Shown here one piece after another: positions 1 through 64,000 of a stretch of 64,000 bases of DNA. The stretch spans positions 124,001-188,000 of the forward strand of contig NZ_OMPS01000044.1 of the NCBI RefSeq assembly GCF_900313035.1. Direction: 5' to 3'. Below the pieces are notes generated by a model. The model worked only from the letters and a program-made list of their open reading frames with translations. It was not told where the DNA came from and did no database searches. Origin of the DNA: Ruegeria sp. EL01 (GTDB taxonomy: Bacteria; Pseudomonadota; Alphaproteobacteria; Rhodobacterales; Rhodobacteraceae). Each line of letters opens with the position of its first letter. Position 1 is the stretch's first letter. Both the position numbers and the translations under genes were made by a program.

Positions 1-244
1 ACAAGGTCATGCGGGTGATCGCTTCGTGATAGGTGAATGACATGTCCTGCAGCGCGTTGCCAAGTTCGGCCGAGATCTGTCCCTGACTTTGCTCCTGCGC
101 CTGCACGGCATCTTCCCATCCGGCACCATACCCTTTTTCAAAGGCTGCGAGGTTTTGCTCTTCCAGCGCATCGTCATCCAGAAGATGAATGGCGCCGCCG
201 CCGGATTGTACTGTGAAATCTTCAAGAAGATGGGTAATCGACAT
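1..244 (-). CDS. FliH-like flagellar export protein (partial)
   Basis: The first 81 residues of a leftward gene that runs off the left edge. Its ATG overlaps the fliF stop in a TGATG, so it is translationally coupled to fliF. The visible part is acidic and helical, with an AFEKGYGAGWEDA stretch typical of the small-residue-spaced N-terminal region of FliH, the regulator that links the export ATPase FliI to the flagellar base. The position directly after fliF supports this, since flagellar loci often run fliF-(fliG)-fliH. FliG is not visible here. The identity rests on one motif and context, as the conserved C-terminal domain lies outside the window. Confidence 0.6.
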   Translation of the reverse strand, partial: MSITHLLEDFTVQSGGGAIHLLDDDALEEQNLAAFEKGYGAGWEDAVQAQEQSQGQISAELGNALQDMSFTYHEAITRMTL

Positions 245-1836
245 CACGCACGCTCCTCGCCTTCTTCAAGCCAACTGCGAAGGATCTCGACGGTCTCTTC
301 CTGCTTGTCGCCAATCATAGAGCGCAGCCGATCCACCGGGTCCTCTGCAGCGCTAGATCCGAGTGCGGGAACATTGGCTTGGGTTGGAAGTTGCGTAAAT
401 TCCGAACTGTCATCCGGCGCGATTTCACCAGTCAGCAGTGGAGCATCGCCGACAGCAGGTTCGGCGCCGACCTGCAGTAAAGCCTGGGTCGTGGCGGGTT
501 TCATCAGGATCGGGCGAATGACGAACAGCGCCAGAACCAAAGAGACAATGGCCATAACAGCCATCTGTATCAGTGACATCGCATCCAGATGAATGTTTTG
601 CCACATCGACGCCGAGGCTAGCGTCCCCCGAGGTTCAACAACCGGTAAATCCAAGGATTTCAGTGTGATCACATCCCCGCGCTCAGGGTCGAACCCGACT
701 GCAGATGCAACCAGCTCCTCCAGCGCGTCGAGCTCAGATTGCGGCAGCGGCGTGAAGGTTTCAACACCGGCGGCGTCCTCGGCGTGTATGCCATTGACCA
801 GCACGGCAACAGTCAGGCGCTTGATCGCTCCCGGCGCATTGAGGACCTCAAGCTCGGTCTCGGACACTTCATAGTTCACACGCTCGCGGGTCTTTGTCGC
901 TGTAGAATTTGATTCGTCACCGCCTGCGCCATCCCCATCGGGTAGGTTCGACGCGACAGTTACATCAGAAGACTGGTTGCGGGCACTGTCAGATCGCTCT
1001 TCGACATCGGTACTGATCGCCACGCGACCTTTGGGGTCAAAACGCCGCTCGCGGATCGATTCCGTCTTGGTCACGGTATCGACGCTGACCTCGACCACCG
1101 CGTTGCCAGCACCGACACGTGCCTCGACAAGACGCAACACCCGTTCGCGCAATTGGCGAGATTTGTCATCGGCCGTATCGGCGGCCACCGCCGTTTCCTG
1201 GCCCCCAATCACGGTTCCGTTCGAATCGATGACCGTCACATTCTCGGGAGACAAGCCGCTAACGGCCGACGAAACAAGAAATCGGACCGCCTTGGCCTGA
1301 TCGCCTGTGATATCTGCCCCTGATGGGACCAGATAGACCGAGGCGGTCGGGGCGACACTGCGTTGAAACGGGTTTGCCGAAGCATTAGCGATATGAACGC
1401 GTGCCTGACTGATATGGCGACCACCTACAATTGTACGCGCCAACTCGCCCTCTTTCGCGCGCCAATAGGCGGCATCGAACATCTGGGAAGTGGTGCCAAA
1501 ACCGCTGAGCGTATCCAGCAGTTCATACCCGCGGTTGCCGTTTGCAGGCAGGCCTTCGCTGGCCAGCATCATGCGCAGTTCGTCCCGCTTTGCGCCTGGG
1601 ACATAGATGGAGCCGCCGCGAATCTCATATGGCACACCACGCTGATCCAGCGAACGGACAATGTCCCCCGCGGCACCGCTTTCCAGCCCTGCATATAGCA
1701 GTGTCATCGATGGAGCGGACACAAGCCGTGACATACCCAACACGCCAAGAAAGACCAACACAACCGCACCAGCGACGATGATTTGTTTTCGTCTGTCTAA
1801 ATTTGCCCAGACAGTTCCGATCTGCTGCACGCTCAC
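244..1836 (-). CDS. fliF: Flagellar MS-ring protein FliF
   Basis: 530 residues, the usual length for FliF, which forms the MS ring in the inner membrane on which the rotor and export gate assemble. A first membrane helix lies near residues 19-40, followed by the YscJ/FliF ring-building domain (about 45-220) with the AYWRAKEGELARTI segment, then a middle periplasmic domain with a Ser/Asp/Glu-rich disordered loop. A second membrane helix lies at about 421-443. The cytoplasmic tail ends in an amphipathic helix (from DPVDRLRSMI on) that matches the FliG-binding end of the family. It is divergent from fliL across a 113-bp spacer holding a CtrA-like site, and overlaps the fliH-like gene downstream. 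Confidence 0.97.
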   Translation of the reverse strand: MSVQQIGTVWANLDRRKQIIVAGAVVLVFLGVLGMSRLVSAPSMTLLYAGLESGAAGDIVRSLDQRGVPYEIRGGSIYVPGAKRDELRMMLASEGLPANGNRGYELLDTLSGFGTTSQMFDAAYWRAKEGELARTIVGGRHISQARVHIANASANPFQRSVAPTASVYLVPSGADITGDQAKAVRFLVSSAVSGLSPENVTVIDSNGTVIGGQETAVAADTADDKSRQLRERVLRLVEARVGAGNAVVEVSVDTVTKTESIRERRFDPKGRVAISTDVEERSDSARNQSSDVTVASNLPDGDGAGGDESNSTATKTRERVNYEVSETELEVLNAPGAIKRLTVAVLVNGIHAEDAAGVETFTPLPQSELDALEELVASAVGFDPERGDVITLKSLDLPVVEPRGTLASASMWQNIHLDAMSLIQMAVMAIVSLVLALFVIRPILMKPATTQALLQVGAEPAVGDAPLLTGEIAPDDSSEFTQLPTQANVPALGSSAAEDPVDRLRSMIGDKQEETVEILRSWLEEGEERA

Positions 1837-1888
1837 CTCCGACTCGCCGACATTCTGCCCGACGCCCCTTCTGTTTGGACGAATGCCC

Positions 1889-1903
1889 TTAACAATCGGT
1901 TAG
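1889..1903. promoter_or_regulatory. CtrA-like binding site between fliF and fliL
   Basis: TTAACAATCGGTTAG fits TTAA-N7-TTAA in seven of eight specified bases. CtrA is the phosphorylated response regulator that controls motility genes in Rhodobacterales and Caulobacter. The site lies 53 bp before the fliF start and 46 bp before the preferred fliL start, so one site could serve both divergent flagellar transcripts. This is a motif match only; no protein binding is shown. Confidence 0.55.
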
Positions 1904-1949
1904 TCCATACGGGGTTATGAATGTCGCAGAACGGATGAATGAGGACGTC

Positions 1950-2447
1950 ATGACCGACGCGACTGTGGATCAGGCGGAAGCTCCTGAAAAAAATAATAAA
2001 TTAGGGCTTTTAATAGGGCTGATTCTAGCGATCTCAGGCGCTGCCGGTGGTTACTTTCTGACATCGTCTGGGATGTTGCCTTTTGGCGCCAAGACAGAAA
2101 AGGCCACCGCCAAAGAGGCGCAAGAAGATATGCCCGCCCAGGCGCTTGCAGATGTGGGATTCGTCGATCTTCCGCCTGTGATTGTATCTGTAAATGCGGG
2201 GAACTCGCGTCATCTGAAGTTTCACGCGCAGCTCGAAGTTAACACCCCGTACATCGCTGATGTGGAAAAAATGCAACCGCGAATCATGGACGTCCTGAAT
2301 GGATATCTACGGGCCGTTGAAATCTCGGATCTTGAGGATTCTCTGGCCCTGATACGCATTCGCGGGCACCTGCTACGGCGTATCGGAATTGTCATCGGCG
2401 AGGGCCGAGTACGCGACGTTCTGGTGATGGAATTTGTATTGAACTAG
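1950..2447 (+). CDS. fliL: Flagellar basal body-associated protein FliL
   Basis: 165 residues from the preferred start. A lysine-bearing cytoplasmic N-terminus precedes one membrane helix (LGLLIGLILAISGAAGGYFL), then a periplasmic FliL domain with the family's PVIVSVN strand and the C-terminal VRDVLVMEFVLN end. FliL surrounds the stator units and supports torque. I prefer the ATG at 1950, which follows an AGGAC about 7 bases upstream; in-frame ATGs at 1917 and 1935 would add a short extension and have weaker ribosome sites. It is the first gene of the rightward motility operon. Confidence 0.93.
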   Translation: MTDATVDQAEAPEKNNKLGLLIGLILAISGAAGGYFLTSSGMLPFGAKTEKATAKEAQEDMPAQALADVGFVDLPPVIVSVNAGNSRHLKFHAQLEVNTPYIADVEKMQPRIMDVLNGYLRAVEISDLEDSLALIRIRGHLLRRIGIVIGEGRVRDVLVMEFVLN

Positions 2448-2456
2448 GAGGCGAAA

Positions 2457-2948
2457 TTGGAGCTGATTGCAGATATTTTGCTGGTTGCGGGTGCGCTTGG
2501 CGCGGGTCTTTATTGCTTCGTGCTGTCGCGACGACTCAAACGCTTCACCGACCTTGAAACAGGTGTTGGCGGTGCTGTTGCCGTGCTGTCTTCTCAGGCG
2601 GATGAGTTGAAGACATCGCTGGAGCGCGCGCGGTTGGCCTCTGACCAATCTGGCGATGTGCTTAAGGATCTCACCGAGAGAGCGGAAATCGTGGCGCAGC
2701 GGTTGGAACTCATGATGGCGTCAATGCATGACGTCATCCCGGAGGAGAATGCCGCTACCGCAACGGATGCGGCTGCCTCGGGCGACCTATCTGCTGATTC
2801 AGAGACGCAGAACATCAAGGACGCAACGCAAGAGCCTGCCATCGCATCTGAAGACGAGGTTTTCACACCCTCTGACACCCCTGCAAGGACCCCTGAAGGC
2901 GTTATGTTTTTCCGGCATGAGCGAAAGCTGAACGAGGTCACGAAATGA
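2457..2948 (+). CDS. Flagellar-operon membrane-anchored coiled-coil protein
   Basis: 163 residues of unassigned family. One N-terminal membrane helix (about residues 3-23) is followed by a helical, probably coiled-coil region (about 30-95) and a low-complexity acidic, Ala/Ser/Thr-rich tail ending in a basic FFRHERKLNEV segment. The start is a TTG: AGGAGG lies about five bases ahead and no ATG is available at that position. The stop overlaps the next start in an ATGA. The operon (fliL before, MotE-like and motA after) suggests a role in stator or basal-body assembly, but nothing in the sequence shows a specific function. Confidence 0.8.
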   Translation: MELIADILLVAGALGAGLYCFVLSRRLKRFTDLETGVGGAVAVLSSQADELKTSLERARLASDQSGDVLKDLTERAEIVAQRLELMMASMHDVIPEENAATATDAAASGDLSADSETQNIKDATQEPAIASEDEVFTPSDTPARTPEGVMFFRHERKLNEVTK

Positions 2949-3529
2949 AAGGCCACCCGGCAGATCAGGTGTGCGGCCGCCCACGCGGCGGGGTTCTCAC
3001 GGTGATTTCTTTGCTGATGATCGGCTCCGCCGCGATTCGAGTGGGATTGGAAGCCGGACCAGCCTTGGCAAAATCGGTCGAACCTCAGCCCGTCGAAAAC
3101 AAATCCGTATCAGCGGATACGCGAGATGTTCAGGTTGTCCTAACAGAACTTTTGCGTCGCGAGGAACGCCTGAAACAGCGTGAAGATGCCTTGATCGAAA
3201 GAGAAAAAGCGTTGGAAATCGCGAATCGGGCAATTGAGAACAGACTAGGAGCGATGCAGGAGGCTGAAGAGTCTCTGCGAGCGACGCTGGCAGTGGCAGA
3301 TAAGGCTGCGGAAACTGATCTGACACGGCTGACAGACGTGTACCAGAACATGAAACCCAAAGATGCTGCCGCTCTGTTCGAAACCATGGACCCGACTTTT
3401 GCCGCTGGCTTTCTGTCGCGCATGCCACCGGATGCCGCAGCTGGGGTTCTTGCCGGTCTCAGTCCCGAGGTGGCGTACACGATCAGTGTTGTCATGGCGG
3501 GCCGCAACGCCAACGCCCCGCAGGAGTAG
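2945..3529 (+). CDS. MotE-like protein with MgtE N-terminal-type domain
   Basis: 194 residues. A single membrane helix or uncleaved signal lies at about 17-35, a charged coiled coil (RREERLKQREDALIEREKAL onward) spans about 65-115, and a compact helical C-terminal domain (about 125-185) holds the MKPKDAAALFETMDP and MPPDAAAGVLAGL repeats typical of MgtE-N/FliG-M-like domains. This is the layout of MotE, the chaperone that stabilises the periplasmic motility protein MotC in Sinorhizobium. It overlaps the upstream gene by ATGA and lies 47 bp before motA. Motility is a safe inference; exact equivalence to MotE is not. Confidence 0.8.
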   Translation: MKGHPADQVCGRPRGGVLTVISLLMIGSAAIRVGLEAGPALAKSVEPQPVENKSVSADTRDVQVVLTELLRREERLKQREDALIEREKALEIANRAIENRLGAMQEAEESLRATLAVADKAAETDLTRLTDVYQNMKPKDAAALFETMDPTFAAGFLSRMPPDAAAGVLAGLSPEVAYTISVVMAGRNANAPQE

Positions 3530-3576
3530 ATGCCCGTGTCCCCTGACCCTGCACTGGAAGTTTCTGGAGATCGCAA

Positions 3577-4446
3577 ATGATTGGAATTGTTGGAATTGTT
3601 GTCATTTTCGTGATGGTGTTCGGCGGTTACCTGGCCGCAGGTGGCAAGATGACCATCATTATGAAGTCCCTGCCGTTTGAAATGATGATGATCGGCGGTG
3701 CCGCGATCGGTGCGTTTCTGATTAGCAACGACATGGGCGGTGTAAAACATACGATTAAGGACATGGGAAAAGTCTTCAAGGGGCCAAAATGGAAACCCGA
3801 GGACTATCGCGACCTGTTGTGCCTTTTGTTCTCACTGATCCGCATCGCGCGTGCAAACCCAGTAGAGGTCGAACAACATATTGAAGAGCCCGAAAGCTCC
3901 AGCGTCTTTTCTGCCTACCCCAAGATCCAGGCCGACAAGGAAGCGGTGGATCTTATCTGTGACACAATGCGATCGGCTTCGATGAACTATGACGATCCGC
4001 ATCAGGTCGAAGAGGTTCTGGAAAAACGGATGGAGGCCAATTTTCACCATGCCATGCACTCCAGCCACGCGCTGCAGACCGTGGCAGACGGCCTGCCCGC
4101 GCTCGGAATTGTTGCCGCGGTTCTGGGTGTGATCAAGACAATGGGATCAATCGATCAGCCGCCCGAAGTTTTGGGAAAACTGATCGGTGGCGCTTTGGTC
4201 GGTACATTCCTGGGGGTCTTTTTGGCCTATGGGCTTGTCGGCCCGTTTTCGGGCAAGCTGAAATCCGTGGTGGAAGAGGACAACCATTTCTACCAGCTGA
4301 TCAAAGAGGTTCTGGTTGCCAATCTGCACAATCACAACGCGGCGATGTGCATTGAAGTGGGACGTCAAAACACGCCAACCCATAACCGCCCCGGCTTTAC
4401 CGAGCTTGAAGACGCGCTGAAGGAACTCAAGCAGGCGGCGGCATGA
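3577..4446 (+). CDS. motA: Flagellar motor stator protein MotA
   Basis: 289 residues with four membrane helices (about 2-22, 33-51, 173-190 and 203-222) and the long cytoplasmic loop between helices 2 and 3 that contacts FliG. The conserved prolines of helix 3 (P174 in LPALGIVAAV) and at the end of helix 4 (P223) are present; the family uses them to couple ion flow to rotation. Its stop overlaps the next gene by ATGA. No motB follows, although MotA needs MotB to form the channel, so MotB must be encoded outside this window. Confidence 0.97.
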   Translation: MIGIVGIVVIFVMVFGGYLAAGGKMTIIMKSLPFEMMMIGGAAIGAFLISNDMGGVKHTIKDMGKVFKGPKWKPEDYRDLLCLLFSLIRIARANPVEVEQHIEEPESSSVFSAYPKIQADKEAVDLICDTMRSASMNYDDPHQVEEVLEKRMEANFHHAMHSSHALQTVADGLPALGIVAAVLGVIKTMGSIDQPPEVLGKLIGGALVGTFLGVFLAYGLVGPFSGKLKSVVEEDNHFYQLIKEVLVANLHNHNAAMCIEVGRQNTPTHNRPGFTELEDALKELKQAAA

Positions 4447-6587
4447 CACGGCTTGGTGCAGTGATTTCGATCCTGATTGCGCTCGCCTCGGGCGCGGCAT
4501 CACAGGAAGTAACGGTCCGATCTGGCGAGCATGACGGATACACACGCCTAGTGTTCAATGTGCCTACGGACACCGGTTGGGTTTTGGCGCAGCAGAAAAA
4601 TGGCGCAAAGCTGACCGTGAAGATGGATGACGTCATCTTTCGAACCGGGTCGGTTTTTGGACGCCTGACAACCAATCGTCTGTCGTCCCTCTCGCAATCC
4701 CAGCCCGGGGCCGCCTTGGACATGGAGTTCGGGTGCGACTGCGTCGCTTCGGCGTTTTTGTTCAGAAATTCGATGATCGTAGTCGACATTGCACCGGGCA
4801 TTCCATTGCCACCGCTGACCACTTACATCCCTCCGCCAGTTTTGACCCGCGAACCAGACCGGGAATCTCACCCCGAAGGATTGGGTCCGAAAGTGGATCT
4901 GAAGCTACCGCCTCTGAACATGAATGGGCAGGTGTATAAGGATCAGCTATCCGCGCGTCTGCTACAGGGGGCGGATCGGAGCTTGCTTGACCTGAACCTG
5001 GCGCCTGTTGGACCTCGTAAATCATCCTCGATTTCGAGTACACCAATTCCGCACGGCCTAAGCTCGAATGTTCATCTGTCGACCGTACTTGACGGTCTGA
5101 ATGGGTTGCTCAATGCGGAATTGTTGCAGATCGAGGATAGACCGGCCTGTTTCTCGACAGCCGAACTTGATTTTGATCACTGGTCCGATACGCGCCCATT
5201 TCAGGATCAGTTGGCCGAACTCAGGACTGGGCTATATCAGGAATTTGATCACCTTGACGACGAACAGGCTGTAAATCTCGCCAAGGTCTACGCGTTTCAT
5301 GGATTTGGGGCAGAGGCGATCAGGGTGTTGGGCTTGATCGCGGCACGGCCCCCCGAGTTGGCACGGGTTGCCGCCATTGCATATGTCATGGATGATCGAC
5401 GGGGCTCGGGGCCGAACCCGTTCCACACTCTACAGCGATGTGACAGTGACGCCGCGCTATGGGCGGCTTTGTCGGAACGAAAACTAGCATCCGACGCCGA
5501 TGTAGAGGCGATCGAGCAAGCTTTTGCCCGGTTACCAGAACATCTTCGTCGTGCTCTCGGGCCAAGACTGTCGGCCATCTTGGTCGATGGTCAGAAATTA
5601 GAGGCGGCACGGCGCGTGTTGCGCTCGGTCGATCGTATCGAACCGACTGGAACTCCCAGCGTGATACAAGTTAAAGCCAAGGTCGCCGAAGCCGAAGGTG
5701 ATGACAAACGCGCTGAAATCTTGCTGGGCGAAGTCGTCTCCAGCCCGGGTGCTTTGACAGAGGCACCTCTGGCACTGGCTCGGCTGGTCGAAAAACGCTG
5801 GGCAGATAGGGGTGCAGTATCATCGCAAGAGCTTGGGCTTGCCGCTTCTTATGCGTTGGAATTCCGGCGATCCGAAATCGGGCCTTTGATGGCACGAACG
5901 CATGCGGTTGCTCTTGGCCTGAGTCATGAATTCGACGGCGCGCTGGCACTGATCTTAACCTTACCAGACGGAGAAGAGGTTTCAGATACCTTGAACCGGC
6001 ACCTTCAATTGCTGACCGAGCGGTCAGACGACGTGGTTTTTCTGCGCCAAACATTGGCAATGTCACCAGATTTCACTAGCATGTTGTCGACAGATACAGC
6101 GATTGCCCTATCGGACCGCCTCGCATCGCTTGGGTTCGCGACGCAGGCGTTTGCTTTGGCCAACAGACAGCAAGACCGCACCAGACGATCTGAACGGGCG
6201 CGGTTGCGGGCTCGCGCAGCACTGATGAACGCCCGCCCACATCAGGCGATGCTAGAGTTGGAAGGCGACGCATCCAAAGATGCCGTTGCGCTGCGGGTTC
6301 AGGCCAAAGGTGCCGTTGAAGACTACGCAGCGGCGGGCGAAATGCTTAAGGAACTCGGCGAAACACAGAGGGCCAACCGCTACTTGTGGCTGGCCGGGCT
6401 ACCGCTCGACCTCAATTCAGAAACGGCAGGGAAATTCGCGGGCATCAATGCAACGACAAAAGCACTGACCGAACCACCGATCCGGTTGGTGGACAGACCA
6501 TTGGCAGATGCGGCCAATCTGCTGGATGACAGTGCAAAGGCGCGCCAACAGATCGTTGATCTTCTTGAAGCCGTAGAGAGTGAATAG
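4443..6587 (+). CDS. Exported helical-repeat protein of the motility operon
   Basis: 714 residues, not recognised as a named protein. A signal peptide (about 1-20, cleaved near AASQ) is followed by a beta-rich stretch (about 22-118) with VRSGEHDGYTRLVFNVP, which resembles AMIN-type envelope domains, a proline-rich linker (about 118-160), and a long alpha-helical part (about 230-700) that reads as degenerate TPR/solenoid repeats. It is translationally coupled to motA by an ATGA overlap, so it is very likely a periplasmic motility factor. A role like MotC, the periplasmic stator partner in rhizobia, is my inference from the position and the nearby MotE-like gene; I see no direct sequence match. 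Confidence 0.75.
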   Translation: MTRLGAVISILIALASGAASQEVTVRSGEHDGYTRLVFNVPTDTGWVLAQQKNGAKLTVKMDDVIFRTGSVFGRLTTNRLSSLSQSQPGAALDMEFGCDCVASAFLFRNSMIVVDIAPGIPLPPLTTYIPPPVLTREPDRESHPEGLGPKVDLKLPPLNMNGQVYKDQLSARLLQGADRSLLDLNLAPVGPRKSSSISSTPIPHGLSSNVHLSTVLDGLNGLLNAELLQIEDRPACFSTAELDFDHWSDTRPFQDQLAELRTGLYQEFDHLDDEQAVNLAKVYAFHGFGAEAIRVLGLIAARPPELARVAAIAYVMDDRRGSGPNPFHTLQRCDSDAALWAALSERKLASDADVEAIEQAFARLPEHLRRALGPRLSAILVDGQKLEAARRVLRSVDRIEPTGTPSVIQVKAKVAEAEGDDKRAEILLGEVVSSPGALTEAPLALARLVEKRWADRGAVSSQELGLAASYALEFRRSEIGPLMARTHAVALGLSHEFDGALALILTLPDGEEVSDTLNRHLQLLTERSDDVVFLRQTLAMSPDFTSMLSTDTAIALSDRLASLGFATQAFALANRQQDRTRRSERARLRARAALMNARPHQAMLELEGDASKDAVALRVQAKGAVEDYAAAGEMLKELGETQRANRYLWLAGLPLDLNSETAGKFAGINATTKALTEPPIRLVDRPLADAANLLDDSAKARQQIVDLLEAVESE

Positions 6588-6675
6588 CGTATCGGTCGCC
6601 GTGGAAACGTGGTTTCAACGATGTTTGTAGGGCAATAACCATGGCGTGGCTCAAAACCGAGGTCGGCATTTGATT

Positions 6676-8028
6676 TCAAGAGGTTGGTGGATCGTAGATA
6701 TGGCCCGCCACATCCGCGTAGTAAGAACTTGCTTCGGTCCAACCCAGAACCGCCTCACGAATGGCCTTGGCCCGCACAAGCCCGACGACAGGGGATGCGA
6801 ATTGCATGAATTTTTCGATCACCTCTGCCTTGTTCAGCGGTGTTTCGTCGCCTCCACGGGCGTCAACGTGGCCTGACGCCAGGACGCGCCCGTCTGTGGT
6901 GGTGATACTGACATCGGCGCTACGACCTTGCGGGAAACGAGCGTTATGATGATCGCTTTCGGCTACGTGAATACGCGGCATTAGTCCGGCGACAACCGGG
7001 TCGGATAAGCTGGTGCCCGAGATCTGTTCGACCCCAATCCGCCCATGCAACACGTAGGTAGCTACTGCAAATGCCAGGGAATACTGCGCCTGTGACGTTG
7101 TTTCAGGCAAACCGGGAAACAGGCAAACCGCTTCGTGGAAACTGTTGATGTCCAACCTTTCGATTTGCTCATGGGTCAGATCATGCTCCGACATAACCTT
7201 GCGCACTCCGTCGATCGCAGCATGGGCCCATCGGCAAATCGGGTAGGGTTTTATGTATTGATGTTCGACCACCCAGAATGCACCCAAGTTATCCCAATGC
7301 GGTGCGACCTCGGCAGCCTCGATAGTTATCGCGGGGGCACCGGTGAAGCCGCGCTCGGCCAGGATGGCAGCTGACATTCCGACCATCGCACCCCAGCCTG
7401 ATCCATCATGCAGCATCGTCGGGTTGGCGATCTCGCGCATCATCTGGCTGCGCGGGCCGTGATATTCGGCGATCCCCATCGCCTGCCGCATTTGTTCAGG
7501 TGTTTGCCCACGCAAACGCGCGGCCATGGCCGCCACGCCCAGCGCATTCCAGGCACCAGAGGTGTGATAATCACTGACACTTGCATGCAGCGACAAACCG
7601 GCGCGCCCGGCCACCTCGTAACCGGTGATCACAGCCGCCAAAGCCTCTGGTCCCGTCAGATTGGGGCAATGTTCGGCGAGCGCCACGAGCGCGGGCAAGA
7701 CGACGACGCCGATATGACCCTTAACCGGGTTGAAGCCGTCATGGCCATCCAGATTGTCGGTCTGGGTTGCAGCGGCATAGGCGGCCCCGGCCATACTGAC
7801 CTGTCGTCCGTCGAACATCATGCGCGCGCTATAGGTAGGGTCGGAACTGGCATAAAGCAACGCCGCCGTATCGCGCGCGATCACCCCGGCCTCCATTGGG
7901 CCCGAGGCGATCAGGATCCCCATCGTGTCCAGCATCAACAACGCGGCTGCCGCGCGCGCGCTGGCCGGCATATCCTGCGCCGAACGGTTCAGGGCAAATT
8001 CGGCAACGCGGGCGAAGGTGTCCGTCAT
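6676..8028 (-). CDS. MmgE/PrpD family protein
   Basis: 450 residues, full length for the MmgE/PrpD family, whose characterised members are 2-methylcitrate dehydratase, cis-aconitate decarboxylase and iminodisuccinate epimerase. The helical N-terminal half carries the active-site-type blocks (TQTDNLDGHDGFNPVKGHIG and SGAWNALGVAAMAARL), and the KPYPICRWAHAAIDG block lies near residue 260. Its start overlaps the stop of the upstream dimethylglycine dehydrogenase-like gene by 4 bp, so it should act on a related metabolite. No prpB/prpC propionate genes are nearby, so a methylcitrate role is not indicated. The true substrate cannot be read from sequence. Confidence 0.88.
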   Translation of the reverse strand: MTDTFARVAEFALNRSAQDMPASARAAAALLMLDTMGILIASGPMEAGVIARDTAALLYASSDPTYSARMMFDGRQVSMAGAAYAAATQTDNLDGHDGFNPVKGHIGVVVLPALVALAEHCPNLTGPEALAAVITGYEVAGRAGLSLHASVSDYHTSGAWNALGVAAMAARLRGQTPEQMRQAMGIAEYHGPRSQMMREIANPTMLHDGSGWGAMVGMSAAILAERGFTGAPAITIEAAEVAPHWDNLGAFWVVEHQYIKPYPICRWAHAAIDGVRKVMSEHDLTHEQIERLDINSFHEAVCLFPGLPETTSQAQYSLAFAVATYVLHGRIGVEQISGTSLSDPVVAGLMPRIHVAESDHHNARFPQGRSADVSITTTDGRVLASGHVDARGGDETPLNKAEVIEKFMQFASPVVGLVRAKAIREAVLGWTEASSYYADVAGHIYDPPTS

Positions 8029-10469
8029 TTGGCTGCTGCCATCACAGATGGTTTGACATCGCGCAGGCGCAGGCCGTCGGGGTCAAATGGCGGTTTAACC
8101 AACAGTTTGGCAGTGTGAGGCCTGCCGAGGATAAATATCTCGACCATGTCGCCGGGCCGCGCCACTTTCGGGTCGGCATAACCAATCGCCAGGGATTTGC
8201 CGACCGAATAGCCGTATGCGCCCGACGTCACACGGCCCACGGGTTTACCGTCGGCGGTAAAGATCGGTTCACCACCTGCAGCGTCGGCATCGACCGCATC
8301 GACCTCGAAAATCGAAAGCACCTCACGCAGCGCGTTGTCTTTGACAGCCAGATAGGCGTCCTTGTGCAAAAAATCCTTATCGAGCTTGATCAGCCCGGCC
8401 AGGCCAACCTCTTGCGGCCAGTATTCCTGAGAATACTCCCGACCCCACGAGCCATAGCCTTTTTCGATGCGTAGAGACCCCAGTGCACGACCGCCTACAG
8501 GCCCGCCGTTAAATGTCTTTGCTGCATCTAGTAGGACCGAATAGAGCCTGATTTGATCCTGTTCTGCGCAATGCAGTTCCCACCCCAGATCGCCGGTAAA
8601 GCTGACGCGAATAGCCAGACACGTGACCCCGGCCACGTCGATCGTTTGCGAGCGCATAAACCGAAAAGCCTGGTTGGATAGGTCCGCATTTGTCAGGTAC
8701 TGCAGCACGTCGCGCGACCTTGGCCCTGCCACGTTGAAACCCGCGATACGATCTGTTGCGACCTCAAGCGTGGTGCCTTCGGGCAGATCGACCATGTTGA
8801 AGAAGCGCTGATGATAGCGTTCGGCCATGCCAGAGCCGATCATCATGTATTCATCTTCCGCGACTTTTGTGATGGTGAAATCGCCAGCAACGCCGCCCCG
8901 GACCGAGATCAGCGGGGTCAGGCACGACCGCCCCACTTCAGTCGGGACCCGGTTGGCCACCAGGCGGTCCAGCCAATCATAGGCCCCTGGACCTTTGATC
9001 ACATAGTTGGCGAAGTTTGAGATATCGATAACACCGACAGTTTCACGCAGCATTCGCACTTCGCGACCAACCGGTTCCCACCAGTTCTGGCGGGGAAAGC
9101 CGTTAGTTTCGACGGTTCCCGGCTGATCCGCGAACCAGAGCGGGTGTTCCCAACCACAGTTGAGACCAAAGACGCAGCCCATCTTTTGTTGCATCTCGTA
9201 TGAGGGACGGGTGCGGGCAGGGCGACCGGCGCTGCGCTCTTCGTTTGGGAAGTGGATGGCAAAGCGGTGCGAATACTGGTCTTCAACCCGCGCTTTAGTG
9301 AATTTCTTGTCCGCCCAATCGCCAAAACGGGCCAGATCCCAGGCAAACATATCGTATTGCGGCTCCCCCTCGATCATCCATTGTGCAGACAGCAGACCCA
9401 AACCGCCGGACTGAGAGAAGCCAGGGATGATACCGGTACAACAGAAGTAATTCTGGAGCTCCGGCACTGGCCCCCAGATCGCATTGGCATCCGGGGACCA
9501 AATCATCGGGCCGTTGATCACCCGTTTAACCCCTGCTGTGGCGGCAACCGGAACGCGTTCGGTGGCGCGGATGACATTTTCCATGATCCGGTCGAGATCA
9601 TCGGGGAACAGATCGTGGGCGAAATCCAAAGGCGTGCCGTTCTCGGCCCAAAACCGCATGTCTTTCTCGTAGGCGCCAATCAGTAGGCCGTTGCCCTCTT
9701 GGCGAAAGTAGTACTCTCCATCCCGATCGGCGATAGATGGTAGACGGCGACCCAACTCGGCAACTTCATCAATCGCCTCGGTCACAAAATACTGATGCTC
9801 GGTCGGTTGCAGGGGAAGTTCGATGCCTGCCAGCGCCGCGACCTCGCGCCCCCAAAGCCCACCGGCGTTGACCACCCATTGTGTGTGGATGTCGCCTTTT
9901 TCAGTGCGGACGATCCAGGACCCATCTGGTTGCTGTTCAGTCCCTATTACCGGGCAAAACCGCTCAATCGTGGCACCCATTGCCCGCGCGCCAGCGGCAT
10001 AGGCGTGGGTCACGCCCGAGGGATCGACATTGCCACCATCGGGTTCAAACATGATGCAACGAACATCATCGAACTGCGCCAGCGGGTGCAGCTCCATCGC
10101 CTGTTCGCGGCTGATTTCGTGAAAATTTAGACCGTAGAACTTGGCTTTGGCCTCTTGCAGTCGCAATTGGTGTTCCCGGTCTTCGGTCTGCGCCAGATAG
10201 AGCGATCCGGATTGAAACACACCACAGCCCTGCCCGGTTTCCTTCTCCAGCTCTTTGTACAGGTTCATCGTATAATGCTGGATGCGGGTGATATTGTTGT
10301 TGTCGTGCAGCCCGTGAATATTCGCCGCCGCGTGCCAGGTTGAACCGCTGGTCAACTCATCCCGTTCCAGCAGGACCACGTCGGTCCAACCGAGCTTGGC
10401 CAAATGGTAAAGGATCGAACAACCGACAAGGCCCCCTCCGATAACGACGGCCTGTGCGTGGGTTTTCAT
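8025..10469 (-). CDS. Dimethylglycine/sarcosine dehydrogenase-like flavoprotein with GcvT domain
   Basis: 814 residues in the DMGDH/SARDH architecture: FAD-binding oxidoreductase (1-380) with GGGLVG at 11-16 and GSTWHAA at 42-48, where H46 matches the covalent flavin histidine; a bridging FAO_M region (about 385-435); an aminomethyltransferase-like GcvT domain (about 440-700); and its C-terminal barrel. Such enzymes oxidatively N-demethylate dimethylglycine or sarcosine and pass the one-carbon unit to tetrahydrofolate. A good AGGAG precedes the ATG. It lies downstream of betB, as expected for choline to betaine to dimethylglycine catabolism, and overlaps the MmgE/PrpD gene. Dimethylglycine versus another N-methyl substrate is not resolvable. 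Confidence 0.9.
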   Translation of the reverse strand: MKTHAQAVVIGGGLVGCSILYHLAKLGWTDVVLLERDELTSGSTWHAAANIHGLHDNNNITRIQHYTMNLYKELEKETGQGCGVFQSGSLYLAQTEDREHQLRLQEAKAKFYGLNFHEISREQAMELHPLAQFDDVRCIMFEPDGGNVDPSGVTHAYAAGARAMGATIERFCPVIGTEQQPDGSWIVRTEKGDIHTQWVVNAGGLWGREVAALAGIELPLQPTEHQYFVTEAIDEVAELGRRLPSIADRDGEYYFRQEGNGLLIGAYEKDMRFWAENGTPLDFAHDLFPDDLDRIMENVIRATERVPVAATAGVKRVINGPMIWSPDANAIWGPVPELQNYFCCTGIIPGFSQSGGLGLLSAQWMIEGEPQYDMFAWDLARFGDWADKKFTKARVEDQYSHRFAIHFPNEERSAGRPARTRPSYEMQQKMGCVFGLNCGWEHPLWFADQPGTVETNGFPRQNWWEPVGREVRMLRETVGVIDISNFANYVIKGPGAYDWLDRLVANRVPTEVGRSCLTPLISVRGGVAGDFTITKVAEDEYMMIGSGMAERYHQRFFNMVDLPEGTTLEVATDRIAGFNVAGPRSRDVLQYLTNADLSNQAFRFMRSQTIDVAGVTCLAIRVSFTGDLGWELHCAEQDQIRLYSVLLDAAKTFNGGPVGGRALGSLRIEKGYGSWGREYSQEYWPQEVGLAGLIKLDKDFLHKDAYLAVKDNALREVLSIFEVDAVDADAAGGEPIFTADGKPVGRVTSGAYGYSVGKSLAIGYADPKVARPGDMVEIFILGRPHTAKLLVKPPFDPDGLRLRDVKPSVMAAAK

Positions 10470-10550
10470 GGGATAGTCTCCTGCGTTTCGGGCGTCGCCA
10501 GATCGGCTCCGTTGCAGGAAAGTCAGCCACAGGTCGGGATGGGCTTATGC

Positions 10551-10581
10551 TCTGTTCCCGACGCGAAATGTCGGGAACAGA
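10551..10581. promoter_or_regulatory. Perfect 12-bp inverted repeat before the flavoprotein gene
   Basis: TCTGTTCCCGAC and GTCGGGAACAGA flank a 7-base spacer with no mismatch, 82-112 bp ahead of the flavoprotein start. In the direction of transcription (leftward) it is not followed by a T-run, so it is a poor intrinsic terminator for betB. An operator for a dimeric regulator or an mRNA stem is more likely. I do not recognise the regulator. Confidence 0.6.
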
Positions 10582-10618
10582 TATCTCATGGCTCGAATAA
10601 TTCTCAACCAGAGTTGAA

Positions 10619-12073
10619 TCAGTATGGTGCGTCGACGTCATTCATCGAAACATAAACCGTCTTCATATCGCTGAAATGGTTGATCGCCAGCTTGGAATTC
10701 TCACGCCCGACGCCTGACATTTTCGATCCACCAAAGGGCGCTTCGACCGGCGCGAGGTTGTAGGTGTTGATATAGCAGGTGCCCGCTTCAAACCCCGCGA
10801 CGATGCGATGGGCACGGGTCAGATCATTGGTGAACACGCCGGCAGCCAGACCGAATTCGGTGTCATTGGCGCGGGCCAGAACCTCGGCTTCGGTGTCGAA
10901 ATCCAGAACTGACATGACCGGGCCAAAGATTTCCTCGCGCGCGATGGTCATGTCATCCGTCACATCGGCAAACACGGTAGGCTGCATGTAGTACCCGTCG
11001 CCTTCAATCCGTGCACCGCCATAGACCAGCCGTGCGCCCTCAGATTTGCCTTTTTCAACATAACCCAAAGCGATGTTCATTTGGTTTTCGCTGACCATCG
11101 GGCCAAAGTTGACCGCTTCATCCATCGGGTCCCCGATTTTCGCTGTGGCGAGACGCTCTGACAGACGGGTCAAAAACGCCTCTTTGATGCCCTTTTGCAC
11201 AAAGACACGGGTGCCATTCGAACAGACCTGCCCCGAGGAATAAAAATTGCCCAGAATCGCGCCGGATACCGCGTTTTCGATGTCAGCATCGTCAAACACG
11301 ATCATTGGGGACTTGCCGCCCAATTCCATCGTCACGTGCTTCATGCCATCCGCCGCAGCGGCATAAACTTTACGACCCGTCGGAACCGAACCGGTCAGCG
11401 ACACTTTGGCCACGCGCGGATCGGTGACCAGCGCAGCACCCACGTCACCGTAGCCTTGGACCACATTGTAGACGCCCTTGGGCGCCCCGGCTTCGATCAG
11501 GATCTCGGCAACCTGCAACGCAGATAATGGCGTGGTTTCAGATGGTTTGAAGATCATCGTATTGCCACAGGCCAACGCCGGGGCCCCTTTCCAGCACGCG
11601 ATCTGGGTCGGGTAGTTCCATGCGCCGATGCCAACACACACGCCCAGCGCCTCGCGGATGGTATAGACAAAGTCCCCACCGCCCAGAGGGATGTGTTCCC
11701 CAGTCAGGGATGCAGCCAATCCGCCAAAGTATTCCAACGCGTCGGCGCCGCTGGTTGCGTCCGCCACCAGCGTTTCCTGAAGGGGTTTGCCGGTGTCATG
11801 GGTTTCCAGAATCGACAGCGCGCGGTTGCGTTCACGCATGATGTCAGACGCACGGCGCAGGATGCGGCCACGCTCAGTCCCGGACATCGCGGCCCAGGCC
11901 TTCTGAGCAGTTTTTGCACTGTCTAGAGCCTTGTTTACGATCGCAGGCGTCGCCGAATGCAGTTGTGCGATCACTTCTCCGGTAGCGGGATAGATCACGT
12001 CGATGGGTGCGCCGCTAGTATCTTCGACAAAGGTGCCGTCGATGAAATGGCTGGCCTTGGGCTGAAACTTCAT
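10619..12073 (-). CDS. betB: Betaine-aldehyde dehydrogenase
   Basis: 484 residues, the normal BetB length. It oxidises betaine aldehyde to glycine betaine with NAD(P)+, the second step from choline. Catalytic residues are visible: N152 (GAWNYP), E250 (MELGGKSP) and C284 ([13 protein letters not shown]); the block around C284 is the form typical of BetB. A strong ribosome site (AAGGA) precedes the ATG. A BetI-like palindrome lies about 75 bp upstream. betA, betC and betI are not adjacent, so choline oxidation genes must be elsewhere. General aldehyde activity is the alternative, but the motif set favours betB. Confidence 0.92.
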
Positions 12074-12145
12074 AACCGAGTCCTTTTCCTTGCAAACGTA
12101 GCCCCCGGGTCGGTTTCAAGGGGCAGCTCCATTCGGCCCTACCGG

Positions 12146-12167
12146 TTATTAACTGACCAGTCAATAA
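12146..12167. promoter_or_regulatory. BetI-like palindromic operator upstream of betB
   Basis: A 22-bp imperfect palindrome reading TTATT-A-ACTG-AC-CAGT-C-AATAA. Its arms match except at the two positions flanking each ACTG/CAGT core. The TTGACTGGTCAA-like centre, on the reverse strand, is the kind of site bound by the TetR-family choline sensor BetI. It lies 73-94 bp before the betB start. Motif resemblance and position only; no betI gene is present in the window. Confidence 0.5.
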
Positions 12168-12211
12168 CACGGCCGAGCAGCCTGGGTTTCAGGTGATCCA
12201 CCGTCGAAAGC

Positions 12212-12244
12212 TTGAAATATTAACCAAATGTTCTATATATGTTC
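12212..12244 (+). promoter_or_regulatory. Promoter with LexA box (GTTC-N7-GTTC)
   Basis: TTGAAA (12212-12217) and TATATA (12234-12239) with a 16-bp spacer form a good sigma-70-type promoter. A direct repeat, GTTC at 12230-12233 and GTTC at 12241-12244 separated by exactly seven bases, overlaps the -10 box. GTTC-N7-GTTC is the established LexA operator of alphaproteobacteria, so the arrangement predicts repression by LexA and induction by DNA damage. The start codon at 12267 follows after a GAGGA ribosome site. Confidence 0.8.
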
Positions 12245-12266
12245 TACACAGTCAGAGGATACACCG

Positions 12267-12596
12267 ATGGCCCAGTCTGCTCGAACATTGGCTCCTAACG
12301 GCCCTACAAATGATTATCACCTGTTGCCGGTGACAGACCGCCAGATGCGCTATGCCCGCGCAATTGCCGAACAGTCAGCGCTTGAGATTCCTGTTGAGGC
12401 GCAGCACGACCGGCGGATGCTGTCGGATTGGATCTCGACACATAAGCCCCGGGCTGCATCCCCTTTTGACAGCTACCCGACCGGAAAGCAGGTCGCCTTT
12501 GCCGAGCGGATTTCACGCAGCAAACGCCGCCCGATCCCATCCGAGTGTTTCCGCGACAAACAGCAGATGTCACGCTGGATCGACCAGAACAGATAA
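12267..12596 (+). CDS. Putative SOS-regulated tandem-module small protein
   Basis: 109 basic residues. The protein is two copies of one 39-residue module: residues 22-60 and 71-109 share T-x-[RK]-Q-x-x-[YF]-A-x-x-I, then I-P-x-E, D, and S-x-W-I at the end. Similar short modules occur, as I recall, at the C-termini of some topoisomerase III-like and plasmid DNA proteins; I cannot confirm that here. I chose the ATG at 12267 because an in-frame ATG at 12228 lies inside the promoter/LexA box, while GAGGA sits about 6 bases before 12267. The LexA box implies a role in the DNA-damage response. No function is assigned. Confidence 0.82.
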   Translation: MAQSARTLAPNGPTNDYHLLPVTDRQMRYARAIAEQSALEIPVEAQHDRRMLSDWISTHKPRAASPFDSYPTGKQVAFAERISRSKRRPIPSECFRDKQQMSRWIDQNR

Positions 12597-12601
12597 GCTG
12601 A

Positions 12602-13105
12602 TTAACTGCGGTTGTGGTTATGGGAGTATATGGTGACGGCCGCCGCAACAAACAGGCCCAACAGGATATACCCTGTGACGGCCTCGGCCGCAGCCAAACC
12701 CCGGCACAGCCCTGCCGGGGACAGATCGCCGTATCCTACTGTGGTAAAGGTCACGTAGGAGAAATACAGCACATCCGCAGGTCCCTTTGCGCCGATGACG
12801 CACAGGTCGCTGTACCCAAACGCGCCATATACGGCTGCAAAAAGAAATGGCACCACCTGAATAAACGACACGCCCATCAAAAACAGAAGCCTGCGGGGCG
12901 ACTTAACCTGCGTCATGTAGAACCAGGATTGCGAAATCAGCCAGATGACAAGACCGACTGAGGCAAGTGTACCGATGGTATCGCCCGCAGCAGATTCGCT
13001 GAGACGGGACAGCCCGTACCAGGCCAGAAAGCTTGCAAAGACCATCCCCGCAGCCGCAACCAGTGTCGATTTCCACTCATCCAGAGTTTTGGGTTCGCGG
13101 GACAT
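12602..13105 (-). CDS. Potassium channel family protein
   Basis: 167 residues with about four hydrophobic helices. The last two flank a pore loop carrying the K+ selectivity filter TTVGYGD (121-127). The N-terminal helices are not voltage-sensor-like (no Arg repeat), and there is no C-terminal RCK or cyclic-nucleotide domain, so gating is unknown. The ATG at 13105 has a GGAG five to six bases upstream and is preferred over an in-frame start 30 bases earlier. It is convergent with the LexA-box gene, six bases apart. Confidence 0.88.
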   Translation of the reverse strand: MSREPKTLDEWKSTLVAAAGMVFASFLAWYGLSRLSESAAGDTIGTLASVGLVIWLISQSWFYMTQVKSPRRLLFLMGVSFIQVVPFLFAAVYGAFGYSDLCVIGAKGPADVLYFSYVTFTTVGYGDLSPAGLCRGLAAAEAVTGYILLGLFVAAAVTIYSHNHNRS

Positions 13106-13170
13106 GACCACTCCGCTTTGATGACATTCGGTCAATCATCCGGCGTCACACCGGCATACGCAACCCGAAT

Positions 13171-14076
13171 TCAGTCCGTACCCAAATGTTCAACGCCGCG
13201 CGCTCGGGCCAGCCCGATCTGCTTTTGCCGCTCGCGAAAGCGCGTTTTGTCCGCCTCAGACGTTTCGTTGATGCATCGGTGGCAAGACACTCCGTGTTCG
13301 TATTCGGCGCGCTTCACGTCTTCGGGCAGGATAGGCCGACGACACCCGTGGCACAGTTTGTGTGGCCCTTCGACCAGCCCATGCCCGACCGAGACCCGGT
13401 TGTCGAAAACAAAGCAATCGCCCTGCCAGGTGCTGTCTTCCGCTGGCATTTCCTCAAGATAGCGCAGGATGCCGCCTTTCAGATGATAGACATCCTCTAA
13501 CCCCTGACCTAGCAGATAGTTGGTGGATTTCTCGCAGCGGATGCCACCGGTGCAGAACATCGCGACGCGCTTGTTATGGAACCGTTCTTTGTTCTGCTCC
13601 CACCAAACGGGAAAATCACGGAAACTGCTTGTTTCAGGGTCTATTGCGCCCTCAAATGTGCCAATCGCAACTTCGTAATCGTTGCGGGTGTCGATCACCA
13701 CCACGTCGTCCGCACGGATCAGATCATTCCACTCTTCCGGCTCGACATAGTTGCCGACGCGGGCGCGCGGGTCGACATCCGGCTGACCCATGGTGACGAT
13801 CTCTTTCTTCAGACGCACCTTCATTTTGCCAAACGGCGGATCTTCGGCAGTGGCCTCTTTCCAATCCAGATCGGCGCAACCCGGCAAAGCCTTGATATGG
13901 GCCAGCACTGCGTCAATCCCGGCGCGGGGTCCGGCGATGGTGCCATTGATCCCCTCTTGCGCCAATAACAGTGTGCCTTTGACCGATTGGGCGCGGCACA
14001 GCTCTGCCAACGGGTCACGCAGGAAGGCGTGATCAGCAAAACGGGTAAAGTGATATAGGGCAGCGATCGTGTACAT
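13171..14076 (-). CDS. trhO: tRNA uridine(34) hydroxylase TrhO (rhodanese family)
   Basis: 301 residues. The N-terminal half is the UPF0176/YceA-type domain (GTLLLAQEGINGTIAG block, residues 34-49). The central rhodanese domain has the C175-T-G-G-I-R active-site loop. The C-terminus holds CHGC and CHRC pairs that look like a metal-binding knuckle. TrhO uses O2 to hydroxylate U34 of certain tRNAs, the first step toward 5-methoxy- or carboxymethoxyuridine. It is divergent from pncA with a 96-bp spacer; no functional link is evident. Confidence 0.93.
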   Translation of the reverse strand: MYTIAALYHFTRFADHAFLRDPLAELCRAQSVKGTLLLAQEGINGTIAGPRAGIDAVLAHIKALPGCADLDWKEATAEDPPFGKMKVRLKKEIVTMGQPDVDPRARVGNYVEPEEWNDLIRADDVVVIDTRNDYEVAIGTFEGAIDPETSSFRDFPVWWEQNKERFHNKRVAMFCTGGIRCEKSTNYLLGQGLEDVYHLKGGILRYLEEMPAEDSTWQGDCFVFDNRVSVGHGLVEGPHKLCHGCRRPILPEDVKRAEYEHGVSCHRCINETSEADKTRFRERQKQIGLARARGVEHLGTD

Positions 14077-14172
14077 ACGCGCGGTCTAAACCCGCTGGGC
14101 CAGAGTCGCAAGGGATCGGATTGACGCCCCGCACGCGGCCCCCTACCCATACTGCAGATAAAGGAGATCGCC

Positions 14173-14766
14173 ATGACCCATGCCTTGATCGTAATCGATG
14201 TCCAGAACGATTTTTGCCCAGGCGGGGCGCTGGCCGTGACCGGAGGAGACGAGATCGTCGCGCCAATCAATGCCATGATGGATGAATTCGACGCCGTGAT
14301 CCTAACGCAAGACTGGCATCCGGCCGGACATTCTTCGTTCGCGAACTCGCACCTGGGCAAAGCACCTTTCGAGATGACAGAGATGCCTTATGGTCCACAG
14401 GTTCTGTGGCCTGATCATTGCATTCAGGGATCGCATGGCGCAGCTTTCCATCCCGATTTGCGGACGGACGCTGACCTGATCCTGCGCAAAGGGTTCCGCC
14501 CAGCCATCGACAGCTATTCCGCCTTTTTTGAGAATGATCACAAAACGCCAACAGGGCTAAAAGGATATCTGGACACGCGCGGAATAGACCGGCTGACATT
14601 GGTGGGATTGGCCACCGATTTCTGTGTTCACTACTCAGCCGTGGATGCGACGAAACTGGGGTTTGACGTCACGGTGCAAACGAAAGTCTGCAGAGCAATA
14701 GATATGGATGGATCGCTACAGGCCGCCGAAAATGCCATGCGCGCGTCGGGCGTCGTGCTGGCTTAG
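14173..14766 (+). CDS. pncA: Nicotinamidase
   Basis: 197 residues. It hydrolyses nicotinamide to nicotinate for NAD salvage. The catalytic triad is intact: D9 (IDVQNDF), K106 (RKGF) and C151 (ATDFCVHYSA), and the metal ligands D47 and H49 (QDWHP) plus H82 are in place. A clear AAAGGAG precedes the ATG. pncB, the next enzyme of the pathway, lies 0.7 kb downstream on the same strand, separated by a convergent gene whose stop overlaps the pncA stop by four bases. Confidence 0.96.
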   Translation: MTHALIVIDVQNDFCPGGALAVTGGDEIVAPINAMMDEFDAVILTQDWHPAGHSSFANSHLGKAPFEMTEMPYGPQVLWPDHCIQGSHGAAFHPDLRTDADLILRKGFRPAIDSYSAFFENDHKTPTGLKGYLDTRGIDRLTLVGLATDFCVHYSAVDATKLGFDVTVQTKVCRAIDMDGSLQAAENAMRASGVVLA

Positions 14767-15293
14767 GGCGACACGCCAGCGGCAGCCAAGTATTTTAACA
14801 AGGCGATTAGAATAACAGCCAAGCCCAGGGCCAAACCAATTCGCCCTGGCACACTGCGTCTTTGATCTTTGGCGGGCGGATATTGCGCCTCGTCATGCGC
14901 AATCGCTGCGGCACCGATCACGCCATTCACCGGTTGTGCATGCCTGACATGATGCAGAAACTGCCGGAAATCGAATTCCCCGGAATACTCGCCCTGAATC
15001 CCACTGGTTTTGATATTTGCGAACAGATCACGCAGAATGCGGTCTCGATCAGGCTCATCAGCAGGTGGGTAAACGCCGGGCGCAATCCCACTGTCATGGG
15101 CCTCAAGCCCGAACCCGGCATCCGAAAACATGCCGCGGATCTTGGGGGACGCGCCACGCAGCGCATCAGCCGTCTTGATATCCCGAAACAACGCGCGCAC
15201 CTCGACGCCTTCAGCGCAGCCGGTGGTGCTCAGGTCAGGATCAATGTCGCTCGACGTCTTAGTGACTATATCAAAATCGTATTTGAGGGCCAT
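14763..15293 (-). CDS. Tail-anchored membrane protein of unknown function
   Basis: 176 residues, not recognised. About 150 charged, soluble residues containing a single Cys (CAEGVEVRALF) and a YPPADEPDRDRILRDLFANI segment are followed by a linker (KDQRRS) and one C-terminal membrane helix (about 152-172) with only a few residues after it, the tail-anchor layout. It has no signal peptide. It overlaps the end of pncA by four bases on the opposite strand and separates pncA from pncB, but transcription in the other direction means no operon link. Confidence 0.72.
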   Translation of the reverse strand: MALKYDFDIVTKTSSDIDPDLSTTGCAEGVEVRALFRDIKTADALRGASPKIRGMFSDAGFGLEAHDSGIAPGVYPPADEPDRDRILRDLFANIKTSGIQGEYSGEFDFRQFLHHVRHAQPVNGVIGAAAIAHDEAQYPPAKDQRRSVPGRIGLALGLAVILIALLKYLAAAGVSP

Positions 15294-15357
15294 TCACCAG
15301 GTTCAGCCTTCTCTATTCATTCTGCCCCCTCACTAATCTGGGAAAACCACGCACAAT

Positions 15358-15386
15358 ATGCCCGTAATGTGACGTCATCCGGGCAT
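15358..15386. promoter_or_regulatory. Inverted repeat upstream of pncB
   Basis: ATGCCCG (15358-15364) and CGGGCAT (15380-15386) form a perfect 7-bp dyad around 15 bases that contain an off-centre 8-bp palindrome, TGACGTCA. It lies 73-101 bp before the pncB start. It could be an operator for an NAD-pathway repressor or simply an mRNA stem. I do not recognise a known consensus. Confidence 0.4.
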
Positions 15387-15458
15387 TGTCATCAAATCAG
15401 CGACTCTTGCCAATCAGCGTGACGATTGATCTAACAACGGAAATCGCAGGAGTTCCCC

Positions 15459-16751
15459 ATGGTCGACATCGCGACCCGTGTCTACAATCACAAATGGCAG
15501 ATCGACCCGATTGTGCGGTCTCTGATCGATACGGATTTCTACAAACTTTTGATGTGCCAATCCGTGTTTCGCAACAAACCGCAAACTGATGTCACGTTTT
15601 CGCTGATCAACCGATCACTTCATGTGCCACTCGCCCAACTGATCGACGAAGGCGAGCTGCGCGAGCAGCTGGATCATATCCGCTCACTCAGTCTCAGCCG
15701 TGGCGAAAGCACCTGGTTGCGGGGCAACATGTTCTACGGAAAACGCCAGATGTTCCGCTCAGATTTCATGGAGTGGTTTGAGAACTTGCGCTTGCCACCT
15801 TACCATCTGGAGCGCAAAGGCGATCAGTACGAGCTGACCTTTGAAGGCAAATGGCACGAGGTGATGTTGTGGGAAATCCCTGCGTTGGCCGTTCTGATGG
15901 AACTGCGTTCGCGGGCCGTCCTGAACGACATGCGCCGGTTCGAATTGCAGGTGCTTTATGCCCGCGCGATGACCCGTGTTTGGGAAAAGATCGAACCACT
16001 CAGCTCGATCGACGGACTAAGCATCGCAGATTTCGGAACCCGTCGCAGACATTCATTCCTTTGGCAGGATTGGTGTGTTCAGGCGATGATGGAAGGGTTG
16101 GGCGAGTCGTTTACCGGAACCTCGAACTGTCTGATCGCAATGCGCCGCGAAGTTGAAGCGATCGGGACCAACGCCCACGAACTTCCTATGGTGTATTCCG
16201 CTTTGGCCGCCACGGATGACGACCTGGCCCAGGCCCCTTATGACGTGCTGAGCGATTGGCACGATGAACACGATGGAAACCTGCGTATTATCTTGCCGGA
16301 CACCTATGGGACCATAGGATTCCTGGATCGCGCCCCCGACTGGCTGGCCGGCTGGACTGGGATTCGCATTGACAGCGGCGATCCGGCGGCAGGCGCTGAA
16401 GTCGCAATAAATTGGTGGCAGTCGCGGGGCGAGGATCCGCAAGAAAAGCGCGTCATATTCTCAGACGGGCTGGACGTCGACAAAATACAGGAATTGCACA
16501 GCCAGTTTGCCCATCGCACCAAGGTGTCTTTCGGTTGGGGAACATTGCTGACCAATGATTTCCGTGGGCTTGTGCCCAATGACGCGCTCGCCCCGTTTTC
16601 GCTGGTCTGCAAGGCGGTTTCCGCCAATGGCCAACCGACCGTGAAACTGTCGGACAACCCGGAAAAGGCGATGGGTCCGGCGGATCAGATCGACCGCTAC
16701 AAGCAGGTGTTTGGTGTTGGTGCCCAGCAGCCCATCGAAGTGATCGTTTAG
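15459..16751 (+). CDS. pncB: Nicotinate phosphoribosyltransferase
   Basis: 430 residues, the family's usual length. It converts nicotinate and PRPP to nicotinate mononucleotide, using ATP hydrolysis, directly after PncA in the salvage route. Family blocks include SLIDTDFYKLLMCQSVF (21-37), the ADFGTRRRHSF block in which H198 corresponds to the phosphorylated histidine, and the RIDSGDPAAGAE phosphate-binding loop. The ribosome site is GCAGGAG nine bases ahead. It converges on the aldehyde dehydrogenase with a 4-bp overlap. Confidence 0.96.
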   Translation: MVDIATRVYNHKWQIDPIVRSLIDTDFYKLLMCQSVFRNKPQTDVTFSLINRSLHVPLAQLIDEGELREQLDHIRSLSLSRGESTWLRGNMFYGKRQMFRSDFMEWFENLRLPPYHLERKGDQYELTFEGKWHEVMLWEIPALAVLMELRSRAVLNDMRRFELQVLYARAMTRVWEKIEPLSSIDGLSIADFGTRRRHSFLWQDWCVQAMMEGLGESFTGTSNCLIAMRREVEAIGTNAHELPMVYSALAATDDDLAQAPYDVLSDWHDEHDGNLRIILPDTYGTIGFLDRAPDWLAGWTGIRIDSGDPAAGAEVAINWWQSRGEDPQEKRVIFSDGLDVDKIQELHSQFAHRTKVSFGWGTLLTNDFRGLVPNDALAPFSLVCKAVSANGQPTVKLSDNPEKAMGPADQIDRYKQVFGVGAQQPIEVIV

Positions 16752-18199
16752 CCGTGAAAGGCCGCCACGGTCTTAAGTTGCGAAAGCCCATACAGGGCTT
16801 CGAATCCTTTTTCGCGGCCGTGACCGGATTTTCCAACCCCGCCAAACGGCAACTCGACCCCGCCTCCGGCACCGTAGTTGTTGATGAACACTTGTCCCGA
16901 ATCTAGCCGCTTGGCCAAACGCATCTGGCGCGCGCCATCGCGGGTCCAGACGCTGGCAACAAGGCCGTAATCGGTGCTATTGGCTATGGTTAGAGCCTCA
17001 TCTTCGGTGTCAAATGGGATCAGAACCTGAACCGGGCCGAAAATTTCCTGCTGCGCCAGAACGTGATTTGGTGGCACATCCGAGAACAAGGTGGGCCGCA
17101 CATAGGCCCCGCCTTTCGGCGCTGTTTTGACGATATCTCCTTGCGCCGCGATGCTAAGGTCGGCGCCCTTGGTAAGAAACCCGGTCACGATCTCTTTCTG
17201 GCGGGCCGAGATCAACGGCCCGACCCGCAAATCGTCTTGCGCCGGGCCAACACTAAGCTGCGTGTAGGCGTCTGCCATACGTTCTTTGACCTGATCATAA
17301 ACCCCACGCTGCACCAGAATACGCGATGAGGCCGAGCAGGTCTGGCCCGCATTCTGGATCCCCGCATTCACAAGAAAGGGCAGCGCTGCATCAAGATCAG
17401 CATCATCAAAGACAAGCTGCGGGGATTTCCCGCCCAATTCCAAGGTGACTGGAACAACGTTTCGCCCCGCCGCCTGCTGCACCAGCGCACCCGTCGCCAC
17501 CGATCCGGTGAACGAGATGTGATCAATGCCCGGATGTTCCGACAAGGCCGCACCTGCCTCGGCACCTAGTCCCGGTACCACATTCAGCGCCCCGTCCGGC
17601 AGCCCTGCCTCTTGCGCCAGATGGGCAAAGGCCAGTGCTGTCAGACAGGCCTCTTCTGCTGGTTTCAGCACACAGGCATTGCCCATAGCCAACGCCGCTC
17701 CAACGGATCGTCCGATGATCTGCATCGGGTAGTTCCACGGCACGATGTGGCCTGTGATCCCGTGCGGTTCACGCAAAGTGTATACGGTGTAGCCATCTAG
17801 GTACGGGATGGTCTCACCCATCACCTTGTCGGCTGCGCCCCCATAGAATTCGCAATACCGCGCCAGGGCCACCGCATCTGCGCGTGCCTGCGTCAATGGT
17901 TTACCAACATCCAACGCCTCGAGCAGGGTCAGGTCTTCGACCCTGTCCAGCACCAATTGTCCCAGACGGCTTAGGATACGACCGCGCTCCAACGCGGTCA
18001 TCCGGCCCCAAGCCCCCTCGCGCGCGGCCCTTGCAGCCTTTACAGCTTTAGCAATATCTGCTGCCGTCCCGCGCGCGATCCGGCAAATCTCGGACCCGTC
18101 CGACGGGTTGACCAGAGGCAACGTGTCTCGGGACGCAGGTGCAGCCCATGTTCCACCAATCAGGCAAAGGCTGGGATCGAACCAGAGGGGAAGTGTCAT
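16748..18199 (-). CDS. Aldehyde dehydrogenase family protein
   Basis: 483 residues with N156 (VPWNYPMQ), E254 (LELGGKSP) and C288 (NAGQTCSASSRI), so it is a catalytically complete NAD(P)+-dependent aldehyde dehydrogenase. The block around C288 is of the type seen in gamma-aminobutyraldehyde and betaine-aldehyde-like dehydrogenases. The ATG at 18199 is preceded by GGAG; a TTG 12 bases upstream is less likely. It is the last gene of the leftward ABC importer operon, 34 bp after the ATPase, which suggests it oxidises an aldehyde derived from the imported compound. The substrate is unknown. Confidence 0.9.
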   Translation of the reverse strand: MTLPLWFDPSLCLIGGTWAAPASRDTLPLVNPSDGSEICRIARGTAADIAKAVKAARAAREGAWGRMTALERGRILSRLGQLVLDRVEDLTLLEALDVGKPLTQARADAVALARYCEFYGGAADKVMGETIPYLDGYTVYTLREPHGITGHIVPWNYPMQIIGRSVGAALAMGNACVLKPAEEACLTALAFAHLAQEAGLPDGALNVVPGLGAEAGAALSEHPGIDHISFTGSVATGALVQQAAGRNVVPVTLELGGKSPQLVFDDADLDAALPFLVNAGIQNAGQTCSASSRILVQRGVYDQVKERMADAYTQLSVGPAQDDLRVGPLISARQKEIVTGFLTKGADLSIAAQGDIVKTAPKGGAYVRPTLFSDVPPNHVLAQQEIFGPVQVLIPFDTEDEALTIANSTDYGLVASVWTRDGARQMRLAKRLDSGQVFINNYGAGGGVELPFGGVGKSGHGREKGFEALYGLSQLKTVAAFHG

Positions 18200-18233
18200 G
18201 TCGGACTCCAATTTCGGCTCTAACTAACGGGAT

Positions 18234-19826
18234 TCATGCGATACCCAATTCAGGTAGTCGCGGCGCCGCCGCGATCAGTTTTTGGGTATAGCCATGCTGC
18301 GGATCAGCAAAGACAGATTCTGTCTCACCCTGTTCCACGATTTTGCCCGCCCGCATCACCATCACCCTGTCGGAGATTGTCCGAACAACGCTCAGATCGT
18401 GACTGATGAACAAGTAGGTCAGGTCATAGGCCGCGCAAAGTTCGACCAGCAGATCCAGGATTTGTGCCCGGACAGAAACGTCGAGCGCTGAAACCGCCTC
18501 GTCAAACAGGATCAGCTCGGGCCGGATGATCAATGCGCGGGCGATCGCAATGCGTTGTCGCTGACCGCCCGAAAATTCGTGAATGTACTTGTTGGCGTCA
18601 TCGGGGCTGAGGCCAACAGCCGTCAGGATTTCTGCGATACGATCCTGTCGCTCGATTCCCGCAGGAGGGTGATCCAGCAGATGAAACGGCTCGGTGATCA
18701 ATCGGGCAACGCGATGGCGCGGATTGAAACTGCCAAACGGATCCTGAAACACCACCTGCATCTTCCGACGCACCGCCAAATTGGGTTTGTGGCCTGCGAA
18801 AACAGGCTGGCCGTCCAGCAGAATTTGCCCCTGTTGCATTTCTTCAAGGCCCAAAATCGCCCGTGTTAGGGTCGATTTCCCGCACCCGGACTCGCCCACA
18901 AGCCCCAGTCGCTCCCCTTTGTTCAGGGCGAAGCTTACACGATCCACCGCGCGGTGCTGCCCCGGAACCGTAAACAGATGCTGTCGTGGCATTCGATACT
19001 CTCGAACCACATCCGCGACCTCAAGCAACGGGGTCGGTTCTACTGGTTCAGGAAGCGTCACCTGATGGCCGGACGCCTCAAACAGCATTCGGGTATAGGG
19101 GTGCTGCATGTGCCGAAGCAAATGCGCGGTTGCACCGGTTTCGACCACCTTGCCGTGGCGCATCACTACAATCTGATCGGCCAGATCGGCGACAACGGCC
19201 AGATCGTGGGTGATCATCAACAGGCCCATGTCGTATTCCGTAACCAACCCTTTGAGCAGGTCGAGGATCTGCGCTTGTGTGGTGACATCCAGCGCCGTTG
19301 TCGGCTCATCTGCGATTAGCAATCGGGGAGGCAGGGCGATGGCCATCGCGATCACAACCCTTTGCCGCTGACCGCCAGACAATTCGTGCGGATAGCGTGA
19401 CAGGGGGAATTTATCGGGTGGCAAACCAACCCGGGTCATAACCTCCTTTGCCCGTTCCCGTGCACCCGCAGGAGACATGGCCTTGTGGATCAGGATGGCT
19501 TCCATCACCTGATCGCCAATGGTTTTAACCGGGTTCAGGGCCGTCATTGGTTCCTGAAACACCATTCCGATGGAAGACCCACGTAGTTGGCACATCTCTG
19601 CCTCAGGGCGGTTCAGTACCTCTTGCCCGTCCAGCAGAATAGACCCTTCGGCCCGGGCGCCGTTTGGTAGCAGCTGCATGACCGTCAAAGCAGTCATCGA
19701 CTTGCCCGAGCCGCTTTCGCCGGTTACCGCCACGATTTCCCCCGGCGCAATCGACAGGTTGACGTGGCTCAGAATGGTCGTCCCGTGGATCCCCAGAGAA
19801 AGATCATTGATCTGCAGTAGTGTCAT
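18234..19826 (-). CDS. Fused double ATPase of a peptide-type ABC importer
   Basis: 530 residues made of two complete ABC ATPases. The first, DppD/OppD-like, has Walker A GESGSGKS (36-43) and an LSGGQRQRV signature; the second, DppF/OppF-like, starts near 270 with GESGCGKST, a FSGGQRQRI signature and ILFDEAVSALD. One polypeptide thus supplies both ATP sites, as in YejF and GsiA. The start overlaps the permease gene upstream by four bases. Import of peptides, nickel-type ligands, glutathione or opines is possible within the family; the fused form does not decide between them. Confidence 0.93.
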   Translation of the reverse strand: MTLLQINDLSLGIHGTTILSHVNLSIAPGEIVAVTGESGSGKSMTALTVMQLLPNGARAEGSILLDGQEVLNRPEAEMCQLRGSSIGMVFQEPMTALNPVKTIGDQVMEAILIHKAMSPAGARERAKEVMTRVGLPPDKFPLSRYPHELSGGQRQRVVIAMAIALPPRLLIADEPTTALDVTTQAQILDLLKGLVTEYDMGLLMITHDLAVVADLADQIVVMRHGKVVETGATAHLLRHMQHPYTRMLFEASGHQVTLPEPVEPTPLLEVADVVREYRMPRQHLFTVPGQHRAVDRVSFALNKGERLGLVGESGCGKSTLTRAILGLEEMQQGQILLDGQPVFAGHKPNLAVRRKMQVVFQDPFGSFNPRHRVARLITEPFHLLDHPPAGIERQDRIAEILTAVGLSPDDANKYIHEFSGGQRQRIAIARALIIRPELILFDEAVSALDVSVRAQILDLLVELCAAYDLTYLFISHDLSVVRTISDRVMVMRAGKIVEQGETESVFADPQHGYTQKLIAAAPRLPELGIA

Positions 19827-20638
19827 GCCCGCGCCACCCGGATACGAGGGTCAAGCCAATCTCGCAACCCGTCCCCAAGCAGATTCAAGCCCAACACCGT
19901 CACTATGATTGCAAACCCCGGAATCAGAGCCAAATGCGGGGCAAAACTGACCATTGTCTGTGCATCGGCCAGCATCCGCCCCCAGCTGGGCGTTGGCGGT
20001 TGCGCTCCCAATCCAACGTAAGACAAGCCTGCCTCGGCAAGAATACCAAGGCTGAACTGGATCGTCCCCTGAACGATCAGCAAGTTGGCGACATTTGGCA
20101 AAATATGCTCGGCCGAAATGCGTGCTGCGCCTTTCCCGGCGACGCGGGCGGCAAGGATGAACTCACGTTCCCACAAGGACAGCGCTGCGCCGCGGGTAAT
20201 GCGCGCGAAAACGGGAATGTTGAAGATGCCGATGGCGATGATGGCATTGACCGCGCCTGCACCAAACACCGCTGTGATCAGGATGGCGATGACCAAAGAC
20301 GGGAACGCAAAAACCAGATCATTGCCGCGCATGATCAACTCGTCCGACCACGATCCCTTTCGCGCCGCCGCCGCCAAGCCCAAAGGCACGCCCAGCGCCA
20401 TACCGATGCCGACGGCAACCAACGCGACAGCAATCGACGTCCGCGCCCCAACCATGATCATCGAGAATATGTCGCGGCCGAAATGATCTGTCCCGAACCA
20501 ATGCATTGCGTTGGGGGGTTGCAGTTTGTCGGGAATGTTCAGCGTAGCATAGTTGTATGGCGTCCAGACAAAGGACACCAAAGCCGCCAATAGAACCAGT
20601 GAAGACAAACACGCGCCAAGGATCAAGTTGCGGCTCAT
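19823..20638 (-). CDS. ABC importer permease, DppC/OppC type
   Basis: 271 residues. An N-terminal membrane helix is followed by the family segment NAMHWFGTDHFGRDIFSMIM, then five more helices and the EAA loop with GKGAARISAEHILPN, which contacts the ATPase. It pairs with the DppB-type permease just upstream (4-bp overlap) to form the transmembrane channel. Translational coupling at both ends places it firmly in the importer operon. Confidence 0.94.
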   Translation of the reverse strand: MSRNLILGACLSSLVLLAALVSFVWTPYNYATLNIPDKLQPPNAMHWFGTDHFGRDIFSMIMVGARTSIAVALVAVGIGMALGVPLGLAAAARKGSWSDELIMRGNDLVFAFPSLVIAILITAVFGAGAVNAIIAIGIFNIPVFARITRGAALSLWEREFILAARVAGKGAARISAEHILPNVANLLIVQGTIQFSLGILAEAGLSYVGLGAQPPTPSWGRMLADAQTMVSFAPHLALIPGFAIIVTVLGLNLLGDGLRDWLDPRIRVARA

Positions 20639-21588
20639 GTCCGGCCCCTCAGCCTTGGATCAACGGCGGCATAAGCCAGATCGACCAAAAAATTCACGGT
20701 GATCACCGCGAAAACCAGCAGCATGACCACGGATTCGACCACGATCAGGTCACGGGCTGAAATCGCCTGGAACACCAGCCGGCCCAAACCCGGCAGGTAA
20801 AAGACCTGCTCGATGATGATGGATCCGGCCAGAAGGAAGGAAAACTGCAACCCGATGATGGTCAGAACCGGGATCAGCGCATTCCTCACCCCATGACGCC
20901 AGAGCGCCTGTCGGGGGTTGAGCCCTTTGGCGCGCGCTGTCCGCATGAAATCTTCGCCCAGAATGTCCAGCAAGGCCGACCGCATGACACGCGCCAGAAT
21001 GGCCGCCTGTGGCAAGGCCAGTGCGATGGCGGGCAACGTTAGCGAATGCAGCCCGGTCCAAATCCCTTTGTCCCATCCCGAAAACCCGCCGGCATTGAAC
21101 CAACGCAGGTTGATGGCAAAGATCAGCACCAGCATCATCGCGAACCAGAAATTGGGCACGGCAACACCCAATTGCGTGGCGCCCATCACGGCCAGATCAC
21201 CGGGTTTGCCCCGGCGCGCAGCCGCATAGATCCCGGCGGGAAAGGCAATCAGGGTGGACAGGGTCAGCGCATAAAGTGCCAGCGGCAGTGACACCCAAAG
21301 GCGGTCGGCAATCATCTGCGACACCGGGGTACGATACGTATAGGATGTGCCAAAGTCCCCAACCAGCATGCCACTGACCCAGTTAAAGTATCGCAGCGCC
21401 TTGGACACATCCAACCCAAGTTCCGCGCGCAGAGCGGCCAGTGTGTCGGCCTGCGCGTTCACCCCAAGCATGAAAGACGCCGGATCGCCCGGCGCAATCT
21501 CGATCACCGCAAAAATGACGACCGAGGCAACGGCAAGACTCAGGATAAGCGAGAGTAGGCGTTTGAGGGCATAGCGTAGCATTGGCAA
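20635..21588 (-). CDS. ABC importer permease, DppB/OppB type
   Basis: 317 residues with six membrane helices. The N-terminal LRYALKRLLSLILSLAVASV signature helix is followed by IAPGDPASFMLG and, near the end, the EAA loop (TARAKGLNPRQALWRHGVRN). It forms the channel together with the DppC-type permease. It starts 34 bp after the exported Sel1-like gene, so the gene between binding protein and permeases appears to be cotranscribed. Confidence 0.94.
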   Translation of the reverse strand: MPMLRYALKRLLSLILSLAVASVVIFAVIEIAPGDPASFMLGVNAQADTLAALRAELGLDVSKALRYFNWVSGMLVGDFGTSYTYRTPVSQMIADRLWVSLPLALYALTLSTLIAFPAGIYAAARRGKPGDLAVMGATQLGVAVPNFWFAMMLVLIFAINLRWFNAGGFSGWDKGIWTGLHSLTLPAIALALPQAAILARVMRSALLDILGEDFMRTARAKGLNPRQALWRHGVRNALIPVLTIIGLQFSFLLAGSIIIEQVFYLPGLGRLVFQAISARDLIVVESVVMLLVFAVITVNFLVDLAYAAVDPRLRGRT

Positions 21589-21622
21589 CAGGTTAAGTGC
21601 GCTTGCTGCCCGGGTCCAGCGG

Positions 21623-22642
21623 CTACTGGTACGCCTGACGTTCTTCCTGGATCAGGCCAATGGCGCAGGAAGACAACTCGGCTGCGGGCGCGGATTCGGC
21701 AAGCCATTCAAGATTGGTCTCGGTCCGAGCCAGAACCACCCTGCGCAACACCATCAATCGCGCGCGGGGGCTTTCCAGAAACCTGTCCTGAGGAATAACC
21801 GTCTCAAGCGGGCTGTCGGTACGGATGACCTCAAAATACCCACCGGACAACGCCATGAATGCAAAAGCGCATGCAGGCGCTTCGGTTCCACAGCTTGACG
21901 AGCAGAGCTGCGCAATCGGCACGGTTGCCTGGGCGGTCATCAGCCAGTTCTCCACCGCGGGTCGCCAAGGATTGTTCGGTGAAAGATCCCCATATCCCAG
22001 CCCAAGTGCCAAGGTTCCCGCCATGCCCAGCGCTTGCGCAGAACCCGCATCAACACCGTCCGACTGAATGTGGCGCAAGGCGGCAAGGCCATCGCCACGC
22101 GGTTCAGGATCAAGGCTGAGGTACGACAAATACGGTTTGAGATCATCCATCAGCCCATCGTCTTCCAGGAGGCTGTGGCGCATGTCTTTATTGCCATACA
22201 GGGCCACTATTCTGGTTGGATAATCCGTTGCCTGATGTTCGCCCAGCGCATTCAAGCGCGAGATCAGCACAGGATCTGGCTCGGGTCGTTTGGCGCGCAA
22301 CAAAGCCTGTGCCAGGTCGTTGCCCGCCGCTGCCTCGACCATCAACCAAGACCGCCCAAACGCCGAAAGGTCTTTTTGACGGAACAACATGCGGGACTGA
22401 GCAGGTTCAAGCCCCAGCCGAAATGGTGACGGACCCAGATCCATCGTTTCGATCCGCGCCAAAAGCAAACGCGCCTCGGCATCGCCCTTGGCCGCCAGTT
22501 CAGCCAGCATCGGCAAAGCCCTTGCGTCATCGCCGTCCAGCCAAAGCGCCACGGCCTTCTCAAGCCGTGTTTGCGCCGAAACGGTTGATCCGATCGCAGC
22601 CTGAGCCACAATAAAAAGGGCAGCAACAAGTATTCTGATCAT
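21623..22642 (-). CDS. Exported Sel1-like protein within the ABC importer operon
   Basis: 339 residues, no named family. A signal peptide (about 1-24, cleaved near VSAQ) is followed by a helical repeat region. At 25-65 KAVALWLDGDDARALPMLAE and GDAEARLLLARI have the spacing of Sel1/TPR repeats. A small cysteine cluster, CSSSCGTEAPAC, lies about two thirds along, with a further Cys near the C-terminus, suggesting disulfides in the periplasm. It lies 29 bp after the binding protein and 34 bp before the first permease. An envelope protein embedded in an importer operon suggests assistance to uptake or assembly, but this is inference. Confidence 0.75.
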   Translation of the reverse strand: MIRILVAALFIVAQAAIGSTVSAQTRLEKAVALWLDGDDARALPMLAELAAKGDAEARLLLARIETMDLGPSPFRLGLEPAQSRMLFRQKDLSAFGRSWLMVEAAAGNDLAQALLRAKRPEPDPVLISRLNALGEHQATDYPTRIVALYGNKDMRHSLLEDDGLMDDLKPYLSYLSLDPEPRGDGLAALRHIQSDGVDAGSAQALGMAGTLALGLGYGDLSPNNPWRPAVENWLMTAQATVPIAQLCSSSCGTEAPACAFAFMALSGGYFEVIRTDSPLETVIPQDRFLESPRARLMVLRRVVLARTETNLEWLAESAPAAELSSCAIGLIQEERQAYQ

Positions 22643-22671
22643 GCGCTGACCCTCTTCAGTGCTAGATGCTT

Positions 22672-24159
22672 TTATTCATTCCAGCTTATTGCCGTTAAAT
22701 CTATTGCTGCGGTAGGGGCATTTTCCCAAAGTCCTTGGACACCGGCCTTGGCCACGCCCAGTTTGGCCAATTGGAACAGATAGCCGTTTACATAGTCATT
22801 CGCGATCACTCGCTGCGCTTCTCCCAGAATCTTTGCCCGCTCTTCAGGGGCCGTGGTCGAATTCAGCGTCGCCATCAAGGCTTGAAAGTCCGTGCTGTCA
22901 TACTGGAAATAATATTCTGGCCGGGCGTAGATTCCGATATCCATCGGCTCGGTGTGGCTGACGATGGTCAGGCCAAAGTCTTTGCCGTTGAATACAGATT
23001 CCAACCATTGCGCCCATTCGACATTGATGATCTCGGCGGTGATCCCGACCTCGGCCAGCTGTGCGGCGATAATCTCTCCACCACGACGGGCGTAAGACGG
23101 CGGCGGCAAATGCAGCGTGGTTTCGAACCCATCGGCAAATCCAGCCTCGGCCAGCAGTGCCTTGGCTTTTTCCAGATCGTAGGCTGAGTTTCCCGTCAGA
23201 TCGACGTAAGCCGGGTTGTGCGGCGCGAAATGGGATCCAATCGGTGTGCCATACCCAAACATCGCTCCATCGATGATCGCCTGCCGGTCGATGGCATGGG
23301 CCAGCGCCTGACGCACACGAATGTCGTCAAATGGCGGCTGTTTGTTGTTGGTGGACAGGATCGTCTCACCCTCGGTCGAGCCGACGAGAACTTTGAAACG
23401 CGGGTCAGCCTCGAATTGAGGCAGGTTTTCCGGCGCGGGGAAGTTGTCGAACGCATCCACATCCTCGGCCATCATAGCGGCAAAGGCAGCGGTTGGATCC
23501 GAGATGAACTTGAATGTGGCAGTCTCTAACGCAGGCTCATCGCCCCAATAGTTGGGGTTCCGGTTCAACGTGATGTTGTCACCCTGAACCCATTCACCAA
23601 ACGCGAAAGCCCCGGTGCCGACCGGGTTGGTTTTAATGCCATCAATGCTTTCCGGCGCAACGATGACCGCATCCCCCCAGGCCAAGTTGAACAGAAAACT
23701 GCCATTCGGCTCTGACAAGGTGACCTTGACGGTCAGAGGGTCGACAACTTCGACACTTTCGATTCCGGCAAACAGCGCTTTCTGCGCATTGGCGCTGTCT
23801 TCGGCCGTGGCGCGGTCGAGGCTGAATTTGACGTCCTCGGCATCCATCGTAGTGCCATCGTGAAAGGTCACACCATCCCTTAGCGTGAATGTGTAGACGG
23901 TCCCATCATCGGAAATCTCCCACATCTCGGCCAAGCCCGGCACGACCGATCCATCACCCATGAATCGAGTCAACCCTTCAAACACATTGGTGTAAACAAC
24001 CGAATCGATGGCCTGCGCTGCAGCGCTTGTCGGGTCTAAATGCGGCGGCTCCAATTGCATGGCAATCGTGATATCCGATTTTGCCAAAGCCGGGCTGGCC
24101 AGAACGCTGACACCCATTGCCAACACTGAGCTTACGGTTCGAAACATCTGCTTTGTCAT
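22672..24159 (-). CDS. Peptide-type ABC importer substrate-binding protein
   Basis: 495 residues of the SBP family 5 (DppA/OppA-like). A signal peptide (about 1-26, ending SPALA) precedes a mature protein with EPPHLDPTSAAAQAIDSVVY, the YTFTLRDGVTFHDGT block and the VRQALAHAIDRQAII block that define the family. The ATG at 24159 is preceded by GGTGGAG; a GTG 12 bases upstream would weaken the signal peptide start. It is the first gene of the importer operon. Ligand class cannot be fixed by sequence. Confidence 0.94.
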   Translation of the reverse strand: MTKQMFRTVSSVLAMGVSVLASPALAKSDITIAMQLEPPHLDPTSAAAQAIDSVVYTNVFEGLTRFMGDGSVVPGLAEMWEISDDGTVYTFTLRDGVTFHDGTTMDAEDVKFSLDRATAEDSANAQKALFAGIESVEVVDPLTVKVTLSEPNGSFLFNLAWGDAVIVAPESIDGIKTNPVGTGAFAFGEWVQGDNITLNRNPNYWGDEPALETATFKFISDPTAAFAAMMAEDVDAFDNFPAPENLPQFEADPRFKVLVGSTEGETILSTNNKQPPFDDIRVRQALAHAIDRQAIIDGAMFGYGTPIGSHFAPHNPAYVDLTGNSAYDLEKAKALLAEAGFADGFETTLHLPPPSYARRGGEIIAAQLAEVGITAEIINVEWAQWLESVFNGKDFGLTIVSHTEPMDIGIYARPEYYFQYDSTDFQALMATLNSTTAPEERAKILGEAQRVIANDYVNGYLFQLAKLGVAKAGVQGLWENAPTAAIDLTAISWNE

Positions 24160-24329
24160 AAAATTCTCCACCCACTAATACGCGTTGACCCGTTGTTTTG
24201 CGGGCCATCGTACCCACAATGTCCCTTTAAACTTCGGGTCATTCAAGGAAATGTTCGCGCAACCGGGGTTTCTCTAACCTCATTCGATCTGTTATGCCGC
24301 ACTGCAACATCAACCCCGCAGGAGCGAGC

Positions 24330-25169
24330 ATGAGCGCCACCGCCCGCAAAAAAGCCCCAAACGCCGAGGATATTCGAGCCCGAAAAGGCGGCGAACCTCT
24401 GGTAAGTCTGACCGCCTATACGACGCCCATGGCGCAGCTGATGGACGACCATTGCGACTTTGTTCTGGTGGGCGACAGCGTCGGCATGGTGCTACACGGT
24501 CTGTCGTCGACCCTTGGCGTGACCATGGAGATGATGATCCTGCATGGGCAAGCCGTCGCACGCGGGCTGCAAAAGGCCATGATGGTCATCGACATGCCCT
24601 TTGCCAGTTACGAAGAAGGCCCAGCGCAAGCCTTTCGAAACGCGGCACGGCTGATGGCACAAACCGGGGCAGGTGCCGTGAAACTGGAGGGCGGCGTCGA
24701 GATGGCCGAAACCATCCGCTTTCTGGTCAAGCGCGGCATCCCGGTGATGGCCCATATCGGTTTGACGCCGCAATCGATCAACACGTTGGGCGGCTACAAG
24801 GTGCAGGGCCGCGATGATCAGGCCGAAACGGTGCTGGCAGATGCCCATGCTGTTGCGGATGCAGGGGCATTTTCCGTCGTGTTAGAGAAGGTTCCGCAAG
24901 TATTGGCCGACCGGATCACCGCTGCAATTGCCATCCCCACAATTGGTATCGGCGCGTCTGCCGGATGTGACGGGCAAATTCTGGTGGTCGACGACATGCT
25001 GGGCTTTTTCACCGCGTTCAAACCAAAATTCGTCAAACGCTATGCCGACCTTGGCCCATTGGCAGAACAGGCCATTGCAGACTACGCGACCGAGGTTCGG
25101 GCACGCAGTTTCCCGGCAGAGGAACATATCTTTGCGGATCAGGCTCCGACCGAGGGCTCAAAGGCATGA
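24330..25169 (+). CDS. panB: 3-methyl-2-oxobutanoate hydroxymethyltransferase
   Basis: 279 residues. It makes ketopantoate from alpha-ketoisovalerate and methylenetetrahydrofolate, the first committed step to pantothenate and CoA. Family motifs are present: [24 protein letters not shown], which binds metal and substrate, [22 protein letters not shown] and [15 protein letters not shown] chose the ATG at 24330, preceded by AGGAG, over an in-frame ATG 36 bases earlier. It overlaps panC by ATGA, forming the panBC operon. Confidence 0.97.
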
Positions 25170-26017
25170 CCCCACCAATCCTGCGTCGCCTGACAGATCT
25201 GCGCGCGTTAACGTCTGAATGGCACCAAAACGGGGAAGTTGTCGGCGTTGTCCCAACAATGGGCGCACTGCATCAAGGGCATCTGTCGTTGGCCCAAGCT
25301 GCAAGGGCAGACTGCGACCGGGTGATCGTCACGATCTTTGTGAACCCAAGACAATTCAACAATCCCGAAGATCTCGCCAAATATCCGCGCACCGAAATTG
25401 AAGACGCTGAAAAGCTGGCGCCTTACGGTGTGGATGCGATCTATGTTCCGGACCCGGATCAGATCTATCCCGAAGGGTTTTCGACAACGGTGACAGTCTC
25501 TGGGCTGACCGATGTCATGGAGGGGCCGTTCCGGCCCGGACATTTTGAAGGGGTGGCCACCGTTGTGGCCAAGCTATTCCTGCAAACCCGCGCGGATCGA
25601 GCCTATTTCGGGGAAAAAGACTATCAACAGCTGCTAGTTGTTCGTCGCATGGCCCGCGATCTGGATATTCAGATCGAGGTCATTGGCTGTCCGACGATCC
25701 GCGAACCGTCGGGTCTGGCCATGTCATCGCGCAATCTGATGTTGTCCCGCGAAGGTCTGAACATTGCCGCGAAAAAAAGCGGAATCATGCGAGCTCTGGC
25801 AGCCGAGTTGGCAAACGGGCAAGCCTTCGCACCGCTGGCGCAAAAGGCCAAGGCCGAACTGATCGACGCCGGTTTCACCGAGGTCGAATACATTGACCTG
25901 CGCTGCGCTGACAGTTTGGAAGAGCTGCCCCGCGCCTCGCGCCCGGCCCGGCTGTTCATCACGGCCTGGGCGGATGGGGTTCGCCTAATCGACAATATCC
26001 CGGTCACGCCAGTCTGA
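25166..26017 (+). CDS. panC: Pantoate-beta-alanine ligase
   Basis: 283 residues. It condenses pantoate with beta-alanine using ATP to give pantothenate. The nucleotidyltransferase signature [14 protein letters not shown] (residues 29-42) holds the HxGH-like motif, FVNPRQFN follows, and FGEKDYQQL and the SGLAMSSRN loop bind ATP. It is translationally coupled to panB. No panE (ketopantoate reductase) is in the window. Confidence 0.97.
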
Positions 26018-26088
26018 TTTCTGCTCTGGCAGGACCACAACCGTTTGCGCTAAAGTCCCGCAAAATGAAGCGGGGGAGAAGCGCAGGC

Positions 26089-27567
26089 ATGACCTATATT
26101 CTGGCAATCGATCAGGGCACAACGTCCTCACGCGCAATTCTGTTTGACGCACAGATGCAACGTGTCGGCACGGCGCAGCACGAGTTCCCGCAGCATTTCC
26201 CGCAGGAAGGCTGGGTCGAACACGATGTCGAAGACATCTGGGACAGTGTTCTGACGGTCTGTCGTGAGGTTATGGAAACCGTCGGAGCATCCTCTGAGCA
26301 GATCGCAGGGATCGGCATCACCAACCAGCGGGAAACCACCGTCGTGTGGGATCGCGCAACCGGTAAGGCCATCCACAACGCCATCGTCTGGCAGGACCGG
26401 CGGACCGCCGATATCTGCGCGCGCTACCGTCAGGCCGGGTGCGAGGACGATGTCACCGCACAAACGGGCTTGCTGCTGGACCCGTATTTCTCGGGCACCA
26501 AAGTCAAATGGCTGCTGGACACTGTGCCGGGTGCCCGCGCGCGTGCCGAGGTCGGCGAACTGATGTTTGGCACCATCGACAGCTTTCTGATCTGGCGACT
26601 GACCGAAGGGCGCAGCCATGTAACGGATGCCACCAACGCCGCCCGAACCTTGCTGTTCGATATCCACAAAGGCGCATGGAGCCCGGAAATCTGCGATCTT
26701 CTGGATGTCCCTTTGGACATGCTGCCCGAGGTGCGCGATTGTGCGACCGATTTCGGCAGCACATCCCTTTTCGGCGGTAGCATCCCGATCCTTGGCGTCG
26801 CAGGCGACCAGCAAGCGGCCACCATTGGTCAGGCCTGTTTCCAGCCGGGTATGATGAAATCGACCTATGGCACCGGGTGCTTTGCGCTGCTGAACACGGG
26901 CGCACAGCCCGTTGCATCCAAAAACCGGCTGCTCACGACCATCGGGTATCAGTTGGACGGACAGCGGACTTACGCGCTGGAGGGGTCTATCTTTATCGCA
27001 GGCGCAGCGGTGCAATGGCTACGTGATGCGTTGGAAATCATCGAAACAGCCCCGCAAAGTGGTGATCTTGCCGCCAAGGCCGATCCGAACCAGCATGTGG
27101 TGCTGGTTCCGGCCTTCACCGGCCTTGGGGCACCGTACTGGAAACCGGATTGCCGAGGCGCCATGTTCGGTCTGACCCGTAACTCGGGCCGTGCCGAGAT
27201 CGCCCGTGCGACACTCGAAAGCATCGCCTTCCAGACCCGCGATCTGTGGCACGCCATGCAAGGCGACTGGGGCACCGATGCGGATGTCATCCTGCGCGTC
27301 GATGGCGGGATGAGTGCATCTGACTGGGCCATGCAAGGCTTGGCCAACTATCTGGGCGCCCCGGTGGACCGACCGGTAATGCAGGAAACCACTGCACTGG
27401 GTGCAGCTTGGCTGGCCGGAATGAAAGCGGGGATTTATCCCGATCAGGATGGCTTTGCCGAGACATGGCGTCTGGATCAGCGGTTCGAACCTGCCCTGCC
27501 GGAAGCCGAGCGTGACGCTGCTTACGCGCGTTGGCAGCGCGCGGTTCAGGCAACGATGGCGTTTTGA
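26089..27567 (+). CDS. glpK: Glycerol kinase
   Basis: 492 residues, the standard length. It phosphorylates glycerol to glycerol 3-phosphate. The FGGY-family ATPase core is complete: [10 protein letters not shown] (8-17), [21 protein letters not shown] and [11 protein letters not shown]. The start at 26089 matches the family's [10 protein letters not shown] beginning; an ATG 24 bases upstream lies in a weak stem (CCCGC/GCGGG at 26057-26074) that partly covers the ribosome site, a possible brake on translation. No glpF, glpD or glpR is adjacent. Confidence 0.96.
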
Positions 27568-27574
27568 TCGGGTT

Positions 27575-27596
27575 GGTTCGGCAAAAACACCGAGCC
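27575..27596. terminator. Weak hairpin between convergent glpK and smpB
   Basis: GGTTCGG pairs with CCGAGCC (one G-T pair on the plus strand) around an 8-base loop, followed on the plus strand by GCTTTAAC. It lies eight bases after the glpK stop. The short U-run makes it a weak terminator candidate for glpK. Confidence 0.35.
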
Positions 27597-27599
27597 GCT

Positions 27600-28076
27600 T
27601 TAACTGTGATCTTTCAGAAGCCGCTGCTTTTGCCGTGACCAATCCCGCTTGGCCTCGGTTTCACGCTTGTCATGGGTCTTCTTGCCCTTGGCAATGCCGA
27701 TTTTGATTTTGGCCAGACCTTTGTGATTGAAGTATAAAACCAACGGCACCAACGTCATGCCTTTGCGTTGCGTCGCGTTCCACAGATTCGACAATTCCTT
27801 GCGAGTGACCAGCAGTTTGCGGCGGCGACGCTCTTCGTGTTTGAATGATTTTGCCTGATCGTATGGCGCGATGTAGCTGTTGACGAGCCACAGCTCTCCG
27901 TCATCAACCGATGCATAGCTTTCAGCAATATTCGAGCCACCTGCGCGCAGCGACTTGACCTCGGACCCTTCCAGCATGATGCCGCACTCGATATCCTCTT
28001 CGATCGCATAATCGAAGCGGGCACGCCGGTTTTCGGCAATCACTTTGTAATTCGGGTCTGTCTTTTGCTTGGCCAT
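27600..28076 (-). CDS. smpB: SsrA-binding protein SmpB
   Basis: 158 residues. SmpB binds tmRNA and brings it to stalled ribosomes for trans-translation. Recognised by [44 protein letters not shown] and the basic C-terminal tail ([20 protein letters not shown]) that enters the mRNA channel. The ATG at 28076 matches the family start. arfB, a second rescue factor, lies 3.2 kb away in the same window. Confidence 0.97.
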
Positions 28077-28134
28077 GACGCGTTGATTTAGGCGGCTTGT
28101 CCCGGCCATGCAAGGCAGGGTTTCGCCTTAGGTG

Positions 28135-28677
28135 TCAGGATTTGGCGGAAATGATCAAGTCTGGCCCAAAAATCGTGTCTGCGTGGTTGTGCAAATAGAT
28201 CTTGAGCCACGGGGTGAAACGGTCCGGATGGCGCTGCACTTCGGCCAGCAGATCGTGGTAGTCGATCCAACGAATATCCATGACCTCGTCCGGGTTAGGC
28301 TCGATCTTCAACGGACCACGCACATGGGCCAGGAACACATCAACCACTTCGTTTTCGACCATATTGTTGCCGACGTCGGCGTGGTATTCCAACCGGTGGC
28401 GATATTCCGGATAGAGGCCGGTAATGCCAAGTTCTTCGTGCAGGCGACGCACAGCACAGACCGAAGACTTCTCGTCCCAGTCCGGATGGGTGCAACAGGT
28501 ATTCGCCCATAGGCCAGGCGTATGATATTTGCCCATCGCACGGCGCTGCAGCAATATCTCGGTTCCGCGCACGACGAAGACGGACACCGCCTTGTGCTTG
28601 AGCCCCTTTTCATGCGCCTCAAGCTTGTCCACGGGGGTCAATTCACCATCAACCCAGGCCGGGATCATGATTCCCAT
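28135..28677 (-). CDS. idi: Isopentenyl-diphosphate delta-isomerase, type 1
   Basis: 180 residues of the Nudix-fold type I isomerase, which interconverts isopentenyl and dimethylallyl diphosphate. The catalytic Cys lies in WANTCCTHP and the Nudix-like VRRLHEELG helix with acidic residues follows; GNNMVENEVVDVF supplies the later conserved acidic site. The ATG at 28677 is preceded by AGGAG at seven bases, so longer in-frame starts are rejected. Bacteria using the MEP pathway do not strictly need this enzyme; in related phototrophs idi sits in the photosynthesis cluster, but here it stands alone. Confidence 0.95.
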   Translation of the reverse strand: MGIMIPAWVDGELTPVDKLEAHEKGLKHKAVSVFVVRGTEILLQRRAMGKYHTPGLWANTCCTHPDWDEKSSVCAVRRLHEELGITGLYPEYRHRLEYHADVGNNMVENEVVDVFLAHVRGPLKIEPNPDEVMDIRWIDYHDLLAEVQRHPDRFTPWLKIYLHNHADTIFGPDLIISAKS

Positions 28678-28714
28678 CTGTCGTCTCCTGCTGCCGATCC
28701 GCCTTCCCGACGGG

Positions 28715-28720
28715 ATTATA
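28715..28720 (-). promoter_or_regulatory. Candidate -10 box for idi
   Basis: On the minus strand the sequence is a perfect TATAAT within TATTATAATCC, 38 bp ahead of the idi start. No good -35 box lies 16-18 bp upstream, so activity would depend on an activator or another sigma factor. Confidence 0.3.
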
Positions 28721-28827
28721 ATATTAGCTGCGGCCGGATCGGCTTGGCGTTGCGACGTGACCATGATTACAGCCCACATCGCTTGTTCCCAAAGTGACGA
28801 TGATCCAACTGGTTAGCAATCGCACGA

Positions 28828-28850
28828 AAGGCCGCAGGGGCTGCGGCCTT
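28828..28850 (-). terminator. Terminator hairpin after the cytochrome c gene
   Basis: AAGGCCGCAG and CTGCGGCCTT pair perfectly over 10 bp with a 3-base loop. Read leftward it lies 33 bases beyond the cytochrome stop and is followed by TTTCGTG, a short U-rich end. It also separates this gene from idi. Confidence 0.7.
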
Positions 28851-28883
28851 CTGCTCATTTCATCACGCGGCGGCAATCAGGCG

Positions 28884-29297
28884 TTATTCACCAGAAACGC
28901 TTACGATATAGGCGTACACGTCTTCACCGCCCTTTTTCAGCTTGAAGGTCATCTTGGACTTGGCCGAGGTTTCCCCGAGATAATCTTTCAGGAAGGCCTT
29001 GGGATCCTGTGAGTATTCAACAAATGTTGCTTCGTCCCAGACCAGACCGTTTTCGCCTGCGGCAACGATGCTGTCGCCATATTTGAACCCTTCGTAGGTT
29101 CCTGCAGTGCGACCTGCGATTCCATACAGGTTCGGGCCGGTTTTGCCGCCTTTGACAATCGCTTCGCCGGCTGGGTCAGCAATCATGTGGCAGGATTTGC
29201 ATTTGTTGAACGTCTTCTTTCCGGCTTCTGCGTCGCCTTCGGCGTAGGCAGGTACGGCCAAAAGGCCGACAATTGCGGTAGCGAGGATGCGATTCAT
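28884..29297 (-). CDS. Cytochrome c2/c550-type electron carrier
   Basis: 137 residues. A signal peptide (1-19, ending PAYA) directs it to the periplasm. Heme attachment is C-K-S-C-H (residues 34-38 region) and the distal Met ligand lies in KSKMTFKL near the C-terminus, as in Rhodobacter c2 and Paracoccus c550. It would carry electrons between the bc1 complex and cytochrome oxidase. The ATG at 29297 gives a proper signal peptide; a start 30 bases upstream would not. It could be called cycA, but I leave the symbol open. Confidence 0.92.
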   Translation of the reverse strand: MNRILATAIVGLLAVPAYAEGDAEAGKKTFNKCKSCHMIADPAGEAIVKGGKTGPNLYGIAGRTAGTYEGFKYGDSIVAAGENGLVWDEATFVEYSQDPKAFLKDYLGETSAKSKMTFKLKKGGEDVYAYIVSVSGE

Positions 29298-29410
29298 AGC
29301 TATTTGCTCCGATACATTTGGCTGCACCGAATGGACCGCTGGTGCAGGTGAGAGTCAACGCGCAGATTGCCGCGCGAGGATACTGTGTCACTAGAGTTTG
29401 TGTACCGTCC

Positions 29411-30427
29411 TTAACTTATGTCATGTGACGCCGTCCAACAGGGCAAAAGATCGCCTGTTTCGGGTGAAGCAAGATAGACAGCCCGTGCAATTGCCCGCGA
29501 CAGGCACAGCGATGCTGCGTGTCCAATCGCGCTCAATTCTGCCTCGGTTTCTAAAGGTCGGGCACCTGTGCTGACGCCAAACACCAAGTCGCCATCACCC
29601 GGTGTATGCGCAGGAAGAATGGCCCTGGCGATACCGTCATGGGCCGCCACCGCAAGCCGGTGGCATTGCGGTTTAGACAGGGCTGCGTCGGTTGCGACGA
29701 TGGCAATGGTGGTGTTGGTTTTGTCTGGTGCGGCAGGTCGCATTGCCAGGGCCTTGCGACTGACGAATGGTTGTCCCAACCCGGCTGACGGATCGGGGCC
29801 CAACCCGCCAAATTCACCACCAACCTCAAACGGCGCAGCCCAGAAATGACGGTCGCTGGGCGTCGTCACGCTGCCTAGCGGGTTGGCGGCAACCAATGCG
29901 CCGACTGTCACGCCAGTGTCCAGCACCAGTGAAGCAGACCCGAGCCCGCCCTTGTGCATCGCAGCTAAAGCCCCGGTTCCCGCACCCGCAGTGCCCAACG
30001 CAAACGTATCCCTGGCATTTTCAAACGCGGCACGTCCCAAGGTGCGATAGGGGTTTTCATCCCAATCCTTATCTCCTCCGTTTAGCAAGTCGAACAGAAT
30101 TGCACCCGGTACGATGGGCACCCGTGTGTTACCGACCGGATAGCCGCGGCCCCGTGATCGCAGCGCATCAGAAACCCCGGAGCAAGCATCCAGCCCAAAG
30201 GCGGACCCACCTGACATGGCGATTGCATCGATTTGTGTAACAGATTTATCTGGCGCCAGCAGATCGGTTTCCCGCGTGCCGGGGGCACCCCCCATCACGT
30301 GAACCGACGCAGAGAAGGGATGATCAGCGGTCAGGACAGTTACACCGGATTTCAGCGCATCATCCTTTGCGTTCCCAACCTTCAGGCCGGGCACATCGGT
30401 GATCAGATTTTGGGGTCCGGGTGTCAT
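29411..30427 (-). CDS. P1 family peptidase (DmpA/BapA-like, S58)
   Basis: 338 residues. Family features are NLITDVPGLKVGNA at the N-terminus, IDAIAMSGGSAFGLDA, RVPIVPGAILFDL, GTAGAGTGA and KGGLGSAS. The Gly-Ser in GGLGS is where this family is expected to cut itself to expose an N-terminal serine nucleophile. Characterised members are aminopeptidases for D-amino-acid or beta-peptide substrates; this one lacks a signal peptide and is probably cytoplasmic. It precedes nothing obvious in function; the SDR gene lies 24 bp upstream in the same direction. Confidence 0.9.
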   Translation of the reverse strand: MTPGPQNLITDVPGLKVGNAKDDALKSGVTVLTADHPFSASVHVMGGAPGTRETDLLAPDKSVTQIDAIAMSGGSAFGLDACSGVSDALRSRGRGYPVGNTRVPIVPGAILFDLLNGGDKDWDENPYRTLGRAAFENARDTFALGTAGAGTGALAAMHKGGLGSASLVLDTGVTVGALVAANPLGSVTTPSDRHFWAAPFEVGGEFGGLGPDPSAGLGQPFVSRKALAMRPAAPDKTNTTIAIVATDAALSKPQCHRLAVAAHDGIARAILPAHTPGDGDLVFGVSTGARPLETEAELSAIGHAASLCLSRAIARAVYLASPETGDLLPCWTASHDIS

Positions 30428-30451
30428 AGGAGTGTCGTCCGTTTGTTCAAA

Positions 30452-31198
30452 TCAGATGCACCGTCCGCCATCCACTTCCAACGCGGTACCCGTGATCATA
30501 CTGGCCTCGTCCGAGCATAAAAAACAGGTGGAATTGGCCATGTCCTCGGGTGTTGAAAAACGGCCCAGTGGAATGGTGGACAGAAATTTGGCGCGTACCT
30601 CGGGCGTGTCTTCCCCCATGAAGGACTTCAGCAAAGGCGTTTCGCCTGCCACCGGGCAGATCGCGTTCACGCGTACGCCAGACGGGGCCAGTTCCACGGC
30701 CATTGTTTTGGTCGCGGTAATCATCCAGCCCTTGGAGGCGTTGTACCAGTTCAGGTTCGGGCGCGGCGACAATCCGGCCGTAGACGCCACATTCAGAATA
30801 GCTCCGGCGCTGCGGGATTTCATATGCGGCACCAATGCCCGCGCCGTCAGGTAAACCGATTTCATATTCACGGCGAAAACGCGGTCAAAATCCTCTTCGC
30901 TGACATCCTCCAGCGGGGTGGGAAGATGCGTGATCCCCGCGTTGTTCACCAGAATGTCGAGGTGTCCGAAACGGCCAAGAACTTCATCAGCCATGGCCTG
31001 AACCGAGGCCGCATTCGCCACGTCAACCACTTGGGCAACTGCATTCACGCCAAGCTGATCCGCCATATCGCTGGCCGCATCCCCATTGATGTCGGCAATC
31101 ATGACGCGGGCCCCTTCGGCCAGGAATTTTTGAACGATGCCTGCACCAAAACCGGATGCGCCGCCTGTTACGATCGCGGTTTTTCCCTCCAACCTCAT
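30452..31198 (-). CDS. Short-chain dehydrogenase/reductase
   Basis: 248 residues of the classical SDR family. NAD(P)-binding TGGASGFGAGI (11-21), NNAG (85-88), catalytic N111, S139, Y152 and K156 (YNASK) are all present. D36 after the second strand favours NAD over NADP. A strong GGGAGG ribosome site precedes the ATG. The substrate is unknown; annotation as glucose 1-dehydrogenase or 3-oxoacyl-ACP reductase would be a guess. It is probably cotranscribed with the P1 peptidase. Confidence 0.92.
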   Translation of the reverse strand: MRLEGKTAIVTGGASGFGAGIVQKFLAEGARVMIADINGDAASDMADQLGVNAVAQVVDVANAASVQAMADEVLGRFGHLDILVNNAGITHLPTPLEDVSEEDFDRVFAVNMKSVYLTARALVPHMKSRSAGAILNVASTAGLSPRPNLNWYNASKGWMITATKTMAVELAPSGVRVNAICPVAGETPLLKSFMGEDTPEVRAKFLSTIPLGRFSTPEDMANSTCFLCSDEASMITGTALEVDGGRCI

Positions 31199-31258
31199 GG
31201 CTTTGCCTCCCTGCCGCCTTTGAGTGGCAGAGTAGCAACGCCCGGAAAAGTTACCAGA

Positions 31259-31678
31259 TCAATCTTCAGGCACCTTGCCGCGCAAGGCTTTGACGTCTGA
31301 TCGCGCTTTTTTTGTTGCCAACCGACGTTTGACCGAACCGTAAGTGGGTTTGGTCGCGATGCGCCGCTTGGGTTTAACTAATGCTCGGGCGATCAACTCG
31401 GCCAGGCGTGCGCGCGCGATTTCGCGGTTGCGCGCCTGTGACCGCGTCTCTTCGCACTGGATGATGATCGCACCCTCTTTGGTCCAACGCCGCCCGGCGA
31501 GCCGCTTCAATCGCGCCTTGATCGGATCAGGCAAAGAAGGAGAACGCGCAGCCTCAAAACGCAGCTCAACGGCCGTTGAAACCTTGTTGACGTTCTGCCC
31601 ACCCGGGCCGGAAGAGCGGACAAAGCTCTCAGTCAGTTCCCAGTCCTGTACGGTGATATCGTCATTGATGCGCAACAT
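31259..31678 (-). CDS. arfB: Peptidyl-tRNA hydrolase ArfB
   Basis: 139 residues. It is a codon-independent ribosome rescue factor that hydrolyses peptidyl-tRNA on stalled ribosomes. The catalytic GGQ loop lies at 26-28 in SSGPGGQNVNK, and the basic tail (KPKRRIATKPTYGSVKRRLATKKARSD) matches the segment that enters the empty mRNA channel. The ATG at 31678 has AAGG about nine bases upstream. Only 25 bases separate it from the U-tract of an intrinsic terminator, so its transcript must read through from the leader upstream. Confidence 0.95.
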   Translation of the reverse strand: MLRINDDITVQDWELTESFVRSSGPGGQNVNKVSTAVELRFEAARSPSLPDPIKARLKRLAGRRWTKEGAIIIQCEETRSQARNREIARARLAELIARALVKPKRRIATKPTYGSVKRRLATKKARSDVKALRGKVPED

Positions 31679-31702
31679 AAGGCGGACCTTATAGGCCCTC
31701 GG

Positions 31703-31739
31703 CAGAAACAAAAAGGGCCGCCCCAGCGGGACGGCCCTT
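31703..31739 (-). terminator. Intrinsic terminator upstream of arfB
   Basis: Read leftward: AAGGGCCG and CGGCCCTT with an inner GGG/CCC pair, a 4-base loop and one bulged base, followed by TTTTTGTTT. It is a strong rho-independent terminator on the arfB strand but lies ahead of arfB, so it either ends a separate small transcript or acts as an attenuator. Confidence 0.85.
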
Positions 31740-31748
31740 CGAAAGTTC

Positions 31749-31883
31749 AGGAGGTTGGGTCGGTTAGATCAATCGACCAGCCGGAGCGAGCGCTCCGCCA
31801 AGGGCTGCCCTAACAGGCGATCCCCCCGGTTGTTCCAACACCTCTCTCCAATCTCTTTCTCGACACTGGATCACCTCCTTTTC
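31749..31883 (-). promoter_or_regulatory. Structured leader with extended SD and internal anti-SD
   Basis: Read leftward the segment begins with AGAAAAGGAGGTGATCCA, complementary to about 14 consecutive bases of the 16S rRNA 3' end, then an 18-codon mini-ORF, a 6-bp stem (CGGAGC/GCTCCG at about 31780-31796), and finally ACCTCCT (31755-31749), an exact 7-base complement of AGGAGGT in the SD. The SD and anti-SD could pair and switch RNA structure before the terminator. Confidence 0.55.
31810..31866 (-). CDS. 18-codon mini-ORF in the arfB leader
   Basis: GTG start, peptide MSRKRLERGVGTTGGIAC, stop TAG. Its ribosome site is the best in the window: AGGAGG, seven bases from the GTG, inside the long match to the 16S 3' end. 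The peptide is basic at the N-terminus and Gly/Thr-rich at the C-terminus, with no run of a single amino acid that would signal classical amino-acid attenuation. It may be a leader peptide whose translation, not product, matters. A functional small protein is the alternative. Confidence 0.5.
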   Translation of the reverse strand: MSRKRLERGVGTTGGIAC

Positions 31884-31941
31884 TATCTATTGCGGTTGAA
31901 AAGAAGCGTGCCACAAGTTGTGCCATTCTCAAAGCGTTTTT

Positions 31942-32586
31942 TTATGCAGGCTGCGCGGACAGTCGGGCGACGATCACCTTGAACGGGATCAGCGCGATCA
32001 GCGCCAGTGACAGTTTCACCAGCCAGTCCGCAAAAGCCAACGTCACCCAAAGCGGGGCCATCGGACCCGTCAGCATGAAGGGCACAGGCTCCCACGCCCA
32101 GCTGATTGCAGCGTCTGCATTGGCACCAAAGATCGCAACCGAGGCCGAAAAAGCGATGGTAAAGAAGATCACCGTATCCAGCGCCGATCCGACCAGTGTC
32201 GAAACCAGCGGCGCGCGCCACCATCGGCCACCGCGCAGCGAGTTAAACACGGTGACATCGGTCAGCTGTGCGATCAGGAAGGCGGTGCCGGACGCGACGG
32301 CGATCCGCAGCGGCACTGCGGCATAGGTGAACCCGTCACCCTGCAACATGATCTGGCTGCCGATCAGCGAGCAGATGATACCGGTGACAAACCCGGCGAA
32401 CACGACCTTGCGGGCCGGACCCACGCCATAGACTCGGTTCATGATGTCGGTGACCAGAAAGGCCAGCGGATAGGTGAAAGCACCCCAGGTCAACAGCCCG
32501 TCAAAGATCAGGAACTGGACCAGAAAGTTTGAGGCCACAACAATGGTGGCCATGGCAATAATGCCGGGAATGTAAGCGCGTTGCAT
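31942..32586 (-). CDS. Queuosine precursor transporter (VUT/YhhQ family)
   Basis: 214 residues with about six membrane helices. The family block TYPLAFLVTDIMNRVYGVGPARKVVFAG (residues about 36-63) and the AVASGTAFLIAQLTDVTVFNSLRG block are clear; E. coli YhhQ imports preQ0/preQ1 for queuosine in tRNA. The ATG at 32586 is chosen because the conserved region begins directly after it; the upstream extension is not hydrophobic. I looked for a preQ1 riboswitch in the 96 bases ahead and did not recognise one. Confidence 0.9.
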   Translation of the reverse strand: MQRAYIPGIIAMATIVVASNFLVQFLIFDGLLTWGAFTYPLAFLVTDIMNRVYGVGPARKVVFAGFVTGIICSLIGSQIMLQGDGFTYAAVPLRIAVASGTAFLIAQLTDVTVFNSLRGGRWWRAPLVSTLVGSALDTVIFFTIAFSASVAIFGANADAAISWAWEPVPFMLTGPMAPLWVTLAFADWLVKLSLALIALIPFKVIVARLSAQPA

Positions 32587-32682
32587 ATTTTGATGCCCGT
32601 TTTGACAAGGTAGCGGCGACTTGGCCAAGGGCTCATCCCAAGGCAAGCCGCGCTTCTAGCGGTTCGAACTGCGTTTGGCAAG

Positions 32683-33567
32683 TCAGTCAGGCAGGGCGTA
32701 TTCAACAAGCTCTGTGCGTTGCAGGCCAATGAAATTGTCATCCGACACCATGGTTGCACGCAAGATTCCCTGATCGTCGCGCCACACGGACAGGCCTTCC
32801 AGATTGTCGTGTGTGCCTGTGCCCGTCTCAAACAATGTCTCTTCGGCACCGGGCGTATCGTTGTCGATCTGCCACCGGCGCAAACGCGTACGGAAGCCGG
32901 TCAGAGAGACCTTACGCTCCAGAACATAGAACCGGCCAAGCGGGTCAAAATCGGCGGCAACCGGTAAGAACCCATCCCGAGGCGGCAGAACGAACGGCGT
33001 GGACCAGGACTGCCCGTTCCAGCGATACACTGGGATATTGCGCTGAACTGTCCTGTTTTTCTCGGTCAGAGTGTAAATCCGCCCCTTTTTGTCAATCGCC
33101 AAGCCTTCAAACGAGCCGTTGCGATCAAGCTCATCAAACGCCTGTGGGCGCGGCAAGACCCGCGCATTGGTACCGGGTGCCGCGTAATAGGCAACGCGAT
33201 GCACACCTTCAAAGGACACATAAAAGCTGCCATCCGGCGCGACTGCTATGCCTTCGGAATCACCCGCATAGCCCAACATGATGCGGCCTGTGCTGGACAG
33301 AACCGGCCAATGACCCAGGATCTGAACATCTTTGATCTCGGCTCCGTCCCGCTTGATCCTGACCGACAACACAGTGGCACGGTCACTCAGAACGATCGCG
33401 CTGCGACCGTCATCCGAGATATGGATGGCGGAAAATCCGCCAAACCATTCGGCATTGTGTCGCCAGGCGAAGCTGCCCAGATGAGAGGCGATCTTGACGT
33501 CAACGGCCCAAACCGATCCGGCAAGAAGCAGTGCCGCAACTAGTTGGATTGTAAAACTGCGGCGCAT
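32683..33567 (-). CDS. Exported phytase-esterase-like beta-propeller protein
   Basis: 294 residues. A signal peptide (about 1-21, ending SVWA) precedes a beta-rich body with FGGFSAIHISDDGRSAIVLSD, DSEGIAVAPDGSFYVSFEG, NGSFEGLAIDKKGRIYTL and DNLEGLSVWRDDQGIL, the repeated blades of the esterase-like activity of phytase family (PF13449 type). It probably acts in the periplasm on a phosphorylated or esterified substrate. The start overlaps the end of mepA by 28 bp in another frame; I see no separate ribosome site, so translation likely depends on mepA. Confidence 0.85.
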   Translation of the reverse strand: MRRSFTIQLVAALLLAGSVWAVDVKIASHLGSFAWRHNAEWFGGFSAIHISDDGRSAIVLSDRATVLSVRIKRDGAEIKDVQILGHWPVLSSTGRIMLGYAGDSEGIAVAPDGSFYVSFEGVHRVAYYAAPGTNARVLPRPQAFDELDRNGSFEGLAIDKKGRIYTLTEKNRTVQRNIPVYRWNGQSWSTPFVLPPRDGFLPVAADFDPLGRFYVLERKVSLTGFRTRLRRWQIDNDTPGAEETLFETGTGTHDNLEGLSVWRDDQGILRATMVSDDNFIGLQRTELVEYALPD

Positions 33568-34403
33568 TGCTGAGGTAGATCTGCCAAACGGTATTCCCTG
33601 CGTTTCTTGGGCGCTGGCGCGTTTGGATCTGGCGGCGGCGGGTTCAGGATGTTTTGCACCCATTGCTGCGCCTCGGCACATCCATCGCCTTTGGGTGGCG
33701 CGTCCTGATTTACGCATCCGCGCGACCCGCGCGGACATTTCAGCCGCACATGGAAATGATAGTGATGCCCCCACCAAGGTCGGATCTTACGCAGATAGGC
33801 GCGGTTGCCTTTTTCATCATTGCACATCTGCACTTTGGCGCCCGGGAACACGAAAATCCGCGCGACGCGCTTGTCCTTGGCAGCCTCTTTCAGAACGGCA
33901 TGGTGTTGCTTGGTCCAGTTGCCGTTCACATAGGCCCCATTGGACCGGCGCAACGAAATGGACGAGAGATTCTCGCGCGCTTTGCGCGACAGGCGCATGT
34001 TATCACCCGGCAGCATCCAGATATCGATGTCCAAACCCAGCTGGTGACTACGGTGCCCCGATGTCATCGGACCACCACGCGGCTGGCTGATATCCCCGAC
34101 ATAAAGACCGTTCCATCCCCGCTGTTTGGCGGCAAACTTGCTGAGGTCCTGCACGTAATCAATTGCCTCGGGGTGTCCCCAATTGCGGTTGCGCGACAAA
34201 CGCATTGCCTGCCATGTCGGTCCTGTCTCGGGCAATTGCACCGACCCGGCGGCGCATCCGCGCGAGTAACTGCCGAAGGCGGCTGCTTTTTGTTGTGAAT
34301 TTTGCTTTTGCGCCCCGAACAACTGTTTGGCCAAGGGCTGTGCCCCAGCCGTGCCTGCCAAAGTTATCGTGGCCAAAATCGCCAAAAAACGTAGTAAAAT
34401 CAT
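33540..34403 (-). CDS. mepA: Penicillin-insensitive murein endopeptidase
   Basis: 287 residues. It is a periplasmic zinc peptidase that cuts D-Ala-meso-DAP cross-links in peptidoglycan. A signal peptide (1-21) is followed by the LAS-type zinc site: H120 and D127 in SHQLGLDID and H218 in HYHFHVRL, by family alignment. Four or more cysteines suggest disulfides. The downstream esterase-like gene overlaps it by 28 bp and the MFS gene upstream by four bases, so the three genes form one leftward unit. Confidence 0.93.
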   Translation of the reverse strand: MILLRFLAILATITLAGTAGAQPLAKQLFGAQKQNSQQKAAAFGSYSRGCAAGSVQLPETGPTWQAMRLSRNRNWGHPEAIDYVQDLSKFAAKQRGWNGLYVGDISQPRGGPMTSGHRSHQLGLDIDIWMLPGDNMRLSRKARENLSSISLRRSNGAYVNGNWTKQHHAVLKEAAKDKRVARIFVFPGAKVQMCNDEKGNRAYLRKIRPWWGHHYHFHVRLKCPRGSRGCVNQDAPPKGDGCAEAQQWVQNILNPPPPDPNAPAPKKRREYRLADLPQQCAAVLQSN

Positions 34404-35767
34404 CTGCTCTGATCCCCTTCCGGTCTGACCCAGCGCATCAGGACTAGACCCAGAATAAACAACAGAACGATGGGTGACACCCCCAATCGTGCACTCCCCG
34501 TTGCAGTTGTTGCAATCCCGATCAGTAGCGGGGCGGCAAACGCGGTTGCGCGGCCCGACAACCCATAAAGACCAAAGCTTTCAACCGGGGCTTTGGGATC
34601 GGTATGGCGGACCATCATCGAGCGGCTGGCCGATTGCAAAATCCCACCCATGCCCCCGATCAGCACCCCGCAGCCAAAAAAGACCAGATCCGGCAAGCCC
34701 GACCCTTCGGGCAAAGCGATGCCATAGATCTGGGTTCGATCCATCATGACAACGGTCGCGCAGACGAAAATCAGTACCCAAATAGCCACGATAATAACCG
34801 GCTTGGGGCCGTATTTCTTGTCCAGCTTGCCACCAATCCAGGCAAAAACTGCCGCTGCCAGCACGCTGACAATGCCAAATACGCCGATCTTGATCAGATC
34901 CCATTCCAGCACCAGCCGCGCATAGACGCCCCCAAACGTATAAAGCCCGTTCAATGCATCGCGATACAACATGGACGAGCCCAAGTAAGACGCAAGACTG
35001 ACCCGGTGACGCAAGGCGGAAATGGAATGGCCCAGCAATCGCAATGCCTCGCCGATACTGCCTTTTTTGTCCGGTTCGGGATCGTCCCGGACCCACAGGA
35101 AGTAGGGAACCATGAAAAGGACAAACCAGCCGGCCGTGAACGGCCCGACGAAGCGCGTGCCCTCGCGTTCAGCAGCATTCAGACCAAACATCGGATCCAT
35201 CCCGATCAGCGTCTTGCCATTGGCCTGTTCGACAAACAAAGCCAGCATGATGGCAAGCGAGATCAGCCCACCGAAATAGCCAAAAGCAAACCCAGACCCG
35301 GAAATCTCACCCACTTCGCTGTCATCGCCAAGATCCGGAAGCTGCGAGTTGATGAAAATCAGCGCATATTCGGCGCCGACAAAGCCCAAACCAAACGCCG
35401 ACAACATCAGCCACATGTTCGAGCCGTCTGGCAACGTGTACCATAATGCGGCCGAGCCCACGGCGTACATCACCGAAAAGGCGAAAATCCACGGCATGCG
35501 ACGGCCCGATACATCCGCCATCGCTCCCATCAACGGCGCGCCAAATGCGATGATCAAACCAATGATGGTCATACAGTTGGCCCATACCGTCTGCGCACGT
35601 GCGTCTGCGGCATCGCCATCCAGACCCGAGTTTACAAAGAACTCGGCGGCGACCCCTGCAAAGTAGGGGCCAAAGACAAAGGTGACCAGCAAGGTGTGAT
35701 ACGGTTGGCTGGCCCAATCAAAAAACCACCAGCCCCAGATGCGCTTGCGCTTGGAAATCTCTGCCAT
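34400..35767 (-). CDS. MFS transporter, UMF1/Atg22-like
   Basis: 455 residues with twelve predicted membrane helices. The WGWWFFDWASQPYHTLLVTF start and the GSGFAFGYFGGL and FGLYGLSGRATAF segments are typical of the unknown major facilitator family 1, related to yeast Atg22. Members are thought to export small molecules such as amino acids, but the substrate is not known. It is the first gene of a leftward unit with mepA and the esterase-like gene. Confidence 0.88.
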   Translation of the reverse strand: MAEISKRKRIWGWWFFDWASQPYHTLLVTFVFGPYFAGVAAEFFVNSGLDGDAADARAQTVWANCMTIIGLIIAFGAPLMGAMADVSGRRMPWIFAFSVMYAVGSAALWYTLPDGSNMWLMLSAFGLGFVGAEYALIFINSQLPDLGDDSEVGEISGSGFAFGYFGGLISLAIMLALFVEQANGKTLIGMDPMFGLNAAEREGTRFVGPFTAGWFVLFMVPYFLWVRDDPEPDKKGSIGEALRLLGHSISALRHRVSLASYLGSSMLYRDALNGLYTFGGVYARLVLEWDLIKIGVFGIVSVLAAAVFAWIGGKLDKKYGPKPVIIVAIWVLIFVCATVVMMDRTQIYGIALPEGSGLPDLVFFGCGVLIGGMGGILQSASRSMMVRHTDPKAPVESFGLYGLSGRATAFAAPLLIGIATTATGSARLGVSPIVLLFILGLVLMRWVRPEGDQSR

Positions 35768-35897
35768 ACCTGCCTCTGTTTTATCGTTGTTTTAGTAAGA
35801 CGAGTGTTTGCTGCATTTCGCAAGCGTTCTGTTGCGGCAGTCTTGCTCTTTGCCGTAAGGGCGCTTAGGTCTCAGCCAGTAAGAAAACGGAGTGCCC

Positions 35898-36185
35898 ATG
35901 CTGTCGCTGATCCAAATCCTGTTGCTTATCCTGGACATTGTCTGGTTCATCATTCTTGCTTATGTGATCATGAGCTGGTTGATCAACTTTCAGGTGCTCA
36001 ACCTTCATCAACAGCTGGTGGCGCAGATTTGGTATGGTTTGAACCGCATACTCGAACCAATTTACGGTCCGATCCGCCGTATTCTACCTGCAATGGGTGG
36101 GCTCGACCTGACACCTTTGGTCGTGCTGATCGGTGTCTATGCTTTGCGGATCATTCTGATCAACAATATGGTCTATTTCTACTGA
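35898..36185 (+). CDS. yggT: YggT family membrane protein
   Basis: 95 residues with two hydrophobic helices (about 5-30 and 70-90) and the family segment LNRILEPIYGPIRRILP between them. Family members lie in the inner membrane; proposed roles in osmotic stress or cell-division positioning are not settled. The ATG at 35898 follows GGAG by five bases; a GTG two codons earlier is less likely. Confidence 0.88.
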   Translation: MLSLIQILLLILDIVWFIILAYVIMSWLINFQVLNLHQQLVAQIWYGLNRILEPIYGPIRRILPAMGGLDLTPLVVLIGVYALRIILINNMVYFY

Positions 36186-36263
36186 CCTCTTGTTCACTGA
36201 ATCTTAGTATGTGATTGTCCTGTCTTAAGAGCAGACAAACCTTAAAACAGGGCAACGCCGCAC

Positions 36264-38303
36264 ATGTTCGACGCCGCACCTTTGCTGCGAGATGTCTTTG
36301 GATTCGATGACTTCCGCCCTGGGCAGGAAGAGATCGTCGATGCCGTGACAGCGGGCGAGAACGTGCTGGCCATCATGCCTACGGGTGGCGGCAAATCCCT
36401 GTGTTTCCAATTACCTGCCCTACTACGCGACGGGGTCACGGTGGTGATCTCTCCGCTGATCGCCCTGATGCGCGATCAGGTGCGCGGGCTGCAAGAGGCC
36501 GGCGTCGAGGCCGGCGCGCTGACATCCGGAAACACCCCCGAGGAAACCGATGCGGTGTGGGAAGCACTGGAGGCTGGACGGCTCAAGCTGCTGTACATGG
36601 CCCCCGAACGTCTGGCCGCGGGGTCCGCGATGGGGATGCTGCGGCGGATCAACGTCAGCCTGATCGCCGTCGACGAAGCCCATTGCGTCAGTCAATGGGG
36701 TCACGATTTCCGCCCAGATTACCTGCGGATCGGGGAACTGCGCCGTACACTGAACATTCCGCTGGCCGCGTTTACCGCCACGGCAGACGCGGAAACGCAG
36801 GACGAGATTGTCGAAAAGCTGTTCGACGGCTCGCCCCCGCGCAAGTTCCTGCGCGGGTTCGACCGGCCCAATATTCATTTGGCCTTTGGGGCCAAGGACG
36901 GGCCCCGCAAGCAAATCCTCGATTTCGCTGCGGCGCGCAAAGGACAATCCGGCATCGTCTATTGCGGCACCCGCAACAAAACCGAGGTGCTGGCACAGGC
37001 CCTGCGCGCCGAAGGTCACGCCGCCTGCCATTATCATGGCGGGATGGAGGCTGAGGACCGCCGCATCGTCGAAACCCGCTTTGCCCGCGAAGACGGTCTG
37101 ATCGTCGTGGCCACGGTGGCCTTTGGCATGGGCATCGACAAGCCTGATATCCGCTGGGTCGCCCATGCGGACCTGCCCAAATCCATCGAAGCCTATTATC
37201 AGGAAATCGGGCGCGCCGGACGCGATGGCGACCCTGCTGAAACCCTGACCCTGTTCGGCCCTGACGATATCCGCCTGCGACGGACACAGATCGACGAAGG
37301 ACTTGCCCCAGCAGAACGGCGCGGGGCGGATCACGGTCGTCTGAACGCCCTGCTGGGTCTGGCCGAAGCGCTGAAATGCCGTCGACAGACTTTGTTGGGG
37401 TATTTCGGGGAACAGGCTGAACCCTGCGGCAAGTGCGATCTGTGCGATACACCGCCTGAAATTTTTGATGGCACCACGCCGGTGCGTATGGCCCTGTCCG
37501 CGATCCTGCGGACCGAGGAATGGTTCGGCGCTGGTCACCTGATCGACATCCTGCTGGGCAGCGATACCGATAAAATCCGCACCCGTCGCCATGACAATCT
37601 GTCCACCTACGGCATCGGCAAAGAGTGGTCGCGCCCGCAATGGCAGGCGATCTTCCGGCAGATGATGGGGTATGATCTGGTGAGACCCGACCCCGACCGT
37701 CACGGCGCGCTGCGCATGACCGAGGCCGCCAAGCCGATCCTAAAAGGCGAAGCGCAGATCGATCTGCGCAAGGATACGATCCGCAAGGCAACCCGGCGCC
37801 CTGCGGTCAAAGCTATGGTGTCCGAAGAAGACGCGCCGCTGTTGTCGGCGCTCAAGGCCAAGCGTCGCGCACTTGCCGAATCCGCGCGCGTACCGGCCTA
37901 TGTCATCTTCCCTGACCGCACCCTGATCGAGATGGCCGAAACACGCCCCGCGACGCTGGACGATATGGCCCGGATCAGTGGCATTGGCGCGAAGAAACTG
38001 GAACGCTACGGGACCACCTTCCTTGAGATTCTGACCGGCGCGGTCGAGGAATTGCACCCCGCGCGCCGCAAACTGGCCGGGCGCGATCAGGGCGCGGTTT
38101 ATGACCGACTGCTGGAAGTGCAATCGCAACTTTCCCGTGGTCCGGACGGGATCGACAAACCGCTGACCTGCTCGGCTGCGCAACTGGCAAAGGTGGCGCA
38201 ATTGCGTGACGGTGATGCCCGCGCGCTGGAGCAGCTTCTGGGCGAACGTCGCGCTGATAGATTTGGTGCAGCGTTTCTGGACGTGTTGCAGGCAGCAGGC
38301 TAG
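36264..38303 (+). CDS. recQ: ATP-dependent DNA helicase RecQ
   Basis: 679 residues. A 3'-5' helicase for recombination and fork repair. Walker A TGGGKS (K44), DEAH (137-140) and the aromatic-rich loop (SQWGHDFRPDYL) lie in the first RecA domain; the second carries YYQEIGRAGRDG. A zinc-binding cysteine cluster (CRRQTLLGYFG to CGKCDLC) and winged helix follow, then an HRDC domain at about 525-600. A further tail of about 80 residues after the HRDC is an extra. No LexA box is visible upstream. Confidence 0.97.
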   Translation: MFDAAPLLRDVFGFDDFRPGQEEIVDAVTAGENVLAIMPTGGGKSLCFQLPALLRDGVTVVISPLIALMRDQVRGLQEAGVEAGALTSGNTPEETDAVWEALEAGRLKLLYMAPERLAAGSAMGMLRRINVSLIAVDEAHCVSQWGHDFRPDYLRIGELRRTLNIPLAAFTATADAETQDEIVEKLFDGSPPRKFLRGFDRPNIHLAFGAKDGPRKQILDFAAARKGQSGIVYCGTRNKTEVLAQALRAEGHAACHYHGGMEAEDRRIVETRFAREDGLIVVATVAFGMGIDKPDIRWVAHADLPKSIEAYYQEIGRAGRDGDPAETLTLFGPDDIRLRRTQIDEGLAPAERRGADHGRLNALLGLAEALKCRRQTLLGYFGEQAEPCGKCDLCDTPPEIFDGTTPVRMALSAILRTEEWFGAGHLIDILLGSDTDKIRTRRHDNLSTYGIGKEWSRPQWQAIFRQMMGYDLVRPDPDRHGALRMTEAAKPILKGEAQIDLRKDTIRKATRRPAVKAMVSEEDAPLLSALKAKRRALAESARVPAYVIFPDRTLIEMAETRPATLDDMARISGIGAKKLERYGTTFLEILTGAVEELHPARRKLAGRDQGAVYDRLLEVQSQLSRGPDGIDKPLTCSAAQLAKVAQLRDGDARALEQLLGERRADRFGAAFLDVLQAAG

Positions 38304-38336
38304 ATACGGGTCTGACAGGCAAGAACGAGGGCGGAT

Positions 38337-39107
38337 ATGCTGGTAGTGATTTCCCCGGCCAAGCGGCTGGACTGGGCGGAACGAGACGAAAAAGCGACTG
38401 AACCCGCCTTTCAGGACGACGCAATCCGCCTGTCCAAAACCGCCCGCAACCTGACGCTTGGTGATCTGAAAAAGCTGATGGACCTCAGCGACGATCTGGC
38501 CCGCCTGAACCGGGACCGCTATCGTGTCTTTTCCGAAGATCCCGGGTCTGACCAAACGCGACCCGCTGCTTTGGCTTTTGCAGGTGACACTTACCAAGGT
38601 CTTGAGGCCGCGTCGCTGGATGCAGATGAAATGGCCTGGGCCCAAGATCATTTGCGCATCCTCTCAGGTCTTTATGGGATATTGCGCCCCTTGGATGCCA
38701 TTCAGGCCTATCGGTTGGAGATGGGCAGCAGGCTGAAAACCCGTCGTGGCAAGAACCTGTACGAATACTGGCGCGATCAGTTGAGCAAAGCGTTAAACGC
38801 GCAGGCCAATAAAATCGACAGCAACATTTTGGTGAACTGCGCCAGCCAGGAGTACTTTGGGGCCGTTGACCCCAAAGCGTTGAAACTGCGCACTATTACG
38901 CCAGTCTTTATGGAAGACAAAGCAGGCACCCCGAAAATCGTTAGCTTCTTTGCTAAGAAAGCCCGCGGGGCGATGGCGCGCTATGTCATCCAGCATCGTC
39001 TAACCGATCCAAAAGGACTGCTGGATTTCGATACCGGGGGCTATGCATATCGCCCGGACCTGTCGGAGGAGAACAAACCGGTCTTTGTTCGCCCCTATCA
39101 GGCCTAA
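38337..39107 (+). CDS. yaaA: Peroxide stress protein YaaA
   Basis: 256 residues. The MLVVISPAKRLDW start, LLKKLMDLSDDLA-like block, FAGDTYQGLEAASLDADEM and RLKTRRGKNLYEYW match the DUF328/YaaA family, which limits intracellular iron and oxidative DNA damage under H2O2 in E. coli. It follows recQ by 33 bp on the same strand, so cotranscription of the two DNA-protection genes is plausible. It converges with the VOC gene by a 4-bp overlap. Confidence 0.94.
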   Translation: MLVVISPAKRLDWAERDEKATEPAFQDDAIRLSKTARNLTLGDLKKLMDLSDDLARLNRDRYRVFSEDPGSDQTRPAALAFAGDTYQGLEAASLDADEMAWAQDHLRILSGLYGILRPLDAIQAYRLEMGSRLKTRRGKNLYEYWRDQLSKALNAQANKIDSNILVNCASQEYFGAVDPKALKLRTITPVFMEDKAGTPKIVSFFAKKARGAMARYVIQHRLTDPKGLLDFDTGGYAYRPDLSEENKPVFVRPYQA

Positions 39108-39559
39108 GTTAGAAGCGATGGATCGTAGGCCACCAGTTCAACCGTATTTCCCTCGGGGTCCTCGGTGAAAATGCCACGCCAGCCGATCCAGCCGAACTCT
39201 TCGATCCGGTAAGGCTGACCGATCTCATCATACCAGCGCAACACGGCATCCTGTTCTTCAAACGGCAGGGACAATGCTATGTGATGCAACGCAGAGCCGC
39301 CGCCCGTAACAGGCCGATCTGCGCCTATAGGATGCAGCCCAGGACGTGGCGCGGCCACGTGATGAAACAAGGCAAGCACCTGCGTGTGCCCGCCAAAACC
39401 TTCGGCAATGCGGAAAAACACGATGGCGCTGTTGTGATCCCCGTACAGCCGTTCCAGGCCAATCACGGTTTCATAAAACGCGACCATCGCACTCATATCT
39501 GCACAGCGAATAGCAATCTCGCCCAAAGCGCGTGCGCGAAACCCTCGATCCTTTGACAT
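39104..39559 (-). CDS. VOC family protein (glyoxalase/dioxygenase fold)
   Basis: 151 residues with the two beta-alpha-beta-beta-beta modules of the vicinal oxygen chelate fold. Likely metal ligands are H118-region (ALHHIALSLPF) and E near the C-terminus (EDPEGNTVELVAYD). It is one of many uncharacterised VOC proteins; no substrate can be inferred. It lies nine bases after the histidine kinase on the same strand, so they may share a transcript. Confidence 0.88.
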   Translation of the reverse strand: MSKDRGFRARALGEIAIRCADMSAMVAFYETVIGLERLYGDHNSAIVFFRIAEGFGGHTQVLALFHHVAAPRPGLHPIGADRPVTGGGSALHHIALSLPFEEQDAVLRWYDEIGQPYRIEEFGWIGWRGIFTEDPEGNTVELVAYDPSLLT

Positions 39560-39568
39560 TTGCTCAGC

Positions 39569-41773
39569 CTAGTCAGCCTGTTCTGTTTCAGCAATGACCG
39601 GAATAGCGCATTTGGGACAGTGTTTCAGGATCATTTGATGGATCAGCTTTTTGTGCAGTGGTTTGGTCAGGTAATGATCCAAACCCGCAGACAAAATCCC
39701 CTGATCGTCCCCGGCCATCGCATGCGCTGTCAGGGCAACAATGGGAACATGACGGCCTGTTTCAATCTCGAACCGGCGAATTTCGCCGGTGGCCTGCTTG
39801 CCATCCATTTTGGGCATTGAGATGTCCATGAAGACCAAATCAGGCTCGAAGTCCTCATAGGCATCGACCGCTTCGATCCCGTTGGCTGCAAAGCGCAGGT
39901 CGATGTCTAAATCCTTCACCATCTTTTTCAGGATGAGCTGATTGGTTCGATTGTCCTCGGCCGCCAGAACCCGCATGAGTCGTTGCCCCCCTGGTCGATC
40001 CGCAGGCGCCGCACCGGCGGGTTCTGGGTCGTTTGACATCAAAGGTGGACTCCCAAGGGCCATAAGTCGGGAATACAGCTCGGACCGGGGGATTGGTTTT
40101 TGCAACACCCCTTCTATCAGATGCCGCGCAGGGTTGGTGTGAATTACGCCGGGATTGGCAGACATCACCACAACCGGCAGATCGTCCCAACCCCGTTCCT
40201 TAAAGAGTGTTGCCAGCTCCAGCCCATCCATATCCGGCAGGTCGTGATCGCAAAGGACAAGGTCAATCGAGGCATCAAGCTTTGCAAGCCCCTCATGGCC
40301 CGAGGCACATACAGTGACTTCGATCCCAAGACGACCCAGCTGTTTGGCCAGAATGGCGCGATTGACGGCCATATCTTCGACCACCATGACATGTTTCAAA
40401 CGATCGGCCAGATCCGGCGGTGCAGGCTGCGGGCCTTCTGCAACCGGCAAAGACGTACGAAAGCCAAAACACGATCCCTGACCCGGTTCACTTTCGACCC
40501 AGACCGAACCGCGCATCATATTGATCAGACGCTTGGTGATCGCCAGGCCCAGTCCGGTGCCTTCGAACTGACGGTTGCGTTCATCCTCGATCTGATTGAA
40601 TTCGCCAAAGATATGCCCAACCTTGTCCGCATCGATGCCGATACCAGTGTCTTCGATTGCAATATGGATGTCACAGGTCTGGTCGTTGGCATCCGGCACA
40701 CCGGTCACCCGGATCAGCACATGCCCTTCGGCCGTAAACTTCACAGCGTTACCGACCAGATTCGTCAAGACCTGCCGCACCCGGCCCGGGTCGCCCACAA
40801 AAAGCGTCGGCATGAACAGATCGTAATCCACCAACAGCGTCAGCCCCTTGTCCCGAACGCTGGGCTGCAACAACATCGCCACCTCAAGGATACACCGTTC
40901 CAGATCGAATTGTTCGGGGTGCAGGATCAGCTTGTCAGCTTCGATCTTGGAATAGTCCAGAACATCGTTGATGATGACCAGCAATGCCTCGCCCGAGTTG
41001 CGGATCGTATTGACATACAGCCGCTGCTCTTCGTCCATCGGCGTTTCGCTCAGCAGCTCGGTCATTCCGACAATACCGTTCATCGGCGTTCGGATTTCAT
41101 GGCTCATATTGGCCAGAAATGCCGATTTCGCCCTGTTCGCAGCTTCGGCACGTTCGCGCGCGGCTTTAAGGTCGGTCTCGTGCTGGACCGAGGCGGTTAT
41201 GTTGAGCGCCAGGCTCACGACATCCCCACCACTGCCGCGCTGGTCGATGAGGCGAATATAGTGCCCGTTCCAAAGCTGGATCACCACCGACGGCGGGTTT
41301 GCACGCGCCCACCGATCCTGCATTCTGGCGCACCATGCTTCGGCGGGTTCAGGCCCGATATCCACGATCCCTTCAGTCGTCAAAAGCTCCAGAATCCGCG
41401 AATAAGGTATTCCCTGTGCAACCTCATCCAGCCCCTCAAACACACCTAGATAAGCCGCGTTGGCACTGATCAGCCTGCTGTCACCGTCAAAGAAGGCAAA
41501 CCCGTCCTGAATGGTTTGGATCGAATGCCAGAGGCGACGTTCGGCCACCTCGATCTTGGCATTGGCTACGGTCAGGTCTGATTTGACCTTTTCATTCTCC
41601 CCCCGAACCGTCTCAACCTCGGCCTGGGTTTCGTCAATGCGTTTTGTCAGGGCCATGGCGTGGCGACCCAGTTTGCGGTTTGCGGCGGACAGTTCCGCCT
41701 GTTTCAGATCAAGCAACCGCTCGGCTGCCAGACGCGCGCGCCGTTCTTGTGCCAGTTTGTTTGCAAGACTCAT
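39569..41773 (-). CDS. Hybrid sensor histidine kinase with two receiver domains
   Basis: 734 residues with no membrane segment, so cytoplasmic. In order: an N-terminal coiled coil (about 1-80), a PAS-type domain (about 83-195), HisKA with H225 in SHEIRTPMNG, HATPase_c (about 330-442, N-box GNAVKFT, G1 DTGIGI, G2 GTGLGL), receiver 1 (about 461-572, D509) and receiver 2 (about 600-718, D650). No Hpt domain or DNA-binding output is encoded next to it, so the phosphate must go to a partner elsewhere. It is divergent from the alpha-2-macroglobulin operon. Confidence 0.95.
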   Translation of the reverse strand: MSLANKLAQERRARLAAERLLDLKQAELSAANRKLGRHAMALTKRIDETQAEVETVRGENEKVKSDLTVANAKIEVAERRLWHSIQTIQDGFAFFDGDSRLISANAAYLGVFEGLDEVAQGIPYSRILELLTTEGIVDIGPEPAEAWCARMQDRWARANPPSVVIQLWNGHYIRLIDQRGSGGDVVSLALNITASVQHETDLKAARERAEAANRAKSAFLANMSHEIRTPMNGIVGMTELLSETPMDEEQRLYVNTIRNSGEALLVIINDVLDYSKIEADKLILHPEQFDLERCILEVAMLLQPSVRDKGLTLLVDYDLFMPTLFVGDPGRVRQVLTNLVGNAVKFTAEGHVLIRVTGVPDANDQTCDIHIAIEDTGIGIDADKVGHIFGEFNQIEDERNRQFEGTGLGLAITKRLINMMRGSVWVESEPGQGSCFGFRTSLPVAEGPQPAPPDLADRLKHVMVVEDMAVNRAILAKQLGRLGIEVTVCASGHEGLAKLDASIDLVLCDHDLPDMDGLELATLFKERGWDDLPVVVMSANPGVIHTNPARHLIEGVLQKPIPRSELYSRLMALGSPPLMSNDPEPAGAAPADRPGGQRLMRVLAAEDNRTNQLILKKMVKDLDIDLRFAANGIEAVDAYEDFEPDLVFMDISMPKMDGKQATGEIRRFEIETGRHVPIVALTAHAMAGDDQGILSAGLDHYLTKPLHKKLIHQMILKHCPKCAIPVIAETEQAD

Positions 41774-41835
41774 ATCGATCAGTTCCGAGACGCTATCCGC
41801 TCAGCATCCCGACAGACCGTGAAAAAGTGTTTAAG

Positions 41836-41849
41836 CCGTTGCGCAACGG
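41836..41849. promoter_or_regulatory. Perfect palindrome between histidine kinase and alpha-2-macroglobulin genes
   Basis: CCGTTGCGCAACGG is an exact 14-bp palindrome in the 116-bp divergent spacer, 41-54 bp before the alpha-2-macroglobulin start. Its position suits an operator. I do not recognise its regulator, and a chance GC-rich palindrome is possible. Confidence 0.35.
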
Positions 41850-41889
41850 GCGCACGACATGCGAGGCTGACGACAAAGAGGAGGGCGTC

Positions 41890-44800
41890 ATGCACCGCTT
41901 TGTATTAATTTCAATTACTTACATAATTTCGCTTTTCAGTTTGCCCGCCGCTGTTTCAGCACAAAATGTGGTGCCGGAATTTCGGTATATCACCACGCGG
42001 GACGCAGATTTCTATGGCTCGGACCTGGATGCGCTGTTTGATACGGACCTGAAGTCCTGCATTCGGGCATGTTCCGCAAATGCGCGCTGTACGGCGTTTA
42101 CCTACAATACGCGCTCGGATGCTTGCTTTCCCAAAAGTGGCGTGTCCCGGCAAGACCCTTACGAAGGCGCGTTGTCTGCACAGAAGATTCCAACCACTGA
42201 TCAGACACTGACACTGGCCAAATCGCGTGCAACTGCTCTCGATGATCTAAGCGCTGCGGATTTTGATAGCGCAGCACAACAGGCCCGCGATCTGGGCTTT
42301 TTGCACAATGCCGATGGGCGCGACCTGAGTGCCGTTCTGGACGCGGCGCGCAATGCCAGCAGCGTGACACAAGCGATGCAATGGACAGGCATTGCCGTAT
42401 CCCTTGGCGATGCACCCGATCTGTGGATCGAATACGCGCGGCTTTTATTAGCCATGAACCCGTCAGGCTGGAACGAAAAACGTGATCTGCGCAAAAGGGC
42501 GGTGAACGCCGCGTTGAACGGATATCTGCGGTCTGATGACCCCGGCGCGCAAATCGCCGCCCTGATGACACTTGCAAACGCGCTGGAGGAAGTTGAGCGC
42601 GGCCGCGATATGATCCCGGTCCTTAGGCTGGCCGAACAGGTTCAACCACGCGAAGACGTGTTGGCGGCGCTGGATGATGCAATTGGAAAATACGGCTTCC
42701 GCGTTATGGACAGCGCCGTCGAAAGCGACGCGGCCCAACCCCGGATCTGCGTCGAATTCTCTGAACCGCTGGTCAAAGCCGGTGTGGATTATGATCCATT
42801 TGTGCAGCGCAGCGATGACGGGCTTGTTGTGCAGGTCGATGGCACCCAGCTTTGTGTTGATGGTGTCGCGCACGGCCAGCGGTATCGCCTGACCCTGCGC
42901 GAAGGTCTGCCAGCGGCCTCCGGCGAATCCCTGAACCGCAATGTGGAACTGACCCACTACGTGCGCGACCGCGCGCCGTCGGTGCGGTTTCCGGGGCGCA
43001 GTTATGTATTGCCAAAGTCAGCCGATGCGGCTTTGCCGGTCGAAACGGTCAATGTCTCGGAACTGGACCTGATTTTGCGGCGCGTTAGCGACCGCAACCT
43101 GTTGCGGGCTGTCCAGCAGGATTACTTTGGCCGCCCGCTGTCTGAATGGCAGGAACGCGCGTTTTCTGACGAGATTGCCGAAGATATCTGGACCGGCACT
43201 GCCGAAGTCTCAAACCAGCTTAATCAAAGCATGACCGCGCGCCTGCCGATGGCCGATGCGATTGCGGATCAGCCAGCTGGTATCTACGCGCTGACGGCCC
43301 GGGTTCCCGGGGCAGATCCTTATGACGATCCCGGTGCGACGCAATGGTTTGTGCTGTCCGATCTGGGTATCAGCACGGCCCTGGGCACCGATGGGCTGCA
43401 CGTCACGGTGCGCGGATTACACGATGCCCAGCCACGTGATGGGATCGAGGTCTCGCTGATGTCAAATGCCAACGCGGTCATTGCCACGGCGCAGACGGAT
43501 ACCAAAGGTTACGCCCGGTTTGAGCCTGGCCTGACACGCGGCACCGGGGCCAGCGCCCCTGCGTTCGTCATGGCCTCGGACGGTGACGTTGATTTCAGCT
43601 TTCTTTCCCTGACCGACCCTGCTTTTGATCTGTCTGATCGCGGCGTCGAAGGCCGCGCACCCGCCGGTCCGGTGGATGTTTTCATGACCACCGACCGCGG
43701 CGCCTATCGCGCCGGAGAGGTGATCCACGTCACGGCCCTGTCCCGCGATGACGAAGCACAAGCCGTAGAAGGGCTGACTTTGACCGCCATTCTGTATCGC
43801 CCCGATGGGGTTGAATACCGCCGCGTTGTCTCGGACGGAGGCGTCGCAGGGGGTCACGTCTTTGCCCTGCCCGTCGCGGTGGACGCGCCGCGCGGCACCT
43901 GGAACATTGAGGTCAAGTCAGACCCAAAAGGCGACGCACTGTCGCGTCAGACCGTTCTGGTTGAAGACTTTCTGCCGGAACGGATCGATTTCGACCTGTC
44001 ACTGCCCGATGCCCCTCTGCACCCCGGTGATATCCCCCCATTGCAGATCGACGCCCGTTACCTGTTCGGGGCCCCCGGTTCGGATCTAACGATCGACGGA
44101 CAAGTCGTCGCACGCCCGGCAGAAACGGTGCCCGGCTTCGAGGGCTACCGCTTTGGGCGTTACGATGCCGAGGTTTCCACCAAGAGCACCTATTTCGGCG
44201 ACGCCCGAACTGATGCATCGGGGCAAGCCACAATTGCAATCGAAATCCCGGTGTTGAAGACCGGTGGAAAACCCATCGAAGCGACCGTCATCGCACGGCT
44301 GGCTGATGGATCAGGTCGCCCGGTCGAACGAAGTTTGACGGCTGCGGTTCAACCGCCCCAGCCAGTAATCGGGATCAAACCGATGTTTGAAGACGTGATC
44401 CCCGAAGGCTCCGAGGCCGCGTTTCAGATTGTTGGCCTGTCCTCGGATCTTACGCCCAGCCCGATGCGGCTGCGCTGGACGCTGAGCCGGGTCGAGACGC
44501 GCTATCAATGGTATCAACTCTATGGCAACTGGAATTGGGAGCCGACCACAAGACGCACACGTGTGGCAACAGGAGAGGTCGATTTCACTTCGGAGCCGCT
44601 GGCGCTGACCCAACCGGTCGATTGGGGCCGGTACGAGCTGGTCGTACAACGTATCGACGGCACCTATACCGAGACAGCGGTTGATTTCTATGTTGGCTGG
44701 TTTCAGGCCGCCGATGCGTCGACCACACCAGACCGGCTTGAGATGTCGCTGGACCGAGATAGTTACCTGGCTGGCGACACGGCGCAGCTGCGCATCGTGC

Positions 44801-47316
44801 CCCGCATGGCAGGTGTGGCGCAAATCGACGTGCTGTCGAACCGTTTGATCCACCGCCAGATGGTCGAGGTGCCAGAGGGCGAGACCATCATCCCCATTGA
44901 GGTCACGCAGGATTGGGGCGCTGGTGCCTATGTTACCGCGACTTTGATCCGCCCCATGGATGTCGCTGCCGGGCAGAACCCGGCACGGGCCATGGGCGTG
45001 GCCCATGCCACTGTCGATCCCGTGGGCCGCAAGCTGGACGTATCCATCGACGTGCCCGAAGTCAGCGCGCCTCGTCAGGCGCAAAAAGCCCTAGTCAGGG
45101 TCGAGAATGCGGTCGAAGGCGATCCGGTTTGGCTGACCCTAGCTGCGGTCGATGTGGGCATTCTGAACTTGACCGGGTTCGAAAGCCCGAACCCGCAGGG
45201 TTATTATTTCGGCCAACGCCGTCTGGGTGTGGAGCTACGCGATGTCTATGGCCGTTTGATCGATGGCATGAACGGCGCAATGGGTACTGTTCGGTCCGGT
45301 GGCGACAATGACAGCCGCATGCGGCGACAATCTCCGCCGCCGACGCAAGACCTGATGGCGGTGTTCAGTGGCCCTGTTGAGGTTGGTGCGAACGGAAATG
45401 TCGAGATCGACATCCCCCTCCCCGCTTTCAACGGCACTGTCCGTCTGATGGCTGTCGCATGGTCGCGCGCTGCGGTCGGGCAGGGTGAGGCTGACATGAT
45501 TGTTCGGGATCCGGTGATCGTCACCGCCAGTCTGCCCCGTTTTCTTGCCCCCGGCGATCAAAGCCGGATGCTGCTGGAGATCGTCCATGCGGACGGCACA
45601 GCAGGCGAGATGGCGCTTGGGTTGACGGCATCGTCAGAACTTGAGCTTGGCGCCGCGCCCGCCAGCTTCGCGCTCGACCAAGGCGGCAAAGCTGTGTTCG
45701 AGGTTCCAATCCGCGCCAATGCAATCGGAGACCCCGAAATCAGCGTTTCCATCACCACCCCAGATGGGCGCGACCTGTCGCAGACATTGCGCATGCCGGT
45801 GCGCGCCAATGATCCGGTTGTGGCCCTAACCCGGCGGTTTGCGCTTGGTTCGGATGACAGCTTCCTGTTCTCGCAGGATGTGTTCGACGGGTTCCAACCC
45901 GGCTCGGCCAAAGCCATCTTGTCGGCCGGGGCACTGGCAAAATTCGACACGCCCGGTCTGCTGGATCAGTTGAACCGCTACCCTTACGGCTGCACCGAAC
46001 AGATCACCAGCCAGGCGCTGCCGCTGCTGTATCTTTCATCGGTCGCGCAAGCTACGGGGTTGGGCGACGGCCCGGTGGTTGACAAGCGCATTGCCGACTC
46101 GATCCGCAGCGTCCTGACACGGCAAGCGGCAAACGGGGCCTTTGGCCTGTGGCGGGCTGGCAGTGGTGATTTCTGGCTGGACGCCTATGTCACCGACTTC
46201 CTGTCGCGCGCCCGTGCGCAAGGCTATGTCGTTCCGGATCGCGCCTTTGCCCAAGCGATGGACAACCTGCGCAATCGCATCAACTATGCCCCGGATTTCG
46301 ACGAGGGCGGGCAGGACATCGCCTATGCATTGATGGTTCTCGCACGCGAAGGTGCGGCCTCGATGGGCGACCTCAGGTATTACGCGGATGTCAAAGGCGG
46401 AGCTTTCGACACGCCTCTGGCCGCGGCACAGCTCGGCGCGGCGCTGGCGTCCTACGGGGATCAGACGCGCGCCGATGCGATGTTTGCCCGCGCTGCACAA
46501 ATGTTGGCTCAGCGACCGGCGCAAAACCAAACCTATTGGCGCGCGGATTACGGCAGCACCTTGCGAGACGCGGCCGGTTTGCTGACACTGGCCGTGGATG
46601 CGGGCAGTGAGGCCGTTGATCGCGACGCCTTGATCCAACGGGTTAGCGCCGGGCGGTCTCACCGCTCGACACAAGAAGCCGCGTGGTCGCTGCTGGCCGC
46701 GCATGCGCTGATCACCGACCCGACTGGGTCCGGCCTGTTGGTCAATGGTGCACCGGTTGCAGGCCCGTTCGTTGAGGTTCTAGAGACTGGTCAAGATGAA
46801 GAACTGAACATCACAGCCACAGACGGCCAGCCCACCGACATCACTCTGACAATCACTGGTGTTCCTGATGTGCCACCCGAGGCTGGCGGCACCGGTTACG
46901 CCATCGAACGCCAGTATTATTCGATGGAGGGTGACGCGCTGGACCTTTCGACCTTCGCAGTGGGGGATCGTTTTGTGACCGTTCTGACCGTCACACCGTT
47001 TGAAAACGGCGGCGCACGGCTGATGGTGGACGATCCGCTGGCTGCAGGGATTGAAATCGACAATCCCAACCTGTTGCGATCTGGCGATGTCAGGTCGCTG
47101 GACTGGCTGAACCTGTCCGAGGCGACGCACACGGAGTTCCGTTCAGATCGGTTTCTGGCGGCGGTTGACCTTTCAGGCCGCGAGACCGTGACTCTGGCTT
47201 ACGTGGCCCGTGCGGTCACTCCTGGTGACTTCCATCACCCGGCAGCGTCGGTCGAAGATATGTACCGACCACAAAACCGCGCACGCACCGATACGGGTCG
47301 GGTCGTGGTCAGGTGA
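41890..47316 (+). CDS. Alpha-2-macroglobulin family protein with N-terminal PAN-like domain
   Basis: 1808 residues. A signal peptide (1-25) is followed by a small cysteine-rich PAN/Apple-like domain (about 45-85; Cys at 57, 61, 67, 79), then macroglobulin (MG) domains, the A2M family domain near 1150-1250, and the thioester motif C1368-T-E-Q1371 in YGCTEQITSQALP. The conserved Cys-Gln can trap attacking proteases. Unlike E. coli YfhM there is no lipobox, so it is probably soluble in the periplasm. A strong GAGGAGGG site decides the ATG at 41890. It starts a three-gene operon ending in pbpC. Confidence 0.93.
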   Translation: MHRFVLISITYIISLFSLPAAVSAQNVVPEFRYITTRDADFYGSDLDALFDTDLKSCIRACSANARCTAFTYNTRSDACFPKSGVSRQDPYEGALSAQKIPTTDQTLTLAKSRATALDDLSAADFDSAAQQARDLGFLHNADGRDLSAVLDAARNASSVTQAMQWTGIAVSLGDAPDLWIEYARLLLAMNPSGWNEKRDLRKRAVNAALNGYLRSDDPGAQIAALMTLANALEEVERGRDMIPVLRLAEQVQPREDVLAALDDAIGKYGFRVMDSAVESDAAQPRICVEFSEPLVKAGVDYDPFVQRSDDGLVVQVDGTQLCVDGVAHGQRYRLTLREGLPAASGESLNRNVELTHYVRDRAPSVRFPGRSYVLPKSADAALPVETVNVSELDLILRRVSDRNLLRAVQQDYFGRPLSEWQERAFSDEIAEDIWTGTAEVSNQLNQSMTARLPMADAIADQPAGIYALTARVPGADPYDDPGATQWFVLSDLGISTALGTDGLHVTVRGLHDAQPRDGIEVSLMSNANAVIATAQTDTKGYARFEPGLTRGTGASAPAFVMASDGDVDFSFLSLTDPAFDLSDRGVEGRAPAGPVDVFMTTDRGAYRAGEVIHVTALSRDDEAQAVEGLTLTAILYRPDGVEYRRVVSDGGVAGGHVFALPVAVDAPRGTWNIEVKSDPKGDALSRQTVLVEDFLPERIDFDLSLPDAPLHPGDIPPLQIDARYLFGAPGSDLTIDGQVVARPAETVPGFEGYRFGRYDAEVSTKSTYFGDARTDASGQATIAIEIPVLKTGGKPIEATVIARLADGSGRPVERSLTAAVQPPQPVIGIKPMFEDVIPEGSEAAFQIVGLSSDLTPSPMRLRWTLSRVETRYQWYQLYGNWNWEPTTRRTRVATGEVDFTSEPLALTQPVDWGRYELVVQRIDGTYTETAVDFYVGWFQAADASTTPDRLEMSLDRDSYLAGDTAQLRIVPRMAGVAQIDVLSNRLIHRQMVEVPEGETIIPIEVTQDWGAGAYVTATLIRPMDVAAGQNPARAMGVAHATVDPVGRKLDVSIDVPEVSAPRQAQKALVRVENAVEGDPVWLTLAAVDVGILNLTGFESPNPQGYYFGQRRLGVELRDVYGRLIDGMNGAMGTVRSGGDNDSRMRRQSPPPTQDLMAVFSGPVEVGANGNVEIDIPLPAFNGTVRLMAVAWSRAAVGQGEADMIVRDPVIVTASLPRFLAPGDQSRMLLEIVHADGTAGEMALGLTASSELELGAAPASFALDQGGKAVFEVPIRANAIGDPEISVSITTPDGRDLSQTLRMPVRANDPVVALTRRFALGSDDSFLFSQDVFDGFQPGSAKAILSAGALAKFDTPGLLDQLNRYPYGCTEQITSQALPLLYLSSVAQATGLGDGPVVDKRIADSIRSVLTRQAANGAFGLWRAGSGDFWLDAYVTDFLSRARAQGYVVPDRAFAQAMDNLRNRINYAPDFDEGGQDIAYALMVLAREGAASMGDLRYYADVKGGAFDTPLAAAQLGAALASYGDQTRADAMFARAAQMLAQRPAQNQTYWRADYGSTLRDAAGLLTLAVDAGSEAVDRDALIQRVSAGRSHRSTQEAAWSLLAAHALITDPTGSGLLVNGAPVAGPFVEVLETGQDEELNITATDGQPTDITLTITGVPDVPPEAGGTGYAIERQYYSMEGDALDLSTFAVGDRFVTVLTVTPFENGGARLMVDDPLAAGIEIDNPNLLRSGDVRSLDWLNLSEATHTEFRSDRFLAAVDLSGRETVTLAYVARAVTPGDFHHPAASVEDMYRPQNRARTDTGRVVVR

Positions 47317-47876
47317 GCGGCAGAACAGCCATAGCCACCGCCCATTGGCGACGGTTGGACGTGCAAGGCACGGATCGCTGCACGCTGTCGCGGCTGGACA
47401 ATGGCTGGATGTTGGTTGGTCAGGCCACGTGGCATGAGAATGGCGCCGACAACATGCTGACCTATGATGTGCGTTGCGCCATGAACTGGCACTGCCTATC
47501 AGCAGATGTCAGCGGCGAGGTTGGCGGGCACGACGTGGCCCTGCGGTTGCGATGCACCAATCAGGGTTGGGCTTTGAATGATACGCTGCAGGATTGCGGC
47601 GCAGAGTGTCTGGATCTTGACCTGAGCTTCACCCCTGCGACCAACCTTTTTCCCATGCGCCGTGAAGAGATAGGCCAGGCCCAAAGTGCCCGCATCAAAG
47701 CGGCCTGGTTGAAGCCCGACCTTGTGTCGATGGAGCGGCTCGATCAGGTTTATACTTGGCTGTCACCGGGTCTGATCCGGTATGGCTCGACCAATCATCA
47801 GGCGGACTTGTCTGTTCATCCTTCTGGCTTCGTCACCCATTACCCTGGCTTGTGGGAAGGATGGATCGATGCCTAA
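47313..47876 (+). CDS. DUF1089 putative glycolipid-binding family protein
   Basis: 187 residues. GTG start overlapping the alpha-2-macroglobulin stop as GTGA. The core has the family pattern: GWMLVGQATW, Y-D-V-R-C, CLDLDLSFTPATNLFPMRR and a YPGLW end, matching PF06475. Structures of this family form a beta-barrel thought to bind glycolipid-like ligands; that function is inferred. No signal peptide is seen. The stop overlaps pbpC by 8 bp. A DUF1089 gene between the yfhM-like and pbpC genes is not the usual E. coli arrangement. Confidence 0.85.
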   Translation: MSGRTAIATAHWRRLDVQGTDRCTLSRLDNGWMLVGQATWHENGADNMLTYDVRCAMNWHCLSADVSGEVGGHDVALRLRCTNQGWALNDTLQDCGAECLDLDLSFTPATNLFPMRREEIGQAQSARIKAAWLKPDLVSMERLDQVYTWLSPGLIRYGSTNHQADLSVHPSGFVTHYPGLWEGWIDA

Positions 47877-49905
47877 GACCACCCGCCTTTTACTTGTGCT
47901 TGCAGGTTTGCTGTACCTGTCAGCATTCACGCGGGATCGGGTCGAAAGCTGGATCAACGCCACAGTTTTGCCGCCCGTGTTGGCCGAAACCTCGGTCGAG
48001 ATGCGTGACCGCAACGGATCCCTTCTGCGCGCTTTCCCGGTTGGAGATGGGATCTGGCGCATGCGCCCCGGTCCGATCGATCCGACCTTTGCAGATATGC
48101 TGATCCGGTATGAGGATAAACGGTTCTGGTCCCATGCCGGTGTTGATCCGCTGGCCATGGTTCGCGCCGCGGCGCAGACCTTGTGGAATGGGCGCACGGT
48201 GTCGGGTGGATCGACCCTGACCATGCAGGTCGCACGGTTGATCGAGGACGGATCAACCGGACAGTGGAGCGGTAAAGTCCGCCAGATCAGGGTCGCCTTG
48301 GCGCTGGAACAACGTCTGAACAAGCAACAGATCCTGAACCTGTATCTGACTCATGCGCCGTATGGCGGCAATCTGGAAGGCATTCGCGCGGGCACGCGGG
48401 CATGGTTCGGCAAAGGCCCGAACCGTCTGACACCCGCGCAGGCTGCCCTTCTGGTTGCCCTGCCCCAGTCACCCGAAGCCCGTAGGCCTGACCGAAACGG
48501 CAAGACAGCTCGTGACGCGCGCGATCGCGTCCTGCGCCGAATGCATCGCTACGGGACCCTTTCAGAGCCAGAATTACACAGCGCCTTAACTGAAGCGATC
48601 CCTTTGCAAATGAGGCCGTTCCCTCGTCTGGCCCCTCATTTGACTGAACGTGTACGCCGTCAGCAATCCGGGACCCAAACACTTGATCTGACATTAAACG
48701 CCCAGCTGCAGGCGCGGTTGGAACCCTTGGTTGCGCAAGCCGCTACGCGCGCCGGGCCCAGCGTGTCAGGGGCACTCGTCATTGCGGATCATCGCAGTGG
48801 CGAGGTTCTGGCCTCCGTCGGCTCGGCGGGATATCAGGATGCCCGTCAAGGGTTTGTGGACATGACGCGCGCACTTCGCTCGCCGGGATCGACGCTAAAG
48901 CCGCTGGTCTATGGGCTCGCTTTTGATCAGGGTCTGGCGCATCCCGAAACTCTGATCAGTGACAGCCCCGTGATGTTTGGTCGCTACGCGCCGCGCAATT
49001 TCGACGGCGTATTCCGGGGCGATGTGCGGGTTCGCGATGCATTGCAAATGTCGCTGAACATCCCCGTTGTCCGGCTGACGCACGAGCTTGGCCCTGCCCG
49101 CGTGATGGCAGCCCTGCGAAAGGCCAGAACCGATCCAGAACTGACGGGTGGCAGACCGGGCCTAGCTATATCGCTCGGCGGTGTCGGGCTGAGCCTGCTT
49201 GATCTGGTCCAACTTTACGCCGCATTGGCGGCCGGTGGGCAAGGCCCCGTGCTGCACCACAGAGCGTTGAGCCAGCCGGGACAAACTGAGCGCGTCCTAT
49301 CGAACACATCCGCCTGGCAGATTGGCGATATTCTTGCGGGCCTGACACCCCCACAAGGTGCATCATCGAAGGGCCTGGCCTACAAGACCGGTACATCTTA
49401 CGGGCATCGGGATGCCTGGGCCATCGGGTTTGACGGCCATCATGTCATCGGCGTTTGGTTGGGTCGTGCCGATGGAACCCCGGTTCCAGGTGCATTTGGT
49501 GGCGATCTGGCCGCGCCTTTGCTGTTCGAAGCGTTTGGACATTTGAAGCCCGAATTCACTCCGTTGCGCCCGCCCCCGCCTGCAACCCTAATGGTCGGCG
49601 CGGCTCAGTTGCCACCACCTTTACAGCGCTTCCGCCCGCGCGCGGCTGTGTTTCAGGACAACGCGTCTGCGCCCCGGCTGTTGTTTCCCCCGGAAAACGC
49701 TTTGCTAGAGACTGATGGAGCTGCCCTGACCATCAAGTTACGTGGCGGAGTCAGCCCTTTTTCTTTGCTGGCAAATGGGTCGCCTGTCACAACGGGTCAA
49801 TATCACCGCGAATTCGAGATACCAAACCCGGGTCCGGGTCACGCCGCGTTGGTCATTGTTGACGCACAAGGCCAATCTGACCGCGTCACCGTGCGTATCG
49901 ACTGA
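47869..49905 (+). CDS. pbpC: Penicillin-binding protein 1C
   Basis: 678 residues. A membrane anchor (about 5-20) is followed by the glycosyltransferase domain with E82 (YEDKRFWSHAGVDP) and GGSTLTMQVARL, then a transpeptidase with the active S341-T-L-K344, an SLN motif and KTGT (about 532), and the C-terminal PBP1C domain. It builds peptidoglycan strands and cross-links. The ATG at 47869 fits the start of the anchor; an upstream in-frame start adds a hydrophobic stretch coded by the end of the previous gene. Pairing with an alpha-2-macroglobulin gene is the classic yfhM-pbpC association. Confidence 0.95.
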   Translation: MPKTTRLLLVLAGLLYLSAFTRDRVESWINATVLPPVLAETSVEMRDRNGSLLRAFPVGDGIWRMRPGPIDPTFADMLIRYEDKRFWSHAGVDPLAMVRAAAQTLWNGRTVSGGSTLTMQVARLIEDGSTGQWSGKVRQIRVALALEQRLNKQQILNLYLTHAPYGGNLEGIRAGTRAWFGKGPNRLTPAQAALLVALPQSPEARRPDRNGKTARDARDRVLRRMHRYGTLSEPELHSALTEAIPLQMRPFPRLAPHLTERVRRQQSGTQTLDLTLNAQLQARLEPLVAQAATRAGPSVSGALVIADHRSGEVLASVGSAGYQDARQGFVDMTRALRSPGSTLKPLVYGLAFDQGLAHPETLISDSPVMFGRYAPRNFDGVFRGDVRVRDALQMSLNIPVVRLTHELGPARVMAALRKARTDPELTGGRPGLAISLGGVGLSLLDLVQLYAALAAGGQGPVLHHRALSQPGQTERVLSNTSAWQIGDILAGLTPPQGASSKGLAYKTGTSYGHRDAWAIGFDGHHVIGVWLGRADGTPVPGAFGGDLAAPLLFEAFGHLKPEFTPLRPPPPATLMVGAAQLPPPLQRFRPRAAVFQDNASAPRLLFPPENALLETDGAALTIKLRGGVSPFSLLANGSPVTTGQYHREFEIPNPGPGHAALVIVDAQGQSDRVTVRID

Positions 49906-49914
49906 CCTGAAGCC

Positions 49915-51957
49915 TCAGCGCCGCCCTTCACGCAGCCAGCCACCCAGCAAAAACCCACCGGCCAAAAACAGGACCAGCCAAGGCGGCAGCAAACCGGCTT
50001 GCGTGACATCACGGGTTTCATACGCGTCACGCGGGGTCAGACCAATCCAACCACGCCCTGCCGCAGGTCGGCCTGCGCGCACATTGCGGATCGACGGCAA
50101 GCCATCTTCCAACCGCACGACGCCGCCGCGCAAGCTGCTCAGAACCGGGTCCAGAATTTCGCCGGTGGCAATCGTATGCTCGAATTCGCGCGGTGCGGCA
50201 GGACCAAGGCCAATCACCGCCATATGGTCGCCTTCCTCAAGGCGATACAGGCCAATTTCAGGGCCAAAATACTGCGCCTCAAAACGACCTGGGGAGGCTT
50301 CGTCCAATGTGATCTCAAGCGTTTCACCGTCCGGACGGGTAACAGTCACCGGTCCAACCTTATCTTCAAGGGTCTGGCGAATGATCCGCATGGATTGCCC
50401 GTTGGCCTCGGCCCACAGGGCTTCTTCCTCCAGCTCGGGTTCTTTCATCATCCAATGCGCCAACCGCCGCAACATCTCCAACTGCGGCCCGCCACCCTCG
50501 AACCCACGGCTCCACAGCCAGGCATGGTCCGACGCAAGCATGGCGACGCGGCCTTCGCCCACACGGTCCAACACCAAAAGCGGGCGTTCATCGACGCCGG
50601 TCATCAGAACCTCGCCGCGGCGTTGGTTCACGTCGATCTGTCGCAACCATGCACCCCAGTTTTCGGAGTCACCCAGATTGGTGGTCACAGGGTGACGGTG
50701 GCCCAAATCACTGACCATCGGAACAAAACGCTCTTCGATTACGCGTGCCGTTGGTTGAGCAGGCAGGATCGGAGCGAGAGGAGACCGGAAGATACTGTCG
50801 GCGGTGGCAAAATCGGGACCAGCCGCGATCAGGACGGCACCGCCGTCATTGATATAGTTGGTTACGTTATCCAGATAAATTGCCGGTAGGATACCACGTC
50901 GCTTGTAACGGTCGAAAATGATCAGATCGAAATCGTTGATCTTTTCCAGAAACAGCTCGCGTGTCGGAAATGCGATCAGCGAAAGCTCGTCGACAGGTAC
51001 GCCGTCCTGCTTTTCAGGTGGTCGTAGGATGGTAAAATGCACCAGATCAACAGAGCTGTCGGATTTCAACAAGTTGCGCCAGGTGCGCCCGCCGGGATGC
51101 GGCTCGCCCGAGACCAGCAGCACACGCAGACGATCACGCACGCCGTTCATCTGAATCAGCGCGGTGTTGTTGCGGTCGGTCAACTCGCCCTCGGACTGCG
51201 GAACCGAGAATTGAATAACGTTGCGCCCGCCATGTGGAAGCGTAACCGGCAGTTCAACATCCAGACCGATGGGAATGCTGAACTCCTCGGGTTCCCCGCC
51301 ATCCACTGAAATCTCCAGCGGTGCAGTCGTGGCACCAGCGGGAAACGCACCGCTGTCTTCAACGCGCAGTGTCAGGGTCACCGGCTCACCGATAATGGCA
51401 AAGGCAGGGGCATTGCGGACGATCAGCCGACGGTCCCAATCGCCTTCGCGGCCGGTTTGCAGCAAATGCAGGGGCGCAGGCAGGTCAGGCGCCTGATCGA
51501 CGTCGTGAACGATGCCATCCGACACAACAAGGATACCCGCGATGCGCGCGCGGGGTTCTTCGGCCAGCGCGGCGTTCAGTGCCGTCATCACCTGCGTGCC
51601 TTCGTCTCCGTCACTGTCGCCAACGCGAATGCGGCGCAGTTCGGTGTTGTCACGCGATTCAATTTCTGCGGCAAGATCTTCGGCCGCTTGTGTTGTCTGC
51701 TCTGCTCGGTCTGAAAGCGTTTGACTGGCGCTTTCATCCTCGATCATCAGGACGATATCCGTCAGCGGCGCGCGGTCTTCGGCCTGATAAACCGGGCCAG
51801 ACAGGGCAGCGATCACCACCAGAGCCGCCAATCCGCGCAGGGCCCAACCCGACAGGCCGCGCCATACGGCGAGCACGAAGCCCGTAGTGGCAATCCCGGC
51901 CACAGCCGCAAGAATTGGCCACGGGATCAGCGGGTCGAATATAACGGTTCCGGTCAT
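49915..51957 (-). CDS. VWA-like / glutamine amidotransferase-like membrane protein
   Basis: 680 residues. Two N-terminal helices (about 14-55) and one C-terminal helix (about 657-676) flank a periplasmic body. Its first domain is VWA-like with an intact MIDAS D74-E-S76-A-S78 and VVSDG; a second, GATase1-like domain (about 310-440) has DLIIFDRYKRRGILP and GGAVLIAAGPDF but lacks an obvious catalytic Cys triad. It is the last gene of the leftward moxR operon, overlapping the previous gene by four bases. Function unknown; the set probably forms a membrane complex. Confidence 0.78.
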   Translation of the reverse strand: MTGTVIFDPLIPWPILAAVAGIATTGFVLAVWRGLSGWALRGLAALVVIAALSGPVYQAEDRAPLTDIVLMIEDESASQTLSDRAEQTTQAAEDLAAEIESRDNTELRRIRVGDSDGDEGTQVMTALNAALAEEPRARIAGILVVSDGIVHDVDQAPDLPAPLHLLQTGREGDWDRRLIVRNAPAFAIIGEPVTLTLRVEDSGAFPAGATTAPLEISVDGGEPEEFSIPIGLDVELPVTLPHGGRNVIQFSVPQSEGELTDRNNTALIQMNGVRDRLRVLLVSGEPHPGGRTWRNLLKSDSSVDLVHFTILRPPEKQDGVPVDELSLIAFPTRELFLEKINDFDLIIFDRYKRRGILPAIYLDNVTNYINDGGAVLIAAGPDFATADSIFRSPLAPILPAQPTARVIEERFVPMVSDLGHRHPVTTNLGDSENWGAWLRQIDVNQRRGEVLMTGVDERPLLVLDRVGEGRVAMLASDHAWLWSRGFEGGGPQLEMLRRLAHWMMKEPELEEEALWAEANGQSMRIIRQTLEDKVGPVTVTRPDGETLEITLDEASPGRFEAQYFGPEIGLYRLEEGDHMAVIGLGPAAPREFEHTIATGEILDPVLSSLRGGVVRLEDGLPSIRNVRAGRPAAGRGWIGLTPRDAYETRDVTQAGLLPPWLVLFLAGGFLLGGWLREGRR

Positions 51958-54716
51958 TGTCCCAACCTGTCCAGAAGGGCTGGCACGTGAACCTGGTCGG
52001 ATTTGTAATTGCCCGTCAGCACATGCATCACCAGATTGACGCCAAAGCGATTGGCAAGCTCGCGCTGCCGCTCACCCGCATACCCGCGCCCCACGGGCAA
52101 TAGGGCCTGTCCGTTGCGGTCTACGGCCCATGCTCCGGCCCAGTCATTGCCACCGATCACCACCGGCGTCACGTTGTCGTTGAGATTGCGGAAGGGCATG
52201 CCTTCGATCTGTTCGGCGTCCTGAGCTGCCGCTTCAACCCAAACTTCGGTCCCTGAATACCGGCCTGGAAAGTCCTGCAGCAGATAAAACGTCCGCGTCA
52301 GAACATGGTCGCGCGGGATTGGCTCTAACGACGGGATGTTCAGCGGACCAGCCAGCTGCTGCAGCTTTCTTCCGTTGGGGCTGGAGGCTCCAAAACCGGC
52401 AATATCCGCATCGCGCGTGTCGAACAGGATCATGCCACCCGACCGCAGATAAGCGTTGAGCTTGGCATAAGCTTCGGTCGAAGGCTGCCTCTGGTCCGGA
52501 GTAATGGGCCAATAAAGCAACGGGAAGAACGCCAGTTCATCTCGCTCAAGATCCACGCCGATGGGGTCGGCCGGTTCAACTGATGTCCGAAAGTACAGCG
52601 TCTGGCCAAGTCCACGCAGCCCAGCCTGGGCGATATCATCCACCTGCCTGTCGCCTGTCAGAACATGTGCCAGCACCAGTTCATGCGTGGCAGCAAGGGC
52701 AAAGTCAGTGTCCTCGGACGTCTGCGCCTGCGCTTCCGGTACTACCAGCAAGGCGCTAAGTCCGATTGCGGCGGTGCGAGCCAATCCCAATCGACCCGAA
52801 AGCGCCAGCGAAGCGATCACATCCACTGTCAACAGGATCAATGCCAGGCTCAACAGGATGCCCCCAAGTGGTGTCTCAACGGTCACTTCCTGCCCCTTGA
52901 TCGGTACATCGGCGGGCCATTTGGCAGGGGTCAGCACGGCATCCTCAGACAGCACATTCAGCGCCAGTTTCTGTTTGCCGCTTTCATACAACCCCGGGCG
53001 CAGGTCGGGCCCGGTCTGGCCGGAGACCAGCTGAACGCCGTCCACCCCGGCCAAGGTACCTGCATCCGACAATGTCCCAAACCCATCTAGGGTTTGGATC
53101 GGCTCCCACGTGGTGCCCTGCAGCTGCGCCACTTGCCGCGACTTCGCTGCCGAGGCCACGGCAAGACGATCCAGCATTTCAACAAACAGACCCGACAGTG
53201 GCAAGCTGGACCATTCCGCATCCGCCGTGACATGGAACAGTACTACCTGTCCCAAGCCCAGCGCCTTGCGTGTCACCAAAGGCGTGCCATCCGACAGCGA
53301 CGCAATCACCCGATCGGCCAGATTGGGGTCCGGTTGCGCCATGACCTGGGTTGTGACGACGACATCGTCCGGTATCTGTAAACCAAAGAAGGGCGAGTTT
53401 TCCGGGAAGGGTGCCAAGGTCTTGGCCTCGCCCCAGCTCATCGCGCCACCAACCGATCGGCCACCGCTGCGCAATCGTGCGGGCAACAGGGTATCTTCTT
53501 CATCGCGCCCCAGATCACTCGCCGCCATCCGAGGGCCCGCAAATCGCAGCAGCAGACCGCCTTGTTCAACCCATTCAATCAGGTCGGCTTGTTCTGTGCC
53601 GGACATTTGCGCGACATCAGACAAGACGATAACGTCCGGGTTGGCTGGCAGCACCTCGAGCAGACCACCGTCGACAAAGTCTGCCGTCGGGATCAGAACC
53701 TGGGTCAGATAGTGCAGGGGTGAAAGCAGTTCCAACCCTTCGCGATTCACCCTTCCTGCAATCAACGCAACTTCGCGCCGCCGCAGACTGTCATCGGTCA
53801 GGGTCACCGCACCGGCAGAACGCTGTCCCTGAATCTCGAACCGGGTGATCCGGGCGCGCAGCTCTGAGGGCAACGCCAATTCTATTTGCGCCTCAGTGGC
53901 GCCGCTTTCAAAGGTCAGTTCGACCGCGTGCAGAACCCGGGCCGTGCCTGCAGGGTCCCGGCCCTGCGCCAACACCGCCACCGTTTCCATCGGCCCCGGC
54001 TCCCCACGCAGAATGGTCAGTTGAATGAGACCATCCTGATAAGACGCAGGCAAAACTGCCTTGGCTGGCGCAGGCCCACGATAGACAGTGACCCCACCAC
54101 GCGCTTGCAGCGCTGACACCATTTGGTCGTGGCCATCATAGTCTAGCCGGTCGCTGAACCAATGGGTATCAAAGCTACCTTCAACCTCGTTCAATGCACT
54201 CAGAACCTGTTCAAGCTGCGGCTCTGTTGGCTGCCAGGGGTTTGGGGCCAGGCCCGGCAAGCGACCGCGCCACGCTTCTGCCGCCTGAAACACGGGGGGT
54301 TCCGGTTCTGACAAACGCAGGATGGAAACCGGGCGTCCGGCCCGCCCAGCCTCGGCCAATTGTGCGTCGATCTGATCCAACGTCGATGACCAGCGCGACG
54401 CACCAGCCCAGGTGGCGTCCAGCACCAGCAGCAATGGTCCAGATCCCGCCTGATCGCGCGACGGGTTCAGGACCGGACCGGCCAGCCCGATGATAATCGC
54501 AGCCGCGGCCAACATGCGCAGCAACAGTAGCCACCAGGGTGTCCGGTCCGAAACGCTTTCGTCATCCTTGAGGCCCAGCAGCAGTGTAACAGCGGGGAAC
54601 AACCTGCGGATTGGTGCCGGTGGCACGGCCCGCAGGATCAACCACAGGATCGGAAGGGTCAAAAGACCCAACAAAACCCACGGCGCCGTAAAGCCGATGC
54701 CCGCCAGAACCGTCAT
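51954..54716 (-). CDS. BatA-N / DUF4159 membrane protein
   Basis: 920 residues. An N-terminal BatA-type region with two membrane helices (about 5-30 and 55-78) is followed by a degenerate VWA-like domain (LLLVLDATWAGASRW), a GATase-like middle (NPDVIVLSDVAQM; GLLLRFAGPRM), two helices near residue 640-690, and a C-terminal DUF4159 domain with ELAFFPLLYWPITPDQ and GGMILFDTRDADI. The ATG at 54716 overlaps the DUF58 stop as ATGA; a longer in-frame reading is not needed. It belongs to the MoxR-linked aerotolerance-like cluster of alphaproteobacteria, whose role is not established. Confidence 0.85.
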   Translation of the reverse strand: MTVLAGIGFTAPWVLLGLLTLPILWLILRAVPPAPIRRLFPAVTLLLGLKDDESVSDRTPWWLLLLRMLAAAAIIIGLAGPVLNPSRDQAGSGPLLLVLDATWAGASRWSSTLDQIDAQLAEAGRAGRPVSILRLSEPEPPVFQAAEAWRGRLPGLAPNPWQPTEPQLEQVLSALNEVEGSFDTHWFSDRLDYDGHDQMVSALQARGGVTVYRGPAPAKAVLPASYQDGLIQLTILRGEPGPMETVAVLAQGRDPAGTARVLHAVELTFESGATEAQIELALPSELRARITRFEIQGQRSAGAVTLTDDSLRRREVALIAGRVNREGLELLSPLHYLTQVLIPTADFVDGGLLEVLPANPDVIVLSDVAQMSGTEQADLIEWVEQGGLLLRFAGPRMAASDLGRDEEDTLLPARLRSGGRSVGGAMSWGEAKTLAPFPENSPFFGLQIPDDVVVTTQVMAQPDPNLADRVIASLSDGTPLVTRKALGLGQVVLFHVTADAEWSSLPLSGLFVEMLDRLAVASAAKSRQVAQLQGTTWEPIQTLDGFGTLSDAGTLAGVDGVQLVSGQTGPDLRPGLYESGKQKLALNVLSEDAVLTPAKWPADVPIKGQEVTVETPLGGILLSLALILLTVDVIASLALSGRLGLARTAAIGLSALLVVPEAQAQTSEDTDFALAATHELVLAHVLTGDRQVDDIAQAGLRGLGQTLYFRTSVEPADPIGVDLERDELAFFPLLYWPITPDQRQPSTEAYAKLNAYLRSGGMILFDTRDADIAGFGASSPNGRKLQQLAGPLNIPSLEPIPRDHVLTRTFYLLQDFPGRYSGTEVWVEAAAQDAEQIEGMPFRNLNDNVTPVVIGGNDWAGAWAVDRNGQALLPVGRGYAGERQRELANRFGVNLVMHVLTGNYKSDQVHVPALLDRLGQ

Positions 54717-55588
54717 CGCGTTCCCCCGTCCAGCGCCCGATAGAGCCACAACAGGGCCGCCTGAGCACTGTCGCCAGTATGGTGCAGACCCAATCGCCAA
54801 CCGGTCGCGCGACACAGCTGCGTCAGCGCATCCTTTCGCCGGGCAAGACGATCCAGATACCGCTCGCGCAGTTCACCCGCCTTCAGTGTCTCGTGCCGAA
54901 CGGATCCGCCCACGCTTTCGAAAATGGTTCGCCCTTGATACGGAAAGGTCTCTTCGCCGGGGTCCAGGATTTGCAAGACAACGCCTTTGACGCCCCGGTC
55001 AGCAGCTTTGGTCAGCGCAAGTTCAACCTCATCCATCGGGCCAAGGAAATCCGAAATGAACACAGCGCGCGCATGAGGGATCATTGCGCGGTGTTCGGGC
55101 GGGGCATAGTCGGTCTGTTCGTCTTTGGACCAAGCCTGCGCCAATCGAATGATCTGGGCATTGCCTCGCCGTGGCGGCAAAGTCGTTCCAGTCAAACCGA
55201 CCCGTTCGCCGCCGCGCGCCAGAAGGATCGCTGTGGCAAGGCCCAGCAACCGAGCTCGGTCGGCCTTTGTTGGCAGGGTCTTCTCGGATGCAAAGCGCAT
55301 CGATGACCCCTGATCCACCCACAGCATGATGGATTGCGCAATTTGCCATTCCCTTTCGCGCACGAATTGCTGATCACCCCGGGCCGAGCGGCGGTGATCG
55401 ATCATCCGACGGCTGTCGCCAATCTGCGCCGGACGGTATTGCCAGAAATCATCGCCCATACCCGAGCGTCGTCGCCCATGATCGCCCAACAGAACGGTTC
55501 CGGCCAGATGTTCGGCCCGCGCCAATAGGGGCGGTAGCCGCGATGCCTCAGCCTCGGATCTTTCGCGAAGGGTCAGCGCCGCATTCAC
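54713..55588 (-). CDS. DUF58 domain protein
   Basis: 291 residues, no membrane helix. The DUF58 block (DDFWQYRPAQIGDSRRMIDHRRSAR, about 45-70) precedes a VWA-like core with IMLWVDQGSSMRF. The MIDAS reads D-Q-G-S-S instead of D-x-S-x-S, so one metal-coordinating serine is replaced by glycine. DUF58 proteins partner MoxR ATPases. The start overlaps moxR and the stop overlaps the BatA gene, each by four bases, so the stoichiometry may be set by coupling. Confidence 0.9.
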   Translation of the reverse strand: MNAALTLRERSEAEASRLPPLLARAEHLAGTVLLGDHGRRRSGMGDDFWQYRPAQIGDSRRMIDHRRSARGDQQFVREREWQIAQSIMLWVDQGSSMRFASEKTLPTKADRARLLGLATAILLARGGERVGLTGTTLPPRRGNAQIIRLAQAWSKDEQTDYAPPEHRAMIPHARAVFISDFLGPMDEVELALTKAADRGVKGVVLQILDPGEETFPYQGRTIFESVGGSVRHETLKAGELRERYLDRLARRKDALTQLCRATGWRLGLHHTGDSAQAALLWLYRALDGGTR

Positions 55589-56592
55589 GCCGCAGCCTCG
55601 GTCCGGATCAAACCAGCCGCGGTCGAGTCGATCAGATCGGCAAGGCTGTCACCCCGCGCACGCGCCGCAAAGTTCAACGCCATACGGTGGCTGAGCACAG
55701 GTCGCGCCATGTCCAGCACATCTTCGGCATTAGGCGCCAGACGGCCCTGCAACATCGCGTTGGCCCGAACAGTCATCATCAACGCCTGCGCCGCCCGCGG
55801 ACCAGGGCCCCAGGCAACAGTTTCAGCGACCCGATCTGAAACACCGTGTTCTTCGGGGCGGAACGCCCGAACCAGATCAAGGATCAGTTCGACCACAGAC
55901 TCCCCAACGGGCATCCGCCGCAGCAAGGTCTGCGCCGCCAGCAGGTCTTCTTTGGCGAAAATCTGGGACGCTTCATCCTCTTCGATACCGGTGGTGGCCA
56001 ACAGGATATCCTGTTCGGTCTGGCGGTCGGGGTAATCTACGTCGATCTGCACCAGGAATCGATCCAACTGCGCTTCGGGCAATGGATAGGTGCCTTCTTG
56101 TTCAATCGGGTTCTGCGTTGCCAGGACGTGAAAGGGAACACCCAGCGCGCGATCCTCGCCTGCGACCGTCACCGTCTGTTCCTGCATCGCCTGCAGCAGC
56201 GCCGATTGCGTCCGGGGGCTGGCGCGGTTGATCTCATCCGCCATCAACAGCTCGCAAAAAATCGGGCCGGAAATAAACCGGAAATGGCGGCTGCCATCCT
56301 CGGCCGTGTCCAGAACCTCGGATCCCAGAATATCGGCGGGCATCAGGTCAGGGGTGAATTGAATACGGTTGCCATGTAGCCCCATGACGGTCGACAGCGT
56401 TTCAACCAATCGCGTCTTGCCCAGCCCGGGAAGCCCGATCAGCAACGCGTGACCACCGCACAAAAGCGCGGTCAGGGTCAGATCCACAACCCGCTCCTGC
56501 CCGATAAAGCGGCGGGTGATCGAGGATTTGGCCTCTTGCAGCTTGTTTTCCAGCGCTTCGATCTCGACGACGAGGTCGGCGGGTTCGGTCAT
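55585..56592 (-). CDS. MoxR family AAA+ ATPase
   Basis: 335 residues. Walker A GLPGLGKT (53-60), Walker B LLMADEINRA (about 113-122) and the QNPIEQEGTYPLPEAQLDRF sensor segment define the MoxR family, chaperone-like ATPases that mature or insert VWA-containing complexes. It is the first gene of the four-gene operon and divergent from DUF1285 across 52 bp. The substrate is presumably one of the three VWA-type proteins encoded next to it. Confidence 0.95.
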   Translation of the reverse strand: MTEPADLVVEIEALENKLQEAKSSITRRFIGQERVVDLTLTALLCGGHALLIGLPGLGKTRLVETLSTVMGLHGNRIQFTPDLMPADILGSEVLDTAEDGSRHFRFISGPIFCELLMADEINRASPRTQSALLQAMQEQTVTVAGEDRALGVPFHVLATQNPIEQEGTYPLPEAQLDRFLVQIDVDYPDRQTEQDILLATTGIEEDEASQIFAKEDLLAAQTLLRRMPVGESVVELILDLVRAFRPEEHGVSDRVAETVAWGPGPRAAQALMMTVRANAMLQGRLAPNAEDVLDMARPVLSHRMALNFAARARGDSLADLIDSTAAGLIRTEAAA

Positions 56593-56644
56593 GACTTTCC
56601 CTTCCGTGGACTATTATAGTTGAAGTGTATCGCGCGAATATGAA

Positions 56645-57235
56645 ATGGCAAAAGCAATGAGCGGACAAAAACCTGTGAAACCTTCACCTGATGGCCTGGC
56701 TGCATCAGTCAAAGCTACCAAAACCAGGGGTTTACCGCCCGTTCACCCGTGGAATCCTCCGTTTTGCGGCGATCTGGACATCAAGATCGCAAAAGATGGC
56801 ACATGGTCTTACTTGGGGTCACCCATCAACCGGTTCGAGCTTGTGAAGCTATTTTCCTCAATTCTTAAGAAAGAAGATGGGAAATATTATCTTGTGACCC
56901 CGGTCGAGAAGGTGGGAATCACCGTCGAGGACGCGCCATTCATTGCCGTCGATTTCGAACAATCCGGTGACGGGGATGCAAAAACGCTGACATTTGTGAC
57001 CAAGGTCGGCGATTCAGTCGAGGCCGGGCCAGATCACCCGATCCGCATTGTCATTGATCCGGATTCGCAGGAGCCGTCGCCCTACATAATGGTGCGCGCG
57101 AACCTTGAGGCGCGTATCGACCGCAAGAGCTTTTATCGTCTCGTCGACATCGGAACGCATCACGACGGATGGTTTGGCGTCTGGTCCGCAGGGCGGTTTT
57201 TCCCGCTTGTGTCATCCGATGCTTTAGATCCTTAA
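56645..57235 (+). CDS. DUF1285 domain protein
   Basis: 196 residues. HPWNPPFCGDLDIKI, GTWSYLGSPINRFELVKLFSSIL, YYLVTPVEKVGI and ARIDRKSFYRLVDIG match DUF1285. Structures of the family show a two-domain beta fold with no known activity. The start could be 56645 or the ATG at 56657; neither has a strong ribosome site. It is often found next to moxR-DUF58 clusters in alphaproteobacteria, as here in divergent orientation, which suggests linked function. Confidence 0.85.
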   Translation: MAKAMSGQKPVKPSPDGLAASVKATKTRGLPPVHPWNPPFCGDLDIKIAKDGTWSYLGSPINRFELVKLFSSILKKEDGKYYLVTPVEKVGITVEDAPFIAVDFEQSGDGDAKTLTFVTKVGDSVEAGPDHPIRIVIDPDSQEPSPYIMVRANLEARIDRKSFYRLVDIGTHHDGWFGVWSAGRFFPLVSSDALDP

Positions 57236-58176
57236 GCAGGCTGTTGTGTTTTGCGATCTTGGGCCAGCACTACGGCAAGGGCGACGATCCCGGCGCCCAG
57301 CGCGCGGGTCCAATTCCAGTCATCCCCCATGACAACCATGATCACCATGACATAAAAGGGCGCGATGTTGATGTGGAACGACGCCAGCGCGACCCCCAAC
57401 TTTCCAATCGACCCGACGAACAGAACCTGACTAAGGCCCATCGATATCAGCGCATAAATGACAAGCATCCCGGCTTGCTGAGGGTCAAATGAGGTCGATG
57501 GCATAATGTCCTGGCCCAACATGTGGGATCCGAACATCAACAGCGATGCCGTGATCAGACCACCAACAAAGGTGATCGTGGTGCGCCCGGTCTGGCTGAG
57601 CTCCGGGAAATCCCGCGACGTCGCCATACTGGCCCAGCAGAACAATGCGGTCGAGGCGACGGCGCAAGCAGCCCCCAACCCCAATTGCGCTGGCGCGACA
57701 GTGCTGGTTGCAATCAACCCACCGATTATGGACAACGAGACCCCAGCCGCAAAACTCCACCTTAGACGCCGCTCACCCGCGGCCAGTTCCAGCAACGTGG
57801 CCGACAGCGGTGCGCAGGACGCAATGATGGCCACTGTTACCGGATCCGTCAGTTTTTGTGCCAGAATGATCAGGAACATTCCGGTCCCAATGCCGGCCCC
57901 GCCCACGAACATCGCATGACCCCAGCGGGCGTTCAGAACGCGGCGCGGCCCATCAATCAAAAGCCAGAGCGGCACCATGAAGGCAACGGCAAGCGCAAGC
58001 CTTGCGGCCAGCAAGGCGACGGGTGGCCAACTTTGCAACAGGACTTCCGCTGCTGGAAACCCTGCTGCCCAGGTCAGCATGGAGCCAACTGCCAAACCGT
58101 TGCCGGACAATGCGGAATTCCGTCCACCCGACACAAATACTGCGTTCCCGCGCGCGGGGTCAGGGCTCATGGCCAT
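57232..58176 (-). CDS. DMT superfamily transporter (EamA family)
   Basis: 314 residues with ten membrane helices in two EamA repeats (LAVGSMLTWAAGFPAAEVLL in the first; GAACAVASTALFCWASMA in the second). Probably an exporter of a small metabolite; the substrate is not inferable. The ATG at 58176 has AAGG about nine bases upstream; a GTG 24 bases earlier and an ATG 6 bases later are alternatives. It converges with DUF1285 with a 4-bp overlap. Confidence 0.86.
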   Translation of the reverse strand: MAMSPDPARGNAVFVSGGRNSALSGNGLAVGSMLTWAAGFPAAEVLLQSWPPVALLAARLALAVAFMVPLWLLIDGPRRVLNARWGHAMFVGGAGIGTGMFLIILAQKLTDPVTVAIIASCAPLSATLLELAAGERRLRWSFAAGVSLSIIGGLIATSTVAPAQLGLGAACAVASTALFCWASMATSRDFPELSQTGRTTITFVGGLITASLLMFGSHMLGQDIMPSTSFDPQQAGMLVIYALISMGLSQVLFVGSIGKLGVALASFHINIAPFYVMVIMVVMGDDWNWTRALGAGIVALAVVLAQDRKTQQPA

Positions 58177-58350
58177 TGCTTGGATACCTTCTGTTGGCAC
58201 GGCGTTATTGAAATGATTCGCCGCGTTAGGCTGACCCTCTCTGAAATGTTCAGGGCGTTCTGGCAGATTTTCGACAATCTGTCGTTTTCAGTCCCTTTCC
58301 AGAAAATCACCCAAACGCTAAGTTCGGCTCACCAGACACCGGGACCGCTC

Positions 58351-59106
58351 ATGCCCAAATTTTCTGCCAATCTGTCTTTGCTCTTTACCGAGCTGCCATA
58401 TCTCGAACGCTTTCAGGCCGCCGCTCAGGCAGGGTTCGAGGCTGTTGAGATCTTGTTTCCCTACGACCTGGCTGCAAAAGAAACGCGGCGCGCCCTGTTG
58501 GCCAACGGGTTGGAGCTGATTTTGATCAATGCACCCCCACCCAACTATACGGGCGGGCCGGTTGGCTATGCGGCAATTCCCGGGGGTGCAAAGCGGTTCC
58601 AAGGCGACATCCGCAGGGTCCTACGATATGCGGACGTCCTGCGCCCCGGGCTGATCCACATCATGTCGGGTTATGCATCGGGCCGACAGGCGTTGATGAG
58701 TTTTGTCGAAAACCTGCAATGGGCCGCTGATGTCGCACCCCAGCAGCAATTCACTATCGAGCCTCTCAACCCCGTGTCCCAGCCAGACTATTTCCTGAAC
58801 GATTATGATCTGGCCGCTGACGTGCTGGACCAAGTGAACCGCCCCAATGTCGGCCTGCAATTTGACAGCTTTCACGCGCAGATGATTCATGGAGATGCGT
58901 TGGCGATCTGGGACAGGTTTCATGATCGCGTGGTTCACGCACAAATCGGCGCTGCACCTGACCGATCAGAGCCCGGGCGCGGACCAACGGATTTTCCCCG
59001 CCTGTTCGACGCCATGGACAGCTGCGACTATTCAGGTTGGGTCAGCGCCGAATACACCCCATCCACACCGCGCACATCCGAGTCATTGGGCTGGATGCGG
59101 CAGTAA
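58351..59106 (+). CDS. Hydroxypyruvate isomerase-like TIM-barrel protein
   Basis: 251 residues of the xylose isomerase-like TIM-barrel superfamily. MPKFSANLSLLFTELPYLERF and GFEAVEILFPYD at the N-terminus and the metal-site glutamates in TIEPLNP and SAEYTP match hydroxypyruvate isomerase (Hyi) and the related OtnI. It would interconvert hydroxypyruvate and tartronate semialdehyde or a similar sugar acid. A longer in-frame reading upstream is antisense to the EamA gene and is rejected. No glyoxylate operon genes are adjacent, so the exact substrate is open. Confidence 0.86.
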   Translation: MPKFSANLSLLFTELPYLERFQAAAQAGFEAVEILFPYDLAAKETRRALLANGLELILINAPPPNYTGGPVGYAAIPGGAKRFQGDIRRVLRYADVLRPGLIHIMSGYASGRQALMSFVENLQWAADVAPQQQFTIEPLNPVSQPDYFLNDYDLAADVLDQVNRPNVGLQFDSFHAQMIHGDALAIWDRFHDRVVHAQIGAAPDRSEPGRGPTDFPRLFDAMDSCDYSGWVSAEYTPSTPRTSESLGWMRQ

Positions 59107-59180
59107 TACTAACGAGCAACGCTGGTATTTTTCATCAAACTGCCGCACATCTGTGCAAAGTGATCAAAAGGAGGCTGTGA

Positions 59181-59411
59181 TTGTTCCCTGCCCGCTATGC
59201 CCGCGCCGTATTCAGCCTGATCATGTCAGGCCTCATGTCCTGCATCGTGACCGGAATCGCCACGGTCAAAGCCATTGGGTTTGGCCCCGGCACGTTCGGC
59301 GACTGGATGGCATCCTGGGCCTTTTGCTGGCCCATCGCCTTTAGCGTCATCCTGCTGCTGGGCCCTACCGTACAAGGACTGGTCAATCGCCTGGTCAGTC
59401 CACAGGACTGA
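59181..59411 (+). CDS. DUF2798 membrane protein
   Basis: 76 residues with two membrane helices (about 10-30 and 47-67). SLIMSGLMSCIVTGIATV and WMASWAFCWPIAFSVILLLGP match DUF2798, a family of unknown function. The start is TTG: an AGGAGG lies six bases ahead, and no ATG is available at that distance. It stands alone between the isomerase-like gene and polA. Confidence 0.8.
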   Translation: MFPARYARAVFSLIMSGLMSCIVTGIATVKAIGFGPGTFGDWMASWAFCWPIAFSVILLLGPTVQGLVNRLVSPQD

Positions 59412-59425
59412 ACCGCTGCAAAGAG

Positions 59426-59438
59426 GGCCCGCCGGGCC
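59426..59438 (-). terminator. Short GC hairpin after polA
   Basis: GGCCC and GGGCC pair around three bases about 20 bases past the polA stop; read leftward it is preceded by the stop and followed by CTCTTTGC. The stem is short and the U-run poor, so it is a weak terminator candidate. Confidence 0.3.
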
Positions 59439-59456
59439 TGATGAGCAGCGCCGTCC

Positions 59457-62255
59457 TTAATGCGCCTCGGCCCAGTTGGCACCCTGCCCGGCATCGACAT
59501 CCAGCTTCACGGCCAGTTTGACCGCTGGATCCGACGCCCCTTCCATCACGTCACGCGCCGCCGCGACCAGATCGTCGACAGAGTTCTCAGCCACTTCGAA
59601 CAACAATTCGTCATGGACCTGCAGCAACATTTTGGCAGGCAACCCATTGATCGCATCCGGCATTCGCACCATAGCACGCCGGATCACATCGGCAGCCGTC
59701 CCTTGAATCGGCGCATTGATCGCCGCACGGCGTGAGAAGCCGGCATGTGGACCCTTGGCAGTGATCTCGGGTGTATGAATTTTGCGACCGAACAGCGTTT
59801 GGACATAGCCATGCTCTTTGGCAAAGGCGATCGTGTCATCCATGTATTGACGAATACCGGGGAACCGCTCGAAATACCGGTCGATAAATCCCTGCGCCTC
59901 GGCCCGCGGGATACGCAGGTTGCGCGCCAGACCAAAACCCGAGATGCCATAGATCACACCAAAGTTGATCGCCTTGGCCTGACGGCGAATGTCTGGCGTC
60001 ATCTCGTCCAGCGGAACGTCAAACATCTCGGACGCAGTCATGGCGTGAATGTCCAAACCATCCGAAAACGCCTGTTTCAGGGCGGTAATATCAGCGATAT
60101 GCGCCAGAATACGCAGCTCGATCTGGCTGTAGTCGAGGCTGACCAACACATTGCCCGGTTCTGCAATAAACGCCTCACGAATGCGGCGACCTTCCTCGGT
60201 GCGCACCGGGATATTCTGCAGGTTCGGATCGGTCGAGGCCAGCCGCCCGGTGTTCGCGCCGGTGATCGAGTAAGACGTATGCACCCGACCGGTGTCCGGG
60301 TTGATATGGGTCTGCAACGCGTCCGTGTAGGTCGATTTCAGCTTGGACAGCTGACGCCAATCCAGCACCCGACGTGGCAATTCATGCTCGGTCGCCAGAT
60401 CTTCCAGAATATCCGCCCCGGTCGAGTACTTCCCGGTCTTTCCTTTCTTGCCGCCTTCCAATCCCATCTTGTCGAACAGGATCTCCCCCAGTTGCGCGGG
60501 GGAGCCTACGTTGAAATTCTCACCGGCCAATTCGTGGATTTCAGCCTCTAACCCGGCCATTTTCTGCGCAAACGCGTTGGACATCCGGGACAGCACATCG
60601 CGGTCGACCTTAATACCGTGCATCTCCATCTCAGCAAGAACCGGTACCAAGGGGCGTTCCAAAGTCTCGTAGACTGTCGTCACCTGCACCTGATGCAGTT
60701 GCGGCTTGAACAGCTTCCACAGACGCAGCGTGATATCCGCATCCTCTGCGGCATAAGCAGTGGCCTCGTCAATTGGCACCTTGTCGAAGGTGATCGCCGA
60801 TTTGCCCGAGCCCAACAGCGGTTTGATCGGGATCGGTGTATGGCTCAGATACCGTTCAGACAGCGTATCCATGCCATGCCCGTGCTCACCGCCATGCATC
60901 GCGTAAGACATCAGCATCGTGTCATCGATGGGCGCGACGTTCACGCCGTAACGCGCAAAGATCTTGGCATCGTATTTCATGTTCTGCCCGATTTTCAGGA
61001 TCGACGGGTCCTCGAACATCGGTTTCAGCATGGTCAACGCCTCATCCACAGGCATCTGGCCCTCGGCAAGCGCATCTGATCCAAACAGATCATCGCTGGC
61101 GCTTTCACGGTGGATGAGCGGAATGTAACAAGCCTCGCCCGGCTCGATACACAGTGAAATTCCCACCAGATCGACGATCATTTCGTTAAGGCCCGTGGTT
61201 TCGGTATCCACCGCAATCCAGCCGCGCTCATAGGCTTGATCGATCCATTTCTGCAAAGCTACCGCGTCGCGTACACATTCGTATTTCGACGCGTCAAACG
61301 GGACGGCTTCGACCTCAGCCTCTTCAACGACTGGCGCAGGCGCATCGGCAATAACCGGAGCCTCGGCCCCCAGTTTATCAGCGATGCGCTTGGTGAGTGT
61401 GCGGAACTCCATCTCGGCCAGAAAACCCAGCAAGGTTTCGGGGTCAGGATCCTTCACTTCAAGATCCGCCAAAGTGAAATCCAGTGGCGTTTGCTCATCC
61501 AGTTGAACCAACCGTTTCGACAGTTCAATCTGGTCGCGATTTTCAACAAGAGTCTGACGGCGCTTGGGTTGTTTGATCTCTTCAGCGCGGTCCAGCAGCG
61601 ATTCAAGATCGCCGTATTCGTTGATCAACAGCGCGGCGGTCTTGATCCCGATGCCAGGCGCACCGGGCACATTGTCTACACTGTCCCCGGCCAGCGCCTG
61701 CACATCGACAACCCGTTCTGGCCCAACACCGAATTTCTCGATCACACCATCGCGGTCGATGCGCTTGTTCTTCATCGCATCCAGCATTTCGACCCCGCCG
61801 CCAACCAGCTGCATCAGATCCTTGTCAGAGCTGACGATGGTCACGCGACCACCGGCCTCGCGCGCCTGAACGGCGAGGGTGGCGATGATGTCGTCGGCCT
61901 CATAGCCCTCAAGTTCCTTGCAGGCGATGTTGAAGGCTTTGGTCGCCTCACGTGTCAGCGGCATCTGCGGGCGCAAGTCCTCGGGCATCGCCTCGCGATT
62001 GGCTTTATAGAGGTCGTACATGTCGTTCCGAAACGTATGCGATCCCTTATCAAAGATCACCGCAACATGGGTCGGCGCATCCGGCCCGGCGTTATCTTCG
62101 ACATATTTCTGTAGCATGTTGCAAAAGCCCGAGACCGCGCCAATCGGCAAGCCATCGGACTTCCGCGTCAGCGGTGGAAGTGCGTGATAGGCCCGAAAAA
62201 TAAACGCTGATCCATCGATCAGATGCAGGTGGCACCCTTTTCCGAACTCGCTCAT
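59457..62255 (-). CDS. polA: DNA polymerase I
   Basis: 932 residues, all three domains present. The 5'-3' exonuclease (about 1-290) includes VAVIFDKGSHTFRND and SSDKDLMQLV; the 3'-5' proofreading domain keeps its acidic motif VDTETTGL (near 348); the polymerase has motif A SLDYSQIELR (near 703), the RRQAKAINFGVIYGISG helix and motif C QVHDELLFEV (near 880). It fills gaps and removes RNA primers. The MSEFGKGCHLHLIDGSAFIF start fits the family. Confidence 0.98.
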   Translation of the reverse strand: MSEFGKGCHLHLIDGSAFIFRAYHALPPLTRKSDGLPIGAVSGFCNMLQKYVEDNAGPDAPTHVAVIFDKGSHTFRNDMYDLYKANREAMPEDLRPQMPLTREATKAFNIACKELEGYEADDIIATLAVQAREAGGRVTIVSSDKDLMQLVGGGVEMLDAMKNKRIDRDGVIEKFGVGPERVVDVQALAGDSVDNVPGAPGIGIKTAALLINEYGDLESLLDRAEEIKQPKRRQTLVENRDQIELSKRLVQLDEQTPLDFTLADLEVKDPDPETLLGFLAEMEFRTLTKRIADKLGAEAPVIADAPAPVVEEAEVEAVPFDASKYECVRDAVALQKWIDQAYERGWIAVDTETTGLNEMIVDLVGISLCIEPGEACYIPLIHRESASDDLFGSDALAEGQMPVDEALTMLKPMFEDPSILKIGQNMKYDAKIFARYGVNVAPIDDTMLMSYAMHGGEHGHGMDTLSERYLSHTPIPIKPLLGSGKSAITFDKVPIDEATAYAAEDADITLRLWKLFKPQLHQVQVTTVYETLERPLVPVLAEMEMHGIKVDRDVLSRMSNAFAQKMAGLEAEIHELAGENFNVGSPAQLGEILFDKMGLEGGKKGKTGKYSTGADILEDLATEHELPRRVLDWRQLSKLKSTYTDALQTHINPDTGRVHTSYSITGANTGRLASTDPNLQNIPVRTEEGRRIREAFIAEPGNVLVSLDYSQIELRILAHIADITALKQAFSDGLDIHAMTASEMFDVPLDEMTPDIRRQAKAINFGVIYGISGFGLARNLRIPRAEAQGFIDRYFERFPGIRQYMDDTIAFAKEHGYVQTLFGRKIHTPEITAKGPHAGFSRRAAINAPIQGTAADVIRRAMVRMPDAINGLPAKMLLQVHDELLFEVAENSVDDLVAAARDVMEGASDPAVKLAVKLDVDAGQGANWAEAH

Positions 62256-62325
62256 GCGCCCTCTCCGTTTTGGTTAGAAACGGTTCTGCCACAGGGCCGC
62301 GCGGGTGGCCAGCTAAGAAGGGTAA

Positions 62326-62796
62326 CTATCCGCCAAAGAGGTCAGAGAAGACATCCGAAAAGCTGTTCAGCAACGCCGCAATGACTAACACACCCAAAAG
62401 GGCAAAAAAGGCCATTGCGAAGAACTGAAACAAGATCGCACCGGTTCCGACCACGATACCGGCAATTGCAGGCCGCCTTCTTTCGTGACGCAACAGACCA
62501 ACAGCGGCGATAATAATCGCGATCCCCCCCAGCATGGCAACGCCGATTTGCAGGTAATCATCCAAGTCCCGCGTTGGCGCAACAGGCTCGGGCTGATCTA
62601 TTCCAGCCGCCGAGCGCAAAGTGGATTTTCCGATTTCCGCCGCGAGTTCGCCCAAAGACACGCCCGCCGTTTGCTGTGGCGCAAAAGGTCCCGCCCAAAA
62701 GACAAACAAAGCCGCTAGCAGGGATATCGATGCCACAGCAAAGCCAAGCCAGCCAAAAACGGGGCTGTGACTGTCACTCGCTGTCACGTCGGTCAT
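62326..62796 (-). CDS. Small three-helix membrane protein of unknown function
   Basis: 156 residues, not recognised. A first membrane helix (about 15-38) is followed by a soluble loop (VSLGELAAEIGKSTLRSAAG, about 47-80), then two to three helices (about 83-100 and 112-145) and a short FSDVFSDLFGG tail. The ATG at 62796 is preferred over a GTG three codons upstream. It lies upstream of polA on the same strand but 70 bp away, so a link is uncertain. Confidence 0.75.
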   Translation of the reverse strand: MTDVTASDSHSPVFGWLGFAVASISLLAALFVFWAGPFAPQQTAGVSLGELAAEIGKSTLRSAAGIDQPEPVAPTRDLDDYLQIGVAMLGGIAIIIAAVGLLRHERRRPAIAGIVVGTGAILFQFFAMAFFALLGVLVIAALLNSFSDVFSDLFGG

Positions 62797-62866
62797 TGCA
62801 CTCACTCATTCTGTTGCGCGCGCTCTATACCAACGAAACGCGGCAAGACTTGGGCATCAGATGTGC

Positions 62867-63043
62867 TCAGGCGTGCCCGGGCCCCTTCAGCACGTATTTG
62901 CAATCGCAATAGGGACATTCGACCCAACCGGTATCTTCGGAGATTTGCAACCATACGCGCGGATGACCCAACGCGCCTTCGCCGCCGTCACAGGCGACAC
63001 GGCTTTGTTCAACGATCTTGGTTTCGGGCGCTTCCATTGTCAC
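62867..63043 (-). CDS. Zinc-finger domain-containing protein (CHCC type)
   Basis: About 58 residues. C-D-G-G-E-G-A-L-G-H-P-R followed by C-P-Y-C supplies a Cys-His-Cys-Cys zinc site, and VWLQISEDTGWVECPYCDCKYVL matches the family related to the mitochondrial complex I subunit NDUFS6. The start is uncertain: GTG at 63043 has AAGGA at nine bases, ATG at 63037 is only two codons later, and a longer start at 63082 adds a poorly conserved extension. Confidence 0.85.
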   Translation of the reverse strand: MTMEAPETKIVEQSRVACDGGEGALGHPRVWLQISEDTGWVECPYCDCKYVLKGPGHA

Positions 63044-63132
63044 GGCTGGCGATCCTTCATTGGTTGTCGGCCTCGCGGGCATGCATTAGGTGCGTTTATG
63101 AGCGATGAGGAAACCGGGGGCAAGAGCCACAA

Positions 63133-64000
63133 ATGACCGACGCGGCGATCAGTATCAAAGGGTTGCGCAAAACCTATCGTGGCGGCAAGGGCCAGCCCGA
63201 AAAGCTTGCTCTCAAGGGGATTGAGCTAAACGTGCCGCGCGGGTCGGTTTTTGGTCTGCTCGGGCCGAACGGGGCCGGGAAATCGACCCTGATCAACATT
63301 CTGGCCGGATTGGTCGTGAAATCGGCAGGCCATGTGTCGATCTGGGGGTTCGATCAGGATCAAAACCCGCGCCAATCCCGCGCCGCAATTGGCGTGATGC
63401 CGCAAGAGCTGAACCTGGACCCTTTCTTCACACCGCGCGGTGCGTTGGAGGTTCAGGCGGGGTTGTATGGCGTGCCGAAATCAGAACGGCGCAGCGATGA
63501 GATCCTCGAACTTGTCGGCCTCAGCGACAAGGCCGAGGCCTATGCCCGTACTCTGTCTGGCGGCATGCGGCGGCGATTGTTGCTGGCCAAGGCGTTGGTG
63601 CATCATCCGAAAATACTGGTGCTGGACGAACCCACGGCCGGCGTTGATATCGAGCTGCGCCAGATGCTTTGGGCCAATGTGCGTAAGCTGAATGAACAGG
63701 GTATGACCATCATCCTGACCACACACTATCTGGAAGAAGCGCAGGAAATGTGTGACGAAATCGCCATCATCAACCACGGCGAAAAGGTTACCCAGGACAG
63801 CACCGCCAACCTGCTGGGCCGTATGGACAGCCGCACCATGGTCATTGTGCCGGACAGCCCTGTTTCAGATCTACCTGTGGCCGAAGGAGTCGACGCCACG
63901 CTGCGCGATGATGGCAGCCTGGTCCTGCAATACCGCAGCAACCACACCAGCGCCGAGCAGGTTCTGGAAGCGGTCCGATCCGCGGATATCCGAATCCGCG
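63133..64000 (+). CDS. ABC transporter ATP-binding protein (partial, 3' end outside window)
   Basis: About 289 residues visible; the stop is beyond the edge. Walker A GPNGAGKST (near 53), Q-loop VMPQELNLDPF, signature LSGGMRRRLLLAKAL and Walker B ILVLDEPTAGVDI are intact, with an HYLEEAQEMCDEI switch segment. This is the CcmA/NatA-like class that pairs with ABC-2 type permeases for drug, polysaccharide or lipid export; the permease should be the next gene to the right. Confidence 0.92.
   Translation, partial: MTDAAISIKGLRKTYRGGKGQPEKLALKGIELNVPRGSVFGLLGPNGAGKSTLINILAGLVVKSAGHVSIWGFDQDQNPRQSRAAIGVMPQELNLDPFFTPRGALEVQAGLYGVPKSERRSDEILELVGLSDKAEAYARTLSGGMRRRLLLAKALVHHPKILVLDEPTAGVDIELRQMLWANVRKLNEQGMTIILTTHYLEEAQEMCDEIAIINHGEKVTQDSTANLLGRMDSRTMVIVPDSPVSDLPVAEGVDATLRDDGSLVLQYRSNHTSAEQVLEAVRSADIRIR

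What the first reader, a model, noticed from the sequence alone, without database searches (positions are those of the whole stretch)
12212..12596. A LexA-box gene encoding two copies of one 39-residue module: candidate new SOS gene
Seen: TTGAAA-N16-TATATA with a perfect GTTC-N7-GTTC direct repeat over the -10, a GAGGA ribosome site, and a 109-residue basic protein whose residues 22-60 and 71-109 align as one duplicated module (T-x-[RK]-Q, [YF]-A-x-x-I, I-P-x-E, D, S-x-W-I). Known: GTTC-N7-GTTC is the LexA operator of alphaproteobacteria. Inference: a DNA-damage-inducible protein, perhaps acting on DNA or a topoisomerase, with no assigned function.
Basis: partly seen in the sequence, partly recalled or inferred. 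Interest (0 to 1): 0.75.

Follow-up and report, generated by a model that had tools for sequence, protein, structure and literature searches.

The report
SOS-controlled stand-alone topoisomerase III tail repeats
Ruegeria and some related bacteria carry a small gene behind a conserved DNA-damage (LexA) switch, and its protein is two copies of a tail module otherwise seen on the enzyme DNA topoisomerase III, which suggests a DNA-repair factor that the databases searched here leave unnamed.

Summary
In detail: a GTTC-N7-GTTC box lies over the promoter of a 109-residue, two-module gene (12267-12596). The bare motif is near chance in this genome (207 against 180 reversed-control matches), so the box alone proved little. 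Comparison decides: an exact box precedes 79 of the 80 loci kept (best of at least 535; background 0.002 per stretch), and 30 of the 31 with other neighbours. lexA, recA, uvrA and imuB of this genome carry the box or its reverse. The protein is under purifying selection. No Pfam, NCBIfam or PHROGs model matched convincingly, but the module matches C-terminal repeats of DNA topoisomerase III (hhalign 98%; a topoisomerase-module profile finds this gene at E 1.7e-7). This genome shows no recognisable topB, so the protein probably works without that enzyme. Best reading: an SOS-induced basic protein that binds single-stranded or branched DNA through two stand-alone topoisomerase III tail modules, scattered through Rhodobacteraceae and their plasmids. 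LexA control rests on sequence conservation; DNA binding is inference. No expression or binding data were available.

The parts
12212..12217 (+). -35 element TTGAAA
   Evidence: in 41 aligned Ruegeria-type upstream regions TTGAA is at least 90% and the last A at least 80% identical to the window
12230..12244 (+). LexA box GTTC-N7-GTTC overlapping the -10
   Evidence: both GTTC half-sites at least 90% identical in 41 sequences; exact box in 79 of the 80 loci kept; the box or its reverse at lexA, recA, uvrA and imuB of this genome
12234..12239 (+). -10 element TATATA inside the box
   Evidence: identity to the window by position is in the bands 50, 90, 90, 20, 90 and 70%, so it is conserved only in part
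12255..12259 (+). ribosome-binding site GAGGA
   Evidence: each base 70% or more identical in 41 sequences
12267..12596 (+). gene for a 109-residue basic protein made of two modules
   Evidence: median dN/dS 0.075 over 593 of 820 pairs of 41 Ruegeria-type sequences
12330..12446 (+). module 1 (residues 22-60)
12477..12593 (+). module 2 (residues 71-109), the better conserved copy
   Evidence: residues 68-109 fold alone in AF2 at pLDDT 96, pTM 0.71

Best explanation
An SOS-regulon gene. LexA sits on the box over the -10 and blocks transcription; RecA-driven LexA cleavage after DNA damage releases it (regulation inferred from sequence and from the known alphaproteobacterial operator). The product is two copies of a small all-helical module that elsewhere forms C-terminal repeats of DNA topoisomerase III, here without the enzyme. 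Since other repeats at that position in type IA topoisomerases hold single-stranded DNA, and this protein is strongly basic with a near-invariant RxxRR run in module 2, it most likely binds single-stranded or branched DNA made during damage and repair, two modules in tandem giving avidity, and so protects or organises such intermediates. Shown by computation: conservation of the promoter box, purifying selection, module duplication, homology to the topoisomerase III tail. Inferred: LexA control in vivo, DNA binding, and the role in repair.
For: Exact box at 79 of the 80 loci kept against a background of 0.002 per stretch; 30 of 31 loci whose neighbours differ from the window's have it. In 41 upstream regions the -35 and both half-sites are 90% or more identical (last A of the -35 80% or more) while the bases between and just before them have drifted. 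lexA, recA and imuB of the same genome carry the box reversed, uvrA carries it forward. hhalign of topoisomerase III modules to module 2: 98.2%, E 3.5e-14; to module 1: 98.5%, E 2.9e-15. A profile of topoisomerase III modules finds the window gene at E 1.7e-7 and its paralogue at 1.2e-7. The last two modules of a Rhodobacteraceae topoisomerase III align collinearly with the protein: score 171, maximum of 500 shuffles 50. Public plasmid records show matches to that tail under 'DNA topoisomerase' (4 of 30 rows listed: H61, H62, H64, H70) and under 'hypothetical protein'. pI 9.5-10.8 over 45 sequences, window included.
Against: No expression and no binding data. The survey of type IA C-terminal repeats PMC9369019 (abstract, outline, 12 of 33 passages) describes other repeat types and says E. 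coli TopB has a basic tail without repeats, so nucleic-acid binding by this helical module rests on its position and charge, not on a measured relative. Foldseek against the PDB gave nothing at E 0.001 or better for the protein or one module. Copies without an exact box: L030, L031, L036 of 36; L094 of 80; L166, L170 of 8 plasmid loci. Of 8 further boxes that I picked from the 100 listed in this genome, one (imuB) precedes a gene I recognise as SOS; the other 7 do not clearly do so, so an exact box is not sufficient. The gene is in 30 of 149 family genomes, hence dispensable for many. L037 modules were part of profiles A2 and A6, so those tests are not fully independent.
Confidence: 0.55

Rival explanations
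1. A protein-protein adaptor: the module docks a partner such as SSB or a RecQ-type helicase, in topoisomerase III and in this protein alike, and SOS induction brings that partner to damaged DNA or keeps it away.
For: Many invariant or nearly invariant non-basic residues (Q, A, P, C-F, S-x-W-I-D), as a docking surface would have. Type IA C-terminal domains can bind partners (PMC10969213, 12 of 33 passages read).
Against: A near-invariant basic run and pI near 10 favour nucleic acid; no partner gene is constantly nearby in the loci read.
Confidence: 0.2
2. A topoisomerase decoy: free tail modules compete with topoisomerase III (or TopA) for DNA or a partner and lower its activity during SOS.
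For: Collinear with the last two modules of a Rhodobacteraceae topoisomerase III.
Against: This genome has one match to the topB model (199.9 bits, 879-residue frame, TopA-like). Clear topB-like matches were seen in G067, G022 and G006 (split) of 149 family genomes; G022 and G006 carry the gene, and I saw none in the other 28 of 30 carriers, in a list that was cut short. TopA could still be a target.
Confidence: 0.1
3. A plasmid-borne establishment or stability factor that some chromosomes have domesticated; its SOS box times it to single-stranded plasmid entry rather than to host repair.
For: 150 of 72,556 plasmid records carry it, 76 of the 150 typed conjugative; two of the eight plasmid copies read lie beside ArdC-like, zincin, DUF3768 or ParB-family genes.
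Against: 73 of the 150 records are one genus, Pseudosulfitobacter, so the counts are not independent; 62 of 150 are typed non-mobilizable. In most Ruegeria loci the gene sits at one site, some of them on contigs of over 1 Mb, beside a betB-like and a K+-channel-like gene. Other plasmid copies sit among metabolic genes.
Confidence: 0.12

Closest known systems
C-terminal repeats of alphaproteobacterial DNA topoisomerase III (TopB)
   Same: Same ~40-residue module, 1-3 copies in the C-terminal region of the enzymes read
   Different: Here the modules stand alone, with no Toprim or topoisomerase domain, under a LexA-type promoter
Topo_C_Rpt (PF13368) and Topo_C_ZnRpt (PF01396) repeats of TopA
   Same: Small tandem repeats at type IA C-termini; others have shown them holding single-stranded DNA (PMC10969213, passages read)
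   Different: Those are four-stranded beta-sheet domains; this module is predicted all-helical and no match to either model appeared
Alphaproteobacterial SOS regulon (lexA, recA, uvrA, imuA-imuB-dnaE2)
   Same: Same GTTC-N7-GTTC operator (PMC3323433, five passages and section 7 read; own genome)
   Different: This gene is not among the genes named in that section; the paper's Figure 4 table is not held and was not seen

Membership tests
LexA (SOS) regulon of alphaproteobacteria | GTTC-N7-GTTC operator over the promoter | tested here: met
LexA (SOS) regulon of alphaproteobacteria | Operator conserved upstream of homologues | tested here: met
   79 of the 80 loci kept; 33 of 36; 6 of 8 plasmid loci
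LexA (SOS) regulon of alphaproteobacteria | The host LexA uses this operator type | tested here: inconclusive
   lexA, recA and imuB of this genome carry the box reversed (GAAC-N7-GAAC) and uvrA carries it forward, which agrees; no binding test, and exact boxes are near chance genome-wide
LexA (SOS) regulon of alphaproteobacteria | Induction by DNA damage, lost or constitutive in a lexA mutant | not testable with these tools
   No expression data for this gene were found in the papers read
DNA topoisomerase III C-terminal module family | Sequence homology of the module | tested here: met
DNA topoisomerase III (enzyme) | Toprim and topoisomerase domains | tested here: not met
   109 residues, no such Pfam match
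[quoted passage not shown]
   No match to PF13368 or PF01396; all-helical models
Single-stranded DNA-binding proteins | Binding to single-stranded DNA | not testable with these tools
   Needs an in vitro assay
Membrane-bound SOS division inhibitors (SidA-type; label recalled) | Membrane-spanning helix | tested here: inconclusive
   Predicted helices are 4-14 residues, too short to span, but no membrane predictor was run

The most novel reading that the evidence does not exclude
An enzyme-free topoisomerase tail used as an SOS effector: a helical DNA-binding module shared with topoisomerase III, matched by no model in the libraries searched, works on its own as a damage-induced clamp or coat for single-stranded and branched DNA, and travels on conjugative plasmids through Rhodobacteraceae.
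Probability: 0.35. Interest if true: 0.75.

Novelty: new variant of a known kind. Interest (0 to 1): 0.58.

Why it matters
It would add a damage-response gene with a strongly conserved LexA operator to a large marine bacterial family and its plasmids, and would define a helical topoisomerase III tail module for which I found no model in Pfam, NCBIfam or PHROGs. The gene is short and stands alone, so induction, binding and knock-out tests are simple, and a result would also say what the tail does on topoisomerase III.

Tried and rejected
Known-family labels. For the window protein, Pfam gave TfoX_N at E 0.23, NCBIfam a beta-lactamase exception model at E 0.2, PHROGs and PADLOC nothing. Over 45 homologues (window included) Pfam gave seven scattered labels, e.g. 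TfoX_N in 11 of 45 (best E 0.0056), DUF7511 in 3 (0.0029), TyeA in 2 (0.00034); NCBIfam gave nine, e.g. TyeA in 5 of 45 (0.034), an ADC beta-lactamase model in 2 (0.0081). All rejected as weak and inconsistent. PDB by sequence: none for the protein; the module profile gave four weak hits, best E 0.17. PDB by fold: none at E 0.001 or better. Viral fold library: one hit at E 1.7e-4, an uncharacterised Aeromonas phage protein, 25% identity, whose sequence I could not follow up. By sequence no match in 50,697 phage records and no relative among 59 pattern matches in viral contigs. In the class-level search two hits (L130, L135) look like chance.

Literature. Searches (listings with starts of abstracts) showed no paper that names this gene or module; they cover only the held open-access library and I opened five papers. 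Dinoroseobacter LexA predictions (PMC6473078, 12 of 28 passages) and a Ruegeria pomeroyi oxidative-stress paper (PMC9769926, one passage) do not mention it in what I read. The R. capsulatus LexA paper is not held.

Rows dropped. One search kept the best 80 of at least 535 relatives, more than half of them Ruegeria or close kin. A1 uses 22 of the 36 family copies (L015, with an internal TAG, among those left out). A3 uses the window plus 44 of the 80 loci. The dN/dS figure uses 593 of 820 pairs (dS above 0.1 and not saturated); median dS 1.54 is near saturation, so the ratio is rough. The eight plasmid loci were picked by me from 60 listed hits. The genome search scored only part of its candidates, so those counts are lower bounds.

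Full report
Observation. The box is 12230-12244, the gene 12267-12596. The two modules align well beyond shuffles, by profile (98.3%) and in the AF2 model: helices 24-37, 49-59, 73-86, 92-95, 98-108, mean pLDDT 87, pTM 0.51. One module alone (alignment A7, 40 rows) folds at pLDDT 96 and pTM 0.71.

Is the box meaningful? By itself, no: 4 in the window against 2.05 expected, and 207 in the genome against 180 for the reversed pattern. Three comparisons make it convincing. First, 79 of the 80 loci kept (best of at least 535, more than half of them Ruegeria or close kin) have an exact box between -150 and +10 of the match, against 24 hits in 1.77 million positions of their flanks, both strands; the exception, L094, has one half-site base changed. 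Second, 31 of the 80 loci show no orthologue-level match to six window neighbours within the flanks held (up to 6 kb a side, less on short contigs), and 30 of these still have the box. Third, in 41 Ruegeria-type upstream regions CTTGAA and both GTTC half-sites are 90% or more identical to the window, while the 40 nt before the -35 and most of the spacer have drifted; parts of the -10, the leader (mostly 70-90%) and a palindrome near betB are conserved too or in part. In the 149-genome family search 30 genomes carry the gene; 33 of 36 copies have an exact box. Of eight plasmid loci read, six do. These sets overlap in part.

Is it LexA? The same genome has the box reversed upstream of lexA, recA and imuB and forward upstream of uvrA. 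lexA and recA were found by Pfam family; uvrA, imuB and other gene names in this report not taken from an annotated record are my reading of the sequences. The extended motif GTTCNNNNWWTGTTCTA occurs three times in the genome, control 0: here, at uvrA, and at a VOC-like gene. Against this, of 8 further exact boxes that I picked from the 100 listed, one (imuB, a tandem box) precedes an SOS gene that I recognise. PMC3323433 states that GTTC-N7-GTTC is the alphaproteobacterial LexA motif (five passages and section 7 read).

What is the protein? A 109-residue protein of pI 10.1, under purifying selection (median dN/dS 0.075, 593 of 820 pairs, near-saturated dS). No library names it. A profile of the module (A2, 33 rows, three of them from topoisomerase L037) over 385 class genomes hit 16; three are of the window's family. 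Of the other 13, I read ten as DNA topoisomerase III by sequence (in L148 and L134 only part of the enzyme is in frame), one (L128) as a small protein with one module, and two as likely chance. Two of the ten (L129, L132) carry a helicase-like region after the module. Pfam confirms topoisomerase domains for the Rhodobacteraceae enzyme L037, which ends in three modules; its last two align with the window protein. A6, a topoisomerase-only module alignment with 12 of 14 rows from other families, matches modules 1 and 2 by hhalign and finds both copies in this genome. Public plasmid records place matches to that tail under 'DNA topoisomerase' and under 'hypothetical protein'. The phylum-level search with A6 hit 11 of 398 genomes: five of the family, a topoisomerase III with three modules in another class (G812), two small single-module proteins in other classes (G881, G661), and three that I did not read (G673, G691, G293).

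Mechanism. This genome's only match to the topB model is TopA-sized and of TopA-like score; clear topB-like matches were seen in 3 of 149 genomes, of which two carry the gene (match list cut short). So in this genome, and apparently in most carriers, the protein does not depend on topoisomerase III. Type IA C-terminal repeats of other folds bind single-stranded DNA (PMC10969213, 12 of 33 passages). With the basic character and near-invariant arginines, binding of single-stranded or branched DNA is the simplest reading, but it is inference. Neighbours give no partner: in 49 of 80 loci at least one window neighbour is kept (in most Ruegeria loci the order betB - gene - K+ channel - trhO - pncA - pncB), elsewhere contexts differ, and the plasmid copies read sit in varied surroundings.

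Novelty. The C-terminal repeat survey PMC9369019 (abstract, outline and 12 of 33 passages) does not, in what I read, describe a helical repeat or a stand-alone form. With the library searches listed under Tried and rejected, I saw no paper naming the gene. It is a new gene of the known SOS kind, built from a domain for which the searched libraries gave no model.

Noticed in passing
window 12145-12168: A 24-bp near-perfect palindrome GTTATTAACTGACCAGTCAATAAC upstream of the divergent betB-like gene, partly conserved in Ruegeria; perhaps a TetR-type (BetI-like, recalled) operator.
   Followed up: no
L031:5123-5428 (own genome, contig C41, 56 kb): A second copy of the gene on a plasmid-like contig, without an exact LexA box, near genes that I read as DUF3768-like, ParB-like and a toxin-antitoxin-like pair.
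   Followed up: partly
L129, L132: Topoisomerase III followed, after one module, by a long helicase-like region (open frames of 1301 and 1332 residues; helicase label is my reading).
   Followed up: no
L178:1477-1797, L179:1351-1701: Small proteins of 106 and 116 residues in other classes of the phylum, each with one module in its C-terminal half.
   Followed up: partly
L145, box at 1501-1515: A strong LexA-type box in front of a VOC/glyoxalase-like gene in the same genome (label is my reading).
   Followed up: no
L015: One homologue carries an in-frame TAG although its LexA box is intact; perhaps a decayed copy or a sequencing error.
   Followed up: no
L166:8480-9832: A plasmid gene annotated 'type VI secretion protein ImpB' near the homologue in Octadecabacter arcticus; the name suggests an ImpB/UmuC-type SOS polymerase mislabelled (recalled, not tested).
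   Followed up: no
L149, L151, L152, L156 C-termini: These topoisomerase III proteins end, after the modules, in a further shared segment (YGNK...GARY...GWYAPPG) that looks like a small separate domain.
   Followed up: no
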